A stretch of DNA of 64,000 nt from Jezberella montanilacus (GTDB lineage Bacteria; Pseudomonadota; Gammaproteobacteria; Burkholderiales; Burkholderiaceae_B). The translations under genes were made by a program, and so were the position numbers. The stretch spans positions 186,001 through 250,000 of the forward strand of contig NZ_PVTV01000015.1 in assembly GCF_003003055.1 (NCBI RefSeq). Reading direction: 5' to 3'. Below the pieces are notes generated by a model. The model did not search any database. It worked only from the letters and a program-made list of their open reading frames with translations, and had not been told where the DNA came from. This document shows positions 1 to 64,000 of the stretch, piece by piece (position 1 is the first letter of the stretch; the number at the start of each line of letters is the position of its first letter).

Positions 1-23
1 CAATTTGATTTATTGTGAGGTCA

Positions 24-355
24 TCATATCAAAGCAAGACAAGGTAGGCGCAAGGTCACAACAGCTAGCCCGTTCGGCCCACTGAAATCCTGCTCGAAAG
101 TGCCAGCATGCCCGTTGACCACTTGTTGCACAAACGCTAAGCCAAGACCAAAGCCCTTCTGTTCGATCTCTTTCGGACCTTGTTGTGCCTCGTCATTGAT
201 AACGTTTTCTATCCGACACACTAAATATGGCCGATCCGTCTCATCTGCATCGACCGTTACCCGCACCGTTATCGTGGTGTTCATCAAGGAATACCGGATT
301 GCATTAACAAATAGATTGACCAATACCCGCAGATGGTTTTGTGAGTGACCGGCTC
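24..355 (-). pseudogene. C-terminal ATPase fragment of a sensor histidine kinase
   Basis: Read on the minus strand, this frame holds an N-box-like segment (RVLVNLFVNAIRYS), a G-box region (GFGLGLAFVQQVV) and the closing LRLP strand of a HATPase_c domain. The dimerisation/phosphoacceptor domain and any sensor domain are missing. The frame merges, out of register, with the tail of the receiver-domain ORF just upstream at about 340-370. An in-frame ATG exists at 323, but a free-standing 99-residue half ATPase domain has no known function. Most likely it is the surviving 3' end of a kinase gene after a deletion. The kinase assignment is firm; non-functionality is inferred. Confidence 0.75.
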
Positions 356-730
356 AACCGCCGACCTAGCAAGCCTTCGATCGATAGCGTGGATGCGTGC
401 CAGGAGTTCTTTCCATTTGACAGGTTTCACGCAGTAGTCATCTGCGCCGCTATTTAAAGCGCGGACAATTTCAGGCTCAGACGAGGCACTGGTCAGGAAA
501 ATTACGGGTTCAGTCATGGACAGGGTTTGACGGATGTGAATCAACACATCGAGCCCCGTGGCTTTCGGCACATTCCAGTCCAGCACATAGAGGTCAAATA
601 AACCTCGCTTCAGCAGTCGCAAAAGCGCATCACCTTGTTTGAAGATATGAGACTGGTGACCCGCTTCAATGAGAAGCTTGTGCAAACCCTGTGCCAACGT
701 TGCGTCATCTTCTAAAATCGCAATCTTCAA
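284..730 (-). pseudogene. OmpR-type response regulator, receiver domain only, fused out of frame to kinase remnant
   Basis: The first ~120 residues form a normal receiver domain: the acidic pair EDD near residue 8, the phosphoacceptor Asp in YVLDWNVP, the Thr/Ser switch in FLTSAS and the conserved Lys in CVKPVK. OmpR-family proteins continue with a winged-helix DNA-binding domain. Here the frame instead runs about 20 residues through the kinase N-box region in the wrong frame and stops at 284. Regulator and kinase therefore appear to have been joined by one deletion that removed the effector domain and the kinase front. A phosphorylatable stand-alone receiver might still be made, but DNA binding is lost. 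Confidence 0.75.
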
Positions 731-902
731 TCGTCATCCCAATTCTGCCCTCGCCACAAAGGATAGTTCTGGTCACCCACCACATGATTACAACAGCAGC
801 GAGGATTTAGTGCAAACAACTTGCATGGTGATCGCATTTACTGCAAGCATCAACGACCACTCGGTTGAGCATTTACTTTACAGAGAGCGTATCCAGTCAT
901 TT

Positions 903-918
903 GTTAACAATTGTTAAC
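903..918. promoter_or_regulatory. 16-bp perfect palindrome upstream of the receiver remnant
   Basis: GTTAACAATTGTTAAC is a perfect inverted repeat with no spacer. It lies in the 224-bp gap between the minus-strand receiver gene start (730) and the stop of the exonuclease gene (955). Its position upstream of the two-component remnant fits an operator or a promoter-proximal site. A protein partner cannot be named from sequence. The rest of the gap shows no gene. Confidence 0.4.
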
Positions 919-954
919 TCGAGAGAAATACATCACACTATTATTACAAGTAAG

Positions 955-2379
955 TTACTGTGGAATGAGGGCAATTTGACTTGATGGCAAGCTAGCAATG
1001 GTTTTTTTTAAGATTTTATAGATATCCAGGTCAAAATCGACCTCTGCCCGCCTGACAAGAGATCGCAACTCATCCTCGTCACCAGCGACACCCAGATAAC
1101 ACCAGTTGTGAACCACATGAAAATGCAAGCCTTCTCTGATCGCAATCGGTCCGTCGTAAGGCCAAACCTTAATTTTCAGTGCCTCGAAGGCGATTTTTAG
1201 TCTCAGGTTGTGATGCGTCGAAGATTCAAGACCTACACACGCCCCATTGCATTGTTTAAGCTGAAAACCAAAACACGGTTTACCCAAACTCGTTTTCTCA
1301 ATACCTAAGACGGCCTCACACAAGCTATTTTTTTTGGCAAGTGCGCGCAGGCAAGTGTTGGCCTCACGTTTACTGTGAAACAAGCCGTAAAGATTGTCCT
1401 GAATACCCGGTTGTAATTCTGCGTGAGTCACCAACTCGGGCAGACATACGCCATTTACGTTTTCCTTAATCCGCCATGCACACAGATCCTTCGAGCGCCT
1501 GAGTTTGACATTCATCACAGGCAAATGTTGTTTGATCAGGGTTGACTCGAGCAATAACGCACCAATCTCACCAGAGGTTTCAATCCAGCTGATATCTCTG
1601 ACCTGAAGGGCAAGTTTCATCTCTTTGCGAACGGTCAACGCAGCCTGGAAATGACTCATCACGCGAGTTCGCATGTGTATGCTTTTACCAATATAGAGTG
1701 GCACCCGATCCTCGGCATATAAGATATATACACCTGGACTATCTGGGACTTCATTGATCAGCGCCTTGTCAATATGCGGGGGGACGCTAGCCTCGCCGAT
1801 CAGCTCGCTGACTTCTTTCAATAAGCGTTCCCGGCCAAACCGAGCCTCGCAAATCTGCCAGAACTGCCACAGCAAATCAGCGTCTCCGAGTGCACGATGC
1901 CTCGAACTGACCTTAAGGTCGTGCGTCTCGATCAAGGTATCGAGGTTATGTCTTGTCTGAGTTGGAAAAAGACGACGCGATAGTTTGACCGTACAAAGCA
2001 CTTTGGGCTTGAAATCAATATCGACGCGCTTGAAGGCGGCTTTGAGAAACCCATAATCAAAGCGTGCGTTGTGTGCAACAAAGATTTTGTTTTCTAAGTT
2101 GCGGTAGAGTTGATTGGCAATATCGTCAAAGCTGGGTGCGGTTATCAGCATCGCGGGGGTAATGCCCGTGATGCGCTGAATATGATCCGGGATAGAGGTT
2201 TGAGGATTGATCAACTCGCTCCAGATCTCGATATCCTGGTTGTCATGCAAGGTTTTGACGGCCACCTCCGTGATGCGATCTCTGTCGAAATGCGATCCAG
2301 TGGTTTCAATATCAACAAAGGCGAAGGTGAACAAGATTTTGACGACGCTGAGAAATACCAGGCAATGGCCCGAGCACAT
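955..2379 (-). CDS. DEDDh 3'-5' exonuclease fused to a GIY-YIG nuclease domain (DnaQ/UvrC-N-like)
   Basis: The N-terminal ~190 residues are a DnaQ-type exonuclease: VDIETTG supplies the first Asp and Glu, NARFDYGF the second Asp, and HRALGDAD the His and last Asp. From about residue 205 a GIY-YIG domain follows (GVYILYAEDRVPLYIGKS, then the Glu in LLLESTLIKQ), as in UvrC N-termini and Cho. The C-terminal ~180 residues have several Cys but no motif I can name. The UvrC RNase H/endonuclease half is absent, so the protein probably makes a single incision or trims DNA in repair. It starts about 20 bp after the glutamate dehydrogenase stop, suggesting co-transcription. The ATG at 2379 is used; a later TTG is possible because the exonuclease fold begins near residue 17. 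Confidence 0.85.
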   Translation of the reverse strand: MCSGHCLVFLSVVKILFTFAFVDIETTGSHFDRDRITEVAVKTLHDNQDIEIWSELINPQTSIPDHIQRITGITPAMLITAPSFDDIANQLYRNLENKIFVAHNARFDYGFLKAAFKRVDIDFKPKVLCTVKLSRRLFPTQTRHNLDTLIETHDLKVSSRHRALGDADLLWQFWQICEARFGRERLLKEVSELIGEASVPPHIDKALINEVPDSPGVYILYAEDRVPLYIGKSIHMRTRVMSHFQAALTVRKEMKLALQVRDISWIETSGEIGALLLESTLIKQHLPVMNVKLRRSKDLCAWRIKENVNGVCLPELVTHAELQPGIQDNLYGLFHSKREANTCLRALAKKNSLCEAVLGIEKTSLGKPCFGFQLKQCNGACVGLESSTHHNLRLKIAFEALKIKVWPYDGPIAIREGLHFHVVHNWCYLGVAGDEDELRSLVRRAEVDFDLDIYKILKKTIASLPSSQIALIPQ

Positions 2380-2402
2380 GCCCAGGCCACTCTACCCTCA
2401 GT

Positions 2403-3692
2403 TTAAGGGTAAATCCCGCGTTGATTGCGCGCATCAAGTACGCGAATGCAAGCAATTACAAAAGTCGACTCGCGCAGAGTGAGTTGTTTCTCTTGGGAAT
2501 GCTTGTATACCGCGTCAAAAGCCCCAACCATGATCTTCTCTAGCCGGGCATTGATTTCTTCTTCAGTCCAAAAGAAACTCGAAAAATCCTGCACCCACTC
2601 GAAGTAACTCACCGTCACCCCACCAGCGTTAGCCAGCACATCAGGCACGACAGTGATCTTTCTGTCCCGCAAAATAAGGTCGGCGGTTGGTATAGTCGGA
2701 CCGTTGGCGCCTTCGACGACAAATTTTGTGCTGAGGTTTCGCGCCCTTTCGTCAGTTATCTGAGACTCGAGGGCTGCCGGCACCAGGAACTCAGACTCAA
2801 CCAACCAAAAATCGGCAGTACTGATGTGGGTGGCGCCTTCAAATCCAGCTAAGCTTTTGTGACTATTGCAATAAGCTTGTGCGGCTGCGATATTGATCCC
2901 TTCGGAATTAAAGATGCTAGTCTCATGATCTTGAATCGCGACCACTTTGGCACCTGCGTCAGCAAACATTTTCCCGCTAATCGAACCGACATTGCCAAAA
3001 CCCTGAATCGCAACGCGAGCGCCCTTTATGCTGACCCCTGCTCGCTTTGCTGCTTCTCTGGCGCAGATAAAGACACCGCGCCCAGTCGCTTCACGACGAC
3101 CCAGTGACCCCCCAAGCGAGATTGGTTTCCCTGTTACGACACCTGAGGTTGTTTGACCTGCCCCTTGCGAGAAGGTGTCCATCATGATGGCCATCGTGTG
3201 CTCATTGGTACCAACGTCTGGCGCTGGGATGTCTTTTTGTGGCCCGATCAAAATACTGATCTCACTGGTGTAGCGACGCGTCACGCGGTCAATTTCCGCA
3301 GAACTATATTGACGGGGGTCAATTCGAACGCCACCTTTAGCGCCACCAAAAGGCAGGCCTACCGCTGCGTTTTTAATTGTCATCCAGCCGCTCAGCGCCA
3401 TGACCTCATTAAGGGTGACATCCTGATGAAAGCGCACGCCACCTTTGCCCGGCCCGCGCGAGATGTTGTGCTGAACTCGATAACCCTCGAAGTGAGCCAC
3501 AGAGCCGTCATCTCGAATAATAGGCACGTCAACAATCAAAATTCTTTTGGGGTGCAATAAGCTCTCAACCCAACGCTCAAGGTCGCCAAGATGGTGCTTG
3601 ATGGACTCGACTTGTGAGACAAAGTTACTCCAGGGTGCGGGGCTCTCTGCATCCAAATAGCTAGGAAAAACTAACGGATCAATGTTGCTCAT
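2403..3692 (-). CDS. gdhA: Glu/Leu/Phe/Val-family glutamate dehydrogenase
   Basis: This 429-residue protein has the family hallmarks: [10 protein letters not shown] near residue 80, the substrate Lys in MTIKNAA and the catalytic loop GGAKGG. Also present are [14 protein letters not shown] and a Rossmann dinucleotide site (GFGNVGS) near residue 230. It interconverts glutamate with 2-oxoglutarate and ammonium in the cytoplasm. Length and motifs match the ~420-residue hexameric class. NAD versus NADP preference cannot be read safely. It is divergent from the Liv substrate-binding protein gene and is followed closely by the exonuclease gene. Given the neighbouring amino-acid-type transporter and amide hydrolases, a role in assimilating or releasing ammonium is likely. 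Confidence 0.93.
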
Positions 3693-3914
3693 CTTGTTAC
3701 CCTTTTAATTTGCTTGGCCTGTCAAAAAAACGCTGTTTATCGCTATTTGATAGGTTTTAATTTCTAGTCAGGCTAAATTTTACTTTTAAACAGCTAGCAC
3801 CAATCTAAGTACCAACCCGACATCCCCTTCTAAAGCCCTTAGGGTATTCACCCATCGTTGTCGGTACAAACCCTATATAGAATGAAGCACATATAAAAAT
3901 ATTCGGAGACAATT
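3693..3914. promoter_or_regulatory. Divergent promoter region between gdhA and the first Liv operon
   Basis: This 222-bp AT-rich gap separates two outward-facing genes and must hold both promoters. A purine-rich GGAGA at 3904-3908 lies 6 bp before the GTG at 3915 and serves as ribosome binding site for the substrate-binding protein. I see no riboswitch or clear operator. Confidence 0.6.
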
Positions 3915-5123
3915 GTGAATAATCATTTTTTTAGTCGAGTCATCTCGATACTGGCTATCAGCCTGTTTAGCACCTTCACCAACGCACAAGGGGTCACAAA
4001 GGACGAAATTCTGATTGGCGGTGTTGGCCCAATCACTGGGCCCGCCGCCTATATTGGTCTTGGCGGTCGCGATGGGTTGGCCATGGCAATCAAAGAGATC
4101 AATGCTCAGGGTGGTATCAATGGCCGCAAAATCAAGCTAAGTTTTGAGGATGATGGTCACTCGCCCAGCAAAGCCCTCGGTGCAGTGAAAAAGCTCATTG
4201 ACCAAGACAAAGCTTTCATGATCTTCGCAGCAGGCGGATCCAACTCCACCGTGGGATTCATTGATTACGTTAAAGAACAGCAAAGGATTGCCTACGTTTC
4301 GTTTGCTTCTGCACCCGCGGTTACCTATCCATTCAATGCGTACATGTTTAGGGGTGCCACAACTGAAGTAGCTCGCTACGGTGAACTGTATTCCGAATTC
4401 ATTGCAGACGGTTTGAAGGCCAAAAAAGTCGCCATCATGAACGGCCGCGAAGAATATCCAAAGAATGAAGGTAACGCTCTGGCTAAGACGCTTCAGGACG
4501 TTTACAAGGTCGAGGTGGTCGCGCGTGTTGAATTTAATATTGGCGACAAAGACTTTACGCCTCAACTATTAGATGTGAAAAAATCTGGCGCACAGGTTGT
4601 TGCTTTTTTTGGCAATCCAGCCGAAGCAGCGATCGCCATGCGCCAAGCCCGTGAACTCGGGATTGAACAGAAATTCTTTGTCGGGGCAACGATGGTAGAC
4701 AAAGGATTCACCAATGTAGCGAAAGAGAATGCTGAGGGCGCGACGGGGTTCTCTTTGGTACCTTTCTTGCCCGGCACACAGAATGCAGCGCTACAAGCCT
4801 GGGAGAGCAAGTGGAAAGCAGAATATCCGAATCTGCCCGCAGGCCGACCCAATGTCTTTGACATCATGGCCTACACCGACATGTACGTTCTAGCCGAAGC
4901 AATGAAAAATGCTGGTGCGGATCTCAATACACAGACACTGATCGCTAGTCTCGAAAAGATCAAAGACTTTACGCCTTCACCGCTTGCATCGCCCATTACA
5001 TTCAGCACGAAGCATCACATCGGAAACCTCAACCTGACGGTAATGGAAGTCAAAAATGGGGAATGGCAACCCATTGGTTGGAAGCCAACTCGTCCGAGTG
5101 AAATTCTCAAACGCTACGAGTGA
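3915..5123 (+). CDS. Branched-chain-amino-acid-type ABC transporter substrate-binding protein (LivK-like)
   Basis: This periplasmic binding protein has a signal peptide ending near TNAQG (residues 1-24) and mature N-terminus GVTKDEILIGGVGPITGPAA, typical of the Peripla_BP_6/LivJ-K family. It is 402 residues, the usual length. The GTG start is chosen because GGAGA lies at proper spacing and the signal peptide begins right there. It heads an operon with both permeases and both ATPases directly downstream. The adjacent amidohydrolase, acyl-CoA ligase and formamidase genes suggest the ligand is an organic acid or amide rather than Leu/Ile/Val. The ligand itself cannot be read from the sequence. 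Confidence 0.93.
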   Translation: MNNHFFSRVISILAISLFSTFTNAQGVTKDEILIGGVGPITGPAAYIGLGGRDGLAMAIKEINAQGGINGRKIKLSFEDDGHSPSKALGAVKKLIDQDKAFMIFAAGGSNSTVGFIDYVKEQQRIAYVSFASAPAVTYPFNAYMFRGATTEVARYGELYSEFIADGLKAKKVAIMNGREEYPKNEGNALAKTLQDVYKVEVVARVEFNIGDKDFTPQLLDVKKSGAQVVAFFGNPAEAAIAMRQARELGIEQKFFVGATMVDKGFTNVAKENAEGATGFSLVPFLPGTQNAALQAWESKWKAEYPNLPAGRPNVFDIMAYTDMYVLAEAMKNAGADLNTQTLIASLEKIKDFTPSPLASPITFSTKHHIGNLNLTVMEVKNGEWQPIGWKPTRPSEILKRYE

Positions 5124-5148
5124 CCGGTCGACACAAACCAATCAAAAT

Positions 5149-6024
5149 ATGACGATTGCTATCGCGCTGCAGTTACTGATTTCAGGTTTATCAGTCGGTA
5201 GCATTTATGCTCTGGTTGCGCTGGCTTTGGTGATCCCATTCAAAGCGTCTGGAATACTTAATTTCGCTCAAGGCGAATTCGTCACGGTGGGCGCCTACTC
5301 GGCGCTCATTCTAAGCGCATTTGGGCTGCCCTATTGGGTAGTTTTGCCATGCACGATTTTTGTCGGTTTACTCACCGGTCTCTTGATCGAGCGAACAATC
5401 ATCAGACGCATCATGGACGCTCCAGAGTTTACGCTGGTCATCGCAACTTTTGCTGTCGGTCTCATCATCAAAAGCGCGATCCGGCTTTATTGGCAAGACA
5501 ATCTATTCACGATCGATAATCCAATCCCCTTCAAAACCTTCAAATTGTCAGGCGTTGTCTTGAACCCTCAATATCTGTGGGTGATCGGTTGCACCACCGC
5601 GCTAGTTTGTTGCATTGCCTGGTTTTTCAAGTTCAGCCCCATGGGAAAAGCAATGCGGGCTGTCTCTCAGAGTCAAGAGGGTGCTCGGTTGATGGGTATC
5701 AATGTTGAAGGGATTTTGATGGCATCGTGGGGGATTTCTACTGCGATCGGCGCACTCGGGGGTATTCTGCTAGCGCCCATTATCGGCATTAATCCCGAAA
5801 TCGGCGGCCTGATACTCAAGGCACTAGTCGCAGCGGTCATTGGGGGCTTTACCTCGTTGCCTGGCGCTTTTGTCGGCGGCTTACTGTTGGGTTTGCTAGA
5901 AACCTATTCCGGTGCATTTTTCGGTAGTACGCTGAAAAATCTCATCCCATTTGTCGTGCTCGTCGTTTTCTTGCTCGTTAAGCCTTACGGATTATTTGGT
6001 AAAGCGCCCCTGGTGAGAATTTGA
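5149..6024 (+). CDS. livH: LivH-type ABC transporter permease
   Basis: This 291-residue inner-membrane permease consists almost entirely of hydrophobic segments, with the family signatures VGSIYALVALALV, LNFAQGEF and the cytoplasmic loop AMRAVSQSQEGARLMGI. The ATG at 5149 is preferred over the upstream ATG at 5056, which lies inside the binding-protein gene and would add 31 hydrophilic residues. The gene follows the binding protein by 25 bp and its TGA overlaps the next gene's ATG. With LivM it forms the transmembrane pore. Confidence 0.92.
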   Translation: MTIAIALQLLISGLSVGSIYALVALALVIPFKASGILNFAQGEFVTVGAYSALILSAFGLPYWVVLPCTIFVGLLTGLLIERTIIRRIMDAPEFTLVIATFAVGLIIKSAIRLYWQDNLFTIDNPIPFKTFKLSGVVLNPQYLWVIGCTTALVCCIAWFFKFSPMGKAMRAVSQSQEGARLMGINVEGILMASWGISTAIGALGGILLAPIIGINPEIGGLILKALVAAVIGGFTSLPGAFVGGLLLGLLETYSGAFFGSTLKNLIPFVVLVVFLLVKPYGLFGKAPLVRI

Positions 6025-6974
6025 TGCAGATGACGCGCTTGCAGGTTTTGATAGCCTTGACCGTTGCCTTGTGTGGCATCGCGGCACCATGGGTATTACC
6101 GACCTACTACCTGTATTTACTCAATCTAGTACTTATCAACATCATCCTGGCACTTGGCTTAAATATCGTTACTGGGAACACAGGTCAGATTTCACTGTGC
6201 CACTCATCTTTCATGGCGATCGCTGCATACGCCTACACCATTCTTAACAACGAGATGCACTGGCCGCTGCTGCTTTGCGCCCTCGCAGCGGTGATGTTGG
6301 CGAGCCTCGGTGGAGCACTGGTTGGTTACCCAGCACGACGGTTAGGCGGCATCTATTTAGCTTTGGCAACGCTTGCGTTTTTATCTTTAACTCAAATTCT
6401 GATCGAGGAATTCCCTGATCTGACCGGAGGCATCCGCGGACTCAAGATCGAAAAAACAACACTTTTTGGGATATCAACAAGCAACGAACCATTGCTGTTC
6501 TATCTGGTTGGTATTACTTGCGCCTTTTGTCTTTATGTCACGATCAATATTTTACGGTTTCCTATCGGTCGAGCTTTTGACGCCATCCGCACGAGTCCGC
6601 AAGCTGCGCAGTCTTTGGGTATACCAGTCGCTAAAATCAAGTTACTCGCGTTCACCATATCCGCCGCCTATGCTGGATTGGCTGGAGTGCTCTTCGCCAT
6701 GGTTGTCGGGTTTATAGACCCTGTTGAGTTCGGAGTTGGGGCATCGTTGCGTTACATCACCTTCATTGTCGTCGGCGGGCTGGGCAGCATTGCCGGCTCA
6801 ATCGTTGGCTCGGTCATTTTCACGTTGTTGCCCGAGGGCTTGCGTGGGATCAAAGAATATAGCGATTTGGTTTACGCCGTCATTTTGCTGCTAAGTTTAG
6901 TTTTTTTACCAAATGGTTTGATCAGCCTTTATCAAAGACTCGTGCAACGCAGAAAAAGAGCGAACTTGAGCTAG
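6024..6974 (+). CDS. livM: LivM-type ABC transporter permease
   Basis: This 316-residue polytopic permease carries the LivM hallmark LNIVTGNTGQISLCHSSFMA near residue 48 and a conserved loop RAFDAIRTSPQAAQSLGI. The ATG at 6024 overlaps the livH stop (ATGA), indicating translational coupling; a TTG one codon earlier is also in frame. It ends four bases before the first ATPase gene. It is the partner of LivH in the heterodimeric channel. Confidence 0.92.
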   Translation: MQMTRLQVLIALTVALCGIAAPWVLPTYYLYLLNLVLINIILALGLNIVTGNTGQISLCHSSFMAIAAYAYTILNNEMHWPLLLCALAAVMLASLGGALVGYPARRLGGIYLALATLAFLSLTQILIEEFPDLTGGIRGLKIEKTTLFGISTSNEPLLFYLVGITCAFCLYVTINILRFPIGRAFDAIRTSPQAAQSLGIPVAKIKLLAFTISAAYAGLAGVLFAMVVGFIDPVEFGVGASLRYITFIVVGGLGSIAGSIVGSVIFTLLPEGLRGIKEYSDLVYAVILLLSLVFLPNGLISLYQRLVQRRKRANLS

Positions 6975-6978
6975 AGCG

Positions 6979-7761
6979 ATGCAAAATAAACAGATGATCT
7001 CGACGCAAGGCCTGTCGCTTCAGTTTGGCGGCCTTCAAGCTCTGCAGCAAATCAGCCTGCAAGTACCAGCTGGCGAGTTTCGCGGACTAATCGGACCAAA
7101 CGGGGCGGGAAAAACAACTTTAATTAATTGTTTGAGCGGTGCCATTAAACCCAGTTCTGGTTCAATTATTTTCGACAATATTGACGTGAGCAGCATGCCA
7201 CCTCATCTGATTAGTCACTTAGGGATGAGCAGAAGCTTTCAGCACGTGCAACTGTTTGGCAATCGCAACGTCCGCGATAACATTCTGATCGGCATGCATA
7301 GGCAGATTAAACAAAGTATTGCTGGTCAAATACTGGGTCTACCAACAAGTCGTCGGGCAGAGAGAGAAGCTGGCGTCATTGCAGACGAGCTACTGACCCG
7401 GTTTGATTTGCACGATGTAGCTCATTTGTCTGCCAGGCAATTACCTTACGGTGTTTTGAAAAGACTAGACCTGGCAAGAGCGCTCAGTGCCAGGCCAAAA
7501 CTACTGTTGCTCGATGAGCCGACTTCTGGGATGTCTGAACAAGAGGCAACCGACTCAATCGCTTTACTTAAAGAGCTAGCTAGAAAAGACGGTATGACGT
7601 TGATTGTGATTGAACACAACATGAGAATCATGATGAATTTGGCCGATCGGATTACCGTCTTGCATTTAGGTCGAATCATCGCCGAAGGTAGCCCTCAAGA
7701 GGTTACTCGCGATCCTGCTGCAATCGAAGCCTATCTGGGTGAAGAGTCAACCGATGCTTAA
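6979..7761 (+). CDS. livG: LivG-type ABC transporter ATP-binding protein
   Basis: This 260-residue ATPase has Walker A GPNGAGKTT, Walker B LLLLDEPTSGM, the switch His in VIEHNMR and the LivG-type C-terminal extension (RIIAEGSPQEV...AYLG). The usual LSGGQ signature is altered to LSARQLPYGVLKRLDLARAL, a form common in LivG proteins. The gene starts 4 bp after livM and overlaps livF by 8 bp. It energises import together with LivF. Confidence 0.92.
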   Translation: MQNKQMISTQGLSLQFGGLQALQQISLQVPAGEFRGLIGPNGAGKTTLINCLSGAIKPSSGSIIFDNIDVSSMPPHLISHLGMSRSFQHVQLFGNRNVRDNILIGMHRQIKQSIAGQILGLPTSRRAEREAGVIADELLTRFDLHDVAHLSARQLPYGVLKRLDLARALSARPKLLLLDEPTSGMSEQEATDSIALLKELARKDGMTLIVIEHNMRIMMNLADRITVLHLGRIIAEGSPQEVTRDPAAIEAYLGEESTDA

Positions 7762-8461
7762 GATCGAGAACTTGCATACTAGCTACGGGCCCGTTGAGGC
7801 CTTGCACGGTATCGATATCAATATTGAGGACGGAGCTATTGTTGGCGTGCTCGGTGCTAATGGTGCTGGCAAAACAACTCTCCTGAAGTCAATTGCCGGG
7901 TTGCTTCGTGTGAGCAAAGGTCATACCGTTTATGCTGGAAAGGATATAACGAATCTGTCAGCTCAACGCATTGTGAAATTAGGCATATCGCTGGTGCCGC
8001 AAGGACGTCTGCTGTTCACAGAGATGAGCGTTCGGGAAAATTTGGAAATGGGTGCGTACTTATTGCAAGACCGCACTGAATTCAACAAGCGGCTGGATGA
8101 CGTACACGCGATGTTTCCGATTTTGAAGGCAAGAGCCCAGCAAATGGTGGCACTCATGTCAGGCGGGGAGCAGCAAATGCTTGCCGTTGCTCGAGCCTTA
8201 ATGACAAAACCTGACCTTATCTTGTTGGACGAGCCTTCGATTGGTTTGGCACCAAAAATATTTGATCAGATCCTCGACACAATTAAAGACCTTAATACCG
8301 TTCGTCAGACCACTATTGTCATAGCCGAACAAAACGTCAAAAAGATACTCAAAATCGTCGATCACGCCTATGTTCTTGAATCAGGCAAAGTGGTGATCGA
8401 AGGAACCTCAGAACAACTGTCCAATAACGAAGCCATCCGGCAAGCTTATCTCGGGCTATAA
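7754..8461 (+). CDS. livF: LivF-type ABC transporter ATP-binding protein
   Basis: This 235-residue ATPase has Walker A GANGAGKTT, signature MSGGEQQMLAVARALM, Walker B LILLDEPSIGLAP and the EQN switch typical of LivF (IVIAEQNVKK). The ATG at 7754 is chosen over the upstream GTG at 7739 because LivF proteins begin with LKIENLH and GAAGAG lies just upstream. It completes a five-part importer. The metabolic genes begin 34 bp later, so transport and catabolism are probably one transcript. Confidence 0.92.
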   Translation: MLKIENLHTSYGPVEALHGIDINIEDGAIVGVLGANGAGKTTLLKSIAGLLRVSKGHTVYAGKDITNLSAQRIVKLGISLVPQGRLLFTEMSVRENLEMGAYLLQDRTEFNKRLDDVHAMFPILKARAQQMVALMSGGEQQMLAVARALMTKPDLILLDEPSIGLAPKIFDQILDTIKDLNTVRQTTIVIAEQNVKKILKIVDHAYVLESGKVVIEGTSEQLSNNEAIRQAYLGL

Positions 8462-8495
8462 GCATTGCGTTGCGAACATATCAGGAGAATCACAC

Positions 8496-9359
8496 ATGAA
8501 ATTAATCGATACGCATTCCCATTGGGGAACCCAAAGGGGCTACGTTTTGCGAACCGAAGCAGAACTTGCCCAGCAAAAAAAAACTTGGAACTCTGAAGCA
8601 AAGTATTCCACCGAAGAGGAAATGGCAAATTACTTTCGTGCGAGTGAGGCGCAGGTAATATTGGATCTGGGGTTCACTAAATTCGCTCCGCTTGACGAAA
8701 TCAAGCCGTTGCATGACTACTCTTTCGCGACGCAAAGACTCTATCCGGATGCGATCATTGGGAACTGGTTTCATATTGACCCCGTTTTTCACGGCAAGGA
8801 CGCAGGCTTAAAAGAACTGCGCCGCTGTATCGACGCCCAAGCGGGTTTCACCGGCTTAGCAGTAAACGGCTCGGGCTCAGTTCCAGCAAGCGACCCACTT
8901 TACGACCCTTACTATAAGTTGTGCATTGAAGCTGCTATCCCGGTTCTCATCTTTGTGGGGACAACCGGCCTCGGCGCAGGATTACCAGGCGGCAACGGGA
9001 TATTGCTTGATAGTTGTCACCCTCGTCATCTCGATATGGTCGCCGCCAGAAACCCCTTGCTGCGTATTGTTGCAGCTAGACCAGGCTGGCCTTGGCAAAC
9101 AGAAACGATCGCTGTTTTGATGCACAAGCGCAATATCTGGTATGAATTGCATGGCTGGTCCCCCAAATACTTTGCCCCTGATCTCAAGCACGACATCGCG
9201 AGACGACTGCAAGACCGCATCATGTTTGGCGGCGATTATCCGCTATACACATACGAGAGACTAACGTCTGAGTGGCGAGCAGAGGGCTACTCTGAAACGA
9301 TCCTTAATAAAGTCTTCTATCAAAACGCAGAAGCCTTTCTTGCCGGAGTAGACCGCTGA
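8496..9359 (+). CDS. Amidohydrolase-family TIM-barrel metal-dependent hydrolase
   Basis: This 287-residue protein opens with DTHSHWG, the metal-binding HxH of the amidohydrolase_2 family, and ends with the family [11 protein letters not shown] segment that carries the conserved Asp. An AGGAGA site precedes the ATG. The family includes decarboxylases and hydrolases acting on carboxylic acids and lactones. Its stop codon overlaps the following SDR start (TGATG), so the two are probably made together. It may hydrolyse or decarboxylate the imported compound; the substrate is unknown. Confidence 0.8.
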
Positions 9360-10138
9360 TGGATCTCGGACTGAAAGGCAAAGTTGCTATTGTCGGTGGC
9401 GGCAGCATGGGTATCGGTTTCGGTATTGCCAGTCGACTGGCCAGTGAGGGTACTGATCTTGTTATTTTTGCACGCCGTATTGCCAAACTTGAAGCCGCAG
9501 CGGCTGAATTAACGAGTAAATTTGGCGTACGAGTCATACCAGTTGCAGCGGATATCAGGGATCAGGATGAAAGCGGTCGCATCGTGCAAACAGCGATCGA
9601 TCATTTTGGCAAGCTTGATATCCTAGTCAACAACGATGGGGCACCGCCGCTTGGTCCGATTGATTCGTTTGACGACGTAGCCTGGCAAAAAGCAGTCGAG
9701 CAGAACCTGTTCAGCGTCATTCGTATGGTCAGATCCGCCTTGCCTCATTTAAGAGCATCTGGCTCAGGCAGTGTGCTCAACATCTCAGCCATTTCAGCCA
9801 TCCAACCGATCGCTGGTTTCGGCTTATCAGTCGCAACATGGGCTGGTTTGATAGGCTACGCCAAAACCCTATCCATGGAGCTTGCTTGCGATGGTATCAA
9901 CGTCAACACGATCTGCCCTGGCTACATTGATACGGATAGACTGCAAAAGGTATTTGCTGCCGGAACAGAGAGTCCGGAAAGCGTACGGGCAAAACTCGTT
10001 TCAGAAATCCCATTAGGTCGAATCGGCTCACCGGCGGATATTGCAAATCTTGTTGCACTGCTTGTCTCACCTGCCGGATCCTACATCACAGGCTGCACGA
10101 TTCCTGTCGATGGAGGGCTTCTGCGCGCACTAAGGTAA
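9359..10138 (+). CDS. Short-chain dehydrogenase/reductase-family protein lacking the catalytic Tyr/Lys
   Basis: This 259-residue Rossmann protein has the dinucleotide motif GGGSMGIG (residues 13-20) and NNDG (91-94, normally NNAG). The catalytic Ser is in place at about residue 143 (NISAIS), and the C-terminus has the usual [17 protein letters not shown]. Where YxxxK should stand the sequence reads SVATW (about 157-161), so both catalytic residues are replaced. It is translationally coupled to the amidohydrolase and sits 8 bp before an acyl-CoA ligase. Similar Tyr/Lys-less SDRs are, to my memory, annotated as oxidoreductases. Whether this one catalyses redox chemistry is doubtful; it may bind NAD(P) or CoA-ester ligands or use other residues. 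Confidence 0.85.
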
Positions 10139-10146
10139 TCGAAACC

Positions 10147-11823
10147 ATGACTGCACTAACTGTGAATGCGCAAGGTATTAACTTGCTTACAACGCCGCAA
10201 TATAAGACAAGACTAACCGCTTCCCTGCGCAAGCGATTTGCTGATAGCCACGCCTGGCATGACGTGACTTTTTATCACTACATAGAGAAAGGCGCTGCTG
10301 AGTATCCAGACCGAATTGTATTTACTGACGAAAGGCGCAGCCTGACTTACAGACAACTGAAAGAACAAGTCGATCGTTGCGCATCTTTTTTTCGAAGTTT
10401 AGGGATTGGTGCTGGTGATGTCGTCACAATGCAGTTCCCCAACCGAGTCGAGTTTCCGATTGTTTTCTTTTGTCTTGAATTGATTGGGGCCATTGCAAAT
10501 AAGATCAGCCCTGATTTCAGACGTCGAGAAGTGGAATATATCCTTCGATTTTCAAATAGCAAGGCGTTTGTATGCGCAGCCAACTTCAAAGGCTTTGACT
10601 ATGCAGCAATGATTGACGAGTTGCGTCCGGAGTTGCCAAATCTAAAAACTGTGGTGGTGGCGGGAGAGACCACTATTCAAAATGTAAGCTCACTTGAGGC
10701 TGGCTTAGCATCAGCGACCCCAATCGACCCTTCTACTCGTGTTCATACCAGCCCAGACGCGGTAATGCGAATGGCGTTTACTTCTGGTACGACAGGTGAC
10801 CCTAAGGGGGTTATGCACAGCTTCAACACGACTTTATACGCCGTTGAAGTGATCAATCGCGAGATGAATGTGACCAGAGATGAGGTGTTTCTCATCTGGT
10901 TGCCAGTCGGTTTGAATTGGGGCTACATCACTTTAATGCAGGCCGTGATGGCGGGCGCGCAAGCCGTTTTGATGGAACGCTTTCAAGCAGCTCGGGCGCT
11001 CGAATTAATTGAGAAATACCGTGCGACCTTCATCCCGACCGCGCCAGCTTCTATTTTGGCGATTTTGAATGTGCCCGATTTCAAGAAATACGACTGCAGT
11101 TCATTACGTGTCGTGGTAACTGGTGGAGCATCCGCCGCCATTGAAACAATTCGTGCTTACCAAAAACGGATGAAGGGGCATCTGCTTGAGTTATACGGCA
11201 TGCTTGAAACGGGGTTTCATACTTTCACAAGGTTTGAAGACGACCCGGAAAAAGTAAACGGGACGATTGGTCGAATTGTTGGGCAAATGACCTTGCGAAT
11301 CATTGACGAAGCAGGCAATGATTTACCTTACGGCGAAGAAGGCGAGATAGCAGCCTATGGCCCCTCTGTCCACTTAGGATATTTCAACAATCCCACTGCG
11401 AACGAGGAATTATTTACGGCTGACGATTGGTTCAGGACTGGCGATTTAGGCAAATATGTAGACGATGCTGGTAACGTCATGATTGTTGGGCGTCGCAAAG
11501 AAATGATCAATCGTGGTGGAAAAAAATATTTCCCCCGCGAAATTGAGGAGATACTCTATGGACATCCAGCCATTTTGCATGCGGCGGTGGTGGGCGTAAG
11601 CGATCTCAGACTTGGCGAAAAAAACTGTCTGTGCGTGGTGCTAAAACCAGGTACCGAGATGACCCTGGACGACGCCATTGGCATGCTTAAAGGACAAGTA
11701 GCCGATTATAAATTGCCTGAAATGCTTGAGTTCTATGATGAACTTCCTTTCACGCCAACGGGAAAAATCCGCCGTCACGTCTTGACTGCCGATGTCATTG
11801 GGCGGATTAAAACCAGAGAGTAG
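10147..11823 (+). CDS. Acyl-CoA synthetase (AMP-forming), cyclohexanecarboxylate-CoA-ligase-like
   Basis: This 558-residue adenylate-forming enzyme has the P-loop-like FTSGTTGDPKGV (about residue 217), LYGMLETGF (A5 region), the ATP-binding RTGDLG near 435, GRRKEMINRGGKKYFPREIE and the C-terminal catalytic Lys in TPTGKIRR. It ligates a carboxylic acid to CoA with ATP cleavage to AMP. The overall style is that of AliA-type alicyclic acid or medium-chain ligases, but the acid cannot be fixed from motifs. Position after a transporter, amidohydrolase and SDR suggests it activates the imported acid or the hydrolysis product. Confidence 0.9.
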   Translation: MTALTVNAQGINLLTTPQYKTRLTASLRKRFADSHAWHDVTFYHYIEKGAAEYPDRIVFTDERRSLTYRQLKEQVDRCASFFRSLGIGAGDVVTMQFPNRVEFPIVFFCLELIGAIANKISPDFRRREVEYILRFSNSKAFVCAANFKGFDYAAMIDELRPELPNLKTVVVAGETTIQNVSSLEAGLASATPIDPSTRVHTSPDAVMRMAFTSGTTGDPKGVMHSFNTTLYAVEVINREMNVTRDEVFLIWLPVGLNWGYITLMQAVMAGAQAVLMERFQAARALELIEKYRATFIPTAPASILAILNVPDFKKYDCSSLRVVVTGGASAAIETIRAYQKRMKGHLLELYGMLETGFHTFTRFEDDPEKVNGTIGRIVGQMTLRIIDEAGNDLPYGEEGEIAAYGPSVHLGYFNNPTANEELFTADDWFRTGDLGKYVDDAGNVMIVGRRKEMINRGGKKYFPREIEEILYGHPAILHAAVVGVSDLRLGEKNCLCVVLKPGTEMTLDDAIGMLKGQVADYKLPEMLEFYDELPFTPTGKIRRHVLTADVIGRIKTRE

Positions 11824-11887
11824 ATGACTGTTAAGATGACCGCAAGATCTGTATGCTGTTCCAAGTCAATCTTAACGAGGCTCTGTC

Positions 11888-12997
11888 GTGAAATCTATTC
11901 GCATTGATCGTAACCGTCGCCTGCGCGATGATCCGGGCACTGGCCATAATCGCTGGCACCCGGACATTGAGCCACTGATTGAAGTCGCACCAGGTGAAGA
12001 GGTTCTGCTTGAGACGCGCGATGCAGCGGACGGTCAAGTCAAGCCTCACATGACGTTTGCCGATCTGGCCAAAAATGACAAAAAGGTGGGTCATCCGCTG
12101 ACAGGACCCGTCTTTGTCAAAGGGGCTGAACCTGGCGATATTCTGGAAGTCGAGTTTGTTGACATGACTCCACAACCTTATGGCTGGACAGTAATCCGCC
12201 CAGGGGTTGGATTTCTTCGTGAAGTGTTCGATGCTGAGTTTCTTGCTCACTGGCATGTCGACGGCAAGTTTGCACGATCGCCTCAAATACCTGGCGTGAG
12301 AATCCCCGAGGGGATTTTCATGGGTACGGCTGGCGTAGCACCATCTCATGAACAAATGCGCTCATGGAATGCACGTGAAACTGAACTGGTCAGCAGAGGC
12401 GGGCTTGCACTGCTACCTGATCCGCAAGACGCGATCCCTGCTTCTCAACCAATTGCCAGTGAGGGCTTGCGCACCATGCCACCTCGCGAAAACGGCGGCA
12501 ATGCAGACATCAAACAGCTGACTCGTGGCTCAAAACTGCAACTGCCGGTCAGCGTATCGGGTGCGCTCTTTTCGACAGGTGACGCCCACTATGCACAGGG
12601 TGATTCAGAGTGTTGTATCACTGCCATCGAAATGGGGGCCACGGCGGTTGTGCGCTTTAATCTTTTGAAAGGTGAAGCGGTTCGTCGAAAAACTCGTTTT
12701 CCGCGATTTTCACATCCTGGCTACTTTGCAGCACCTGAATGGGCCGCGCCCCACAACTTCGTGGCCACGACAGGATTCCCTATTCGTGAAGATGGCACTC
12801 AAGAGTGTGAAGATTTGACCTTAGCTGCCCGCAACGCAGTACTCGAAATGATTGCCTTGCTCGGCGAACGTGGTTTTAGCCGAGAACAGGCTTACGTCAT
12901 CTGCTCGCTCGCGGTTGACCTCAGGATTAGTAACGTAGTGGATCTTCCTAATGTTTGCGTCAGCGCACTTCTGCCAGAGGCGATTTTCGAGCGCTAA
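11888..12997 (+). CDS. Acetamidase/formamidase family protein
   Basis: This 369-residue protein belongs to the FmdA_AmdA family: PGEEVLLETRDAADGQV near the start, GHPLTGPVFVKGAEPGD, and the core SGALFSTGDAHYAQGDSE with conserved His/Asp residues. These enzymes hydrolyse short amides such as formamide to ammonia and the acid in the cytoplasm. A GTG start is used with AACGAGG immediately upstream. It lies 64 bp after the acyl-CoA ligase, in the same direction. An amide-hydrolysing role fits glutamate dehydrogenase and the transporter nearby, but the actual amide is unknown. Confidence 0.9.
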   Translation: MKSIRIDRNRRLRDDPGTGHNRWHPDIEPLIEVAPGEEVLLETRDAADGQVKPHMTFADLAKNDKKVGHPLTGPVFVKGAEPGDILEVEFVDMTPQPYGWTVIRPGVGFLREVFDAEFLAHWHVDGKFARSPQIPGVRIPEGIFMGTAGVAPSHEQMRSWNARETELVSRGGLALLPDPQDAIPASQPIASEGLRTMPPRENGGNADIKQLTRGSKLQLPVSVSGALFSTGDAHYAQGDSECCITAIEMGATAVVRFNLLKGEAVRRKTRFPRFSHPGYFAAPEWAAPHNFVATTGFPIREDGTQECEDLTLAARNAVLEMIALLGERGFSREQAYVICSLAVDLRISNVVDLPNVCVSALLPEAIFER

Positions 12998-13023
12998 CCC
13001 AAATCTTGCGGCCGGAGGTCCTT

Positions 13024-14637
13024 GTGAAACAGTATCTGAGACGTGATTTTTTAAAAGCTAGCGCCTCGACGTTAATTACCGCTTCACTGGCTGATGCATT
13101 GATTCCGTCTGCCCACGCCTGGTCCGCTCAGCCCGAGCTAGATTGGGATGCCGGGCGAGTTACCCATCTCTTACCAAGTGTGAATGATAGAAACCTGTTG
13201 CTCAAGGTTTCGCTTACAGAGGCTCAAACAGCCGCACCCTATCTTTTAGTGGGTGGTAATAAAGTAAGCGGTCGCATGACCGATACCGAGGGCAAATACT
13301 GGGAGTTTTTCGCAACAGATCTTGTGCCAGCCAAGACTTATCCGCTCAGTCTGCAAGCCCACACAGGCAAAACACTCTGCCAGCCTTGGGCGATTGATAC
13401 TTTTCCGGCGCGTCAAGCTAATCCCGATCACTTCAGGCTGATGCTTTACAGTTGTGCCGGTGGTCATGAACAGCAAACATTTTTACCACTCTCGACCCGT
13501 CAGAGACTATTTAAACGAGCGCTATCATTTGCTCCGCACGCTGCGATAGCAAACGGCGATCAAATCTATTGGGATTTGCTGGCTCCGGTCAGCTCGAAAG
13601 CAAGTGCTAATAAAGCCGGCGCAGAACAGCTCGCTGGCAAATTTGATCGCGCAGACGTTATTTTTGGCGGAACAAACGAAGCAGTGCTCAAACAAGTCGC
13701 AAACGCACAAATTGCCTCCTTGTACGGCACAACGTTTCGGTCAACACCGATTTTTTTCATTCAAGACGATCATGATTACTTCGATAACGATGAAGCGACT
13801 GATGACATCATTACGTTTCCGCCTTCACATTTCATGTTGCAAATGGCTCGTGCCACCCAGCACATGTATTATCCCGAGCACTTGTTTGATCCCACACGGC
13901 CAAGAGGGCTGCCAGGGTCAGGCGCTGCAGACAGACAGCAAGGGATATCAGAAAGTTTTGGTACTTTGCGCTATGGCAGGCTGGCCGAAGTCCTGATGTA
14001 TGACGTAAGACGTTCGCAAACACTGGCCGGCCCCTCAGCGGTCTTTGTTGATCCAGAAGTCGAACGTTGGTTGAAAAGTCGGAGTGAAAATAGCGATGCC
14101 ATCCATCTGGTTCACTCACCATCTAACCCGCCTGGATGGACTGCGGGAAAATGGGGCGAGTGGTATCCGGATATGCTCGATAAAAATGGCAAGCTGAGCA
14201 CTGCTGTTGCTAAACCTTACTGGCAGGCTGGTTGGTTGGCTCAACACGATCGTATTCTCTCAGCTCTGTCAGCGGATACAAAACGAATCCCTCTCGTCGT
14301 AAGCGGGGATCTGCATGCGATTGGCTTCGGTCAAATCTCCCGCAGTGGCAAGCAAAACTTCAATAACAACCCGGTCAATGTTGCCTTAACGGGCCCGATT
14401 GGTACAAGACCCGGAGGCTGGCCCTCAGGCCGCCGAGGCATCGGCTCAACCCCATCCCTGCACCTGGACATGCACGAGGAAATCAAACCGCTTGAGCAAC
14501 ACGGCTTCACCATCGCCGATTTTTATCAAGACAAAATCACGATGCGATTTTTTAAATGGGATGTGAACAATCAGACAACGCAAGCCATTGATACGCTAGA
14601 GCCATTCTTCGTAACTGAGTTAAAGCGGCCCGGCTGA
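13024..14637 (+). CDS. PhoD-like metallophosphoesterase with Tat signal
   Basis: The N-terminus carries a twin-arginine signal (RRDFLKASAS) ending near SAHAW, so the 537-residue protein is exported folded. PhoD-like motifs follow: LYSCAGGHE, ANGDQIYWD, IQDDHDYFDND, LVHSPSNPPG and SGDLHAIGFGQ, which provide Asp, His and Asn metal ligands. PhoD enzymes are Ca/Fe-dependent phosphomono- or diesterases. The GTG at 13024 is preferred because GGAGG lies 6 bp upstream and the Tat motif then sits at residue 5; the upstream ATG at 12955 is inside the amidase gene. The exact phosphate substrate is unknown; it could be a phosphoester or phospholipid. Confidence 0.85.
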   Translation: MKQYLRRDFLKASASTLITASLADALIPSAHAWSAQPELDWDAGRVTHLLPSVNDRNLLLKVSLTEAQTAAPYLLVGGNKVSGRMTDTEGKYWEFFATDLVPAKTYPLSLQAHTGKTLCQPWAIDTFPARQANPDHFRLMLYSCAGGHEQQTFLPLSTRQRLFKRALSFAPHAAIANGDQIYWDLLAPVSSKASANKAGAEQLAGKFDRADVIFGGTNEAVLKQVANAQIASLYGTTFRSTPIFFIQDDHDYFDNDEATDDIITFPPSHFMLQMARATQHMYYPEHLFDPTRPRGLPGSGAADRQQGISESFGTLRYGRLAEVLMYDVRRSQTLAGPSAVFVDPEVERWLKSRSENSDAIHLVHSPSNPPGWTAGKWGEWYPDMLDKNGKLSTAVAKPYWQAGWLAQHDRILSALSADTKRIPLVVSGDLHAIGFGQISRSGKQNFNNNPVNVALTGPIGTRPGGWPSGRRGIGSTPSLHLDMHEEIKPLEQHGFTIADFYQDKITMRFFKWDVNNQTTQAIDTLEPFFVTELKRPG

Positions 14638-14639
14638 CG

Positions 14640-15275
14640 ATGTTAGGTGCCGTCTTGCTTGCTGCAGGCTCAGCGACGCGAATGGGACGTCGCCCAAAGT
14701 GCTTACTTGAACTTGATCGTGTCTCGCTTATTAAGCGTGTGGTCTTGGCCTTGACACAAGCGGGTGTCGATGAGCTCGTGGTCGTGTCCGGACATTACTA
14801 TGATCAGGTTGAGCCAGAGATTGCAAATTTGGCTGTAACGCTCATCAGAAATTCATGCCCCGATGAGGGACACACGTCATCTTTGAGATTGGGCCTCGCC
14901 GCGCTATCTAGCGCAGTAGACCGGGTGATTGTGGCCCTGTCGGATCAACCGCTTATTGATCGAGCAGATATTCGTGAGCTACTTAACGCCTACGACACAT
15001 GTCAGAATGAAAAAGCGTTCGTCGTACCCATCGTTCAACATCAGCCGGGGAATCCCGTGATTTTCAACGTGCGTGTAAAAGACGAAATACTTGCCAAGGG
15101 AGCAGACTTTGGTGGCAAACAATGGCGGATAGCGAATCCGGAGAAAGTATACCGCTGGCCTTCTGCCAATGAACATTTCATAATCGATGTTGATAGCCCT
15201 GAAGATATTCAGACCGTGCTCGCAAAAACCGGACTACAGTTGAGGTGGCCTCATCCTTCTTCAAAGCCCGAGTAG
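14640..15275 (+). CDS. MobA-like NTP transferase (MocA-type molybdenum cofactor cytidylyltransferase family)
   Basis: This 211-residue protein begins with the nucleotidyltransferase motif LLAAGSATRMGRRPKCLLE and later shows VALSDQPLIDRADI and GNPVIF, as in MocA/MobA-type enzymes. Members transfer CMP or GMP to molybdopterin. No molybdoenzyme gene is next to it, so it may serve an enzyme elsewhere. The ATG is 2 bp after the PhoD stop, pointing to a shared transcript. MocA-type is likelier than MobA because the SDQPL style follows the CTP group, but this is a judgement. Confidence 0.75.
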   Translation: MLGAVLLAAGSATRMGRRPKCLLELDRVSLIKRVVLALTQAGVDELVVVSGHYYDQVEPEIANLAVTLIRNSCPDEGHTSSLRLGLAALSSAVDRVIVALSDQPLIDRADIRELLNAYDTCQNEKAFVVPIVQHQPGNPVIFNVRVKDEILAKGADFGGKQWRIANPEKVYRWPSANEHFIIDVDSPEDIQTVLAKTGLQLRWPHPSSKPE

Positions 15276-15287
15276 AGAATACTCAAT

Positions 15288-16160
15288 ATGAAAACTCTGG
15301 ACGCGCTCGACTACATTGGCAAGCTCGCCCGCAAACCCGATGCGCACAAGGGCAATACTGGCAAGGCTTTGCTGATAGGCGGGGCTCCCACAATGGCTGG
15401 GGCTTTAATCCTCGCTGGCAAGAGCGCCCTACATAGCGGAGCGGGTCTAACACTGCTCATGATGCTGGATCCGCGCAGCTTGGGTGTGGTGACGAATCAA
15501 CCCGAATTAATGATGCATGATGCGAACCAGCAGCAACCTGACGAGGCTTTAAGCATCATCAAGCCAACGATCATCGCCATTGGCCCTGGTATTGGTATCA
15601 GTGAACTGGCAAGAGCTTGGTTGCACGCAGCCCTGAACCGGCTCGGCCCTCTCATTATCGATGCTGATGCACTCAATTTAGTAGCGACCCATCCTGATCT
15701 ACTCGAATTATTGCGGCAGAGAACGAGTCCAACCACGTTAACCCCGCACCCCGGCGAAGCCGCTCGTCTGTTGAGTTGTCATACCGATCAAGTACAGGAA
15801 GATCGTGAAGGTGCCATCCACGCCCTGGTTCGATTAACTCACGCCGTGGTTGTGCTCAAAGGGCATCACACGTTAATCGCTGGTCCGGGATACGAAACGG
15901 TTATCTGTATGCAAGGCAACCCGGGAATGGCTGTTGGTGGCATGGGGGATACCTTGACAGGTTGTATCGCAGGCATCGCTGCGCAGGGTTTGACGCGTGA
16001 GATGAATTTATTTGATGCGACTTGTCTGGCGGTGCAATTGCACGCCATGGGCGGCGACCAATTAGTCAAAAAACAATCCGGTCCCATCGGTCTGACCCCC
16101 AGCGAACTAAGCTTAGAGATTCGCAGCCTGATCAATCATTGGTTGAGTCAGCACATTTGA
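15288..16160 (+). CDS. nnrD: ADP/ATP-dependent NAD(P)H-hydrate dehydratase (YjeF C-terminal domain, NnrD)
   Basis: This 290-residue ribokinase-fold protein has GKALLIGGAPTMAGALILAGKSAL, the glycine motif IGPGIG, LIIDADALNL, the TLTPHPGEAARLL loop, VVLKGHHT and the signature GNPGMAVGGMGDTLTG with catalytic Asp. It repairs hydrated NAD(P)H. The epimerase half (NnrE), fused in many bacteria, is absent, so this is the stand-alone dehydratase type. It is the last gene of the plus-strand run and converges with the PAS/EAL gene 6 bp away. Confidence 0.9.
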   Translation: MKTLDALDYIGKLARKPDAHKGNTGKALLIGGAPTMAGALILAGKSALHSGAGLTLLMMLDPRSLGVVTNQPELMMHDANQQQPDEALSIIKPTIIAIGPGIGISELARAWLHAALNRLGPLIIDADALNLVATHPDLLELLRQRTSPTTLTPHPGEAARLLSCHTDQVQEDREGAIHALVRLTHAVVVLKGHHTLIAGPGYETVICMQGNPGMAVGGMGDTLTGCIAGIAAQGLTREMNLFDATCLAVQLHAMGGDQLVKKQSGPIGLTPSELSLEIRSLINHWLSQHI

Positions 16161-16166
16161 ACTAGG

Positions 16167-18293
16167 TTACCCCGGGCTCGCATTGAGCCAGGCTTGCGGG
16201 GCTTTCCAAGTTCGACACCAGTCAAAAACCTCGCTAGCAGGCATGGGTTTGGCGATTGCAAAGCCTTGCCCATTGGGACAACCCATTTCAATTAAGGTTG
16301 TGCCCGCCTCTATTGTTTCGATACCTTCAGCGATAACTTGCCTTTTAAAAATTCGCGCGAGCTCAATAATCGCTCGAACAATATCTGCGTTTTTTTCACT
16401 CAGTCCATCGTTCAAGACAAAATCTTGATCAATCTTTATCGTGTCGAAGGGGATTTTCCTTAAGTAGGTCAACGAAGAGTAGCCTGAACCAAAGTCATCC
16501 ACAGAGAATGTAAAGCCCATCTCGCGCAATGACTCGATCACTGTTACGGTATCGTTGATCTTAAGCAGTTCGTCCGTCTCTAATAATTCAAACTCGATAT
16601 TGCAAGGTTTCACCTCTGGAACCCTTGCGAGCTCTTGACCGATAAACTGATAAAAACTGTCGTGCAGCTGATTGATGTAAACGTTGAGACTGACCAAAGG
16701 CCTGAAACCCTCTTTAGCCCACAGAACGCTTTGGGCGAAGACCATTTTTATCAAATGTTCTGTGAATGCAGTCTTGGCTGAACTTTCTGTCAGTGCAGGC
16801 AGAAACTCCAGCGGTTGCAATAAACCTCTAGTAGGGTGTTGCCATCTCGCCAGTGCTTCCAGTCCGATCAATTTGCCGGTCTTGAGGTTGACTTTAGGTT
16901 GATACTCAACGTGAAACTCTTCTCGCACCAGGCCACTGACGATATCTTCCAACGCACCAAGCCGCATTTTTATTGCTCGATCGCGGTCTGGATTAAAAAT
17001 CTTATACCTGCCCTTGCCACTCTGTTTAGCCTCAATCATGGCTTGATGGGCTTGGCGAATCAACATCTCGGAATTCTTGGGTTGATCACTCGTGTAAAAA
17101 CGAACGCCAATGCTTGCCGTTACTTGAATGCTGCGCTCGCCCAGTTGTACAGGTATGGAGATATTTTGAAGGATGCGATCAATGATCTCAGAACAAAGGG
17201 AACCACTCGACCCAGTTGAAAGAAACCCAATGAAATTGTCGCTTTCCAGTCGAGCGACACAATCGATATCTCCGACCGAGGCACTGAGTGTCGCGGCCAC
17301 CGACGTAATAAGCTGGTCGCCAATTTCTTGCCCGTAAACTTGATTAATGTTCGAGAAATCGTCCAGATCAATATAGAGAATCACTGTCCCAAGTGACGAA
17401 CGATCGCAGTGGATGATCTCTTGATTTAAGCGTTCAGTAAATAGTAAGCGATTAGGTAAGTTGGTCAAGGCGTCGTAGTGCATCATTTTGACCAACTGAT
17501 TTTCTGTCACCTTAAGCGCCGTGATATCGGTAAAGATGCCAGCAAAATACGTTGCGCCTGACAACTGCACTCTACAGATCGAGAGAAAGCTCGCCAAAGT
17601 GGTACCGTCTTTTTTTCGCGTCCAGACTTCACCTTGAAAATAGCCGGTCGAGCGCAAATCCTTTTCAATCTGAATCAGAATTTTTCGATTTTGCTTACCC
17701 GCATGCAAAGTCAGGGGACTCTGTCCAATGACTTCCTCAGGGCGATAACCCATGATCTGATTAAATGCGGCATTAACCTCAGATATCTTGCCCTGCTCGT
17801 TTACGATCACGACCGCTTGTTGCGATCTTAAATAAATCTGACTGATCAACCGAAGCCGATTGGTCAACGCCCATTCAATGGTGACGTCTCGCGATATGGA
17901 AGATATCCCCAACAACTGCCCATCACCACTACGAATTGGTGAAAACGACGCAGAGATATAGAGTGGCTCACCGTTCTTGTGTTGACGGATGGACCTGAAG
18001 TGGCTGACTGTCTTGCCATCAGCAATCTTTTTTAGAATTTCATTTTCTTCTGCCACCCTATCAGATGGATACAAGGCAAGCATATTTGCACCGATCATTT
18101 CATGAGCCGTGTAGCCGAATATTTTTTCAGCACCTTGATTCCATGTCAGGATCACACCAGTTAAGGTCTTGGTGATAATGGCGTCGTCTGAATGATCAAT
18201 CACGCTCTGGTAATAAGCGACGTTAGCCGCTAACGTATCCGCCTGAAACGTAGCAAGTCCAACTGCCATCTTGCCACTGGTGTCATCTGACAT
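16167..18293 (-). CDS. PAS-PAS-GGDEF-EAL protein with degenerate GGDEF, probable c-di-GMP phosphodiesterase
   Basis: Two PAS domains (about residues 25-145 and 150-270), a GGDEF domain (270-430) and an EAL domain (445-700) are visible. No membrane segment is evident, so it is probably cytosolic. The GGDEF active site reads ESDNF, so cyclase activity is not expected. The EAL domain looks intact: GLEALARW, SLNVYINQL, FELLETDELL, SVDDFGSGYSSL and AEGIET. The likely role is c-di-GMP hydrolysis governed by PAS input, with the GGDEF part as regulatory module. It is divergent from an active-looking diguanylate cyclase, with 235 bp between the starts. Confidence 0.9.
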   Translation of the reverse strand: MSDDTSGKMAVGLATFQADTLAANVAYYQSVIDHSDDAIITKTLTGVILTWNQGAEKIFGYTAHEMIGANMLALYPSDRVAEENEILKKIADGKTVSHFRSIRQHKNGEPLYISASFSPIRSGDGQLLGISSISRDVTIEWALTNRLRLISQIYLRSQQAVVIVNEQGKISEVNAAFNQIMGYRPEEVIGQSPLTLHAGKQNRKILIQIEKDLRSTGYFQGEVWTRKKDGTTLASFLSICRVQLSGATYFAGIFTDITALKVTENQLVKMMHYDALTNLPNRLLFTERLNQEIIHCDRSSLGTVILYIDLDDFSNINQVYGQEIGDQLITSVAATLSASVGDIDCVARLESDNFIGFLSTGSSGSLCSEIIDRILQNISIPVQLGERSIQVTASIGVRFYTSDQPKNSEMLIRQAHQAMIEAKQSGKGRYKIFNPDRDRAIKMRLGALEDIVSGLVREEFHVEYQPKVNLKTGKLIGLEALARWQHPTRGLLQPLEFLPALTESSAKTAFTEHLIKMVFAQSVLWAKEGFRPLVSLNVYINQLHDSFYQFIGQELARVPEVKPCNIEFELLETDELLKINDTVTVIESLREMGFTFSVDDFGSGYSSLTYLRKIPFDTIKIDQDFVLNDGLSEKNADIVRAIIELARIFKRQVIAEGIETIEAGTTLIEMGCPNGQGFAIAKPMPASEVFDWCRTWKAPQAWLNASPG

Positions 18294-18528
18294 CGAACGC
18301 CTTCTACATTATGTGAATGCTGAGTGCTTGTAGCTGCCGTGTTACCGACAGGACTTGCCTGCATCGCTAATTACCAGTGCTTGGCTTGAATATACATCGT
18401 CAAGGTGTATTCGCGGCTGTTTATCTGTTTACGAACAGACAAATGAAAAATAGACGAGTAGCGTTAGATCAAACGCGACGTTTGACGCGCAAAAGTATCT
18501 TTGATAAGTCTGAAAGGACAAGCCTGCT
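18294..18528. promoter_or_regulatory. Divergent promoter region between the two c-di-GMP genes
   Basis: The 235-bp gap must carry both promoters. GAAAGGA at 18512-18518 is the ribosome binding site for the gene at 18529. I see no conserved operator that I can name. Confidence 0.5.
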
Positions 18529-20049
18529 ATGCGAACGCTTTCAAAGCTAGGGCTCACACGAAATGTCCGCTTAATTTTAAGCGGTGGCTTTGTGATCGGC
18601 ATCGTCTTGCTGATGAATGCCACGTTTCTGATTTACGTCTTGAGAGAAAGTGCAATCCGCGACAGATCACAACAAGTCGTCAACTTAGCAACATTGCTGG
18701 CTCAGCAAGCTTCGCAGTCAATGCTCTCAACCAATACGGTTCTGGACAGAATCGTCGATGTCCTTCAGTCTGAGAAGATTGATACAGACGAAAAATTCAG
18801 AGATTACGGAAAAAAAGAGTCCACTTTCAAACTCTTGTATGAGAGAGCCCAATCCAATCCACTGATCGATGTTGTCAGTCTTTTGGACAACACTGGCAAC
18901 GTCCTCAACTTCTCGCGGTCCTTCCCTGCCCCCATGATCAACCTCAAAGATCGTGATTATTTCGAGTGGATGTTGTCGACAGATAGCAAAGCAACGTATT
19001 ACGGTGCTCCGGTCCAAAACAAAGGTAACGGCAATTGGGTTTTCTATTTCGCGAGACGACTCAACGATCAGAATAATCATTTTATGGGCGCCCTGCTGGT
19101 AGGCGTATCGGTGCAGGTTTTCTCTGGTTTTTACGAAAGCACCGGGAAAAATCTCGGTCCAGGTTCCTCTTTAAGCTTATACCGAGAAGATCACACACTC
19201 TTCACCCGCTGGCCGTTGGATCCTGAATTGATTGGGCAACACAACACCGGTGACATTATCCGTCAATCGCTTGAACACGTGCAGCTAGACGGAGGAGCTC
19301 TGCTCACTAAAGAACGAGCTTTTAATTTCAATGATGAGATGATTGATCGTATGGTGTCGTTTAAAAGGGTGGATGGATTCCCTTTCGTCGTCGGTGTGAC
19401 ACTCACCAAGTCACTATATTTAAAAAGCTGGACAGAGACCTACTGGACAGTTTTGTCTTCTTCTATAGTCAGTCTCGTACTGCTACTCGGTGGCATGATA
19501 TTACTCATTCAAGCTCAACAAAGAAACAGAAGAGCTCAGCTCGCAATCAATCGAGACAGTTTGACCGAGTTGCCTAATCGAGTCATCTTTGTTGAAGAAC
19601 TTCAAGAGGCTATGGTCAACGCCCGTCAGAGTAAAACAGTTGTAGCGGTCGCATTTATCGATATCGATTTTTTTAAAGGTACAAACGATACCTATGGTCA
19701 TGAGACGGGCGATTTACTGTTAATCGAAATCGCTAAACGGATTAAGCAATGCCTTCGCGACACTGATTTCGTTGGGCGAATAGGTGGCGACGAGTTTGTC
19801 GTGCTTATCCAAAATATCTCAAATATCGACGCCGCCAGACATCTTTGCGAAAAGATCAGGCTCGCTATCAACCAACCCTTTTACGCTGACGATAAGATAT
19901 TGTTGCCAGCCGTCAGCATCGGGCTTGCTGTCTACCCAGATCATGGAGAAGATGAAGCTAAGCTTCTCGGGAAAGCCGATCGGGCAATGTACATGGCTAA
20001 AAAGGCTGGTCGCAACCGTGTCGTGGTGTCAGTGTTGCCATCAGTTTAA
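18529..20049 (+). CDS. Membrane dCACHE-type sensor diguanylate cyclase
   Basis: The 506-residue protein has an N-terminal transmembrane helix (about residues 20-42), a ~250-residue periplasmic region of Cache type (VSLLDNTGNVLNFSRSFPAP, DRDYFEWML, GNGNWVFYFARRL), a second helix near 310-333 and a GGDEF domain. The active site GRIGGDEF is intact and an RxxD product-inhibition site (RDTD) lies five residues before it. It should make c-di-GMP in response to a small periplasmic ligand. Its stop overlaps the converging dioxygenase gene by four bases. Confidence 0.92.
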   Translation: MRTLSKLGLTRNVRLILSGGFVIGIVLLMNATFLIYVLRESAIRDRSQQVVNLATLLAQQASQSMLSTNTVLDRIVDVLQSEKIDTDEKFRDYGKKESTFKLLYERAQSNPLIDVVSLLDNTGNVLNFSRSFPAPMINLKDRDYFEWMLSTDSKATYYGAPVQNKGNGNWVFYFARRLNDQNNHFMGALLVGVSVQVFSGFYESTGKNLGPGSSLSLYREDHTLFTRWPLDPELIGQHNTGDIIRQSLEHVQLDGGALLTKERAFNFNDEMIDRMVSFKRVDGFPFVVGVTLTKSLYLKSWTETYWTVLSSSIVSLVLLLGGMILLIQAQQRNRRAQLAINRDSLTELPNRVIFVEELQEAMVNARQSKTVVAVAFIDIDFFKGTNDTYGHETGDLLLIEIAKRIKQCLRDTDFVGRIGGDEFVVLIQNISNIDAARHLCEKIRLAINQPFYADDKILLPAVSIGLAVYPDHGEDEAKLLGKADRAMYMAKKAGRNRVVVSVLPSV

Positions 20050-20798
20050 TCGCCCTGAAACGCACCTGCCCTGCATGTCAGGACCAGGGTATCGCGATAG
20101 CCGCCTTGTGCTGTAGGTTGTATGGGGGTCGTCTCATGAATGACTTTAGCATCGTCCAATAGCAATAATGACCACGGCTCTGTGAGCGTAAACCGCTGAC
20201 CAGAGCTGCCATGAGCATCGAATACTCGGGTCTCACCCCCTTTGATATTTTGCCGATCAACCATAAACACACCGACTAAATCTACCCCATCTCGATGGGC
20301 ACCTTCAGGCGTAGGCCTACCGATACCATTTTGTGTGTCAATTCGAAATTGATGTGCCTCAATACACCAGGGAACGTCAAGCTGTTTGGACGGATCAACC
20401 AAACACAGGTCCGAAGCTGTTTGCGCAAAGGCGGACAGCAAATCGACCCAGACCTGCTGTTCGATCGTTTGGCTGGTAATCGGGTCGAACCATCGTTTCA
20501 TGCCACCATGCAAAGCGTTGTAATCCAAAGACTGCCAGTGCGCTCTTGCTGGAGCCAGGCGCAGCTGACCCTGATCAAAAATAAAACACGAGTGTCTCCG
20601 CGACCGATAATGGCCTCCATCTTTTAAGTATGCGTCCTTAGGCATACCGACCCAATCGGCAGACAGCGCGTGCAAATGTTCAGACGAGCATCCTGCCCAC
20701 TGGACCACCGTTTTAGCGCTGAGAACCGCATACCCTTGGTTGCGAAGTTGAGGTAAAAGATCCTCTAGCGAGGTAGTCGAAGGTAAATAGTCAAGCAT
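20046..20798 (-). CDS. 2OG-Fe(II) dioxygenase family protein (BsmA/IDO-like)
   Basis: This 250-residue protein shows an HxD pair in EGAHRDGVDLVGVFMV and a distal His in AKVIHETTPI, followed by the Arg in GGYRDTLVL that would bind 2-oxoglutarate, with GGETRVFDAHG between. The arrangement matches Pfam 2OG-Fe_Oxy_2, which contains amino-acid hydroxylases such as L-isoleucine 4-hydroxylase and the biofilm-related BsmA. It begins 11 bp after the alcohol dehydrogenase stop, so the two genes are probably co-transcribed. A free amino acid is a plausible substrate by family; the identity is not visible. Confidence 0.8.
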   Translation of the reverse strand: MLDYLPSTTSLEDLLPQLRNQGYAVLSAKTVVQWAGCSSEHLHALSADWVGMPKDAYLKDGGHYRSRRHSCFIFDQGQLRLAPARAHWQSLDYNALHGGMKRWFDPITSQTIEQQVWVDLLSAFAQTASDLCLVDPSKQLDVPWCIEAHQFRIDTQNGIGRPTPEGAHRDGVDLVGVFMVDRQNIKGGETRVFDAHGSSGQRFTLTEPWSLLLLDDAKVIHETTPIQPTAQGGYRDTLVLTCRAGAFQGD

Positions 20799-20809
20799 GT
20801 TTTCATCCC

Positions 20810-21847
20810 TTATGCCTCGATAATAACCTTGAGTGCATTGGTTTTCGCTGCTTGACCAAACGTCTCATAGGCTTCGACGATCTGATCCAACTTAAAATGA
20901 TGGGTGATTAGCCGCTTGGGATCAACTTTTTCAGCCTGTACGGCTTTTAGTAACATCGGGGTCGTCACGGTATCTACCAGCCGAGTCGTAATCGTGACGT
21001 TTCTGTCCCAGAGCTTTTCGAGATGCAAATCGACTTTGGTGCCGTGGACGCCGATATTTGCAAGATGACCACCCACCGCCACAATCTCTTGGCACTGCAA
21101 GAAACTTGCTGGGACACCGACAGCTTCAATGGCTGTATCCACTCCGCGACCGTCCGTAAGTTTCATTACCTTCTCTGTCGCTGTGCCATCCGTACTATTA
21201 ATGACGTCGGTTGCGCCAAAGCGCTTAGCAGTTGCCAGCCGATAGTCATTTAAGTCGATCATGATTATTTTTGCTGGTGAATAAAACTGGGCGGTGAGTA
21301 AAGCAGCTAATCCAATTGGACCAGAGCCAACGATAGCGACAGTGGACCCAGGCTGAACTTTGCCATTCAGCACCCCCGCCTCAAAGCCTGTAGGCAAAAT
21401 ATCGCTCAGCATGACCAATGCTTCTTCATCTGTCCCCACAGGGATGTGATAAAGACTTGTATCTGCATAAGGAATTCGCACGTATTCCGCCTGCGTGCCA
21501 TCGATCGTATTGCCCAGAATCCAGCCACCTGTCGTGCAATGTGAATACATGCCTTTTCGACAGTGTTCACATTTCCCGCAAGATGAGATACAAGAAATGA
21601 TGACATGATCACCTGGCTGAAAAGCTAAGACTGCTGTGCCCACTTGCTCAATGACTCCAACGCCTTCGTGCCCCAAGATACAACCAGGCGTGCAGGTTGG
21701 AACGTCGCCTTTAAGAATGTGCAAATCTGAGCCGCAGATAGTGGTCTTTAATATTTTCACGACGGCGTCAGTTGCTGCGGCGATGACCGGTTTAGGGTGT
21801 TCTTCAAGCGCCATTTTTCCGGGCCCTTTGTAAACGAGTGCTTTCAT
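20810..21847 (-). CDS. Zinc-dependent medium-chain alcohol dehydrogenase
   Basis: This 345-residue MDR enzyme has the catalytic zinc site residues in TTICGSDLHI and GHEGVGVIEQVG. A structural zinc Cys cluster lies in CISSCGKCEHCRKGMYSHC. The Rossmann motif is VGSGPIGLAALL. The style resembles secondary-alcohol/isopropanol dehydrogenases. The ATG at 21847 is chosen because GAGG lies 8-10 bp upstream and MKALVYKGPG is a canonical N-terminus; the upstream ATG at 21874 would add nine residues. It is the first gene of a two-gene operon with the 2OG-Fe dioxygenase, suggesting it oxidises the hydroxylated product. Confidence 0.9.
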   Translation of the reverse strand: MKALVYKGPGKMALEEHPKPVIAAATDAVVKILKTTICGSDLHILKGDVPTCTPGCILGHEGVGVIEQVGTAVLAFQPGDHVIISCISSCGKCEHCRKGMYSHCTTGGWILGNTIDGTQAEYVRIPYADTSLYHIPVGTDEEALVMLSDILPTGFEAGVLNGKVQPGSTVAIVGSGPIGLAALLTAQFYSPAKIIMIDLNDYRLATAKRFGATDVINSTDGTATEKVMKLTDGRGVDTAIEAVGVPASFLQCQEIVAVGGHLANIGVHGTKVDLHLEKLWDRNVTITTRLVDTVTTPMLLKAVQAEKVDPKRLITHHFKLDQIVEAYETFGQAAKTNALKVIIEA

Positions 21848-21891
21848 GATTTCATCCTCGAGATGGTTCTGCACGAAGGTATAAAGAACTT

Positions 21892-21927
21892 GTGCTTAAG
21901 CACTCAATGTAGCTAGCTGCGCTAGCT
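21892..21927. promoter_or_regulatory. Two inverted repeats upstream of the alcohol dehydrogenase and Spy-like genes
   Basis: GTGCTTAAGCAC (21892-21903) is a perfect palindrome. AGCTAGC and GCTAGCT (21911-21917, 21921-21927) form a 7-bp stem with a TGC loop. Both lie in the gap between two divergent genes and could be regulator sites. No run of T follows, so a terminator is unlikely. Confidence 0.35.
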
Positions 21928-22051
21928 GCGTCGGTATGGCAGCGCACATTCGCCATTATTTTTTATGTGCGCTACCAGACTGATGACCTGAGAAAGACGC
22001 CATAAAGTGAGGTGTCGGCTGTTTTCCGCTCTCAACCCAAGAGGTCACCTT

Positions 22052-22591
22052 ATGAGCATTCAACTAAAAAAATCAGTAAAAAAGTATGTCAGCACATTGA
22101 TTATTTTGTCGTGCAGCGCCGCTCTGTTGAGCGCTAGCTGTTTTGCCGAGGAAAAAAAAGAAAAAGGAACTGTTGCCTCTGAGGGGGTTAGCAAAGAAAT
22201 TGTGCAGCTCAATAAAAATAATCTGGAGGATCTGCACAAAAAGCTCAATCTTCAGCCAACACAAACCGATGCCTGGAAAAGATGGTCAGATAAATTAACG
22301 GTTGATGTCAAAGAGCAGTTTAGTGATGACGTCAAATTAAATAAGCATTGGTCAGACAGAGTCTCTACAGAATTAACGACACCTGAAAAGATTGCCCATC
22401 AACAAACTCATTTGAAGTTTCATGTTGCCCGGATGCAACGTCAGCTCGACAGGCTTGAAGAGGCAAGAGTAAACACGTTGGCGTTTTATGGAACCTTGTC
22501 CAAGGATCAACAGACCATTTTTGACCTGTTTTGGAGCAATACGGCCTTTGTCCATGAACACATGCACGGATCTGACGACTTTGGTCAATAA
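22052..22591 (+). CDS. Exported Spy/CpxP (LTXXQ-like) family protein
   Basis: From the ATG at 22052 the product is 179 residues with a cleavable signal peptide (Lys-rich start, hydrophobic core, end near SCFAEE). The mature part is helical and charged, with a pair of LTxxQ-like motifs (LTTPEK and LSKDQQ), as in Spy/CpxP periplasmic chaperones. Known members buffer envelope stress and bind metals or unfolded proteins. The longer frame from 22007 would place a polar extension before the signal peptide and is rejected. It is followed 15 bp later by a Gly/Tyr-rich exported protein. Confidence 0.7.
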   Translation: MSIQLKKSVKKYVSTLIILSCSAALLSASCFAEEKKEKGTVASEGVSKEIVQLNKNNLEDLHKKLNLQPTQTDAWKRWSDKLTVDVKEQFSDDVKLNKHWSDRVSTELTTPEKIAHQQTHLKFHVARMQRQLDRLEEARVNTLAFYGTLSKDQQTIFDLFWSNTAFVHEHMHGSDDFGQ

Positions 22592-22606
22592 CCTAAAGGG
22601 CTAATC

Positions 22607-23077
22607 ATGAACGCGATAAAAACAAATGAAGTGACGATTCTTGCGATTGCTGTCATCGCAATCGGTCTCACTTTCTCTACCATCGCTCAGGGGCGAGACT
22701 CTGGCGGCGATGGACGTGGCAATGCCGTAAACCACAATTCTGGCGTCAATCACAGTGGCGGGGAGGCACGCAACGGCGGCGTTAACCGTGGGGGCAATGA
22801 ATACCGTGGGGGTAACGACTACCGCGGTGGCAACTATCGTGGAGGCTATCAACGCGGTGGTAATCAACACGGCGGCTACGGCGATGGAGTTGGTGTTGGC
22901 CTAGGCATCGGCATTGTCACTGGGGCTGTTCTGGGGGCAGCAATTGCCGAGCCTTACTACCCTTACTATTACAACAATCCTTACTACTACAACAATCCGG
23001 TCTACTACAACGCTCCTTACTACTGCCCACCAGGTGCGATTCCCTCACCTGGATGTCTACCTGGGCCCGGTGGTTAG
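22607..23077 (+). CDS. Small Gly/Asn/Tyr-rich exported protein of unknown function
   Basis: This 156-residue protein has an N-terminal hydrophobic signal (about residues 9-27), a low-complexity region with repeated GGN/YRGG units (45-90) and a glycine-zipper-like segment (GVGVGLGIGIVTGAVLGAAIAEP, 92-114 roughly). It ends in a Tyr/Asn/Pro tail of YYNNP repeats with CPPGA...PGC. Such surface proteins are often envelope-associated. I do not recognise a family with a known role. Coding status is supported by the signal peptide, spacing after the Spy-like gene and biased composition consistent in one frame. Confidence 0.7.
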   Translation: MNAIKTNEVTILAIAVIAIGLTFSTIAQGRDSGGDGRGNAVNHNSGVNHSGGEARNGGVNRGGNEYRGGNDYRGGNYRGGYQRGGNQHGGYGDGVGVGLGIGIVTGAVLGAAIAEPYYPYYYNNPYYYNNPVYYNAPYYCPPGAIPSPGCLPGPGG

Positions 23078-23104
23078 TGCTGGTTGCCAGACTTTGTCGT
23101 TTGA

Positions 23105-23824
23105 TTAAACGCCTGCCTTCTCAATCTCGGCGTATGCATGACTCAGCCACATCTTTACCCGCTGACGATCCATCAAACCTAGCCCGGTTTCGCTGGCGGC
23201 TGAGTGTTGTGCTGACCAAAAACTGCTGTTATATCGATCGATTTTTTGTGCGGCAGCGTCATGTAAATGCTTGATTGTCATGACTTTCGCTCCGAACGCT
23301 TTAGCTCGCTCTAACTCGCCCGATTTTTCAAGGGTACTGAAATCGTCACCGCGCAATTGATTCAAAACCAAGACATGATTAATGCGATTACTGAAGCGAT
23401 CCAACAAGCGTGTCAGCAAGTCCACTGAATCCCGACCTGAATCCATGACGTGCCAGTAATTAAGCGAAAACCCACCTTCGTCCGCCATCGCCAGCACACC
23501 CGACTCTTCCATCCAATCGACTAGTGGCTGATGGGTCTGCGCGGCTAAGTCAACCAGAACCCGCCAGCCTGGATGTTCGACAGCCGCTTCAATGATGTGA
23601 TCGAGCGCCTCATAACGATCAATCAAAACAGGCGATGCATAATCACTGTAAAAACGCAGCAGGGCTCCGTGAGACCGATCGGTATCAAACCCGACAAACG
23701 GCATTCTGCGATCAATCAGAAACTGCGAAAGCAGTCGGGCTACCATCGACTTACCGACCCCGCCTTTTTCGCCGCCGATAAAGTGGATTTTTGACTTAGC
23801 GAGCTGACTTTGAGGCATATTCAT
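23105..23824 (-). CDS. ParA/MinD-like P-loop ATPase, no partner gene
   Basis: This 239-residue protein has the deviant Walker A GGEKGGVGKSM near residue 18 with the signature Lys, a switch-I-like FDTDRSHGALL and a Walker B-like VLVDLAAQT. There is no ParB, MinE or flagellar gene next to it, and no replicon feature, so plasmid partition is not indicated. Related stand-alone ATPases act in positioning or as mobilisation-associated proteins. It converges with the Gly/Tyr-rich gene, 27 bp apart, and function is unassigned. Confidence 0.8.
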   Translation of the reverse strand: MNMPQSQLAKSKIHFIGGEKGGVGKSMVARLLSQFLIDRRMPFVGFDTDRSHGALLRFYSDYASPVLIDRYEALDHIIEAAVEHPGWRVLVDLAAQTHQPLVDWMEESGVLAMADEGGFSLNYWHVMDSGRDSVDLLTRLLDRFSNRINHVLVLNQLRGDDFSTLEKSGELERAKAFGAKVMTIKHLHDAAAQKIDRYNSSFWSAQHSAASETGLGLMDRQRVKMWLSHAYAEIEKAGV

Positions 23825-23946
23825 TTTTTGAAGAATCGATCAGTTAGGTTGAGCGGATTGTACGTGCTAGCGCTCGATCTCAGGATGTTTTTTTGAGTCG
23901 CCACTTGTTAACAATTAGCTCAAACCAAGCTTAAACTCCCTCAACT

Positions 23947-25512
23947 TTACGCTGCAATAGGGGTTCGGATTAAATAATCGAAGGCGCTTAAGGCTGCCTT
24001 CGAGCCCTCGCCTGCAGCAATAACGATTTGCTTGTAAGGGACAGTTGTGCAATCCCCTGCAGCAAAAACACCCGGCTGATTAGTATGACCTTTTGCGTCA
24101 ATCACGATCTCGCCAAACTTACTGAGTTCGATTGTTCCTTTCAGAAACTCAGTGTTAGGGATCAAACCAATCTGAACAAATACCCCGGCGAGGTCAATGT
24201 GGTGCTCAAAGCCGGTTGCGCGGTCTTTGAAGCTGATCCCATTTACTTTGCTACCGTCACCAGTGATTTCTGTCGTCTGCGCATTGGTGTGCACCGTCAC
24301 GTTAGGCAAACTGTGTAATTTGTTCACCAACACCGCATCAGCTTTGAGTTGTTCTGCAAACTCAATTACTGTGACGTGCTCGACAAGACCGGCTAAGTCG
24401 ATCGCCGCCTCAACACCTGAATTACCACCACCGATCACCGCCGTGCGTTTGCCCTTAAACAAAGGCCCATCGCAATGGGGGCAGTAAGCCACGCCTTTAT
24501 TTTTATATTGTTGCTCACCCGGTACGTTCACATTGCGCCAGCGTGCTCCAGTAGATAAGAGCACTGTCCGCGCTTTTAATCTGCCGCCGTTTTCCATCTG
24601 AACCTCGATTAAATCACCGGGTTCGGCAGCCGGGATCACCTTAGTGGCAATCTGCAGATTCATGATGTCTACGTTGTAATGACGAACCTGTGCTTCGAGC
24701 GCGGCTGCGAACTTAGGCCCATCTGTCTCGAGCACTGAAATGTAGTTTTCAATTGCCATCGTATCGTTAGTCTGGCCGCCGAAGCGCTCCGCAGCGACAC
24801 CAACCCGAATTCCCTTACGGGCAGCATAGACAGCCGCCGCAGCACCAGCAGGTCCACCACCCACGATCAAGACATCAAAGGGTTCTTTTGCATCAAGCTT
24901 GCTGGCTTCCCGGGCGCTTGCGTTCGTATCTAATTTGGCTACTATTTCTTCGACATTCATCCGGCCAGAGCCGAACACTTGTCCATTCAGAAATACCATG
25001 GGCACTGCCATAATTTCGCGGTCATTAACTTCTTGCTGAAAGGCACCGCCTTCAATGACTACGGTTTTTACCTTGGGATTGAAGATGGCCATCAAGGAAA
25101 GCGCTTGCACAACATCCGGGCAGTTGTGGCAACTGAGCGACATGTAAACCTCGAAATTAAAGTCACCGTCGAGCGCCTTGATTGCCTCAAGCACATCCTG
25201 TTCTACTTTCGGCGGATGTCCACCGGTCCAAAGCAGGGCCAAAACCAGAGACGTGAATTCATGTCCGAGCGGCAAGCCTGCAAAACGAACCCCTGTGGTT
25301 TCGCCGTCGCGTGCGACGACAAAGGAAGGTTTGCGGCTATCGGTACCCGTTGTATCGAGCCCTACCTTGTCTGACAAGCTAACGATAGTCTCTAACAAAC
25401 TGCGCATCTCTGTGCCCGTTTCACTGTTGTCAAGCGTAGCGATCAGACGAATAGGCTGGCGCAGCATGGCCAGATAAGTCTGTAACTGGGATTTGAGGGT
25501 GTCGTCGAGCAT
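23947..25512 (-). CDS. ahpF: Alkyl hydroperoxide reductase subunit F
   Basis: This 521-residue flavoprotein has the AhpF N-terminal thioredoxin-like domain with active-site CHNC (about residue 130), the FAD motif [18 protein letters not shown], the redox CPHCDGP in the TrxR-like part, an NAD-binding [10 protein letters not shown], and the C-terminal FAD segment GVFAAGDCT. It reduces AhpC with NADH. It lies downstream of ahpC on the same strand, separated by 169 bp containing a strong hairpin, so its expression is probably set below that of ahpC. Confidence 0.95.
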
Positions 25513-25651
25513 GATGGTTCCTTAGTAAAGGTGCAATTGTCCAGGGCTGAGCGCAATTGCGTTCAGCCGTCGCAGTCAGTTTTAGAGTGGGATTGTTGTT
25601 TGAGGGAAAAGCACACGGTCGCAGATAGCTGCCAGATGCTTTTCGCTCAAA

Positions 25652-25668
25652 GCCCTGCCGAGCAGGGC
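25652..25668 (-). terminator. Hairpin between ahpC and ahpF
   Basis: GCCCTGC and GCAGGGC form a 7-bp perfect stem with a CGA loop, beginning 14 bases after the ahpC stop on the minus strand. A TTT follows but no long U tract, so it is more likely a partial terminator or a 3' mRNA-protecting structure than a full stop. Confidence 0.55.
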
Positions 25669-25681
25669 ATCGAACCAAAAC

Positions 25682-26245
25682 TTAGATCTTGCCGACCAGA
25701 TCAAGCGAAGGTGTCAGCGTTTTGGCGCCTTCGTTCCACTTAGCTGGGCACACTTCGCCTGGATGAGCCGCGGTGTATTGAGCAGCCTTCAGCTTACGCA
25801 CTGTTTCTTTGACATCACGTGCGATTTCATTCGAATGGATTTCGAGCGTCTTGATCATCAGCTCAGGATTAATGATGAAAGTACCGCGATAGGCAAGGCC
25901 TTCTTCAGGGATGTACACGCCGAAAGCGTTCGACAACGCATGCGTTGGATCACCGACTAATGGAAACTTGGCTTTGCCGACGGCTGGAGAAGTTTCGTGC
26001 CAGACTTTATGCGAAAAATGCGTGTCAGTCGTGACGATGTAAACCTCTGCACCCGCTTTTTGAAACTCAGCGTAGTTTTCAGCTGCATCTTCGATTTCAG
26101 TCGGACAATTGAAGGTGAAAGCTGCAGGCATGAATATCAGGACGGACCACTTGCCTTTCAGGTTAGCTTCGGTCACTTCAATGAATTTGCCGTTATGGAA
26201 AGCTTGAGCTTTGAATGGCTGGACTTGGGTATTGATCAGGGACAT
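25682..26245 (-). CDS. ahpC: Peroxiredoxin AhpC (alkyl hydroperoxide reductase subunit C)
   Basis: This 187-residue typical 2-Cys peroxiredoxin has the peroxidatic Cys in AFTFNCPTEIED (about residue 47) and the resolving Cys in HPGEVCPAKW (about 166). It reduces hydrogen peroxide and alkyl peroxides, recycled by AhpF downstream. Length and motifs are canonical. Confidence 0.96.
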   Translation of the reverse strand: MSLINTQVQPFKAQAFHNGKFIEVTEANLKGKWSVLIFMPAAFTFNCPTEIEDAAENYAEFQKAGAEVYIVTTDTHFSHKVWHETSPAVGKAKFPLVGDPTHALSNAFGVYIPEEGLAYRGTFIINPELMIKTLEIHSNEIARDVKETVRKLKAAQYTAAHPGEVCPAKWNEGAKTLTPSLDLVGKI

Positions 26246-26302
26246 GCTGTTTCCTTGGGGGGTTGATAAAAAAAAACAATCGGTACAACGAAACTGGTAG
26301 AT

Positions 26303-26320
26303 GTAATCATAATCGTTATC
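26303..26320. promoter_or_regulatory. Possible Fur- or OxyR-like site upstream of ahpC
   Basis: GTAATCATAATCGTTATC resembles a run of three NAT(A/T)AT-type hexamers as in Fur boxes. It also has the ATAA/TTAT symmetry of loose OxyR sites. It lies 58 bp upstream of the ahpC start. The match is by eye and not decisive for either regulator. Confidence 0.3.
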
Positions 26321-26452
26321 GGTATTAACGCTAATTGTTTGTTTTAATCAATGCGATTGAACAAACCTATCTTAAGTGCACAAAGTGAGTAGCAATGTTG
26401 TTGCTTACTTGGATAACCGTGTACGATTTACGCAAATATAACTGGCAGGCAT

Positions 26453-26653
26453 ATGACAATGAACTCCTTAAATCCTCATGATTCAGACACTTTGGCTCTG
26501 TCAGTCAGTCAAGCAAGTCTCGATAAAACTTTTGAGCAATATCCTCACGACGTCACGATCGCTTTCCAGACAGCAGCCAAATTGCGAGCAACCAGTCAGT
26601 TATCTTGCGACCCACTAACCGAATTTTGGCCCCCGATGAAGGTGAAGAGATAG
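26453..26653 (+). CDS. AtzG/GatC-like small subunit of an amidase
   Basis: This 66-residue protein has a helical centre (QYPHDVTIAFQTAAKLRAT) and the closing DPLTEFWPP motif seen in DUF4089/AtzG-type small proteins that accompany AtzE-type amidases. AtzG is known to form a complex with AtzE and stabilise it. The gene ends three bases before the amidase start, so co-translation is likely. Confidence 0.65.
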   Translation: MTMNSLNPHDSDTLALSVSQASLDKTFEQYPHDVTIAFQTAAKLRATSQLSCDPLTEFWPPMKVKR

Positions 26654-26656
26654 ATC

Positions 26657-28021
26657 ATGCACTGGATGACTGCTGCTGAAATCGCAAAAGGCTATCGCAA
26701 CAAAACATTTTCACCTGTTGAACTAACGAAAAGCCTTCTCGACAGAGTCGATGCCCTAAACCCCGCCTGCAACGCGTTTATCAGCGTCGATCACGAGGGC
26801 GCCATCGAATCAGCGCGCCAAGCGGAGCAAGCAATCTATGGGGGGCGCGCTTTGGGACCCCTGCATGGCGTCCCGTTGGGCATCAAAGACATCATTGACG
26901 TTGCAGGGCAAGCAACAACCTGCCACTCAAAGATACGCCTGGATCACTGTGCACACCAAGATGCGCAGGTGATTAGCAAACTTCGGGCAGCAGGTATGAT
27001 TTTCATGGGAAAGCTGGCACTGCACGAGTTCGCGATTGGCGGACCAGCCTTTGATCTGCCATTCCCACCCGCCCGCAATCCATGGAACCTTGGGCATCAT
27101 CCTGGCGGATCCTCTTCTGGCTCTGGTGCAGCCGTCGCAGCTGGTTTGTTGCCCCTGGCGCTCGGCACTGACACAGGCGGATCGATACGCAATCCAGCCG
27201 CTTGCTGCGGTATCGTAGGATTAAAAGCCACCTACGAATTAGTTTCACGACGAGGTGTGTTTACGTTATCGTCATCCATGGATCACGTTGGTCCCATGGC
27301 GCGTACTGTTGAAGACGCTGCCCTTCTGCTTAACGCGATGGCTGAGCCGCACGGTGATCAACAGCCGGTCGACTACGCCGCTGATTTAAGCCGCAGCATC
27401 AAGGGTCTTCGTGTTGGCTATGTCAGGCATTTTCACGAAACCGACGAAATTGCGCATCCTGAGGTGAGTTCGGCACTTGACGAGGCAGCCAAGGTTTTAA
27501 GCCACTTGGGTGCAACGGTCAGCGACGCTCGGCTACCAGCCTTAAGTCAATTTCTGACGGCACAGAAGTTTTTGATGCTGGCTGAATGCTGGTCAGTTCA
27601 TGCTCAATGGCTGCGTGAGCGCCCTCAGGACTACGCACAAACGACGCGGCGCAAGTTGCTCCCTGGCGCCTTCTTGACCGCTGGCGAGTATGTGCAAGCC
27701 ATGCAGATGAGACATCTTCTGATTGACGCGGTTGATCAGGCGTTTAAAGACTACGATGTTTTGCTGGTAGCAAATTCAATGGATCCCGCGTGCCGGATTG
27801 ATGATGAGCCTGAAATCGTCCGCACCTACACACGCCAGGCTCGTATGCCTTTTAATCTGACAGGTCACCCAGCCATTGCACTGATGGCCGGGCAAGCATC
27901 AAATGGCTTACCGCTCTCCCTGCAACTCGTGGGCAAATGCTATGACGAGTCGAGCTTGCTTCGGGTCGCTGCCGCTTACGAGCGAGCCACGCCCTGGCAC
28001 CTGCTGCATCCGGAATTGTGA
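26657..28021 (+). CDS. Amidase-signature hydrolase, AtzE/GatA-like
   Basis: This 454-residue amidase has the Lys of the Ser-cisSer-Lys triad in PLGIKDIIDV, the glycine/serine loop PGGSSSGSGAAVAAG (cis-Ser), and the nucleophile in GTDTGGSIRNPA. The paired AtzG-like gene argues for a heteromeric enzyme of the AtzE type (1-carboxybiuret hydrolase) rather than GatCAB, since no gatB is present. The substrate could be a urea-derived or simple amide. It converges with a TauD-like dioxygenase gene 84 bp away. Confidence 0.88.
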   Translation: MHWMTAAEIAKGYRNKTFSPVELTKSLLDRVDALNPACNAFISVDHEGAIESARQAEQAIYGGRALGPLHGVPLGIKDIIDVAGQATTCHSKIRLDHCAHQDAQVISKLRAAGMIFMGKLALHEFAIGGPAFDLPFPPARNPWNLGHHPGGSSSGSGAAVAAGLLPLALGTDTGGSIRNPAACCGIVGLKATYELVSRRGVFTLSSSMDHVGPMARTVEDAALLLNAMAEPHGDQQPVDYAADLSRSIKGLRVGYVRHFHETDEIAHPEVSSALDEAAKVLSHLGATVSDARLPALSQFLTAQKFLMLAECWSVHAQWLRERPQDYAQTTRRKLLPGAFLTAGEYVQAMQMRHLLIDAVDQAFKDYDVLLVANSMDPACRIDDEPEIVRTYTRQARMPFNLTGHPAIALMAGQASNGLPLSLQLVGKCYDESSLLRVAAAYERATPWHLLHPEL

Positions 28022-28105
28022 ATCATTTCCTGACAAGAGTGTGCTCTCCTTGCTAACGAGCCTGACACAGGATCTATAGCAAAGTGAGTCTGTGAACCTT
28101 CGAGA

Positions 28106-28993
28106 TCAGTAGGGCTTGTCGCCTGCAACGGTTACACGATGGCCGCTACGGGTGTTGGGCCAGTAATCCCACATCGCCCTGTGTTGTACGCATCGATTAT
28201 CCCAAAATGCAATGGAGTTTTTTCGCCAGCGAAAGCGGCATTGAAACAAGGGATTTTCAATGTGCTCAAATAAGTAGCGTAAAACCCCTGCACTCTCATC
28301 TCTAGGTACGCCAATCAAGTGGCTCGTAAAGCCGCGATTGACATAAAGCGCCTTTCGTCCGGTAACAGGATGCGTTCTCACCACCGGGTGTTCGGCATGC
28401 GGATAGACTGGTTTATCGGCAACACCAAAATTTTTATAAGTCCCCCGATAGACTGGTTCGCCATCATGGAGCGCCTTCAAGCCCTCCAGGTAGCCCTTCA
28501 TACGATCAGACAATGAGTCGTAAGCAGCATACATACTCGCAAAGAGCGTATCGCCACCGTGGGGTGGGCAAGTATGAATATGCAAAATACTGCCCATGGG
28601 TGGTATTTCATCGCAACTGACGTCGGTATGCCAGCCTTCGCCGTTCGCCCTACTTGAGTGCTCGTCAGCATGGATTTTCATGAGGGCTGGCAAGCCTTCA
28701 ACGTGAGGCGCTGCCGGATGCAGGTGTAACTCGCCAAACAATTGACCAAACGCCAAGTGCTGTTCTTTTGATATGGTTTGGTCTCTGAAAAAAATGACCT
28801 GATTTTCAGCTAACGCACGATGAATCTCTTGCTGCTGTTGCTCCGAAAGTGGCTGGCTTAAATCCACATCTGATATCTCAGCGCCAATAACAGGCGTGAG
28901 TTTCTCAACGCGGAGTGTCTGATACGGACCGTGATCGATTTCGGTATGCCGATATCGTGGGCCATTGTTGCCTCTTAGTGACGTCGCATGCAT
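28106..28993 (-). CDS. TauD/TfdA-family 2-oxoglutarate/Fe(II) dioxygenase
   Basis: This 295-residue protein has the Fe-binding HTD in GEGWHTDVSCDEIPP (about residue 123), the distal His in NRCVQHRAMWDY, and the 2OG-binding Arg near GHRVTVAG. These enzymes split sulfonates such as taurine, or ether-linked acids, by hydroxylation. The substrate is not fixed by motif. No sulfonate transporter is adjacent; the amidase pair is the nearest metabolic neighbour. Confidence 0.9.
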   Translation of the reverse strand: MHATSLRGNNGPRYRHTEIDHGPYQTLRVEKLTPVIGAEISDVDLSQPLSEQQQQEIHRALAENQVIFFRDQTISKEQHLAFGQLFGELHLHPAAPHVEGLPALMKIHADEHSSRANGEGWHTDVSCDEIPPMGSILHIHTCPPHGGDTLFASMYAAYDSLSDRMKGYLEGLKALHDGEPVYRGTYKNFGVADKPVYPHAEHPVVRTHPVTGRKALYVNRGFTSHLIGVPRDESAGVLRYLFEHIENPLFQCRFRWRKNSIAFWDNRCVQHRAMWDYWPNTRSGHRVTVAGDKPY

Positions 28994-29178
28994 GATTTGT
29001 CCCTGACTTAATTTTTATACTGTTTATTGCTACGTAAAGCCTTATTTTATGCAACTGTAGGGAAGTGCGGACAGGAAAGCAAACAGTTTAGACCTGGTAC
29101 ACATTTAGGTAAAATTTGACTGAGCATATGATGGTGCAATTAAAAATGTCCACGTCTTTTAGCTAGGTTGCCACTTAG

Positions 29179-29841
29179 ATGAATGAAATCAAGCAGAATC
29201 CTCCGCTCACGCAAGCCTGTCTTGGTCAAGTTTTTTTGGTTGAAGACGACACAGACCTGCGCGATAGCATCCGCGAGATGCTTACTTTTGTAGGCTATCA
29301 CGTGAGTGCCTATCCGAGCGCCAGCGTCTTTCTAGATGATTTTCATGCTGATTCACCAGCCGTTTTAGTAACCGATGTCCGAATGCCCGAAATGACCGGA
29401 GTCGAGCTGCAAGCTGAATTGATCCAACGGGGTATCAACATGCCGATCATTTTTATCAGTGGGCAGAGCACTATTAACCAATCCATTACCGCGATGAAAC
29501 AAGGCGCTTTTGATTTTTTGACGAAACCCTTCCGTCGAGAGCAGTTACTCAGCGTCATTGCAAAAGCTATCGCCTATGAAAATGAGCGAATAACGGCAAG
29601 CCGTATACAAGCAGAGCTTGAAGTGAAGTTAGCAAGCCTCTCACCCAGAGAGCGACAGGTATTTAGCCTATTGGCAAAAGGCTACAGCAACTCAGAGCTG
29701 TCAGAAACGCTCGGCATTGCAATATCAACCGCAAAAGAATACAAAGCAGACATGATGTCCAAGCTAGGTTTGACCGGCTTGTCAGAGCTGATGGCGTTGA
29801 ACGCCGTCATCGCCCAGGGATCAGGCAAACACGACGTTTGA
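29179..29841 (+). CDS. FixJ/LuxR-type response regulator
   Basis: This 220-residue regulator has a receiver domain (EDDTD, Asp in VTDVRMPEM, Lys in LTKPF) and a LuxR helix-turn-helix (LSPRERQVFSLLAKGYSNSELSE...KEYKADMMSKL) at the C-terminus. It binds DNA when phosphorylated. No kinase is adjacent. The FixL/NtrB-type kinase at 33390 is the best candidate partner, separated from it by an IS66 element and a formyltransferase gene. Confidence 0.9.
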   Translation: MNEIKQNPPLTQACLGQVFLVEDDTDLRDSIREMLTFVGYHVSAYPSASVFLDDFHADSPAVLVTDVRMPEMTGVELQAELIQRGINMPIIFISGQSTINQSITAMKQGAFDFLTKPFRREQLLSVIAKAIAYENERITASRIQAELEVKLASLSPRERQVFSLLAKGYSNSELSETLGIAISTAKEYKADMMSKLGLTGLSELMALNAVIAQGSGKHDV

Positions 29842-29956
29842 CTCAGCTACCCGTCAGACCTTAAGAGGCTCCGGGGAGAGTAAGCGATCCATAAACCCCA
29901 ACCTAGTCAGACGGTAAAAGCTGCGCGATCATCTCTATCTCCAAACGTAAGATGAG

Positions 29957-30292
29957 ATGAAGATGAAAATTAGCAAAGGCGTGCAGTTTTGGACCGAGCA
30001 TTTAGCCGGTGTTAAGCGAGAAGGTCTGTCGTTGATGGCGTATGCAGGCAAACACGGCCTACGACTCAAAACGCTGTATCACTGGAGCAGTAAGTTAAAA
30101 AGGGCTGGCGGCGTCAAGCCCGGTTCAACCGATAGTCAGTTTGTGGCGCTGCGCGTGAGTCAAACGCCGCGAGTCAAGTCAGAGTCTGACTGTGTGCTGG
30201 TGGTGAACTCAACACTCAGACTCGAACTGCAATCGTTGCCCAGTACGCAATGGCTCGCGGCGCTTGCGCACAGTCTTCGGGGTGCGGGCTGA
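29957..30292 (+). CDS. tnpA: IS66-family accessory protein TnpA
   Basis: This 111-residue protein is the first IS66 gene, with the helix-turn-helix-like KREGLSLMAYAGKHGLRLKTLYHWSSKL. It is required for transposition in active IS66 elements, though its biochemical role is unclear. Its stop overlaps the tnpB start (TGATG). Confidence 0.9.
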   Translation: MKMKISKGVQFWTEHLAGVKREGLSLMAYAGKHGLRLKTLYHWSSKLKRAGGVKPGSTDSQFVALRVSQTPRVKSESDCVLVVNSTLRLELQSLPSTQWLAALAHSLRGAG

Positions 30293-30648
30293 TGCACCCG
30301 GGCGCGCAAATCGAGTTGGTGTATTTATGCCGCCAACCAGTCGACTTCAGAAAGTCGATTGATGGCCTAAGCGCTTTGGTTGAGCGAGAGTTATTGCTCA
30401 ACCCGTTTGCTGGTGCGCTCTACGTGTTTGTGAATCGCACGCGTACGCGTATCAAAGTACTTTACTGGCATCGTAATGGTTTTTGCTTGTGGCTTAAGCG
30501 CCTTGAGGCAGAGAGATTTGCCTGGCCACAAGACTTGGCGAGTGATACGCTAACGCTCAGTTTGCAAGAGTTTGAGTGGCTGCTTGAGGGCTTTGATTTA
30601 TGGAAAAATAAACCTCATAAATCATTGATTTTTACCTCTGTTTCATAG
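30292..30648 (+). CDS. tnpB: IS66-family accessory protein TnpB
   Basis: This 118-residue protein has the IS66 Orf2 signature VYLCRQPVDFRKSIDGL and GALYVFVNRTRTRIKVLYW. The ATG at 30292 is chosen because it overlaps the tnpA stop; an earlier start would lie inside tnpA in another frame. It is unrelated to the RNA-guided TnpB of IS200/IS605. Confidence 0.92.
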   Translation: MHPGAQIELVYLCRQPVDFRKSIDGLSALVERELLLNPFAGALYVFVNRTRTRIKVLYWHRNGFCLWLKRLEAERFAWPQDLASDTLTLSLQEFEWLLEGFDLWKNKPHKSLIFTSVS

Positions 30649-30669
30649 GAGGATTTGCTATAATAAGGC

Positions 30670-32406
30670 ATGCAAATAACAGTCAAAAAGAGGTTCGATT
30701 TTAAAGAAGAAATCACTCTTCCTGAAGTAGTCTTACCGACTGTTTTACCTACCGATACAGCCTCACTCGTTGCACTCTTACACTCGGTTGTTGCGTCGCA
30801 CAGAAGCGCCAACGAGATGCTGCATGGCTATCTCAATCAAGCTCAGGTGTGGGTCGCAGAAAGTAAAGCTCAGGTCGCTCAGGCTCAGGGCCGCGTTGAC
30901 CGCCTGTTAGAACAAATCGCCTTAGCGCGTCGCCGTATGTTTGGCGCAAGCTCTGAGCAATCAGACGGTCAAGGTCACTTGTTTAACGAGGCTGAGGCCT
31001 TAGCGCTAGGTAGCACCGAAGAGCAAGACCTTGCTGTGATCCCCGAGGTTAAAGATCCCGCAACACCCAAAACCCCCGCAGACCGCACACCCCCTCGCGG
31101 CAAGCGCGCGCCGCTGCCGACTGAGCTCGAGCGCGTTGAGGTCTTGCACGACGTGCCCGAGTCAGAGCGCCTTTGCCCCTGTGGCACACCGATGGTAGTC
31201 ATTGGCCAAGACGTCAGCGAACAGCTCGATATCGTCCCGATGCAGATCCGCGTTCTGCGCCACGTTCGTATGCGTTATGGCTGCCCCGATAGTGCACACC
31301 CACCCGTTACCGCTAAGCTGCCCCCGCAGCCCTTGCCTAAAAGTAACGCCAGTGCTGACTTCTTGGCCATGATGCTCACAGTCAAGTACGTGGATGGCTT
31401 ACCGCTGACGCGCTTCTCAAAAGTGCTTGATCGTCATAACGCGCCAGTGCCACCTCAGACGCTTGCGCGTTGGGCGATTGGCGCCGGCCAATTGATCCTA
31501 CCCCTGCTGAATCTGGCGCGCGACGCCTTGTTTGAGGGCAGCTTGCTTCACATTGATGAAACCGTCGTGCAGGTTCTTAAAGAAAAAGACAAGGCGCCCA
31601 CGTCTACAAGTTATATGTGGGTGCAGACCGGGGGGCCACCGGGCAAGCCCGTCGTGATCTTTGATTACGATCCGAGCCGCAGTGCAGAGGTACCCGTGCG
31701 CCTGTTGCACGACTATCGTGGTTATTTAATGGCCGATGGCTATACGGGCTACAACAAACTGGCCAAGACCGATGGCATTGAGCGCATGGCTTGCTGGGCG
31801 CATGCGAGGCGTAGGTTTGTTGAAGCCTCGCGCGTGCAGCCAAAAGGCAAGCGTGGCTTGGCTAATGAAGCCATAGGTCTGATCGGTGTGCTTTATGGCA
31901 TTGAGCGGGACTGTAAGAAAGAGAAAGCGACTGACCAAGAACGGTACTTGGCGCGCCAAGAGCGAAGCGTGCCAGCGCTCGCTGCGCTTTACGCTTGGAT
32001 GCAAAGAACGCTGCCTCAGGTCACACCTAAAAGTGCGCTAGGCACAGCGCTCTCCTATATGCGTGATCAATGGAGCATGCTCGTGCGTTACCCTGAGCGG
32101 GGAGATCTGCCCATCGACAACAACCGTTGCGAGAATGCGATCAGGCCCTTCGTGCTCGGGCGCAAAGCGTGGCTCTTTAGCGATACGGTTGCGGGTGCCA
32201 AAGCCAGTGCGGTGATTTATTCGTTAATTGAAACAGCTAAAGCCAATGGGCTTGAACCCTATCACTGGTTACGTCAGGTGTTGCGTGAGTTGCCCGCGGC
32301 TAAAACCGTTGAGGCGATCGAGGCACTCTTACCTTGGAATGTGAAAGCGGCATTATCAACGAAACCAATGACCGAAACGATAGTCGAACTCGAAGCTCAG
32401 GTTTGA
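30670..32406 (+). CDS. tnpC: IS66-family transposase TnpC
   Basis: This 578-residue DDE transposase has an N-terminal helix-rich region (EQIALARRRMFGASSEQ), a Cys-containing zinc-finger-like part (CPCGTP...YGCPD) and a catalytic core with HIDETVVQVL, MADGYTGYNKL and NNRCENAIRPFVLGRK. No internal stop is seen, so the element is probably competent. Confidence 0.95.
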   Translation: MQITVKKRFDFKEEITLPEVVLPTVLPTDTASLVALLHSVVASHRSANEMLHGYLNQAQVWVAESKAQVAQAQGRVDRLLEQIALARRRMFGASSEQSDGQGHLFNEAEALALGSTEEQDLAVIPEVKDPATPKTPADRTPPRGKRAPLPTELERVEVLHDVPESERLCPCGTPMVVIGQDVSEQLDIVPMQIRVLRHVRMRYGCPDSAHPPVTAKLPPQPLPKSNASADFLAMMLTVKYVDGLPLTRFSKVLDRHNAPVPPQTLARWAIGAGQLILPLLNLARDALFEGSLLHIDETVVQVLKEKDKAPTSTSYMWVQTGGPPGKPVVIFDYDPSRSAEVPVRLLHDYRGYLMADGYTGYNKLAKTDGIERMACWAHARRRFVEASRVQPKGKRGLANEAIGLIGVLYGIERDCKKEKATDQERYLARQERSVPALAALYAWMQRTLPQVTPKSALGTALSYMRDQWSMLVRYPERGDLPIDNNRCENAIRPFVLGRKAWLFSDTVAGAKASAVIYSLIETAKANGLEPYHWLRQVLRELPAAKTVEAIEALLPWNVKAALSTKPMTETIVELEAQV

Positions 32407-32490
32407 TGCGTCATCGCCGTTAAGTGCCGCTGATGTAAAACCCTGGCGAAAGACCGACCTCTGGGGTTTATGGATCGCTTACCGGGGAGA

Positions 32491-32651
32491 CTCTTCGCGG
32501 TAGCGACATCAGTCACACCCAGCGATCGTCGGGTATACAACGATGAAGATTTGCCCCAAACTATCACCAAGCGTTTTATATTTTTCTTTAGATTGACTGA
32601 AAATATTCAGGTTGGTTCGGCTGTTTATTTGCTTGTCTGCACTGATCCTAC
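32491..32651. other. 161-bp gap after the IS66 element
   Basis: This is the original intergenic DNA between the FixJ-like regulator and the formyltransferase-like gene, interrupted by the IS. Joined to 29842-29871 it would be about 190 bp. No gene is seen; the promoter of the downstream gene should lie here. Confidence 0.5.
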
Positions 32652-33386
32652 ATGTTGCGTTTTTTGAATATCGTTGTTCTTGCACCAGAACTAATCGGTT
32701 CTCAAATCATTGAGCTGCTTAAAAAATGTAACAGCGAGCTCAATTATTACAGCGCCCCATCCCTCGTCGCTCTAGAAAAATACGATGCTACTTTTTTAAA
32801 AAAGAGCAGATTAATCGCATGCGCCTCAGCCGAAATCGTCCCGAAAAACATACTTGATAAATTTGGATTCGGATGCATCAATGTGCACCTAGGTCCTCCC
32901 AGCCTGCCAGGCTGGCAACCAGCTGCGTTTGCTTTATATGATGCCGTATTGAAGTACGGGATCACCATGCACTACATGGTAGAAAAGGTTGATGCTGGAG
33001 AAATCATTGCTATAGAAAGTTTTCAACTTCATAAAGACCACGACTACGAGTCGCTTGTGAGTTGCTTGTCTGCGTGTGCCATGCGGTTGCTAGCCCGTAT
33101 GGCTCACGATTTGACTCAGGCAGACAGGATGGCTCCTTTGCCTATCGCTTGGGGCCCGAGAAAGACTACTCGCGAGCTGTTCCGACAGTACTGTCAAATA
33201 GATCTATTAATAGAGAAAAATGAGCTCGAGCGGCGCGTGCTCGCCTTTGGTCAAGGTGATGGTGATTCGAAACTTACCCTCATTGCAGATGAACAAAAAT
33301 ATTTTCTTGCTAAAAATCAAAAAGCACGAATTGGCAAATACTATAAAAAAATTCACGGCGTACTGTTTTACAGAGCTCAGACATAA
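32652..33386 (+). CDS. Formyltransferase-family protein (methionyl-tRNA-formyltransferase-like fold)
   Basis: This 244-residue protein has the formyltransferase catalytic arrangement: NVHLGPPSLPGWQP (Asn and His of the N-x-H motif) and the Asp in MVEKVDAGEII. It lacks the long C-terminal RNA-binding domain of Fmt. The region around RLIACASAEIVPKNILD fits the domain. Possible substrates are sugar nucleotides or small amines, as in the N-formyltransferases; none can be named. The gene lies between the IS66 element and a converging histidine kinase. Confidence 0.7.
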   Translation: MLRFLNIVVLAPELIGSQIIELLKKCNSELNYYSAPSLVALEKYDATFLKKSRLIACASAEIVPKNILDKFGFGCINVHLGPPSLPGWQPAAFALYDAVLKYGITMHYMVEKVDAGEIIAIESFQLHKDHDYESLVSCLSACAMRLLARMAHDLTQADRMAPLPIAWGPRKTTRELFRQYCQIDLLIEKNELERRVLAFGQGDGDSKLTLIADEQKYFLAKNQKARIGKYYKKIHGVLFYRAQT

Positions 33387-33389
33387 ATA

Positions 33390-34886
33390 CTAGTTGCTTG
33401 GCTTCAGGTTGCCTAACACGACCTTAAAAGTTGCCCCGCCGAGCTCATTTCTGCTGAGACTGATGGTCCCATCGTGCCGATCAACAATATGCTTGGACAG
33501 CCAAAGTCCAATACCACTTTTGTTAGTTTTGGTTGTTTCAAAAATATCAAAGATTTTGTGCGATTGTGATTGATCAACGCCTGGCCCATTGTCCGATATG
33601 GTTACTGCGCAATGTTCTTTTTCTGAGCCAGATTCAATAATTATTTTTTTGTCGACTTTATCTGATCTTTCTAGTGCTTCTATTGCGTTCACCAGTAGAT
33701 TTGAAAATACTTGCTGGATCAGACTCGCTTGCACGCTAATCTCTTCACCAAACTCTAGTTTGCACTCAAGTTCAATATTGGCCTGTTTTAGTCGCTTTTG
33801 GTAAAGCTCAACTGACGAAAAAATAATTTTATCGATCATTACCGAGTTCATTGTTTCGTCAGAGCTCATAAATAGCCCTTTTAAACTAGCGATCAATTCA
33901 GCTGCACTTTGATTGACTTTAATGATCCGATTGAGATTGTCGGCCACTGACTCCGGCTGGTGATGAGTTGCCAGCACCGCATTGGCTTGCTCAGCGTTAA
34001 CTTGAATAACAGCTAAAAACTGATTTAATTCGTGTGCAAGGGCGGCAGATAGCGCTCCGCTATGAATTAATGTGGTGGTTTTGATCAGATGTTCAATTAG
34101 CGCTTCTTTCTCAATCAAGAGTTTAGCTAATTGTTGTTTGCTTTCTTCAGCCAAGATTGCGTGGCTCGAGTAGGTTTCCAACCAAAACATGCAAACGAGC
34201 GCATCGACAATAATACCGAGGCAAAGGCGACTCAAAGCGATCGTATCGCCGAGTTTCGTGTCTAACACGGTCAATTCGTGGGTGTGATACAGCTCGAGAA
34301 GCACTTGCAAGCCTAGGACAAAAACAATCAAACTGAAACAAAGTTGCAATCCCACGTAGGATATCAAGACATTCCTTAAATAAACGAGAAAATGACTCTT
34401 CTGTTTTTTTTGAAAATCAATAATTTCAAGACATACCCAAAGTGCGAAAAGGGTTGCAGATATATGCCTTAAGAACGTGGCCCAGGGCAAGAAGGAAGGT
34501 GCCGCTGTCGTCTCATAGACAAGAATCGTAAATCCCAGCACCACCGCCACGGCAATATGAGGCAAGTACTTTGTCTTGCCATTCAAAATTCTGAAAAATA
34601 ATGCTTTAACAATCCACGCGAAGGTGATTGAGATTGCGCCATAGATAATTCCGGCTTGTACCCAAGGATGGCCAACTCGGTATGGCAGCGTCAGATCGGG
34701 GTATAGCCAGATACCTACGCATCTAAACCCGTAGAACAACGCTTGCGCGAGAAAACCAGCACCAAATAAATAAAACGGAAGTGTTCTGTGCTCTCGGTTC
34801 GTGCTGCTGAGCAAGATCCATAAAAAACTAAGCTGGATGAGTACGACCAGTAAGAAAAACTGTACGGTAAGGTTGGTCGAAAACAT
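33390..34886 (-). CDS. Multi-pass membrane sensor histidine kinase (FixL/NtrB-type)
   Basis: This 498-residue protein has about seven transmembrane segments in the first ~240 residues, a coiled linker, and the phosphoacceptor His in ALAHELNQFLAV (about residue 285). It then has the N box NLLVNAIEALE, G1 ISDNGPGVD and G2 GIGLWLSKHIV. The kinase type is HPK4/NtrB-FixL-like, the class that pairs with FixJ/LuxR regulators. The membrane part has no domain I can name; it may sense a membrane or redox signal. Confidence 0.88.
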   Translation of the reverse strand: MFSTNLTVQFFLLVVLIQLSFLWILLSSTNREHRTLPFYLFGAGFLAQALFYGFRCVGIWLYPDLTLPYRVGHPWVQAGIIYGAISITFAWIVKALFFRILNGKTKYLPHIAVAVVLGFTILVYETTAAPSFLPWATFLRHISATLFALWVCLEIIDFQKKQKSHFLVYLRNVLISYVGLQLCFSLIVFVLGLQVLLELYHTHELTVLDTKLGDTIALSRLCLGIIVDALVCMFWLETYSSHAILAEESKQQLAKLLIEKEALIEHLIKTTTLIHSGALSAALAHELNQFLAVIQVNAEQANAVLATHHQPESVADNLNRIIKVNQSAAELIASLKGLFMSSDETMNSVMIDKIIFSSVELYQKRLKQANIELECKLEFGEEISVQASLIQQVFSNLLVNAIEALERSDKVDKKIIIESGSEKEHCAVTISDNGPGVDQSQSHKIFDIFETTKTNKSGIGLWLSKHIVDRHDGTISLSRNELGGATFKVVLGNLKPSN

Positions 34887-34916
34887 ATTTTTTTGAAAGC
34901 ACCGATGCTCAAAGTT

Positions 34917-34946
34917 GTATCGTGTCGTATCGTATCGTATCGTATC
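34917..34946. repeat. Tandem pentanucleotide repeat GTATC x6
   Basis: Six contiguous units of GTATC run from 34917 to 34946; the second unit is GTGTC. They lie between the divergent kinase (start 34886) and ridA (start 34986). Such runs can slip during replication and alter promoter spacing. They could also alter the frame of a longer RidA N-terminus. Confidence 0.85.
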
Positions 34947-34985
34947 GTTAACTATAGATTAATCTTCAAAGTACAGGAACCAGAA

Positions 34986-35378
34986 ATGAGAGAAACGTTT
35001 AACTTTCCAGCTGACTCTGGGGTGCCGCCACAAGTTGGCCCCTTTTCACACGCGACGCGTTGGGGAGACATGTTATTTGTGACGGGTCAGATGCCTACCG
35101 ATCCCAGAACCGGCAAAATTGTTGCAGGCGGCTTGATCGAGCAATCATTGCAAGTCAAGAAAAACCTCGAGGCGGTAATCGCGCACTTTGGGTTGACGCT
35201 GGATGATTCGCTCATGGTAAGGGTATATCTGGAATCCTTCGACGACTACGACAAATTCAACGCCTGTTATCGCACCTGGTTCACCAAAGCCTTACCGAGC
35301 CGAACATGTGTTGGCGTGCATGGCCTGGCTGTTGGTGCCTTAGTTGAAATTGATTTGATTCTTGGCATACCGAAATAA
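34986..35378 (+). CDS. RidA family protein (enamine/imine deaminase family)
   Basis: This 130-residue protein has the family core FSHATRWGDMLFVTGQMP, a LEAVIAHFGLTLDDSLMVRVYL middle part and the C-terminal SRTCVGVHGLAVGALVEIDLIL. The Arg and Glu near the end are the usual ligand-binding residues. RidA hydrolyses reactive 2-aminoacrylate-type enamines; other clades serve specific catabolic steps. The ATG at 34986 is favoured because RidA proteins begin near here. An in-frame ATG at 34905 would include the pentanucleotide repeat. Two Bug receptors follow. Confidence 0.85.
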   Translation: MRETFNFPADSGVPPQVGPFSHATRWGDMLFVTGQMPTDPRTGKIVAGGLIEQSLQVKKNLEAVIAHFGLTLDDSLMVRVYLESFDDYDKFNACYRTWFTKALPSRTCVGVHGLAVGALVEIDLILGIPK

Positions 35379-35402
35379 CGAAGTGTCACTGCTGGAGGCA
35401 AC

Positions 35403-36398
35403 ATGAGACAACAGACGATCAGAAAAGTACTCGCTATATCGATTTATTCTTTGGCATCTTGGCTTTTGAGTCCTTGCGTTGCTCAAGGTCAGGATTTTCC
35501 AACAAAACCGATTCGAATTATTGCTTCACAAAATCCAGGTGGCACTACTGACGCAACTGCACGTGCCTTCGCGGAGTATCTGACTCAAAAACTCGGCGTG
35601 TCTGTAACGGTCGAGAATCGACCTGGCGCAGGTGGCATGATTGCCGCTGAAGCTGTGGCGCACGCACCAGCAGATGGCTACACCTTGTTTGTTGGTTTGC
35701 ATAGCCAGTTGGCTCAAGCCTCTGTCCTGTTTAAAAAACCTTTGATCAATCCAGATGCAGATCTAGTACCCGTCGCTGCAGTCACAGCTGGGGGCTTGCC
35801 AGCGGCTGTGCACACTGGGCTATGGGTAAAAAACGCGAAAGAGTTGGTTGAACTTTCTCGCCAGCGGCCTGTGAACGCGGGCAACTATAGTTTGGGATCG
35901 GGTTGGCATCTATTGCTCTCGCAACTTGCTAAAGAAACCGGCGGGCAATTTGTCGTGGTGAGCTACAAAGGCACACCTGCCATGTTTACGGACCTAGTGG
36001 GTAAGCAGACCGATGTCGCGACGGGTTCAGTGATCAGTATTGATCCCTTCATGCAGCGCGACGGTCTTCGAATGATCGCAATTATGTCGGATCGACGCAG
36101 TACTAAATATCCTGATGTACCGACTTGGGCTGAACAAGGTTTCACGAGCCCTGCTTTTACCAAACTACTCGAATACAACATGCTCTTGGCACCCGCCAGC
36201 ACACCCAAAGAAATCGTCGACAAGATTTCCAGTACTGTAGCCGACGCGGCGAGTCAATCCAGAAGAATGATGGCCTTGTTGGAGATGATAGGATCAGATG
36301 ATAACGTCTTGGTCGGCGAGCCACTAACAAAGATGATTAGCGAGGTCTGGCCCGTGTATCGACAGTTAACGACTGAACTAAAGTTGACACCCGAGTAA
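35403..36398 (+). CDS. Bug-family (TctC-like) periplasmic solute receptor
   Basis: This 331-residue binding protein has a signal peptide (to about VAQGQ), the family start FPTKPIRIIASQNPGG and ENRPGAGGMIAAEAVAHAPADGYT. It also has a C-terminal DVPTWAEQG motif. Members bind carboxylates for TctAB-type or unknown transporters. No tctA or tctB gene is adjacent. It follows ridA by 24 bp with GGAGG upstream, suggesting a shared transcript. Confidence 0.92.
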   Translation: MRQQTIRKVLAISIYSLASWLLSPCVAQGQDFPTKPIRIIASQNPGGTTDATARAFAEYLTQKLGVSVTVENRPGAGGMIAAEAVAHAPADGYTLFVGLHSQLAQASVLFKKPLINPDADLVPVAAVTAGGLPAAVHTGLWVKNAKELVELSRQRPVNAGNYSLGSGWHLLLSQLAKETGGQFVVVSYKGTPAMFTDLVGKQTDVATGSVISIDPFMQRDGLRMIAIMSDRRSTKYPDVPTWAEQGFTSPAFTKLLEYNMLLAPASTPKEIVDKISSTVADAASQSRRMMALLEMIGSDDNVLVGEPLTKMISEVWPVYRQLTTELKLTPE

Positions 36399-36585
36399 CT
36401 TGTGACTGAATCCATCAGTGTTGAACAAAGCTTTGCATCCCATCAAGGCCTGAGCTCACAACAAAGCAGCCGTAGGTTGAAAGAAAAAGCCGACCCGGGA
36501 ACAACATATGCCTTGGCATACTAATTGCTTGTCCGAAGAGAGATTGCAGTAAGCAAGTACACCCGGCATGGAGAAGGAAAAAGCA

Positions 36586-37572
36586 ATGAATTTTGCAGCA
36601 AAACGGATCGAAACATTGTTATTCATCGGCTTACTCACGCTACTTGGTGGATCGGTGGCTTATGGTGAGGAGATATACCCCAGTAAACCGATCAAAGTAG
36701 TGGTGCCTTTTCCGCCCGGGGGTGCGACGGACATCCTCACTCGGGCCGTGACAGAGAAGCTGGCCGTAAGACTCGGACAACCTGTTGTGATCGAGAATAA
36801 GCCTGGTGGGGGTGCCAATATTGGAGCCTCAGCTGTTGCGCACGCGACGCCCGATGGTTACACCATACTAATGGGATCAATGGGTTCGCACTCGGCGGCG
36901 ATCAGCTATTACAAAACGCTTACTTACAACTTACGAGCTGACCTCACGCCGATCTCCCGGGTGGGCACAATTGGCATTACCGTTTTGGTTAGCGCAGACA
37001 ATCCAGCCAAGAATCTGGCTGAATTGATAAGCAACGTTCGCGCGCATCCTGGTGACTTCACCTGTGGGTCCTCTGGAACAGGCGGTCAGATTCACTTGAC
37101 CTGTGAAATGTTTAAAACCGCCGCGAATCTCAACATTTTGCATATTCCCTATAAAGGCACGGCAATGTTGATCCCAGACCTGATCACAGGTCGAGTCAGC
37201 ATGACGCTGGATAATATCCCGCCCTATTTACAACTCATCCAAACAGGCAAAGTGAAAGCGCTGGCTGTAACGATGCTTGAGCGCTCTCCTCTCTTGCCCG
37301 ATGTGCCTACCTTGGCTGAGTCTGGGTTTCCCGGCTTTGATTCAGTAGCAGCCTATTCATTTTTTGTCCCAACGGGAACACCCAAACCAATTATTGATCG
37401 GCTGAATAAAGAAGTGAACGCGGTGCTGTTAGATCCCGAGCTTAAGTTAAAGATGCGAGAGCAAGGGATTGAGATCCAAGGATCCACGCCAGAGGCTGTT
37501 TCAGCGTATCTGGATAACGAAATCACTAAATGGGCAAAAGTGATTAAAGAGGGGAAGATTGCTCAAGAATGA
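36586..37572 (+). CDS. Bug-family (TctC-like) periplasmic solute receptor
   Basis: This 328-residue protein has a signal peptide ending near AYGEE, then YPSKPIKVVVPFPPGGATD, ENKPGGGANIGASAVAHATPDGYT and LPDVPTLAESGFPGFD. The ATG at 36586 is chosen because GGAGAAGG sits just upstream; an ATG at 36568 also exists. The binding protein is intact and probably exported. The ligand is unknown, most often a carboxylic acid. Confidence 0.92.
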   Translation: MNFAAKRIETLLFIGLLTLLGGSVAYGEEIYPSKPIKVVVPFPPGGATDILTRAVTEKLAVRLGQPVVIENKPGGGANIGASAVAHATPDGYTILMGSMGSHSAAISYYKTLTYNLRADLTPISRVGTIGITVLVSADNPAKNLAELISNVRAHPGDFTCGSSGTGGQIHLTCEMFKTAANLNILHIPYKGTAMLIPDLITGRVSMTLDNIPPYLQLIQTGKVKALAVTMLERSPLLPDVPTLAESGFPGFDSVAAYSFFVPTGTPKPIIDRLNKEVNAVLLDPELKLKMREQGIEIQGSTPEAVSAYLDNEITKWAKVIKEGKIAQE

Positions 37573-37580
37573 TCGAGCAA

Positions 37581-39890
37581 TTAGATCTTCTTGCGCGGGG
37601 GTAGCCCTGTATGCTGGGTTAACACTCGGCCCGGCTTGACTGTACGCTTGCCCGCAGCCTCAGTGCTGTTTTTACGCCGAGTACTGGTGTAACTGCCATC
37701 GGTTTGCGGTTGATGAAAAGGGATTAGGTGTTTTTTACCATTACCGATGAGATCCGCGCGCCCCATTGCTTTCAGCGCCTCACGCAACAACGGCCAGTTG
37801 TTTGCATCGTGGTAGCGCAAAAACGCTTTATGCAGCCGACGACGCCGATCGCCGCGAACAATATCGACGGTCTCGCTTGTTCGAGTCACTCGACCGAGCG
37901 GGTTGCGCCCTGAGTGATACATTGCTGTGGCAGTGGCCATCGGGCTTGGGTAGAAAGTTTGCACTTGATCTGCTCTAAAGCCGTGGCTCTTGAGCCATAC
38001 AGCCAAGTGCATCATGTCCTCATCACTGGTACCAGGATGAGCCGCAATAAAGTACGGCACCAAAAACTGCTTTTTACCGGCCTCTAAACTGAACTTATCA
38101 AACATCTGTTTGAACTTGTCGTAGCTGCCGATCCCGGGCTTCATCATCTTAGATAGTGGCCCCATCTCGGTGTGCTCGGGGGCGATCTTGAGATAACCGC
38201 CCACATGATGGGTGACGAGCTCGCGAATATATTCGGGCGACTTCACTGCCAGGTCATAGCGTAAGCCCGAGCCAATCAGAATCTTCTTCACACCTTTGAG
38301 CGCACGAGCCCGTCGATACATATGAATCAAAGAACTGTGATCGGTATTTAGGTTCTGGCAAACATCGGGGTACACGCAACTGGGCTTGCGACAGGCCGAC
38401 TCAATTGCAGGTGTTTTGCAGCCGATGCGGTACATGTTGGCGGTGGGGCCGCCCAAATCTGAAATCACGCCTGTGAAACCAGGTACTTTGTCTCGGATGT
38501 CTTCGATTTCACGGATAACGGAGTCTTCGCTGCGACTTTGAATAATCCGCCCTTCGTGCTCAGTGATCGAGCAAAAGGTGCAGCCGCCAAAACAGCCTCG
38601 CATGATGTTGACGCTAAAACGAATCATCTCCCAGGCAGGGATCTTGGTCGTGCCGTCGTGGCCACCCTTTTCATCCGCGTAAGCGGGATGTGGACTGCGA
38701 GCATAAGGCAAATCAAAAACCAAATCCATCTCTGGGGTGGTGAGGGGAATCGGGGGTGGGTTAATCCACACATCTCGTGCTGTTCGTCCTTCACCATGCG
38801 CCTGCACGAGCGCGCGAGCGTTGCCGGGATTCGTTTCTAAATGAAGCACTCGGCTGGCATGAGCATATAAAACAGGGTCTGATTTCACTTGTTCGTAAGC
38901 AGGCAAGCGGATCACGCTTCGCTCGCGTGGAGGCACTTTAAGCTTGCCCTTTAACTGCAAAGCTGGATTAGGCGTAAAGACCAGAGGCGATTCGCCGGCT
39001 ATTGCCTTGCGCTTTTTATCGCTCTTTTTGTTCGCGTCAGCGGCTACTTCGCGCGCCTCATCATTACGCGCACAGGTTTCACCGTTTTCGAGCGCTTGCT
39101 CGCTGATCATCAGATAAGGATTAACGTGAGCCTCTACCCTACCCGGTTCGTCAATACTCGTCGACGTTATCTCAAACCAGCCTTCGGGTGTCTCGCGACG
39201 CATGAAGGCAGTACCTCGAACGTCAGTGATTTGATGCACGGGCTCTTTAGCAGCCAGCCGGTGAGCAATTTCAACAACAGCCCTCTCGGCGTTGCCATAC
39301 AACAGCAAATCACATTTGCTATCAATCACCACTGAGCGGCGAACCTTATCAGACCAGTAATCGTAATGCGCAATCCGTCTCAGTGACCCTTCGATTCCAC
39401 CAAGCACAACCGGAACGTCTTTATAGGCTTCTTTGCAGCGTTGGGTATAGACAATTGCGGCTCGATCGGGTCGCCGACCACCGATATCCCCAGCGGTATA
39501 GGCATCATCACTACGCATTTTTCGATCGGCCGTATAACGGTTGATCATTGAATCCATATTGCCAGCCGTCACCCCAAAAAACAGATTCGGCTTACCCAAG
39601 ACCTTGAAGGGATCAGCGCTTTGCCATTCTGGCTGCGCAATAATCCCGACTCGAAACCCTTGATTTTCAAGCATACGACCGATCACAGCCATGCCGAAGC
39701 TGGGGTGATCCACATAGGCGTCACCCGTCACAATAATGATGTCGCAACTATCCCAGCCAAGCTGAGTCATTTCGTCGCGACTCATCGGTAAGAAAGGTGC
39801 CACGCCAAAGCGCTCTGCCCAGAACTTGCGATAACTGCTCAGGGGTTTTGCGTTACGGGGGAAGAAGGAAACGTCGGTGTAGGTGGTCAT
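37581..39890 (-). CDS. YgiQ-family radical SAM protein
   Basis: This 769-residue protein has the N-terminal YgiQ domain ([19 protein letters not shown]), the radical SAM cluster motif CFGGCTFC (CxxxCxxC, about residue 400) and the conserved [11 protein letters not shown] and [15 protein letters not shown]. It is a member of a widespread family whose reaction is still unclear. The ATG at 39890 gives the usual N-terminus; the upstream ATG at 39971 would add 27 residues absent from the family. It ends 8 bp from the converging Bug gene. Confidence 0.93.
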
Positions 39891-40025
39891 AGCAGTCCGT
39901 AGACAGTATTGTACGGTACGTATTAACCACGAACAAACCTCGCAGGCTTGCGCGGCGGCTAATTGATCCATTAAAGTGCAGAATAATTTTCAATATGAGC
40001 GATTAAGCCCACATGGTCATCGGCA

Positions 40026-41273
40026 ATGAGTGAACTCGCCCGAGCGGTATTCGGCTACGCCACGCTGATGGGCCTTGCCTGGTTGATCTCAGAAAACCGT
40101 AAAGCCATCCCTTGGCGTACGGTAATTGGAGGTGTCGTCTTACAGACCATACTCACCGTCATGTTTTTCAAGATTTCATTTTTGAAAACCACGATTGCCG
40201 GGCTAAATGATGTGATGCAAGGCCTGTTGATGGCCACTAAAAGTGGCACGAGTGCCGTGTTTGGCTATCTTGGTGGTGCACCCTCCCCGTTTGCATCGTC
40301 GGGTTCGGGATCTTCGTTCATTCTGGCGTTTCAGGCGCTCCCCATTGTTTTGCTGATGAGTGTGATCTCAGCGCTGTTATTTCACTGGGGTGTTCTGCCC
40401 CGACTCGTTAAACTATTTTCAGTTTTGCTTGAGAAGATCATGAACGTCAGTGGTAGCGTCGGCCTATCAACCGCAGCTAATGTTTTTCTTGGCATGGTCG
40501 AAGCGCCACTCCTTATCAAACCTTATCTCGACAAACTTTCTCGTGGTGAATTGTTTGCAGTCATGTCCGTAGGGATGTCCGGTGTCGCCGGTTCAGTGAT
40601 GGCGCTCTACGCCGGTATCTTGTCAGAACAAGTCCCAGATGCGCTCGGGCACATTCTCATTGCCTCTTTTGTCAGTGCACCAGCCGCCTTGGCGTTCTCA
40701 GCACTGATGGTGCCGTCAGAGAAGGGCTCAAGCGAGTTGCCTGTCAATATCCAACAGGTCGACACGAATAGTTTCGACGCTATCGTCAGAGCGACCTCAG
40801 AGGGCTTGCAAACCATTTTGCAAATCGGCGCGACGCTGATTGTCTTTATCTCCCTCGTCACACTAGTCAACGAACTATTGAGTTGGTTAACAGTGGAAGA
40901 ACATCCCGTCACCCTGCAAGGTATTTTGGGATACCTGATGGCCCCGCTTGCTTGGCTCATCGGCATCCCTTGGGATGAGTCGGTTATGGCTGGTTCCTTA
41001 TTGGGAACCAAAACAGTTTTGAATGAGTTAGTGGCCTATATCGATATGGCCAATCTGCCCAGTGGTGCGCTTTCTGCGAAAAGCCAACTTATTTTGACTT
41101 ATGCGATGTGTGGCTTTGCCAACTTGGGAAGCCTTGGAATTTTAATTGGCGGAATGACTGCGATGACACCCGTTCACCGTAAAAACATTCTGGATCTGGG
41201 CTTACGCACTATTGTCGCGGGGACGCTGGCCACGCTATCGTGTGGCTGCATTGTCAGTTATCTAATCCACTAA
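40026..41273 (+). CDS. Concentrative nucleoside transporter (CNT/NupC family)
   Basis: This 415-residue membrane protein has the CNT core GSVGLSTAANVFLGMVEAPLLIKPYL, the gate domain (SVGMSGVAGSVMALYAGIL) and C-terminal CGFANLGSLGILIGGM. It imports nucleosides with H+ or Na+. Length and motifs match NupC-type transporters. It is divergent from ygiQ with 135 bp between. A link to the pyrimidine-like hydantoinase block 3 kb away is possible but not shown. Confidence 0.92.
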   Translation: MSELARAVFGYATLMGLAWLISENRKAIPWRTVIGGVVLQTILTVMFFKISFLKTTIAGLNDVMQGLLMATKSGTSAVFGYLGGAPSPFASSGSGSSFILAFQALPIVLLMSVISALLFHWGVLPRLVKLFSVLLEKIMNVSGSVGLSTAANVFLGMVEAPLLIKPYLDKLSRGELFAVMSVGMSGVAGSVMALYAGILSEQVPDALGHILIASFVSAPAALAFSALMVPSEKGSSELPVNIQQVDTNSFDAIVRATSEGLQTILQIGATLIVFISLVTLVNELLSWLTVEEHPVTLQGILGYLMAPLAWLIGIPWDESVMAGSLLGTKTVLNELVAYIDMANLPSGALSAKSQLILTYAMCGFANLGSLGILIGGMTAMTPVHRKNILDLGLRTIVAGTLATLSCGCIVSYLIH

Positions 41274-41326
41274 GTCGCAACGTCGAAAAGCAGCAATTGC
41301 ATAAAATACTCAGCCCAGCAAAAGGC

Positions 41327-41692
41327 CTAGGTCTCAAAAAAGTCAAAGATTAATTTCAAAAATTCTTTGTACTTGATCGGCTTCGCCACTTAGCCATTGC
41401 AACCGGCATCCATGATTTTTTCTCGATCGCCAGCCATGACAAGCGCAGTCATCGCGATGATATGTATTTGCTTGGTCAAGGGGTTTTCCTTGAGGACTCG
41501 TGTTGCCTGCAAGCCATCCACCCCTGGCAGTTGAACATCCATCAAAATCAAGTCAGGCTGCTCTTTGATCGCAAGCTCAATACCCAATTCTGCATCAGTC
41601 GCTTTCAAAACGAGATAGCCGGCGTTTTCTAGCAAAAACGATGCTAACTTCATATTTGACTCGTTATCCTCAATGACCAAAATTTTACGCAT
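41327..41692 (-). pseudogene. DivK-like single-domain response regulator with an internal TAA stop
   Basis: The frame from ATG 41692 encodes a CheY/DivK-type receiver: VIEDNESN, the Asp in LILMDVQLPG and IAMTA. At 41390-41392 a TAA interrupts DAGCNG just before VAKPIKYKEFLKLIFDF, which continues in the same frame to the natural stop at 41327-41329. The lost segment contains the invariant Lys and the last helix. A single base change (TAC or TAT to TAA) explains it. The intact reading would give about 121 residues, the normal size. The shortened product is unlikely to fold as a full receiver. Confidence 0.85.
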
Positions 41693-42440
41693 GATCGACC
41701 TTATCTTTGAGCATTGCCCGGTCGACTTCACGAATAAACAAACCATGCCTGAGATCAGATTTCTCTAGAATTTCTTTGGCATCTTTGCCTAATCTGTCGC
41801 GATCGGCCTGAGTAATTTGTTTCGCTGTGACAACAATAATGGGTATATCTCGAGTCGTGACATCGTTCTTCAGTGCATCAATCACATCAAAGCCACTTAG
41901 CTCTGGCATCATCAGGTCAAGCAAGATCAAGTCAGGTTTGCTTTCTCTCGCGATATTAATGCCCTGCCTGCCGTTAAAAGCCGACAAGACTTTGTAGCCT
42001 GCAACGTCAAGATGTGTACCAAGCAATTGAACTGCCTTTGGGTCATCGTCGATAACCAGTACGACCCCATGACGTTCAGCAAACCGGCGACCGAAACCCT
42101 CTGCCCCCAGGGCTCGGCTCAATTGATCACGGCTTACTGGTTTTTGTAACACCTGGTTCGCACCTAGAGACAAGCCACGTGCCCGATCAGCCACAATCGA
42201 AATAATCACCACTGGTATGGATGCAACATCAGTATTCTTTTTTAAGCGCTCCAAGCACTGCCACCCATCCATTCCTGGCAAATGAATGTCAAGCGTGATG
42301 AGGTCGGGTCGTTGCTGCACGGCGAGCTCAATGCCACGCTCAGCTGTCTCAGCCACGATTACTCGAAAACCAATCGCGACTAATTGCACCCTTAAGATTT
42401 CGGCTGCGGCGTGATCGTCTTCGATCACCAAGGTAACCGC
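41685..42440 (-). pseudogene. Tandem receiver domains, remnant of a hybrid histidine kinase
   Basis: Two receiver domains are read: the first with VIEDDHAAAEI, Asp in LITLDIHLPGMDG and KPVSRDQL; the second with VIDDDPKAVQ, Asp in LILLDLMMPELSG and VTAKQITQADRDRL. This REC-REC pattern is the usual tail of hybrid kinases, whose HisKA/HATPase part should precede it. Instead, at about 42432-42438 (GGTTACC on the coding strand), the frame abuts the middle of an HD-GYP gene. The ORF overlaps the DivK-like gene by 8 bp. An in-frame ATG at 42446 or 42458 could still allow a REC-REC protein to be made. Confidence 0.8.
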
Positions 42441-43254
42441 TCCCATCCCATCGCTCATGATGGTTGAGTGCGATTTCAGCTCCCATGCGCACATAGGGTG
42501 ATGTCCCTGTCGATAGAATTATTGCCCCTGCAGCGCAATGGGTTTTCATAATGACCCATTCCTCATCGCTTAATTGACCAACTTTAAGCAAGACACTATC
42601 CGGAACGCCGATTTTGCCAATATCGTGCATGGGACTTGCATGAAAAATTGCTTCACAGGTTTGAACTGATAGTTCCATCGCAACCGCTATCAGTTTGCAA
42701 TAGAAACTCACTCTTTGAATATGTTTTCCAGTTTCGGCGTCTTTTCCCTCCGCTGCACGAACAAGCGTCAAGACGGTGTTGCGGTAAGACGCCTCAAGTT
42801 CAGCCGTACGGATACGGACTTGCTCTTCCAGTATTGTTTTTTGATTATTTAACAGATCCCCATATTTCTTTAAGCGAAGCAGGTTGCGTACTCTGACAAC
42901 GAGGTCGACTCGAACCACTGGCTTAGTCAGAAACTCTTCAGCGCCCGCTTGGAGTGCTTTGATTTTTGTCTCTTGATCATCTAAAGCAGTCACCATGATG
43001 ACTGGTATATTTTGCGTGAGCAGATCCGCTTTCAGCTATTTGACCGTTTCGAAGCCGTCCATACCTGGCATCATGATATCCAGCAAAATCAAATCAGGCT
43101 TTTCCACAACAGCCATCGCCAGCGCCACACGGCCGTTGCTCGCTGAAACGGTCGAATATCCCTCAGATTGCAACAAAGTTTCCATCAGCCTGACGTTGAG
43201 ATCCTGATCATCGACGATCAGAATTTTGCTGGGGCCTAAGTCGGTAAATTCCAT
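42430..43254 (-). pseudogene. RpfG-like HD-GYP response regulator, interrupted by TAG and truncated
   Basis: From ATG 43254 a receiver begins normally (VDDQDLNV, Asp in LLDIMMPGMDG), then meets a TAG at 43036-43038 right after GFETVK. The same frame continues with LKADLLTQN, MVTALDD and FLTKPV, through a helical linker and into an HD-GYP domain: MHDIGKIG and HHERWDGSGY. There it stops matching: the GYP Pro is lost and the frame runs into the neighbouring receiver gene out of register. Intact proteins hydrolyse c-di-GMP. This copy carries two independent lesions. A downstream ATG at 42996 could start a linker/HD fragment, but the truncated HD-GYP would be inactive. Confidence 0.85.
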
Positions 43255-43472
43255 AGTCTGTCCAATCCCAATATTGTTGGGATTAGGCTAATGAATTGCA
43301 ATTCCGCGGTCTGTGCGATGGCGCACAACGACAACACAGTTTCAGCCGGGTGGACAGGGACAAACGCGAACGTTCAGCTCCAACACTAAGTCTTTCACTG
43401 TACGTCCCGTTTATAGTGACAAGGTTCGCCTGATTGCGTATGCTAATTAAATCTTTTAAAACTCACTCAAGA
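43255..43472. other. 218-bp gap between the decayed regulator cluster and the GTPase gene
   Basis: A region with divergent promoters is expected here. A short inverted repeat CCAATCCCAATATTGTTGG lies at about 43262-43280, just upstream of the regulator start. No gene is seen. The start of the GTPase could be as early as the TTG at 43434 or the ATG at 43440. Confidence 0.4.
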
Positions 43473-44516
43473 ATGATCGCGTTTGATCTGCTCACTGGAT
43501 TTTTAGGCAGTGGAAAAACCACCTTGCTTAACGCTTTCCTGCAATTAGAAGCAGGGTCTGATACTGCCGTTATCGTTAATGAATTCGGCGCGATAGGCTT
43601 AGATCAGCTGGTCTATCAAGAATTTTCAGACGACGTCTATTTATTGGACAACGGATGTTTGTGTTGCACCGTGACACACTCGCTACGCGAGACCCTACTA
43701 GAAATCAAAAACGTAGCCGGTCGACTAGATCGTCCACCCCTGCGTCGTGTCGTCATAGAAACGACAGGTTTGGCGGACCCTCTGCCTGTGCTTCATGCGC
43801 TGCTCGGCGACAAGTTGCTCATGCAACATTTCAGTCTTGGTCAAGTGATAACCACCGTTGACGCAGTGCAAGGTGCTGAACAGTTATCTCTACACTTGGA
43901 ATCACGGCGACAAGTCAGCCTAGCAGAGCACTTGGTCCTCACTAAAATAGACATGGCAGCGCCAGAACAGTTAGCTGAACTGCGCCGGCACCTGCAACAC
44001 ATCAATCCCTATGCTCAAGTCACGCTGTCTGCCATAGGCCAAGCCGCCCGATCTGTTTTTACGTCACCTAGCAGCGAGCACAGACCTCTGGGGTTACCTC
44101 GCACTGAACAAAGTATTGACCAATACCCGCTGCAACATACACGGCATCAAACAGCGCATACTCACGCCGATGATATCAGTACATGGAGTGCCTACCTTAA
44201 CACCCGCCCCACCTGGGTCGGAGTCTCGGCTTGGTGGCACTTGCTGGTACAGCACTTTGATAGTCGGTTACTGCGATGCAAAGGTCTGATCCATATGGAC
44301 GACCAGCGCCCGTTTGCAATGATTCAGGGGGTAGGTAAAGTGTTTCATTCCCCCACTTTTTTGCAAGTCTGGCCAGATGAGGATCCGCGCGGCCGTATCA
44401 TTTGCATTGGCATGGGGCTTGATCCTGTCTGGCTGCAAGAGAGTCTCAGGGCGCTCACACTGACTGAGGCATCATACCGACCACGCACTCTAAATGAATT
44501 AGATAAATGTTTTTAA
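43473..44516 (+). CDS. COG0523 (CobW/YeiR/YjiA-type) G3E GTPase, putative zinc metallochaperone
   Basis: This 347-residue protein has the P-loop TGFLGSGKTTLLN at the N-terminus, the metal-binding CxCC motif in NGCLCCTV (about residue 60), ETTGLADP and LTKID. A His-rich stretch (HTRHQTAHTHADD) lies near 235. Family members deliver Zn or Co to target enzymes using GTP. The ATG at 43473 gives the canonical N-terminus directly before the P-loop strand. It lies 11 bp upstream of a zinc-type hydantoinase gene, which is the natural client candidate. Confidence 0.88.
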   Translation: MIAFDLLTGFLGSGKTTLLNAFLQLEAGSDTAVIVNEFGAIGLDQLVYQEFSDDVYLLDNGCLCCTVTHSLRETLLEIKNVAGRLDRPPLRRVVIETTGLADPLPVLHALLGDKLLMQHFSLGQVITTVDAVQGAEQLSLHLESRRQVSLAEHLVLTKIDMAAPEQLAELRRHLQHINPYAQVTLSAIGQAARSVFTSPSSEHRPLGLPRTEQSIDQYPLQHTRHQTAHTHADDISTWSAYLNTRPTWVGVSAWWHLLVQHFDSRLLRCKGLIHMDDQRPFAMIQGVGKVFHSPTFLQVWPDEDPRGRIICIGMGLDPVWLQESLRALTLTEASYRPRTLNELDKCF

Positions 44517-44527
44517 ACAGAGGCACT

Positions 44528-45919
44528 ATGAATACACCCGAATTTTTTTTACGGGGCGGCATACTCGTTGATGCGAGCTCAGACGGCACCCCCATGGACC
44601 TGCTGATCAAGGACGGAAAAATTGCGGCTCACCTGACACCTGGCACACCAGTCGATACATCCATCCCCGTCAAGTCAGCGACAGGTTTGCACGTGTTTCC
44701 GGGATTAATTGATGCGCACGTGCACTTCGGTTTTGGCGAGAAAATCACCGAATACGAGACCGAGACCATCTATGCTGCCCAGGGTGGTTTCACAACGGTA
44801 CTCGGATATTTTTTAAATAATGAAGCTTATGCAGATGTCTTCAAGCGCGAACAGGATTATGCAAAAACCCGAGCTTACGTCGACTATGCCTTTCATTTCA
44901 GTACGGCAAACGAGGATCACATCAATCAGTTAGACGATTACGTCAAAACCTATGGCGTGACGTCGTTTAAATACTTCATGAACTTTAAAGGGGAAGAGGG
45001 GCGATATCTGGGTCTGGATGGCACAGATGACGGCTATCTGTTCGATCTGCTTACCAAAGCCGCCAGTCTCGGAGATGTAAAAGTGGTTTGCCACACCGAA
45101 AACATCGAAGTCGTCAACCGTATCCGAAGTCGAATTCAAGCTGGCGGCGGGTCGACATTAAAGGACTGGTCGCTCGCCAAGCCTGCATTCACAGAGGCCG
45201 AGGCATGCGTGCGCGCCATGTATTTTGCTGAACACCTGGGCGCACAAATCTATATTCCACACATCAGCACACGCATGGCACTGGACGAGGTCCGTAAATG
45301 GCGCGGCCGATACAACAAGGTTTTTGTAGAAACCTGCCCACATTATCTCACCCACACCGAGGACTCCGACCTAGGTGGCATGGGCAAAGCGAATCCTCCG
45401 TTTCGAACCGCGGATGACGTTGAGGCCATGTGGGAAGGCTTGCGGGATGGCTCGATCGACGTAGTCGGCTCTGACCACTGCCCACGCAAACGCGCAACTA
45501 AAGAAAAACCCATGTGGCTTGCCTCGCAAGGATTCCCCGGAACAGCCACCATTCTCCCAGTCCTGCTGCACGAGGGTTATCACAAAGGTCGCTTGAGTCT
45601 GCGTCGAATCGCTGAGGTACTTACGCAGGCACCGGCACGGATTTTCAATGTCGCACCAAATAAAGGTAGCCTAGCTGTTGGCACGGATGCCGACCTGACA
45701 CTGGTTGATCTCAATTTATCTCGCGTCGTCAATCCTGCTGAACTCGGTTCTTATTCGGATTACAGCCTCTACGAAGGAATGACGCTCAAAGGCTGGCCAG
45801 TGCAGACAATCGTACGCGGTGAAACTGTGATGGCCAACGGCAAAATCACTGGACAAGCGGGCTATGGTACCTATATCTTTCGTTCACTGACTCAGCCCCA
45901 ACAAGGAGCAAGCCTATGA
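44528..45919 (+). CDS. Hydantoinase/dihydropyrimidinase-family metal hydrolase
   Basis: This 463-residue cyclic amidohydrolase has the binuclear metal site: HxH in DAHVHFGFG, the carboxylated Lys in SFKYFMNFKG, His in VVCHTEN and YIPHIST, and the Asp in GSDHCPR. It opens cyclic ureides or imides. Allantoinase, dihydroorotase-like, or D-hydantoinase specificity cannot be separated by these motifs. The ATG at 44528 follows AGAGGCACT; an earlier start overlaps the GTPase gene. Its stop overlaps the next gene's ATG. Confidence 0.88.
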   Translation: MNTPEFFLRGGILVDASSDGTPMDLLIKDGKIAAHLTPGTPVDTSIPVKSATGLHVFPGLIDAHVHFGFGEKITEYETETIYAAQGGFTTVLGYFLNNEAYADVFKREQDYAKTRAYVDYAFHFSTANEDHINQLDDYVKTYGVTSFKYFMNFKGEEGRYLGLDGTDDGYLFDLLTKAASLGDVKVVCHTENIEVVNRIRSRIQAGGGSTLKDWSLAKPAFTEAEACVRAMYFAEHLGAQIYIPHISTRMALDEVRKWRGRYNKVFVETCPHYLTHTEDSDLGGMGKANPPFRTADDVEAMWEGLRDGSIDVVGSDHCPRKRATKEKPMWLASQGFPGTATILPVLLHEGYHKGRLSLRRIAEVLTQAPARIFNVAPNKGSLAVGTDADLTLVDLNLSRVVNPAELGSYSDYSLYEGMTLKGWPVQTIVRGETVMANGKITGQAGYGTYIFRSLTQPQQGASL

Positions 45920-46590
45920 AACCCTGGGATGGCATTATTAGTGATGAAGAGCAGCACGCCTATCGTGCAGCGGGTTTCGGTCGCCCCTCTGGTGTGGGTA
46001 AGCGCCCTGCTCTGCTGATCATCGATGTCCAGTATCGAACGACAGGCACGCAACCGCGACCGTTCTATGAAGCAATTAAAGAATTCCCCACCAGTTGTGG
46101 CGACGTAGCATGGGATGCCGTGGCTAACATCAAGATACTGCTTGATGCGTTTCGCAAAAATAGCTGGCCAGTGCTGTATCCCCACGTAGCACCCAAGAAT
46201 AAAAATGAAGGCGGACGTTTAGCCGAGAAAATACCTGGCATCATGAATATCCCCACGCACGGCTACGATTTCGTTGAAGAAATCGCACCAAGGCCGGGCG
46301 ACGTTCTGCTTCCTAAAAAACATCCCAGCGCGTTTTTTGCGACTGCCTTGGCAAGCCACCTGATCGACCTTCAGGCGGACACCCTTATCATCACAGGCTG
46401 TAGCACCAGTGGTTGTGTGCGCTCGAGTGTAGTGGACGCTTTTTCGCTGAATTTCAAAGTTCTGGTCCCTCACGATGCTGTCTACGACCGCAGTCGAGTG
46501 TCACACGCCGTGAATCTGTTTGATATGTCAGAAAAATATGCCGATGTGTCTTCAACCAGTGATATTGTAGAAACCTTGAGAAAACTTTAG
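45916..46590 (+). CDS. Isochorismatase-like cysteine hydrolase (N-carbamoyl amidase/half-amidase type)
   Basis: This 224-residue protein has the Asp in LLIIDVQYRT (about residue 37), the Lys in LPKKHPSAFF and the nucleophilic Cys in GCSTSGCVRSS, with the preceding cis-peptide region ITGC. The N-carbamoylsarcosine amidase and ureidoacrylate/maleamate amidohydrolase subgroups share this pattern. The 4-base overlap with the hydantoinase gene (ATGA) strongly suggests it acts on the ring-opened product. Confidence 0.88.
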   Translation: MKPWDGIISDEEQHAYRAAGFGRPSGVGKRPALLIIDVQYRTTGTQPRPFYEAIKEFPTSCGDVAWDAVANIKILLDAFRKNSWPVLYPHVAPKNKNEGGRLAEKIPGIMNIPTHGYDFVEEIAPRPGDVLLPKKHPSAFFATALASHLIDLQADTLIITGCSTSGCVRSSVVDAFSLNFKVLVPHDAVYDRSRVSHAVNLFDMSEKYADVSSTSDIVETLRKL

Positions 46591-46604
46591 GCTTTGGAGA
46601 AAAA

Positions 46605-47765
46605 ATGAAATTTTTTAATCGACGCTCTATTCTGGCGCTTTTAGCAATCACGATCAGTAGCGCGACACTATCAAACGCCGCGTACGCGCAAGCCAAAGAG
46701 ACTCTGAAATTCGGTCTCGCCATGCCTCTATCTGGATCACAAGCACTGTATGGTGCTGATCAAGTCAAAGCGTCTCAGTGGGCGGTTGCCGACATCAACG
46801 CCAAGGGTGGCGTCAACGGCAAAATGCTAGAAATGATTGTGCTGGATACCCAGGCTGATCCACAGTTGGGGATCAATGCGGTCAAACGCCTGACCAGCGT
46901 CGACAACGTGCCAGTTTTCATCACCGCCTGGAGCGCAGTGGTCAAAGCCGTAGCGCCGATCGCCAATCGAGACAAAGTACTTGAGTTAAGTGTCGGTGCA
47001 AACTCGCCCGAGATTGCCAAGTTAGGCGACTACGTATACACGACGTTCCCGCTTGCAGAGGTCGATGTCAGTGGCCTCGCCAAATACACCTTCGCCACGT
47101 TGGGCAAAAAGACAGCCGCGATCATGTACATCAATAACGATAGCGGTGTTGAAGGCGCTGCCATCTACAAAAGCGAATTCGAAAAAGCGGGCGGAAAAGT
47201 CGTTGCTTATGAAGCCTACGACACCAAGGCAACTGAATTTACCGGCGCGCTGCTAAAAGTCAAAGCTGCCAATCCGGATATGATCCACATTCAGGGTCTG
47301 GTGTCAGATATCCCGCAAGTGATTGCCCAGATGCGTCAGCTCGGTCTGCAGCAGCGCGTATCTACATACTCAGTCGGCTACAACCCAAAAATCATTGAAC
47401 AGCTTGGCACCGCGGCCGAGGGTTTGATCGTAACGTCGCTCGCACCCGGCGTCTCTGACAACCCAAATGTCGGGACCTTTATTCAACGCTGGAAAGACAC
47501 TGAAAAACGGGTACCTAATGGCCTGCCTTATACCCAGTACCTGTATGACGGTCCGTACTTGGTTGCAGAGCTCTACAAATGGCTAGAGCAAAACAAACTC
47601 CCAGCCACAGGAGAAAACATGCGCAAAGCATTGATTACCGTCAAAAACTTTGAATTACCCATGACCGGTGGACTACAAGTTGGTGAAGACCATCGCGTCA
47701 ACAAACCCGTTTACCTCTTGACGGTAGACAAGGGCCAGTTCGTTCCGCTGGCCACCATTAAGTAA
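46605..47765 (+). CDS. ABC transporter substrate-binding protein (second Liv-type system)
   Basis: This 386-residue periplasmic protein has a signal peptide ending near AAYAQA, then LKFGLAMPLSGSQALYGADQVKA and GGVNGKMLEMIVLDTQADP. It is the Peripla_BP_6 class. TTGGAGAA precedes the ATG. It lies 14 bp after the cysteine hydrolase and is followed by permease and ATPase genes, so it probably captures the compound that the hydantoinase opens. Confidence 0.93.
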   Translation: MKFFNRRSILALLAITISSATLSNAAYAQAKETLKFGLAMPLSGSQALYGADQVKASQWAVADINAKGGVNGKMLEMIVLDTQADPQLGINAVKRLTSVDNVPVFITAWSAVVKAVAPIANRDKVLELSVGANSPEIAKLGDYVYTTFPLAEVDVSGLAKYTFATLGKKTAAIMYINNDSGVEGAAIYKSEFEKAGGKVVAYEAYDTKATEFTGALLKVKAANPDMIHIQGLVSDIPQVIAQMRQLGLQQRVSTYSVGYNPKIIEQLGTAAEGLIVTSLAPGVSDNPNVGTFIQRWKDTEKRVPNGLPYTQYLYDGPYLVAELYKWLEQNKLPATGENMRKALITVKNFELPMTGGLQVGEDHRVNKPVYLLTVDKGQFVPLATIK

Positions 47766-47782
47766 GAACCTTCGCCTTATTT

Positions 47783-47812
47783 GGTCACGGTTGCCTTGGC
47801 GGTGCCGTGACC
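47783..47812 (+). promoter_or_regulatory. Stem-loop between substrate-binding protein and permease genes
   Basis: GGTCACGG (47783-47790) and CCGTGACC (47805-47812) form an 8-bp stem with a 14-base loop, located 18 bases after the binding-protein stop. Such structures between binding-protein and permease genes often protect the upstream message. No U tract follows, so a full terminator is unlikely. Confidence 0.55.
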
Positions 47813-47838
47813 GATCTACCGTCAATCGAAGGACTGCT

Positions 47839-48747
47839 GTGATTGATATCAGTATTTTGGTACAGATTCTCTGGACAGGGCTATCCGCCTCGACCTACGC
47901 CGTTCTGTTTGCTGTTGCATTTTCGCTCGTGCTTAAAGTCGTCAAGGTCTGGAACTTTGCGCAAGCTGGGCTCATGGCTCTTTCGTTTTATGCGATGTAC
48001 GCATTACATGCCTTGCTGGGGCTACCCATTCTGGCATCGGCAGCTCTGGGGCTACTCGTCACGATTGCAGCGAGCGTGTTCATGGACCGCTTCGGCCTAC
48101 AGACACTTCGCAACAGAATGTCACCGAATCTGACTTTCTTTATTTTCACCTTAGTGGTCTCTGAGTTTCTTGCCTATTTATTGGCCATGATGTTTGGCAC
48201 GGAGCCGGTTGCTCTCACGCAAAGCATCATGTCAGGGGTCAATATCATCAATGGCATTGTGATCAGCAACTGGGATATCCAGGCTCTGTGTGTAACTGCC
48301 GTCTTGCTGTTAACCCTTTACCTGTTCATCAGTAGAACGCGTGATGGCCAATTCATGGCAGCCGTTGCCGACAATCCAGAACTCTCTCGGTTTTATGGCA
48401 TCAGTGTCAAACGCGCATACGTCACGACGTTTGTGATCTCAGCTATTTTGATCACAGCTGGCATGTATCTATTTGGAACGCGTGCATCCGTGATCCCTAA
48501 TACCCCTCTGCAAATGATGCTGTTTGCGGTCATCGCAACCCTATTGGGCGGTATGGGTCATATTTTTGGTGCTGCGCTGGCAGCTGTTGCCCTATCACTT
48601 ATTCAGGGCCTGAGTATTTTTGTCATACCGTCACAATGGCAAGGATTGATCCTTTACGTTTTTCTTTTTGTCACGATCTTGTTCTTTCCTCAAGGTGTGA
48701 GTCTGAAAAAGCTCAAGCAATTGACACTTATCCGCAAGACGCAATGA
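47839..48747 (+). CDS. LivH-type ABC transporter permease (second system)
   Basis: This 302-residue polytopic protein has WNFAQAGLMALSFYAMYAL and the cytoplasmic loop AVADNPELSRFYGI, as in LivH permeases. The GTG at 47839 follows GAAGGA and starts the first hydrophobic helix; an earlier ATG at 47791 would place a polar leader in front and fall in the stem-loop. It pairs with the LivM-type gene 28 bp downstream. Confidence 0.88.
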   Translation: MIDISILVQILWTGLSASTYAVLFAVAFSLVLKVVKVWNFAQAGLMALSFYAMYALHALLGLPILASAALGLLVTIAASVFMDRFGLQTLRNRMSPNLTFFIFTLVVSEFLAYLLAMMFGTEPVALTQSIMSGVNIINGIVISNWDIQALCVTAVLLLTLYLFISRTRDGQFMAAVADNPELSRFYGISVKRAYVTTFVISAILITAGMYLFGTRASVIPNTPLQMMLFAVIATLLGGMGHIFGAALAAVALSLIQGLSIFVIPSQWQGLILYVFLFVTILFFPQGVSLKKLKQLTLIRKTQ

Positions 48748-48775
48748 ACTGCGCAATCCAGAAAGGTTTCTGAAT

Positions 48776-49648
48776 ATGGAGTATCTCGTCTCATTAGCGG
48801 TGCTGATTGGGATCTATGTGATTCTTAGTTCGAGCTTTAACCTGATTATCGGTTTTGGGGGACTTATCAGCATTGCACATCCTATTTTTTTCGCGCTGGG
48901 TGCCTACACGACTGGCTTATTGGCCATTCACTTTGAAGTTCATCCGCTGCTAGCCGTGTTAGCTGGAGGTAGCGTTGCATTTCTTTCTTCAATGATGCTT
49001 TCGTTGCCCTCGCTGCGCATTTCGGGTGATTATCTGCTCATCACAAGTATCGGCTTTCAGTTGGGTTTATTAGAAGTCATCAAGCATTTGGGCTTTACGG
49101 GTGGTGCCAGTGGCCTAGGCAATATTCCCAATGTAGTGGAAGGTCCCTCACGCAGTGCCGTGTTTGCCTTCGCCTCCTGTGCCGTTGCTTTAGCGGTAGT
49201 GCTGATGATCCGCTGGCTCTTGACTGGCCCCTACGGTCGTGTCATTTCTGCGATGCGTGATGATGAACTGGCGTTTTCCGCATTGGGCAGAAATGCAATG
49301 ATGATTAAACTCGCATTATTTGCGATTGGCTCAGGTTTCGCGGGAATTGCTGGCGGTATTTATGCCTATTACTACCAGTACGTCAGTCCCGATCAGTTCG
49401 AGATTTTACAATCAGCAATGTTATTGACGATGGTGGTTGTTGGTGGCATGGGCTCACACCTCGGCCCAGTGGTGGGTGCGGTGCTACTGCTTCTGTTACC
49501 GCAGGCAATCAGTTTTATGAATTTGCCGCCCAGTGTGATGGCACCGCTACAAGGTGTGATTTTCACAACACTCGTCATCATTTTTCTGTTTTGGCGACCA
49601 CAAGGCCTGATTGCGCCTGCCCAACGCCAAGCACAAAGGAAGTCTTGA
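48776..49648 (+). CDS. LivM-type ABC transporter permease (second system)
   Basis: This 290-residue membrane protein has the LivM hallmark NLIIGFGGLISIAHPIFFALGAY and a loop VISAMRDDELAFSALGRN, with YYQYVSPDQF nearby. It forms the pore together with the preceding permease. It is one base from the ATPase gene start. Confidence 0.9.
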   Translation: MEYLVSLAVLIGIYVILSSSFNLIIGFGGLISIAHPIFFALGAYTTGLLAIHFEVHPLLAVLAGGSVAFLSSMMLSLPSLRISGDYLLITSIGFQLGLLEVIKHLGFTGGASGLGNIPNVVEGPSRSAVFAFASCAVALAVVLMIRWLLTGPYGRVISAMRDDELAFSALGRNAMMIKLALFAIGSGFAGIAGGIYAYYYQYVSPDQFEILQSAMLLTMVVVGGMGSHLGPVVGAVLLLLLPQAISFMNLPPSVMAPLQGVIFTTLVIIFLFWRPQGLIAPAQRQAQRKS

Positions 49649-49649
49649 A

Positions 49650-50408
49650 ATGACTACCCTGGTTTCCCTAAACACTGTATGCAAGAGTTTTGGCGGAATT
49701 GTGGTTGCAGATCATATATCCATCGATATTCATGGCGGCGAAATTCTCGGATTAATCGGACCCAACGGTGCCGGCAAAACATCCCTGTTTAATCTGATCT
49801 CTGGTCTCTATCCGGTGGACTCGGGCACTATCACGGTCGCGGGAAAACCTCTAGATGGTTTGCCTATGTATCAGCGAGCGCGCCTTGGAGTGGCCAGAAC
49901 GTGGCAGCACATGCGTTTATTTGCAAGCATGACTGTTCTCGAGAATATTCTGGTAGCACCGCGTGACTATCCGGGTGAAAAAATTTCTCAAATTATTTTT
50001 CGTACCAAACAAATCAACTCTGCAGAGCAAGCTCTATGTGAGCGTGCCATGAGCATCCTGCACCGTATGAATCTCACGTCGATTGCTCATTCCAACGTTA
50101 GCGACATTAGCTTTGGTCAACAAAAGCTGGTGGGTTTAGCCCGCGCGTTGATGAACGATGGCGACTGCCTGCTTCTCGATGAGCCGATGGCAGGCGTTGA
50201 GGGGAATGCGTACGAAACCATGAAAACTATCGTGCGAGAAGAAGCTGCAGCGGGACGTGCCATTTGTGTCGTTGAGCACAACGTCTCTTTCATTAAAGAC
50301 TTGTGTAACAGCGCTGTGTTTATGGCTCGCGGTTGTATTCTTGAACGAGGTAGCGTCCAGACCTTGCTTTCCAGCAAAACGCTGGCAGACCTGTATTTCG
50401 GCACATAA
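49650..50408 (+). CDS. LivG-type ABC transporter ATP-binding protein (second system)
   Basis: This 252-residue ATPase has Walker A GPNGAGKTS, an altered signature SFGQQKLVGLARAL, Walker B CLLLDEPMAGV and the switch His in VVEHNVSF. The ATG at 49650 is preferred because AGGAAGT precedes it and the family begins with LVSLNTVCKSFGG. It is followed by a 29-bp gap to the partner ATPase gene. Confidence 0.9.
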   Translation: MTTLVSLNTVCKSFGGIVVADHISIDIHGGEILGLIGPNGAGKTSLFNLISGLYPVDSGTITVAGKPLDGLPMYQRARLGVARTWQHMRLFASMTVLENILVAPRDYPGEKISQIIFRTKQINSAEQALCERAMSILHRMNLTSIAHSNVSDISFGQQKLVGLARALMNDGDCLLLDEPMAGVEGNAYETMKTIVREEAAAGRAICVVEHNVSFIKDLCNSAVFMARGCILERGSVQTLLSSKTLADLYFGT

Positions 50409-50437
50409 GCGGCGTTTAACCAGAAGGAATAGCGACA

Positions 50438-51121
50438 GTGCTTCAAGCAGAAAACGTCAATGCTTATTACGGTAAGCTTCAGGTCTTGCACGAGCTTTCA
50501 CTGACGATCACTGATGGCGAACGGGTCGGTATCTTCGGCCACAATGGGGCGGGCAAAACAACTTTGCTTAAGAGCTTAGTGGGCGATGTCTCGCAGGTCG
50601 ACGGAACCATTCACTACCATCAGCACGCGATTCTTGCTGGCCAGGTTCACCTCAACGTGCGTCGTGGTATCGGTTTTGTACCGCAGGGCAACAATGTTTT
50701 TCGTGAGTTATCCGTTGAACAGAACCTGCGGATCGCCGGATTGATGCATGACACGGCTTATGCAGAATCGGTGTATGGGATTTTTCCAATTCTTAAAGAG
50801 CGTCAGCTTCAGCAGGCCGGGTCGTTGAGCGGAGGACAACAGCAAATGTTAGCGCTGGGCATGGCGTTGATGACGCGCCCTCGAATACTACTGCTCGACG
50901 AACCCACCACCGGCCTGGCCCCTATCGTCGTTAAAGATGTACTGAGTTCAGTGCGGACGATTAATCAAAGTGAGGGCACAACCGTGCTGATCGTCGAACA
51001 AAACGTTCAAGCGACACTTCAAGAAGTTGAGCGCGCCATCGTGCTCAAAGCAGGACGAGTCATTTTTGATGGAGCCAGCAAGCAACTACTTGAAGAAAAT
51101 AACCTTTGGCATTTATTTTGA
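50438..51121 (+). CDS. LivF-type ABC transporter ATP-binding protein (second system)
   Basis: This 227-residue ATPase has Walker A GHNGAGKTT, the signature LSGGQQQMLALGMALM, Walker B ILLLDEPTTGLAP and EQNVQ. A GTG start with AGAAGGA upstream is used. It completes the second importer, whose stop lies 7 bp before the MmgE/PrpD start. Confidence 0.9.
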   Translation: MLQAENVNAYYGKLQVLHELSLTITDGERVGIFGHNGAGKTTLLKSLVGDVSQVDGTIHYHQHAILAGQVHLNVRRGIGFVPQGNNVFRELSVEQNLRIAGLMHDTAYAESVYGIFPILKERQLQQAGSLSGGQQQMLALGMALMTRPRILLLDEPTTGLAPIVVKDVLSSVRTINQSEGTTVLIVEQNVQATLQEVERAIVLKAGRVIFDGASKQLLEENNLWHLF

Positions 51122-51128
51122 AATTTCT

Positions 51129-52532
51129 ATGAAAAACATGACACCACGTGAGGCTGCTGGACAAGGATTACGAGAATTGGTTACTTGGGCAGCACGTCAG
51201 GAATTAAGTGACATCCCTGTCGACGTTCGTCAAAAAACGCTGATGATCATCGCTGACGATCTGGCGGCAATCATATCGGCTGAGAACGAACCTCAAATCG
51301 TAGCGGCTCAAACAAAGATAACTGCCCGTGGCCCTTCCGGATCCGCTTCGCTGTTTAGGCAAGATCGAGCAAAATTAGCCCCGCTACAAGCTGCTCTGGC
51401 TAATGCACTGGCTGCCAGTTGGAACGAACTTGATGAGGGTTATCGCAAAGCAGTATGTCATGCTGGCCTCTACACACTGCCGATTTTGCTGGCGCTTGCC
51501 GAGAGTGAAAATTTGTCGACTGCCGAGGTAATACGTGCCAGTACTCTCGCCTACGAAGTCACCGCTCGCTTTGCCAGAGCGTGGCGCTTTAGCACTCTGA
51601 CCATTCACCCACACGCTTTATTTAACACTGTTGGCGCAACCGCAGCCATTGGCTTTTTACGTCGCTTACCAGCCCAGCAAATGCTCGATGCCCTATCAAA
51701 CGCCAGCACTTTGGGTGCTGTTGGGCCATACAACCAGGCTTTGCGTGGCGCACTGATTCGTAACGCGTGGGCTGCTGCAGGTATCTTCAATAGCTTTCAA
51801 GCGATTGAATGGGCTGAGGCAGGTATAGCCGGGTTGGCAGAAACACCCCACGATGTCTACCACGAGACGCTGGGGAGTGAGGCCCACATTCAGGAGCTGA
51901 CCGTTGGTCTGGGTGTTGATTGGGCAGTTAGCTCGGGATACCATAAGATCTACGCATGCTGCCAATATGCTCACTCATCAATTGAAGCGATGAGTGAAAT
52001 TTTGCTTACTCACCCAGAACTGCAAGGCGGTGCAGATGTCATCAAGATCGAGCTCAAGACTCATAGCCTTGGTGTGTCATTAGATAATCAGGAACCGTTA
52101 ACCACGCTTGGGGCCAAGTTCTCGATGCCGCACGCTCTGGCTGCGTCATTGGTATACGGCCACGGTGGGGCACAAGCGTTTGGTACCGAATCGATAAGCG
52201 ATCAGCGTGTCGCGCGTTTGCGACAACAAGTTGAAATCCAACTAACCGATAAACCATTGCCTTGGCCGCAAGACCGCCCTGCTTTCTTGACGCTGGTCAC
52301 CACCGATGGCCATCGCTACAGCGCGAATTGCCTGAGTGCACGAGGCGGTCCTGATCGTCCTTTCAGCAACGAAGATCTTTGGGCAAAGATTGATGAGTTG
52401 TCGTCTTCAACCGCTCCAGGCCTGACTCGAACAATGCAAGCGCTTCACTCAGATTGCAATGGCGAGTCCGATTGTGTTGCGCTGGCAAAGCCCTGGCGAG
52501 CGGTTGTTGATCAATTTTTTAATCTCGCGTAA
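51129..52532 (+). CDS. MmgE/PrpD family protein
   Basis: From ATG 51129 this 467-residue protein shows the family fold: a helical region with ANALAASWNELDEGYRKAVCHAG, TIHPHALFNTVGA and a C-terminal part with the substrate-loop YKIYACCQYAHSSIEA motif (close to PrpD active-site Lys/Tyr/Cys area). Known members are 2-methylcitrate dehydratase, immune-responsive gene 1/cis-aconitate decarboxylase and aminocyclitol-type proteins. Its substrate here is unknown but should be a small dicarboxylic acid-like product of the hydantoinase branch. Confidence 0.85.
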   Translation: MKNMTPREAAGQGLRELVTWAARQELSDIPVDVRQKTLMIIADDLAAIISAENEPQIVAAQTKITARGPSGSASLFRQDRAKLAPLQAALANALAASWNELDEGYRKAVCHAGLYTLPILLALAESENLSTAEVIRASTLAYEVTARFARAWRFSTLTIHPHALFNTVGATAAIGFLRRLPAQQMLDALSNASTLGAVGPYNQALRGALIRNAWAAAGIFNSFQAIEWAEAGIAGLAETPHDVYHETLGSEAHIQELTVGLGVDWAVSSGYHKIYACCQYAHSSIEAMSEILLTHPELQGGADVIKIELKTHSLGVSLDNQEPLTTLGAKFSMPHALAASLVYGHGGAQAFGTESISDQRVARLRQQVEIQLTDKPLPWPQDRPAFLTLVTTDGHRYSANCLSARGGPDRPFSNEDLWAKIDELSSSTAPGLTRTMQALHSDCNGESDCVALAKPWRAVVDQFFNLA

Positions 52533-52572
52533 ACAAGTCAAAGAATTTCAAGCACGTGTCGGGAACGAACAG

Positions 52573-53973
52573 ATGGATGCTGTTGATAAGCAATGGGACA
52601 TGAACGTCGACGTACTGGTGATCGGTGCAGGCGGCTGTGGGCTGGCTGCTGCCATTGCCGCGCATGACGAAGGTGCACAGGTTGCAATCGTTGAGAAGCG
52701 TGACAAGCCAGGTGGTAACACGGCGCTCAGCACGGGATCTATCCCCGGAGCAGGTAGCCGCTTTCAAAAAGCTGCAAATATCATCGACTCGCCCGAGATC
52801 ATGATCGCTGACCTTGAAAGGATTGCTGGTCAACATGAACTCAGTCAGGTCAGTGACTACCTGTCGAGGATATCCGCTGAGCTCTGCGAGTGGTTGGTAG
52901 ATTCTGTACCGGCACGCATGAGCCTGATCACCGATTACTGCCACGTCGGCCATTCTGTCCCACGTTTGCACGCGCCCGCTTCACGTCGCGGTCAAGACCT
53001 GATGGACGATCTGCTGGCTGGTGTCGCTAAGCGGGACATTGCCCTAGCTGTGGGTAACCCAGTGCAATCACTGCTGACTTCTTCGGACGGGGATGTGATC
53101 GGTGCTTTGATTGCTGGTAAAGGTGTAGAGTCCTCGCGCATTAAAGCCAGCAAAGTGATTCTGGCCTGCAATGGTTTTGCTGCAAACCGTGATTTGGTCA
53201 AAGAATTTTGTCCTGAAATTGCGGGGGCCGAGTACTTTGGTGCGCTGGGCAGCCAAGGGGAGGCCGTGCAATGGGGGCGTGCGCTTGGTGCTGGTTTAGC
53301 CAATATGGCTGCCTACCAAGGCTATGCAGCGGTTGCCTATCCCCACGGCTCACTGCTGTCATGGACTACGTTGGAAAAAGGCGGGGTTCTAGTGAACTCG
53401 CAAGGTGAACGCTTTGGTAACGAGGATATCGGCTATTCGGGATATGCCCGCCTCGTACTTGAACAGCAAACTGAAGTATTTGCCATTTTTGATGATCGAA
53501 TCAAAACCATCGCGGATAAGGAAGATGAATTCAGGGATCTGGTCGAACTCGGTGGCATCAAAGCAGCGGCGAGTACAGCAGAACTCGCCGCACTGTTTAA
53601 TTTGCCAGTCGATAAGTTAGCCAACACACTTGCGAGCTACAACCAGGCTGCGGATGGCAAGGCAGCAGACAGGTTTGGTCGCAATAAATTCGGTTTGGCT
53701 CCCCTGCAAACAAAATACTGGATCTGCCGAGTCACACCAGGCCTGTTCCACACGCAAGGTGGTTTAAAAATAGATACGACTGGACATGTCTTAAGGCGAG
53801 ATGGCAGCCGCATCCCCAATCTCTTTGCTGGCGGCGGGGCAGCAGGTGGCATCAGCGGCCGAGCAGGCGCTGCTGGCTATGCCTCGGGCAACGGCCTGCT
53901 CACGGCGATCGGTTTGGGTTATGTAAGCGGTCGCACTGCCGTTCAAGAGCTTGGCCTCAATCTTGCTCAGTAA
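52573..53973 (+). CDS. FAD-dependent oxidoreductase (fumarate reductase/tricarballylate dehydrogenase-like flavoprotein)
   Basis: This 466-residue flavoprotein has the FAD motif VLVIGAGGCGLAAAIAA, EKRDKPGGNTALSTGSIPGAG, and C-terminal HTQGGLKIDTTGHVL followed by NLFAGGGAAGGISG. The arrangement is that of soluble fumarate reductase-type/FrdA-like FAD proteins. It would reduce or oxidise a C-C bond next to a carboxylate. The ATG at 52573 is chosen, though a GTG at 52558 in frame is possible; the long upstream frame overlaps the MmgE gene. Confidence 0.88.
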   Translation: MDAVDKQWDMNVDVLVIGAGGCGLAAAIAAHDEGAQVAIVEKRDKPGGNTALSTGSIPGAGSRFQKAANIIDSPEIMIADLERIAGQHELSQVSDYLSRISAELCEWLVDSVPARMSLITDYCHVGHSVPRLHAPASRRGQDLMDDLLAGVAKRDIALAVGNPVQSLLTSSDGDVIGALIAGKGVESSRIKASKVILACNGFAANRDLVKEFCPEIAGAEYFGALGSQGEAVQWGRALGAGLANMAAYQGYAAVAYPHGSLLSWTTLEKGGVLVNSQGERFGNEDIGYSGYARLVLEQQTEVFAIFDDRIKTIADKEDEFRDLVELGGIKAAASTAELAALFNLPVDKLANTLASYNQAADGKAADRFGRNKFGLAPLQTKYWICRVTPGLFHTQGGLKIDTTGHVLRRDGSRIPNLFAGGGAAGGISGRAGAAGYASGNGLLTAIGLGYVSGRTAVQELGLNLAQ

Positions 53974-54005
53974 CACTCCCTTTTTTGACCCGGCCGCGTG
54001 AGCGC

Positions 54006-54068
54006 GAAAGAGGCCCGTTCGACCGTTTCAAACCGCAAACGATGTTTGCGGTACAGACCCCCTCTTTC
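54006..54068. terminator. Large hairpin between converging genes
   Basis: An inner perfect stem ACCGCAAAC-GAT-GTTTGCGGT (54032-54052) is enclosed by an outer pair GAAAGAGG (54006-54013) and CCTCTTTC (54061-54068). It lies between the stop codons of the FAD oxidoreductase and the converging CMD-family gene and probably ends transcription from both sides. Confidence 0.6.
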
Positions 54069-54087
54069 ACCCTTGATTTAGTTGAGT

Positions 54088-54732
54088 CTAATTAGCCGGA
54101 AACGGCAAAGGCTTTCCCTCAGGCGGCATCTCCTGACCAAGAGCTAGCAGCATGGCTACCCCGACATAGGTGCCGCTGACCGCAACCAAGTCAACGAGTT
54201 GTTGCTCTCCCAAAATAGCTTTGGCTCTGTTAAATAACTCGTCTGGAACGTTATGCGTGCGAATGAGAGCCATACTGACGTCATAGACTACCTCTTCGTC
54301 TGGTTTCATGTTTGCAGGACGAACTCCTTTTTTCACATCGTCTGCAATCTGTTGTAGCAGCCCCGCTTTGAGCGCCAGGGGGTAATGCGCAAACCACTCA
54401 ATTTGGGACTTCCATTCATTACCTTGAATGATGATGGCAAATTCGTTCAAGCGGGTGGGCAATGAGGTATTGAAACGCAAGTAATCAAGCAGCTTATTGA
54501 GTCGATCAGCATACACAGGGCTTCTAAACATAACGTTATAAGGCCCAGCCAAGCCAACGCTTGAGAGTTTGATAATGTCTTGAGCCAATTGCTGGCCTTC
54601 GGGCGCGATTTGCTCTAGCGTGATTTGTGGAAAGCGTTTTGGGGCGCCTGGGGTGGGCGGGGTTTGAGAGCGCGGTAGGCTCAGTGGGTGCGCTAGTGCA
54701 CCCGCCAAGACAAATCTTAAGCTAAACAACAT
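54088..54732 (-). CDS. Exported carboxymuconolactone decarboxylase/AhpD-like protein
   Basis: This 214-residue protein has the CMD-like helix segment RLNEFAIIIQGNEWKSQIEWFAHYPLAL and LGEQQLVDLVAVSGTYVGVAMLL. The usual AhpD Cys-x-x-Cys pair is absent, which points away from a peroxidase-type AhpD. A short hydrophobic N-terminus (about residues 2-15) may be a signal peptide. CMD relatives decarboxylate lactones or act in redox roles; the specific job here is not visible. It shares its strand with the amidohydrolase operon 350 bp upstream. Confidence 0.75.
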   Translation of the reverse strand: MLFSLRFVLAGALAHPLSLPRSQTPPTPGAPKRFPQITLEQIAPEGQQLAQDIIKLSSVGLAGPYNVMFRSPVYADRLNKLLDYLRFNTSLPTRLNEFAIIIQGNEWKSQIEWFAHYPLALKAGLLQQIADDVKKGVRPANMKPDEEVVYDVSMALIRTHNVPDELFNRAKAILGEQQLVDLVAVSGTYVGVAMLLALGQEMPPEGKPLPFPAN

Positions 54733-55081
54733 TATTTTGTGAGAAATTAGTTGTCGTGACCTGTCCGGTTTTATCGGACCGTCACAATGCGGGTGGTAGC
54801 GAAAACCAATCCGTGTTGTACGGCAGATCGATCGCTTGCTTCAAATTGAACTAGGTATCGTAGCTCAACCCGGCTGTTTGATAAGCCGTCGGACTACGTT
54901 CACGCAGAATCGAAAACTCACCACTATAAAGAGTGGTGATCCGCTGGCTCATACCGTACGCGACGTTCACGTGAAACTGCGGCGCTATCTATGCTGCGAT
55001 AGCGAAAGGCGATTTGATTGCTCATGGCTCGTGCTGTCATCAGATCCTCACAATGAGATATCTTTGAGAGATCTATTTGCT
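54733..55081. other. 349-bp stretch without a recognised gene
   Basis: This gap between two minus-strand genes contains a perfect 7-bp inverted repeat (CACCACT...AGTGGTG, 54919-54938). Short frames on both strands show no family resemblance and no ribosome binding site. Nothing else could be supported. Confidence 0.5.
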
Positions 55082-55975
55082 TTACATCTGTAAAGTAGCG
55101 ACGGATAAATTCATCCCTTCAAATCCGTATAGTGTGGCAGGATTGCTCACAAGAATTTTTTCAATTTGTCCTGCTGTATCAGTCCAGCGAGTTAGTAAGT
55201 CAATGAGATTTGCATCATCAGGTTTTGATGTCTCGGTAGGGTGAGGCCAATCGCTGCCCCACACCATTCGCTCTGGAGCTGTTGCAACGTAACTGCGTGC
55301 GATAGGATCTAAATCGCGATACAACCCGTCCGCTTGGAACTGAGAATCTAGATATGCGCCCGAAAGTTTGATCCAGGTACGCCCCGACTGTAATAATTCA
55401 GTGACGATACGATGCGCAGGATGTTTGATGCCAATGGGCAGAGGTATACGTGCCAAGTGATCAAATACGATGGTGCCTGGCAGTCGTTTAACAAGTGCTT
55501 CATGTTCAACAATTTGATCCGCTGTCCAATGAAGTTGAATATGCCAGCCTAACTCATGAACTCGCCGTGCTAACGGTTCGACCATCTCAAAAGTGACGGG
55601 GGCATTCGTTGCGTTGTAAAGCGTAAAGCGAATCCCACAAATTCCACCATCATCCATGATTGCCAGCTCTTGGTCTGTCACACTGGTGTTCACGACGCCC
55701 ACTCCACGGGTATTTTGCCGACCGAGTTGCTCGATACCCATCAACGTGACGCGATTGTCTGTTTGAGAAGCGCGTGGGTTCACAATAACAGTTCTCGTGG
55801 TTCCGAGGCGTTGTTGAATAAGTTTGTATTCGGCTGCAGTCGCTTGCGATAGCATGCCGTGCGCATTCGGTGAAGCATAGGCGGGGTCATACAAATGAAT
55901 ATGAGAGTCACAGGCGTTTGCAGGTACTTTGAGCTTAGGTTTGTCAGTGCCGCTAGAGTGCGGAATCGTATTCAT
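55082..55975 (-). CDS. Amidohydrolase family protein (2-pyrone-4,6-dicarboxylate lactonase-like)
   Basis: This 297-residue TIM-barrel protein has HxH in ACDSHIHLYDP, LHWTAD, VFDHLARIP and VWGSDWPHPTE, as in LigI-type lactonases and related hydrolases. It starts 8 bp after the CoA transferase stop, on the same strand. The lactonase resemblance is from motifs alone; a role on another carboxylic lactone or amide is possible. Confidence 0.82.
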   Translation of the reverse strand: MNTIPHSSGTDKPKLKVPANACDSHIHLYDPAYASPNAHGMLSQATAAEYKLIQQRLGTTRTVIVNPRASQTDNRVTLMGIEQLGRQNTRGVGVVNTSVTDQELAIMDDGGICGIRFTLYNATNAPVTFEMVEPLARRVHELGWHIQLHWTADQIVEHEALVKRLPGTIVFDHLARIPLPIGIKHPAHRIVTELLQSGRTWIKLSGAYLDSQFQADGLYRDLDPIARSYVATAPERMVWGSDWPHPTETSKPDDANLIDLLTRWTDTAGQIEKILVSNPATLYGFEGMNLSVATLQM

Positions 55976-55983
55976 GATTGAGT

Positions 55984-57180
55984 CTATTGGTTTAAACGAG
56001 TGATTTCAGCTTTGATTAAATCCGTATGCTGACCCAGTGTGGGGGCCGCGAAAGGTTCAGGTCCTGGGGTTCGGCCAAACTTGATGGCTTGGCTCAATCC
56101 GCGGAAGTTACCAACGACAGGATGATGGTAGGTGGCAATCATTCCTTGATCAAGAACTTGAGGGTGGTCAAACATGTCTTCGATCGTTCGTGCTGCGGAG
56201 CAGGGCACTTCTTCACCAAAGTGAGATTCCCACTCAAGCGCTGATTTACGCATTAAAGCGGTGTGTAATTGCGGAACAATCTCAGCGTGGTGGATGGCTC
56301 GTTTTTTTACACTGTCGTATCTCTCGTTACAGGCAAGCTCGTGAAGTCCCGTTTTTTCACATAGCGCTGTCCAGAAATGCGGGGTGTTTGCAGAAATGTA
56401 TAAGTAACCGTCTTTGGTAGGGTGAATCCCGGTAATACCGCCAGATCTCATGTCGCGACCAACGTCTCGCCCTTCATTTTCAGCCCAAATGAGACGGCCA
56501 GATTGCAACGTCATTGCGGCAGCAAGCAACGAAACGCCAACAAATTGTCCTTGCCCGCTGCGCTCGCGCTCATACAAGGCGGACGATACCGAACCAGCAA
56601 CGAGTGCGGAGGCATAGTAATCAACGATTGATCCATAGAGAATTTCTGGTGGACCGTCTTTCTTACCCTGCAACACACACATTCCCGTCATGGTTTGCAG
56701 TACTTGATCAAATCCTGCTTTATCTTTTAATGGGCCAGTGTCGCCGTAGCCACTGACTGCGCAATAGATGAGTCGAGGATTGATGGCTTTAAGTTGATCG
56801 TACGAGATGCCTATCCTTGCTGGAACGCTGGGCCTAAAGTTATGTACGAGGACATCAGCAGTTTTGACTAACTCGATTAAGGCGGCATGATCCTGTGTCT
56901 GCTTCAAATCCAACATGATCCCAAGCTTGCTGCGGTTCATTCCGAGAAACGCACGACTTTCGGGATGCAGCGAGGATGGATATTTGCGCAGATTATCTCC
57001 AATCGGCGGTTCTATTTTGATGACTTCTGCGCCTTGGTCGGCTAGCAACGCGCATCCGTAAGGACCTGCGATGTAGGCAGACAGATCCAGCACTCTGATC
57101 CCGCTTAAGGGGCCTTTGGCGCCCTTGCGCTGTGGAATGACGGACTGGTGATCTATTGAATCTGATGAGTTTACTGTCAT
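55984..57180 (-). CDS. Class III CoA transferase (CaiB/BaiF family)
   Basis: This 398-residue enzyme has GIRVLDLSAYIAGPYGCALLADQGAEVIKIE, the catalytic Asp in AGFDQVLQTMTG (about residue 170) and GFLGMNRSK-like elements (AFLGMNRSKLGI). Family III enzymes transfer CoA between carboxylic acids through an enzyme-bound aspartyl-CoA. It begins 5 bp after the Bug receptor stop. With the lyase gene it points to a CoA-activated dicarboxylate cleaved to shorter acyl-CoA units. Confidence 0.92.
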   Translation of the reverse strand: MTVNSSDSIDHQSVIPQRKGAKGPLSGIRVLDLSAYIAGPYGCALLADQGAEVIKIEPPIGDNLRKYPSSLHPESRAFLGMNRSKLGIMLDLKQTQDHAALIELVKTADVLVHNFRPSVPARIGISYDQLKAINPRLIYCAVSGYGDTGPLKDKAGFDQVLQTMTGMCVLQGKKDGPPEILYGSIVDYYASALVAGSVSSALYERERSGQGQFVGVSLLAAAMTLQSGRLIWAENEGRDVGRDMRSGGITGIHPTKDGYLYISANTPHFWTALCEKTGLHELACNERYDSVKKRAIHHAEIVPQLHTALMRKSALEWESHFGEEVPCSAARTIEDMFDHPQVLDQGMIATYHHPVVGNFRGLSQAIKFGRTPGPEPFAAPTLGQHTDLIKAEITRLNQ

Positions 57181-57185
57181 GATGC

Positions 57186-58187
57186 TTATTCAGGTTGAAT
57201 ATTCGCTTGGTGAGCTACTACTTGCCAGCGTTTGATTTCGTTTTTGATGTAGATTGCAAAAGCTTCGCTAGTCATAGTCGCCGTTTGTGCGCCTTCTTTA
57301 TTGAGGAAGTTCTGCATAGCTTGTTCTAACATGATTTTATTAATCGTTTGATTAAGTCGCTCAACAATAGCGTCAGGTGTATTTGCTGGAGCGAGCACTC
57401 CCCACCATAGATCGACCACACTGCCGTTTAACCCAGCCTCCTGCAAAGTTGGTAATTGGGGCATCGCTCGGGCGCGTTCCTTGCTTGTCACACCCAAAGC
57501 CAGAATTTTCCCTGTGTTGACTTGAGACAATAAGGACGGTGCACTCGCTACGATCATATCGATTTGTCCTCCAAGCAAATCAGTGACTGCGGGACCCATT
57601 CCTTTGTAAGGTACGTGAGTGAGCTGGATGCCAGCGGCTTGGGAGAATGCCTCCGTTGCAAATTGATTAATGCTACCAATACCAGATGTTCCGTAGTTCA
57701 CCTTCTTAGGATTGAGTTTGGCGAAATCAATCAGCTCGGTTAAGGATTTGTAAGGAGTATTTACATTGACTGTGACGAGCAAAGGCCCCTTGGCGATCAT
57801 TGCGACAGGCTTAAAACTCTTGATTGCATCGTATTGCAAATCTTTCCTGATCGCGGCTCCGGTAGTGAATGTCGAAGATAGCAACACCAATGTATAGCCA
57901 TCAGGCACTGCTCGCGCAACCAGGTTATTAGCGAGTATGCCTCCGGCTGCTGGCTTGTTCTCGACAATCACAGGTTGACCTAGTTCATCCTGAAGTCTTT
58001 TTGACAAGGTCCTCGCGAAAATGTCATTTGAGCCACCCGGTGCGCTACCTACGAGGATTGTGATTGGTTTGCTCGGGTATAGGTCTTGGGCGTATGCGCA
58101 AAGAGGGATTGCGATCGACACTGAGCACAGCGCGGCAACGATACCGCCTACTAGACGGAATAAACGCATGCGAGGTTCACTCGTCAT
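57186..58187 (-). CDS. Bug-family (TctC-like) solute receptor
   Basis: This 333-residue periplasmic protein has a signal peptide ending near CAYAQD, then YPSKPITILVGSAPGGSND, VENKPAAGGILANNLVA, and MPQLPTLQEAG in the C-terminal half. Its start overlaps the lyase gene stop (ATGA). As with the others there is no adjacent TctAB pair. Its place inside a catabolic operon suggests it captures the substrate of these enzymes. Confidence 0.92.
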   Translation of the reverse strand: MTSEPRMRLFRLVGGIVAALCSVSIAIPLCAYAQDLYPSKPITILVGSAPGGSNDIFARTLSKRLQDELGQPVIVENKPAAGGILANNLVARAVPDGYTLVLLSSTFTTGAAIRKDLQYDAIKSFKPVAMIAKGPLLVTVNVNTPYKSLTELIDFAKLNPKKVNYGTSGIGSINQFATEAFSQAAGIQLTHVPYKGMGPAVTDLLGGQIDMIVASAPSLLSQVNTGKILALGVTSKERARAMPQLPTLQEAGLNGSVVDLWWGVLAPANTPDAIVERLNQTINKIMLEQAMQNFLNKEGAQTATMTSEAFAIYIKNEIKRWQVVAHQANIQPE

Positions 58188-59065
58188 GCTTTGATCAAGC
58201 CCAGTCTTGTTGAGTAAGCCACAAGTTTCTGTGCGCTTTTGAAAAAAGGTGGATCTATCATCTTGCCGTCTACTACATAGGCTCCAATTCCCTGACTATC
58301 AGCCAATTTAGCGGCTTCCAACACTTTAAGTGCATGAGCAATGGCTTCGTCGTCAGGTCTAAAGGCCGCATTAGCCATTTCAACTTGGCTAGGATGGATG
58401 CAGGTTTTACCTGTATACCCAAAACTTGCAGCCATTTTAGCTTCGGTGATGAATCCATCGGTATTTTTGATGTCCGCATACGCTGCATCAAATGCGTCTA
58501 TACCGGCTTCACCTGCCGCCAGTTTGACTTGCATCATGGTGTGCTCAATGGCATGGGCTGATTGTCTTGAAATGCCGAGTGGTTCAAACAAATCCGCCAG
58601 ACCCAATTGCAGGCCGCAAACGCGAGGATGGGCGCTCGCCAAATCATAGGCTAAGCGCAGCGCGCGCGGTGTTTCAATGTTAAGTAAAAGACGTATTGGT
58701 GAATTTCCGTCAATGTTCACGCCATTACGTTGCTCTGCTTGTTCGATTGCGCCTACCGTCTCCAGGACGTTTTGAATGCTCTCAGGCTTTGGCAAATTGA
58801 TTATCTGGACACCCTTTTGAACAACTTGAGCGATGTCGTCTTGAAAGTAAGGCGTGTCCATAGCGTTAATGCGAACGATAAGGGTTTTCTTACTTTCAAT
58901 TGCCGCAGCTGACTCGAAGAAGACCTTGAGATTATTGCGTGCTTCTGATTTTTTGGCTGGAGCAACGGCGTCTTCTAAATCGAATGACAGCGCATCCGCG
59001 GCGCTAGACAAAGCTTTCTCAAATAACTCGGGTCGCGATCCTGGGACAAATAGTTTGCTACGCAT
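58184..59065 (-). CDS. HpcH/HpaI aldolase/citrate lyase family protein (CitE-like)
   Basis: This 293-residue TIM-barrel protein has ALSFDLEDAVAPAKK, the substrate Arg in LIVRINAMDTP, the Glu metal ligand in LLNIETPRAL, GLQLGLADLFEPL and a C-terminal GKTCIHPSQVEMAN. Relatives cleave citryl-CoA, malyl-CoA or beta-methylmalyl-CoA. The downstream family III CoA transferase would supply the thioester. The exact acyl-CoA is not determinable. Confidence 0.9.
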   Translation of the reverse strand: MRSKLFVPGSRPELFEKALSSAADALSFDLEDAVAPAKKSEARNNLKVFFESAAAIESKKTLIVRINAMDTPYFQDDIAQVVQKGVQIINLPKPESIQNVLETVGAIEQAEQRNGVNIDGNSPIRLLLNIETPRALRLAYDLASAHPRVCGLQLGLADLFEPLGISRQSAHAIEHTMMQVKLAAGEAGIDAFDAAYADIKNTDGFITEAKMAASFGYTGKTCIHPSQVEMANAAFRPDDEAIAHALKVLEAAKLADSQGIGAYVVDGKMIDPPFFKSAQKLVAYSTRLGLIKA

Positions 59066-59092
59066 TTTCTTTGTATACCTAAAGTTGTTTTG

Positions 59093-59896
59093 TTAGCCGC
59101 GTTTGATGAGCAGTCCTCCGTCAACTGGCATTAACACGCCAGTGACGTATTTTGATTCGTCTGAGGCGAAAAATACAGCAGCGTTGGCAACGTCCCAAGC
59201 GGTACCCATGTAGCCCATTGGCACCAACTTATCGCGAGCTGCACGGATTTCTTCTCGCGTAACGCCGGTCTCTCTCGCACGGCGCTCGATTGCCATCGGT
59301 GTATCCATAAAGCCAGGCAGAATCGCATTTGCCCTAATTCCAAAAGCAGCGTTTTCCATGGCAATGTGCTGTGTCATGGTGTTGATTGCGCCTTTACTCG
59401 TTTTGTACGTCAACGTAGGCCGTGCCGCCAAAGAAGATGTCGAAGAAATGTTGATGATGCTTCCAGCTTTTTGTTTAATCATAGCCGGCAAAACATGTTT
59501 GCAGGTCATGAACATTCCGCGCAGATTTAATCCCATAATGTCATCCCACGCCTTGACGTCTAGGTCGACCGTTTTTCGATCACCTTCTGACTTGCCAACG
59601 TTATTGTGTAGGATATCGATGCGTCCATAGCGCTCTAGGCAGGTCGCTGCGATTCGTTTGCAGTCCTCTTCATTAGTGATATCGGCAGTCATTGTGCTAG
59701 CCACACCGCCATATTTTTTTACAGCATGAAATGTTGCATCTGCTCGGTCTTGTCCGATGTCCACAAGCAGCAGTGTTGCGCCTTCTTCTGCAAATCTTTC
59801 CGATACGGCTCTGCCATTGCCTATGGTTTCGCCTGGCTCTTGGCCAGCCCCTACGATTATTGCCACTTTTCCTTCGAGGCGTCCTGAGTGATTCAT
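59093..59896 (-). CDS. Short-chain dehydrogenase/reductase
   Basis: This 267-residue SDR has a dinucleotide motif GAGQEPGETIGNG, NNVG (about residue 92), the catalytic Ser in NISSTSS and the YKTSK active site (YxxxK intact), followed by VTGVLMPVDGG. It has a normal catalytic set, unlike the SDR at 9359. It is the first gene of the minus-strand operon, 27 bp before the lyase. Confidence 0.9.
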   Translation of the reverse strand: MNHSGRLEGKVAIIVGAGQEPGETIGNGRAVSERFAEEGATLLLVDIGQDRADATFHAVKKYGGVASTMTADITNEEDCKRIAATCLERYGRIDILHNNVGKSEGDRKTVDLDVKAWDDIMGLNLRGMFMTCKHVLPAMIKQKAGSIINISSTSSLAARPTLTYKTSKGAINTMTQHIAMENAAFGIRANAILPGFMDTPMAIERRARETGVTREEIRAARDKLVPMGYMGTAWDVANAAVFFASDESKYVTGVLMPVDGGLLIKRG

Positions 59897-59926
59897 GTTG
59901 CTCCTTTTTCTTGACTATTGAAATAA

Positions 59927-60070
59927 CTAGTCAGCTTTAACGTGAGCATCTTTGATGACACGCTTCCATTTTTCTTGCGGTGTATGTGCTGGCGCGACCC
60001 TGCCGTACCAAGGCAGTACATCGTAGCCTTTCACCCCAGCTTCAGCCAGCTTTGGTACATCCGGTAATTG
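59927..60070 (-). pseudogene. Internally deleted 3' fragment of a Bug-family receptor
   Basis: The minus strand reads LPDVPKLAEAGVKGYD, WYGRVAPAHTP, then directly KWKRVIKDAHVKAD and stop. In intact family members the stretch between the APAxTP and KWxxVIKDA motifs holds about 50 residues; here it is absent in frame, and everything upstream of LPDVP is missing. The fragment lies about 30 bp upstream of the SDR gene on the same strand. It seems to be the remains of an operon-leading Bug gene. Coding function is not expected. Confidence 0.8.
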
Positions 60071-60178
60071 TCAACTTTAATCCGGCTCACCTCCAGGTGG
60101 TTAAAATTCAACCGGATCGAACAATCAGAATCGATTAAATTTCGTTAATTGCAACCGACAAATAACAACGAGACAAGC

Positions 60179-61183
60179 ATGTTTAACCAATCCAAGGCTT
60201 TTTTCCGCGATCATCTTTACAGACAAACCGTCGCGATGGGTCTATTCGTCGCAATGACATTCCCGGTTCATGGGGCGGACAGCCGAGCCGTCTATCCCGA
60301 TCATCCGATTAAACTGGTCGTGCCTTACACCCCAGGCGGCGGTGCAGACACTAACTCCAGGATGCTAGCTCAACCGATGTCGACCGACCTAGGGCAAACT
60401 ATCATTATTGAGAATAAGCCCGGAGCAAGTGGTGTGGTGGGTGCCATGGCGGTCTTACAGGCCCCTCCTGACGGTTATACGGTTTTTTACGATACGTTCC
60501 CTTATGCCGTAAATGCGGTTATGAGAGAGCTTCCGTTTGATCCTGTCAAAGATATGCTACCGGTCTCCCAGGCAATCAATATGCCTCTGATTTTGGTTGT
60601 TCCGCAAGATAGCCCCTTCAAAACGGTAAAAGATCTCGTCGATTACGCAAGAGCCAACCCGAATAAACTAGATTACGGATCTTATGGCGCTGGCGGTGCT
60701 GCGCATCTAGCTGCCGAATTACTACAACGTGACGCTAATATGAAATGGGTTCACGTGCCTTACAAAGGTGGCGCACAAGCCATTGCCGACGTTCTAGCAG
60801 GCCGACTCGCCGGTTACTTTTCTAATCCAATCACAGCGCTACAACATCTTCGCTCTGGCAAGCTAAGAGCGCTTGCGACGACTGGTCCCAAACGTATGGA
60901 CGCATTACCAGACGTACCAACCTTCGTGGAATTGGGATTTCAGAACTTCATCGTGGTCGAATGGAACGGATTTTTTGTTGCCAAAGGAACGTCAAAACAA
61001 ATCATTGATCGACTTGCCGAATCGATAAACAAAGCAGCTAGTGATCCAGTTGTCGTAAGTAGAATGAAGTCCTTGGGTATCGATCCAATAGGCAATACGC
61101 CAGCTGAATTTGCAGCGTTTTTGCAAGGTGAAATCAAACAATGGAGCGCCTTGGTTAAAAGCAACAATATACGTGCCGATTAA
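60179..61183 (+). CDS. Bug-family (TctC-like) solute receptor
   Basis: This 334-residue protein has a signal peptide ending near VHGAD, YPDHPIKLVVPYTPGGGAD, IENKPGASGVVGAMAVLQAPPDGYT and LPDVPTFVELGF. The ATG at 60179 gives the usual N-terminus; the TTG 30 bases earlier is in frame but less likely. It is divergent from the deleted Bug copy and alone in its transcript. Confidence 0.92.
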   Translation: MFNQSKAFFRDHLYRQTVAMGLFVAMTFPVHGADSRAVYPDHPIKLVVPYTPGGGADTNSRMLAQPMSTDLGQTIIIENKPGASGVVGAMAVLQAPPDGYTVFYDTFPYAVNAVMRELPFDPVKDMLPVSQAINMPLILVVPQDSPFKTVKDLVDYARANPNKLDYGSYGAGGAAHLAAELLQRDANMKWVHVPYKGGAQAIADVLAGRLAGYFSNPITALQHLRSGKLRALATTGPKRMDALPDVPTFVELGFQNFIVVEWNGFFVAKGTSKQIIDRLAESINKAASDPVVVSRMKSLGIDPIGNTPAEFAAFLQGEIKQWSALVKSNNIRAD

Positions 61184-61292
61184 TTAATAGGCAGCACGCA
61201 GCAAACTTACATAGTTTTCATGTGTCAAAACACAAGGATTGGTTTTGTGGGCATTGTCTGCAAGTGCGGCTGCGTTTCCCAGACCAAACGAA

Positions 61293-61631
61293 CTACTCGA
61301 CGATGGCTTGCAGTCGCTCTAGCGCATCATCGAGCACGACTTGAGGCACACTTTCAATCTTGCGTGCTTTACGCGCAGCGAGGTCAAGCATGCGAATCTT
61401 ATTCAAGAGCGCAACGCCTTTGGTCTTGCACCCGATGCCCATTAACGTAACGGCAAACCCCGCATACCTAGCGTAATCGCCACCTTGAGTAATTGGGGCA
61501 ACCAAGACGTCACCAAGCTTGTTAAATTCTTTGGTCGTCAACACAAGGGCTGGTCGAGTGCCACGCTGCTCATGTCCGACAGTCGGATCCAGAGGAACGT
61601 TGACAATATCCCCTCTCTCAAAAACCTTCAC
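61293..61631 (-). CDS. MazF/PemK-like toxin
   Basis: From GTG 61631 the 112-residue protein has the family N-terminus FERGDIVNVPLDPTVGHEQRGTRPALVLT and the middle VAPITQGG, as in ChpB/PemK mRNA interferases. These cleave mRNA until bound by the antitoxin. The GTG overlaps the last bases of the antitoxin gene, the usual arrangement. The long frame starting at 61709 would run through the antitoxin gene and is not the toxin. Confidence 0.9.
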   Translation of the reverse strand: MKVFERGDIVNVPLDPTVGHEQRGTRPALVLTTKEFNKLGDVLVAPITQGGDYARYAGFAVTLMGIGCKTKGVALLNKIRMLDLAARKARKIESVPQVVLDDALERLQAIVE

Positions 61632-61882
61632 CACTGCACTTCTTGCCCGACAGGACGGGCAACATCCCACAATGCGAGGTCTGCTGGCATTGGCGCCTTC
61701 AAGTCGCACTGAGAAATCATATCGGCCAATACATACCTGCGCTTAGGAGTCAGAACGATCTTGCCATCGGGCGTAGTGTTCAGTGTCATGTGATGACCAA
61801 CACTCAACCCCAGGTCTTTCAGCACGGGGGGTGGCATGACGAGTGCCGTGCTGTTACCCATCTTTTTTAGTACGATTTCCAC
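61628..61882 (-). CDS. MazE/AbrB-like antitoxin
   Basis: This 84-residue protein has the AbrB-type N-terminus MEIVLKKMGNSTALVMPPPVLKDLGLSVGHHM typical of MazE/ChpS, which binds DNA and represses the operon. The C-terminal acidic/hydrophobic part would neutralise the toxin. It precedes and overlaps the toxin gene by four bases. Confidence 0.9.
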   Translation of the reverse strand: MEIVLKKMGNSTALVMPPPVLKDLGLSVGHHMTLNTTPDGKIVLTPKRRYVLADMISQCDLKAPMPADLALWDVARPVGQEVQW

Positions 61883-62130
61883 AAAAACCTCCAGCTAACT
61901 ATTGATACACAAATTTTATCATCATAAGACCTAAAATGTAAAACAATGTATTACTTTTATGCGCCGTGGTCGAATAGATTTCGGTTCCCGTTAGCTGGTT
62001 ATTTAGTTGTCGTTATCGATGACTTGCAGCGCAAGCTTGACGCAGCCAAGGCAACCCTCACCAAACGCCTCACGTCACCAACGTGACGACGACCACTGCT
62101 GACTAAATAAACCTTAAAAGAAGTGGGAAA
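61883..62130. other. 248-bp region upstream of the antitoxin
   Basis: AT-rich in its first 90 bases, as expected for the antitoxin promoter. A frame at about 61985-62084 gives LVVVIDDLQRKLDAAKATLTKRL but has no start or family resemblance. Possibly a further fragment of the same decayed element as at 62131. Confidence 0.4.
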
Positions 62131-62409
62131 ATTCTACCTCTATCCCCGGTTAACCTGGGGGACGATTACCATGCCTACCCGTTACACGATAAAACGGTGA
62201 CCATCACGAACTGCGGACGAATCTGTATTGACGGTAAAAAGATTCACTTCAGTACGGTCTTTGCGGGGCAAGACGTAGGCCTACGTCAGGTCGAAGACGA
62301 CGTGTGGCTTGTGAGTTTTATGGAATACGATATGGGATACTTTGATTTGGAGTCTCACAGAGTACAAGCCTTGGAGAACCCATTTGGCCCCAAAGTGTTA
62401 ACTATGTGA
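62131..62409 (+). pseudogene. C-terminal remnant of an IS481-like transposase
   Basis: The frame through 62161-62409 reads HDKTVTITNCGRICIDGKK, FSTVFAGQDVGLRQVEDDVWLVSF, MEYDMGYFDLE and ENPFGPKVLTM before the stop. This is the conserved C-terminal beta-rich end of IS481-type transposases. The catalytic DDE core upstream is missing. A GTG at 62197 would allow a short peptide but there is no reason to expect function. It sits next to a tRNA gene fragment. Confidence 0.6.
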
Positions 62410-62455
62410 CCGGTACGATATGTAAACCATGTGTTCGGTACATACCTAATAATTT

Positions 62456-62502
62456 TGGCTCCCCGACCTGGACTCGAACCAGGGACCTGCGGATTAACAG
62501 TC
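62456..62502 (-). other. 3' fragment of tRNA-Asn (GTT), possible att site
   Basis: Read on the minus strand, the 47 bases begin in the anticodon stem/loop (GACTGTTAATCC), continue with the variable loop, a complete T arm (GGTTCGAGTCC) and the acceptor 3' strand, and end in CCA. The first ~30 bases of a tRNA are replaced by unrelated AT-rich DNA. This is the classical footprint of site-specific integration into a tRNA 3' end, where one boundary keeps only the duplicated part. No complete tRNA-Asn or integrase gene lies in the window. Confidence 0.85.
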
Positions 62503-62995
62503 GCACTAGCTATAAATAGGAATAAATAAAATACACTTGAAAATCATGATCTTAGAGAGATAGTCGCTTCTAAAACACGAGTGTATTCGTTCCTTTTTAT
62601 GCCCTTTTGAGTGCTTATTTCAGCATTTGTGGTGCGGTTTTGGCCACAGGTCAGGGCACGACTACATGCAGAATTAACTTAGTCAATTGGCTTAAAGCAG
62701 AGCTCTGCAAGCTAACATTATGACGTTCTTACACGCTTACGCCAAGTTTTTTGGATATAGCAAAATCGCAGGCTGCAAGAATAATCGTTATTACCCTGCC
62801 CTGGGTAATAACAAACAGCGAAGCCAAAAAATTAAATGAGATCATAAAAACTCCGTTGGTTACTTCACGATCGGACCCGTTCTTTGATCCCACCCACATC
62901 CTAAGCTTGCTACCAATGTCAACCAACGTGTAAACTGACAACCAGGATGTCAACTAGGCGCTTTTTCGTGCGCCCACAACCAGAGGAGTGAAGCT
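62503..62995. other. 493-bp stretch without a supported gene
   Basis: AT-rich at the start (62503-62640). Frames on both strands of 62729-62953 (60 and 74 residues) overlap each other, and neither shows a ribosome binding site or known family. A short inverted repeat CCCTGCCCTGGG lies near 62796. The final 40 bases hold the promoter and GGAG for the gene at 62996. Confidence 0.5.
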
Positions 62996-63796
62996 GTGAG
63001 CGAGAAGATGGCCAATGCCCCCGTGTACTACGCCCTGGCACAAGCACAGTTCAACCCTGTCGCCGCTATGGCTAAGTACGTTGGAGAGGTGCAGGATATT
63101 CTTCGGCGCGATGGCTATACTTCCTTCGAGCCACACCAAGTCGCCCACCTACAACTTACTGCAGCGCCTGGCCAAGCTTCAAGCGAACCACAGGTTGCGC
63201 ACACCACGTCTTGGCTTATAACGAAGGGGGATCGCGCTTCAGGCTTTATCTTGAGTGCAGCTTCGATTACCTTCCACTCGACCCACTACGAAACGAGCAA
63301 AGAGTTCATCCCAGAACTATTGCGCGGGCTAAAAGCTGTGCATAAAGTTGTCGGTCTTGAACACATCAGCAGGCTGGGCCTGCGCTATCTTGACGCAGTG
63401 CTGCCACAATCAGATGAAACGATTGAACAGTACCTAGCCGATGGGTTACTTGGTGTTCACTTTGGTGCTACGCAAAGGTACGCACTAAATGAGTCAGTTT
63501 TCGAGACCCAATCCGCCCCTCTCGTCACCCGAGGAACTTTGGTGGCCCGCGTTCACCGAATGACCTCACCTCTGGGTTATCCGCCCGACATGCTGCCCAG
63601 CGGCCTCATTCCAATGCCTAAGTTTGACATTAAAGACGCAACGCCTCATGCGGTAATTGACACAGATCACTTTGTTGAAGGACGAATGTCTCTAGATTTC
63701 GAAAAAATAGATGAGCAATTGGTCTCTCTTCACGCGACGATGAAGTTAGTGTTCGATGCCACCGTTAAAGATCACGCTCGCGCAGTTTGGGCATAA
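62996..63796 (+). CDS. TIGR04255-like protein of unknown function
   Basis: This 266-residue protein starts APVYYALAQAQFNPV and shows TSWLITKGDRASGFILSAASITFHSTHYETSKEFIPELL followed by LGLRYLDAV, the features I associate with the sporadically distributed TIGR04255 family. The GTG start has AGAGGAG upstream. No catalytic motif is evident. The family tends to occur in accessory DNA, and here it lies beside a tRNA fragment and a toxin-antitoxin pair. A second frame follows 19 bp downstream. Confidence 0.7.
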   Translation: MSEKMANAPVYYALAQAQFNPVAAMAKYVGEVQDILRRDGYTSFEPHQVAHLQLTAAPGQASSEPQVAHTTSWLITKGDRASGFILSAASITFHSTHYETSKEFIPELLRGLKAVHKVVGLEHISRLGLRYLDAVLPQSDETIEQYLADGLLGVHFGATQRYALNESVFETQSAPLVTRGTLVARVHRMTSPLGYPPDMLPSGLIPMPKFDIKDATPHAVIDTDHFVEGRMSLDFEKIDEQLVSLHATMKLVFDATVKDHARAVWA

Positions 63797-63815
63797 GATA
63801 AATTTATACAAAAAA

Positions 63816-64000
63816 ATGTACTCTATTCCAATTTCGACTCGGCCTATGCAGCAAGATTGGCCGTCAGCAAAGACTGTTTTCGCGGTGATGGGCATGATAT
63901 TGGCTGGCACCGGCAGTGTTTATGGGCTCGACCGTACTGAATCTTGGCGACATCACATTCAGCCTCGGGTGCCGTTTATTCTCGATGCTGCCGTTGCATC
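63816..64000 (+). CDS. Partial CDS running off the window, unknown function
   Basis: An open frame from ATG 63816 continues to the last base (61 codons): after a polar start comes a short hydrophobic stretch (KTVFAVMGMILAGTGSVYGL) and then ESWRHHIQPRVPFILDAAV. It follows the TIGR04255-like gene closely and is probably its partner. No clear ribosome binding site precedes the first ATG, so the in-frame ATG at 63846 is an alternative. Confidence 0.5.
   Translation, partial: MYSIPISTRPMQQDWPSAKTVFAVMGMILAGTGSVYGLDRTESWRHHIQPRVPFILDAAVA

Follow-up and report, generated by a model that had tools for sequence, protein, structure and literature searches.

A tRNA-Asn 3' half in Jezberella montanilacus is probably the distal att copy of an HK97-type prophage, beside the end of a putative tRNA-homing IS481-clade element

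Introduction

Temperate phages and genomic islands that integrate at tRNA 3' halves by means of tyrosine recombinases (PF00589) leave a characteristic arrangement, with the integrase beside the rebuilt tRNA gene, the displaced 3' half at the opposite end, and a bounding direct repeat that spans the tRNA gene from its anticodon loop to its 3' terminus. CIMEs, in turn, stack up by tandem accretion (PMC5704250). Among transposons, Tn7-like and CAST elements have tRNA att sites and are targeted by TnsD/TniQ or guide RNAs, and TGT/ACA ends are common to Tn7-like elements and IS481 transposons (PMC11406308). Members of the IS481 family carry one transposase, which has HTH and rve domains, and we found no direct precedent in the open-licence literature for IS481 elements that target tRNAs or for toxin-antitoxin cassettes at tRNA ends.

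Here we describe a locus of Jezberella montanilacus in which a prophage and an IS meet at one tRNA-Asn 3' end. The prophage shows no essential difference from the temperate phages and islands outlined above. The IS belongs to a clade that has homing to tRNA genes in common with Tn7-like and CAST elements but, unlike them, has a single gene, and it shares the HTH-rve transposase of the IS481 family, whose members checked at ≤46% identity lack the tRNA or T-arm siting of this clade.

Results

The window (the whole stretch of DNA analysed, 64,000 nucleotides) was placed at C5:186001-250000 of the source genome by a DNA search of that genome. The minus strand of 62456-62500 equals nucleotides 32-76 of tRNA-Asn(GTT), from the anticodon loop through CCA, and the 5' half is missing, just as a sequence-only reading of this DNA had claimed. 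The block identical to the intact gene is slightly longer, 50 bp (C5:248453-248502; Table 1). ARAGORN found no complete tRNA in the 64-kb window; the genome's sole intact tRNA-Asn gene lies outside it, 37.5 kb to the right of the fragment, at C5:285929-286004 on the minus strand. A DNA search of the genome returned only two copies of the tRNA-Asn core, and in a mismatch scan of ~100 kb around the site no third copy rose above the shuffled background, be it inside the prophage interval or in the window. Since the next-best 45-mer reached only 27/45, equal to shuffled sequence, the two copies at 45/45 cannot be put down to chance.

Table 1. Coordinates of the features at the tRNA-Asn locus and of small segments between tRNA-Asn 3' halves in relatives (window positions unless a contig is given)
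Feature	Position	Strand	Basis or remark
ChpB/ChpS-like (MazF/MazE) toxin-antitoxin pair left of the IS; chromosomal context, no link to the element seen	61293..61882	-	NF007320 1.4e-47, NF008463 3.4e-14 (the latter under the cut-off)
IS481-family remnant (right end); ORF 62197-62409 encodes the C-terminal ~79 aa of the transposase	62173..62446	+	98% identity to full copy in a relative
Gap of 9 bp from IS right end to tRNA CCA	62447..62455	.	Sequence; equal 9-11 bp gap at other copies
attL-type core: tRNA-Asn 3' half and 5 flanking bases in common with the intact gene	62453..62502	-	100% identity to C5:285926-285975
Prophage left end, running on to C5:285925 beyond the window	62503..64000	.	50-bp direct repeat at both ends, with integrase and phage genes between
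First cargo gene within attL, encoding a TIGR04255 family protein	62996..63796	+	NCBIfam TIGR04255 5.7e-40
Small toxin-antitoxin-like pair or fragment between tRNA-Asn 3' halves	G001:C45, G004:C38, G005:C2, G017:C476, G019:C33, G021:C33, G024:C72 (L076-L082)		Genes in tRNA direction

The sequence-only reading had taken the fragment for an att copy left by integration at a tRNA 3' end and, as neither an intact tRNA-Asn nor an integrase lay in the window, had expected the element to pass its edge. Both were found beyond the right edge, and a search for the intact gene with a neighbouring integrase, as it had proposed, ended at a PF00589 tyrosine integrase (C5:285327-285809, plus strand) immediately adjoining the intact tRNA-Asn on its 3' side. 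The two cores form a direct repeat around an interval of 37,423 bp, which is rich in phage genes: RecT, YqaJ, RusA, HNH, a replication initiator and a regulator, together with packaging and head genes (TerL terminase, portal, ClpP-type protease, major head protein (capsid) and connectors), and tail and lysis genes (tail tube, tape measure, holin, endolysin and spanin). Beyond the window, the cargo on the attL side includes Eco47II-type restriction-modification, made up of an endonuclease (RE_Eco47II, 3.6e-55) and a MerR-HTH cytosine methylase (C5 methylase, 2.8e-85), as well as a SIR2-like ORF (SIR2_2, 3.7e-6) and a treble-clef protein. The best isolate-phage match to the integrase, from Shewanella phage vB_Sb_QDWS, is 45% identical, and the closest terminase is ~69% identical. 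Judged by its genes, the element is a complete-looking HK97-type prophage at a single tRNA-Asn gene.

Comparing GC content on the two sides, also suggested by that reading, proved uninformative (50.5% vs 49.6%), and it was tetranucleotide usage that differed modestly (correlation 0.905, vs 0.956 host-host). The contig stops 254 bp past the intact tRNA-Asn, so that the right host flank is short; its terminus (G000:C5:286100-286258, the end of L043) resembles an IS200/IS605-type end hairpin, which is probably why the assembly stops by the tRNA. Two further resemblances were seen in the window: 65 bp just inside attL (62585-62649) are 94% identical to G019:C33:2887-2954, and 54788-55116, which looks like a decayed chromosomal copy, shows ~90-93% identity to a portion of the PemK-like toxin region in the prophage (L043, around 6100-6900).

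The same integrase (99-100% identity) occurs in three viral contigs and one MAG. One of the viral contigs, IMGVR_UViG_2681812960_000001, is the source genome's own prophage (100% identity over the 7.4 kb compared), catalogued with imprecise ends (C5:250463-286256) that start ~2 kb inside attL and overshoot the tRNA. In CAINDJ010000406 and UViGs 3300013093 and 3300046006, identity at the phage end stays at ~96% as far as the tRNA-Asn, after which the host flanks differ. All DNAs with this integrase have an intact tRNA-Asn, and because each of the three viral contigs carries one, they are integrated copies; no close free phage bearing attP was found. A prophage-free site was found in G014:C5, where an IS end, 10 bp and an intact tRNA-Asn follow one another; this IS is of a sister type, and the contig ends inside it. 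The exact left flank of the window joined to an intact tRNA-Asn was not found in any relative compared.

The tRNA-Asn gene is a hot spot in the genus. Extra tRNA-Asn 3' halves, nearly always beginning at about nucleotide 32, were present in 10/31 other genus genomes, downstream of tRNA-Asn or on short contigs. Several of them bound att-flanked, recombinase-free segments that, like CIMEs, are stacked at one tRNA but of which some, unlike CIMEs, measure only ~0.4-1.1 kb and hold little beyond a toxin-antitoxin pair. One type, an MNT-like nucleotidyltransferase with a helical partner, is 79-95% identical between five genomes (G003, without a recognisable outer core, was counted for the MNT-like genes only); the partner had no Pfam match, and in our own reading it is HepT. 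The other segments contain MqsR/MqsA or one of two small modules without family assignment, and no integrase was found near the small segments of relatives. As the window holds no such segment, they were rejected as part of the element described here. Longer segments of 3-15 kb, with ordinary metabolic genes, also have tRNA-Asn 3' halves as their bounds (G031:C31, G031:C17, G006:C29 and G019:C33), and G006 retains a 3' scrap of the window phage's integrase by one of them.

Such stacks raise the question of whether the interval is itself a CIME-like pile of accreted islands, in which the attL cargo, from the TIGR04255 gene to the SIR2-like ORF, would be a separate element whose inner att copy was lost. 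Tandem tRNA-Asn 3' halves being common in the genus is in keeping with this, as are the lack of any PHROG match for the attL-side cargo genes and the absence of the first 1.5 kb of the prophage at attL from the relatives searched, G001 with its same integrase included. Set against these points, the interval holds no third core copy, and cargo by an att site is usual in prophages, and so we find a stack unlikely. As for the element being a CIME in its own right, this was rejected, its own integrase being retained.

On the other side of the tRNA-Asn 3' half lies a truncated IS481-family copy (Table 1), of which no intact version was found in the source genome. The full IS of a relative is ~1.3 kb long (L086:49-1333) and consists of one ORF, a 390-aa DDE transposase with an rve integrase core and an N-terminal HTH (PF13683, PF00665, PF13565), with no TnsC/TniQ-type targeting genes in this full copy; homologues of the transposase carry the IS481 family annotation. 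Similar ends are visible at the IS termini, and a target duplication (TTGT), read by eye, is clear only at L172. In the left flank of L172 and at L078 (G017:C476), two successive IS ends are nested beside one tRNA, as if later copies re-insert by the tRNA and displace older ones outward. Elsewhere in the window, a 78-bp stretch (62001-62079) is repeated in several genus genomes (85-91% identity) and is possibly a MITE or small repeat.

We surveyed the genus with the IS sequence alone as query and obtained 19 right ends in 12 genomes, 18 of them with flanking sequence. In 13 of these 18, a tRNA (Lys, Asp, Asn, Val or Phe) or a tRNA 3' remnant comes after 9-10 bp, the transposase being convergent to the tRNA in all 13 cases (short remnants were judged by eye); four genus copies had neither tRNA nor motif. 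The same siting extends through the clade, defined as copies with a transposase at least 60% identical and spanning Beta- and Alphaproteobacteria: nine tRNA species have copies 9-11 bp beyond their 3' ends, in convergent orientation without exception. The copies are not all independent, as the tRNA-Arg sites may partly share descent. The three closest intact copies outside the genus (69-78%) lie by tRNA-Met, -Phe and -Lys at gaps of 9-10 bp. Rhizobial plasmid copies (60-68%) lie by tRNA-Arg(CCG) on pSymB-type replicons of S. meliloti and in R. leguminosarum, a Peteryoungia copy adjoins tRNA-Ser, and other rhizobial copies adjoin tRNA 3' halves that are truncated or, at sites lacking a tRNA, stand 22-24 bp away from a T-arm-like motif. 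The whole of a pSymB-like replicon contains one tRNA gene (PMC13274422). Five further copies were checked, and all four with a right end fit (one repeats an earlier site), the fifth having no right end.

The motif GGNNTYGAACC occurs without mismatch at +15-30 in 19/35 IS copies, compared with 0.30% of random positions, and tRNA-less sites usually have a T-arm-like motif at the equivalent distance (+22-25). At six tRNA-less sites the T-stem pairs are mostly broken (2-3 of 5), which suggests that the 11-bp sequence is read, not the tRNA fold. The tRNA pattern was absent from seven plasmid relatives (~32-42%) and from the chromosomal relatives examined at ≤50%, and so it is not general to IS481. 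The wider families of G353 and G100 gave only truncated IS copies.

It could be argued that these copies adjoin tRNAs merely because this is a safe place, without any targeting, and many elements are indeed tolerated at tRNA 3' flanks. Yet the 9-11 bp spacing is fixed, the orientation single and the T-arm motif present at +22-25 in tRNA-less sites, and relatives at ≤46% identity do not have the pattern, all of which makes this explanation very unlikely. A host factor or selective survival by tRNAs could add to the pattern; survival alone is insufficient, as it would leave the fixed spacing and orientation unexplained.

Discussion

We read the two neighbours as unrelated elements at one tRNA 3' end, the fragment being the distal att copy of a temperate HK97-type phage and the sequence next to it the end of a tRNA-homing IS481-clade element, with a probability of roughly 0.93. 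For the phage, the att duplication, the integrase by the intact gene, the intervening phage genes and the recurrence of this integrase-tRNA junction in other hosts are all observed directly. Its attP would have carried the 45-50 bp tRNA 3' half, and integration by the tyrosine recombinase would have restored tRNA-Asn to full length next to the integrase, leaving the host's old 3' half at 62453-62502. That the fragment is an incomplete tRNA gene would also suit a local deletion of a complete tRNA-Asn, which the sequence-only reading had tied to a complete copy in the same place in relatives, but this is effectively excluded, for the genome's complete and identical copy stands by the integrase in an att arrangement with phage genes between, and fragments in relatives begin at the same nucleotide, ~32. 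The prophage edge is, then, an ordinary one, and the main gain is a corrected catalogue boundary. Under the two-element reading, the IS may have arrived before or after the phage, either order being open to it because the displaced 3' half keeps the T-arm.

For the IS clade, we observe a fixed spacing and a single orientation across many tRNA species, with a T-arm-like motif where the site has no tRNA. Because the IS has no other gene, its transposase itself probably recognises the target: it would read the T-arm motif as DNA and cut ~23 bp away, so that the element would land past CCA and the tRNA would be spared. We consider it quite likely that this single-gene clade reads GGNNTYGAACC in this manner and inserts in one direction at that distance across Alpha- and Betaproteobacteria. 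B-box-related targeting in eukaryotes is a comparable case.

With its recombinase-free toxin-antitoxin stacks at tRNA-Asn, this genus offers a means of testing how small an att-flanked element can be. As for the IS, if T-arm reading is true, the clade would represent a minimal DDE transposon for which tRNA genes serve as a universal safe harbour, with neither TniQ nor guide RNA, and, should the transposase alone do the reading, a very small programmed-target one. T-arm reading, if true, would moreover account for the accumulation of IS ends next to phage att sites in some tRNA 3' flanks.
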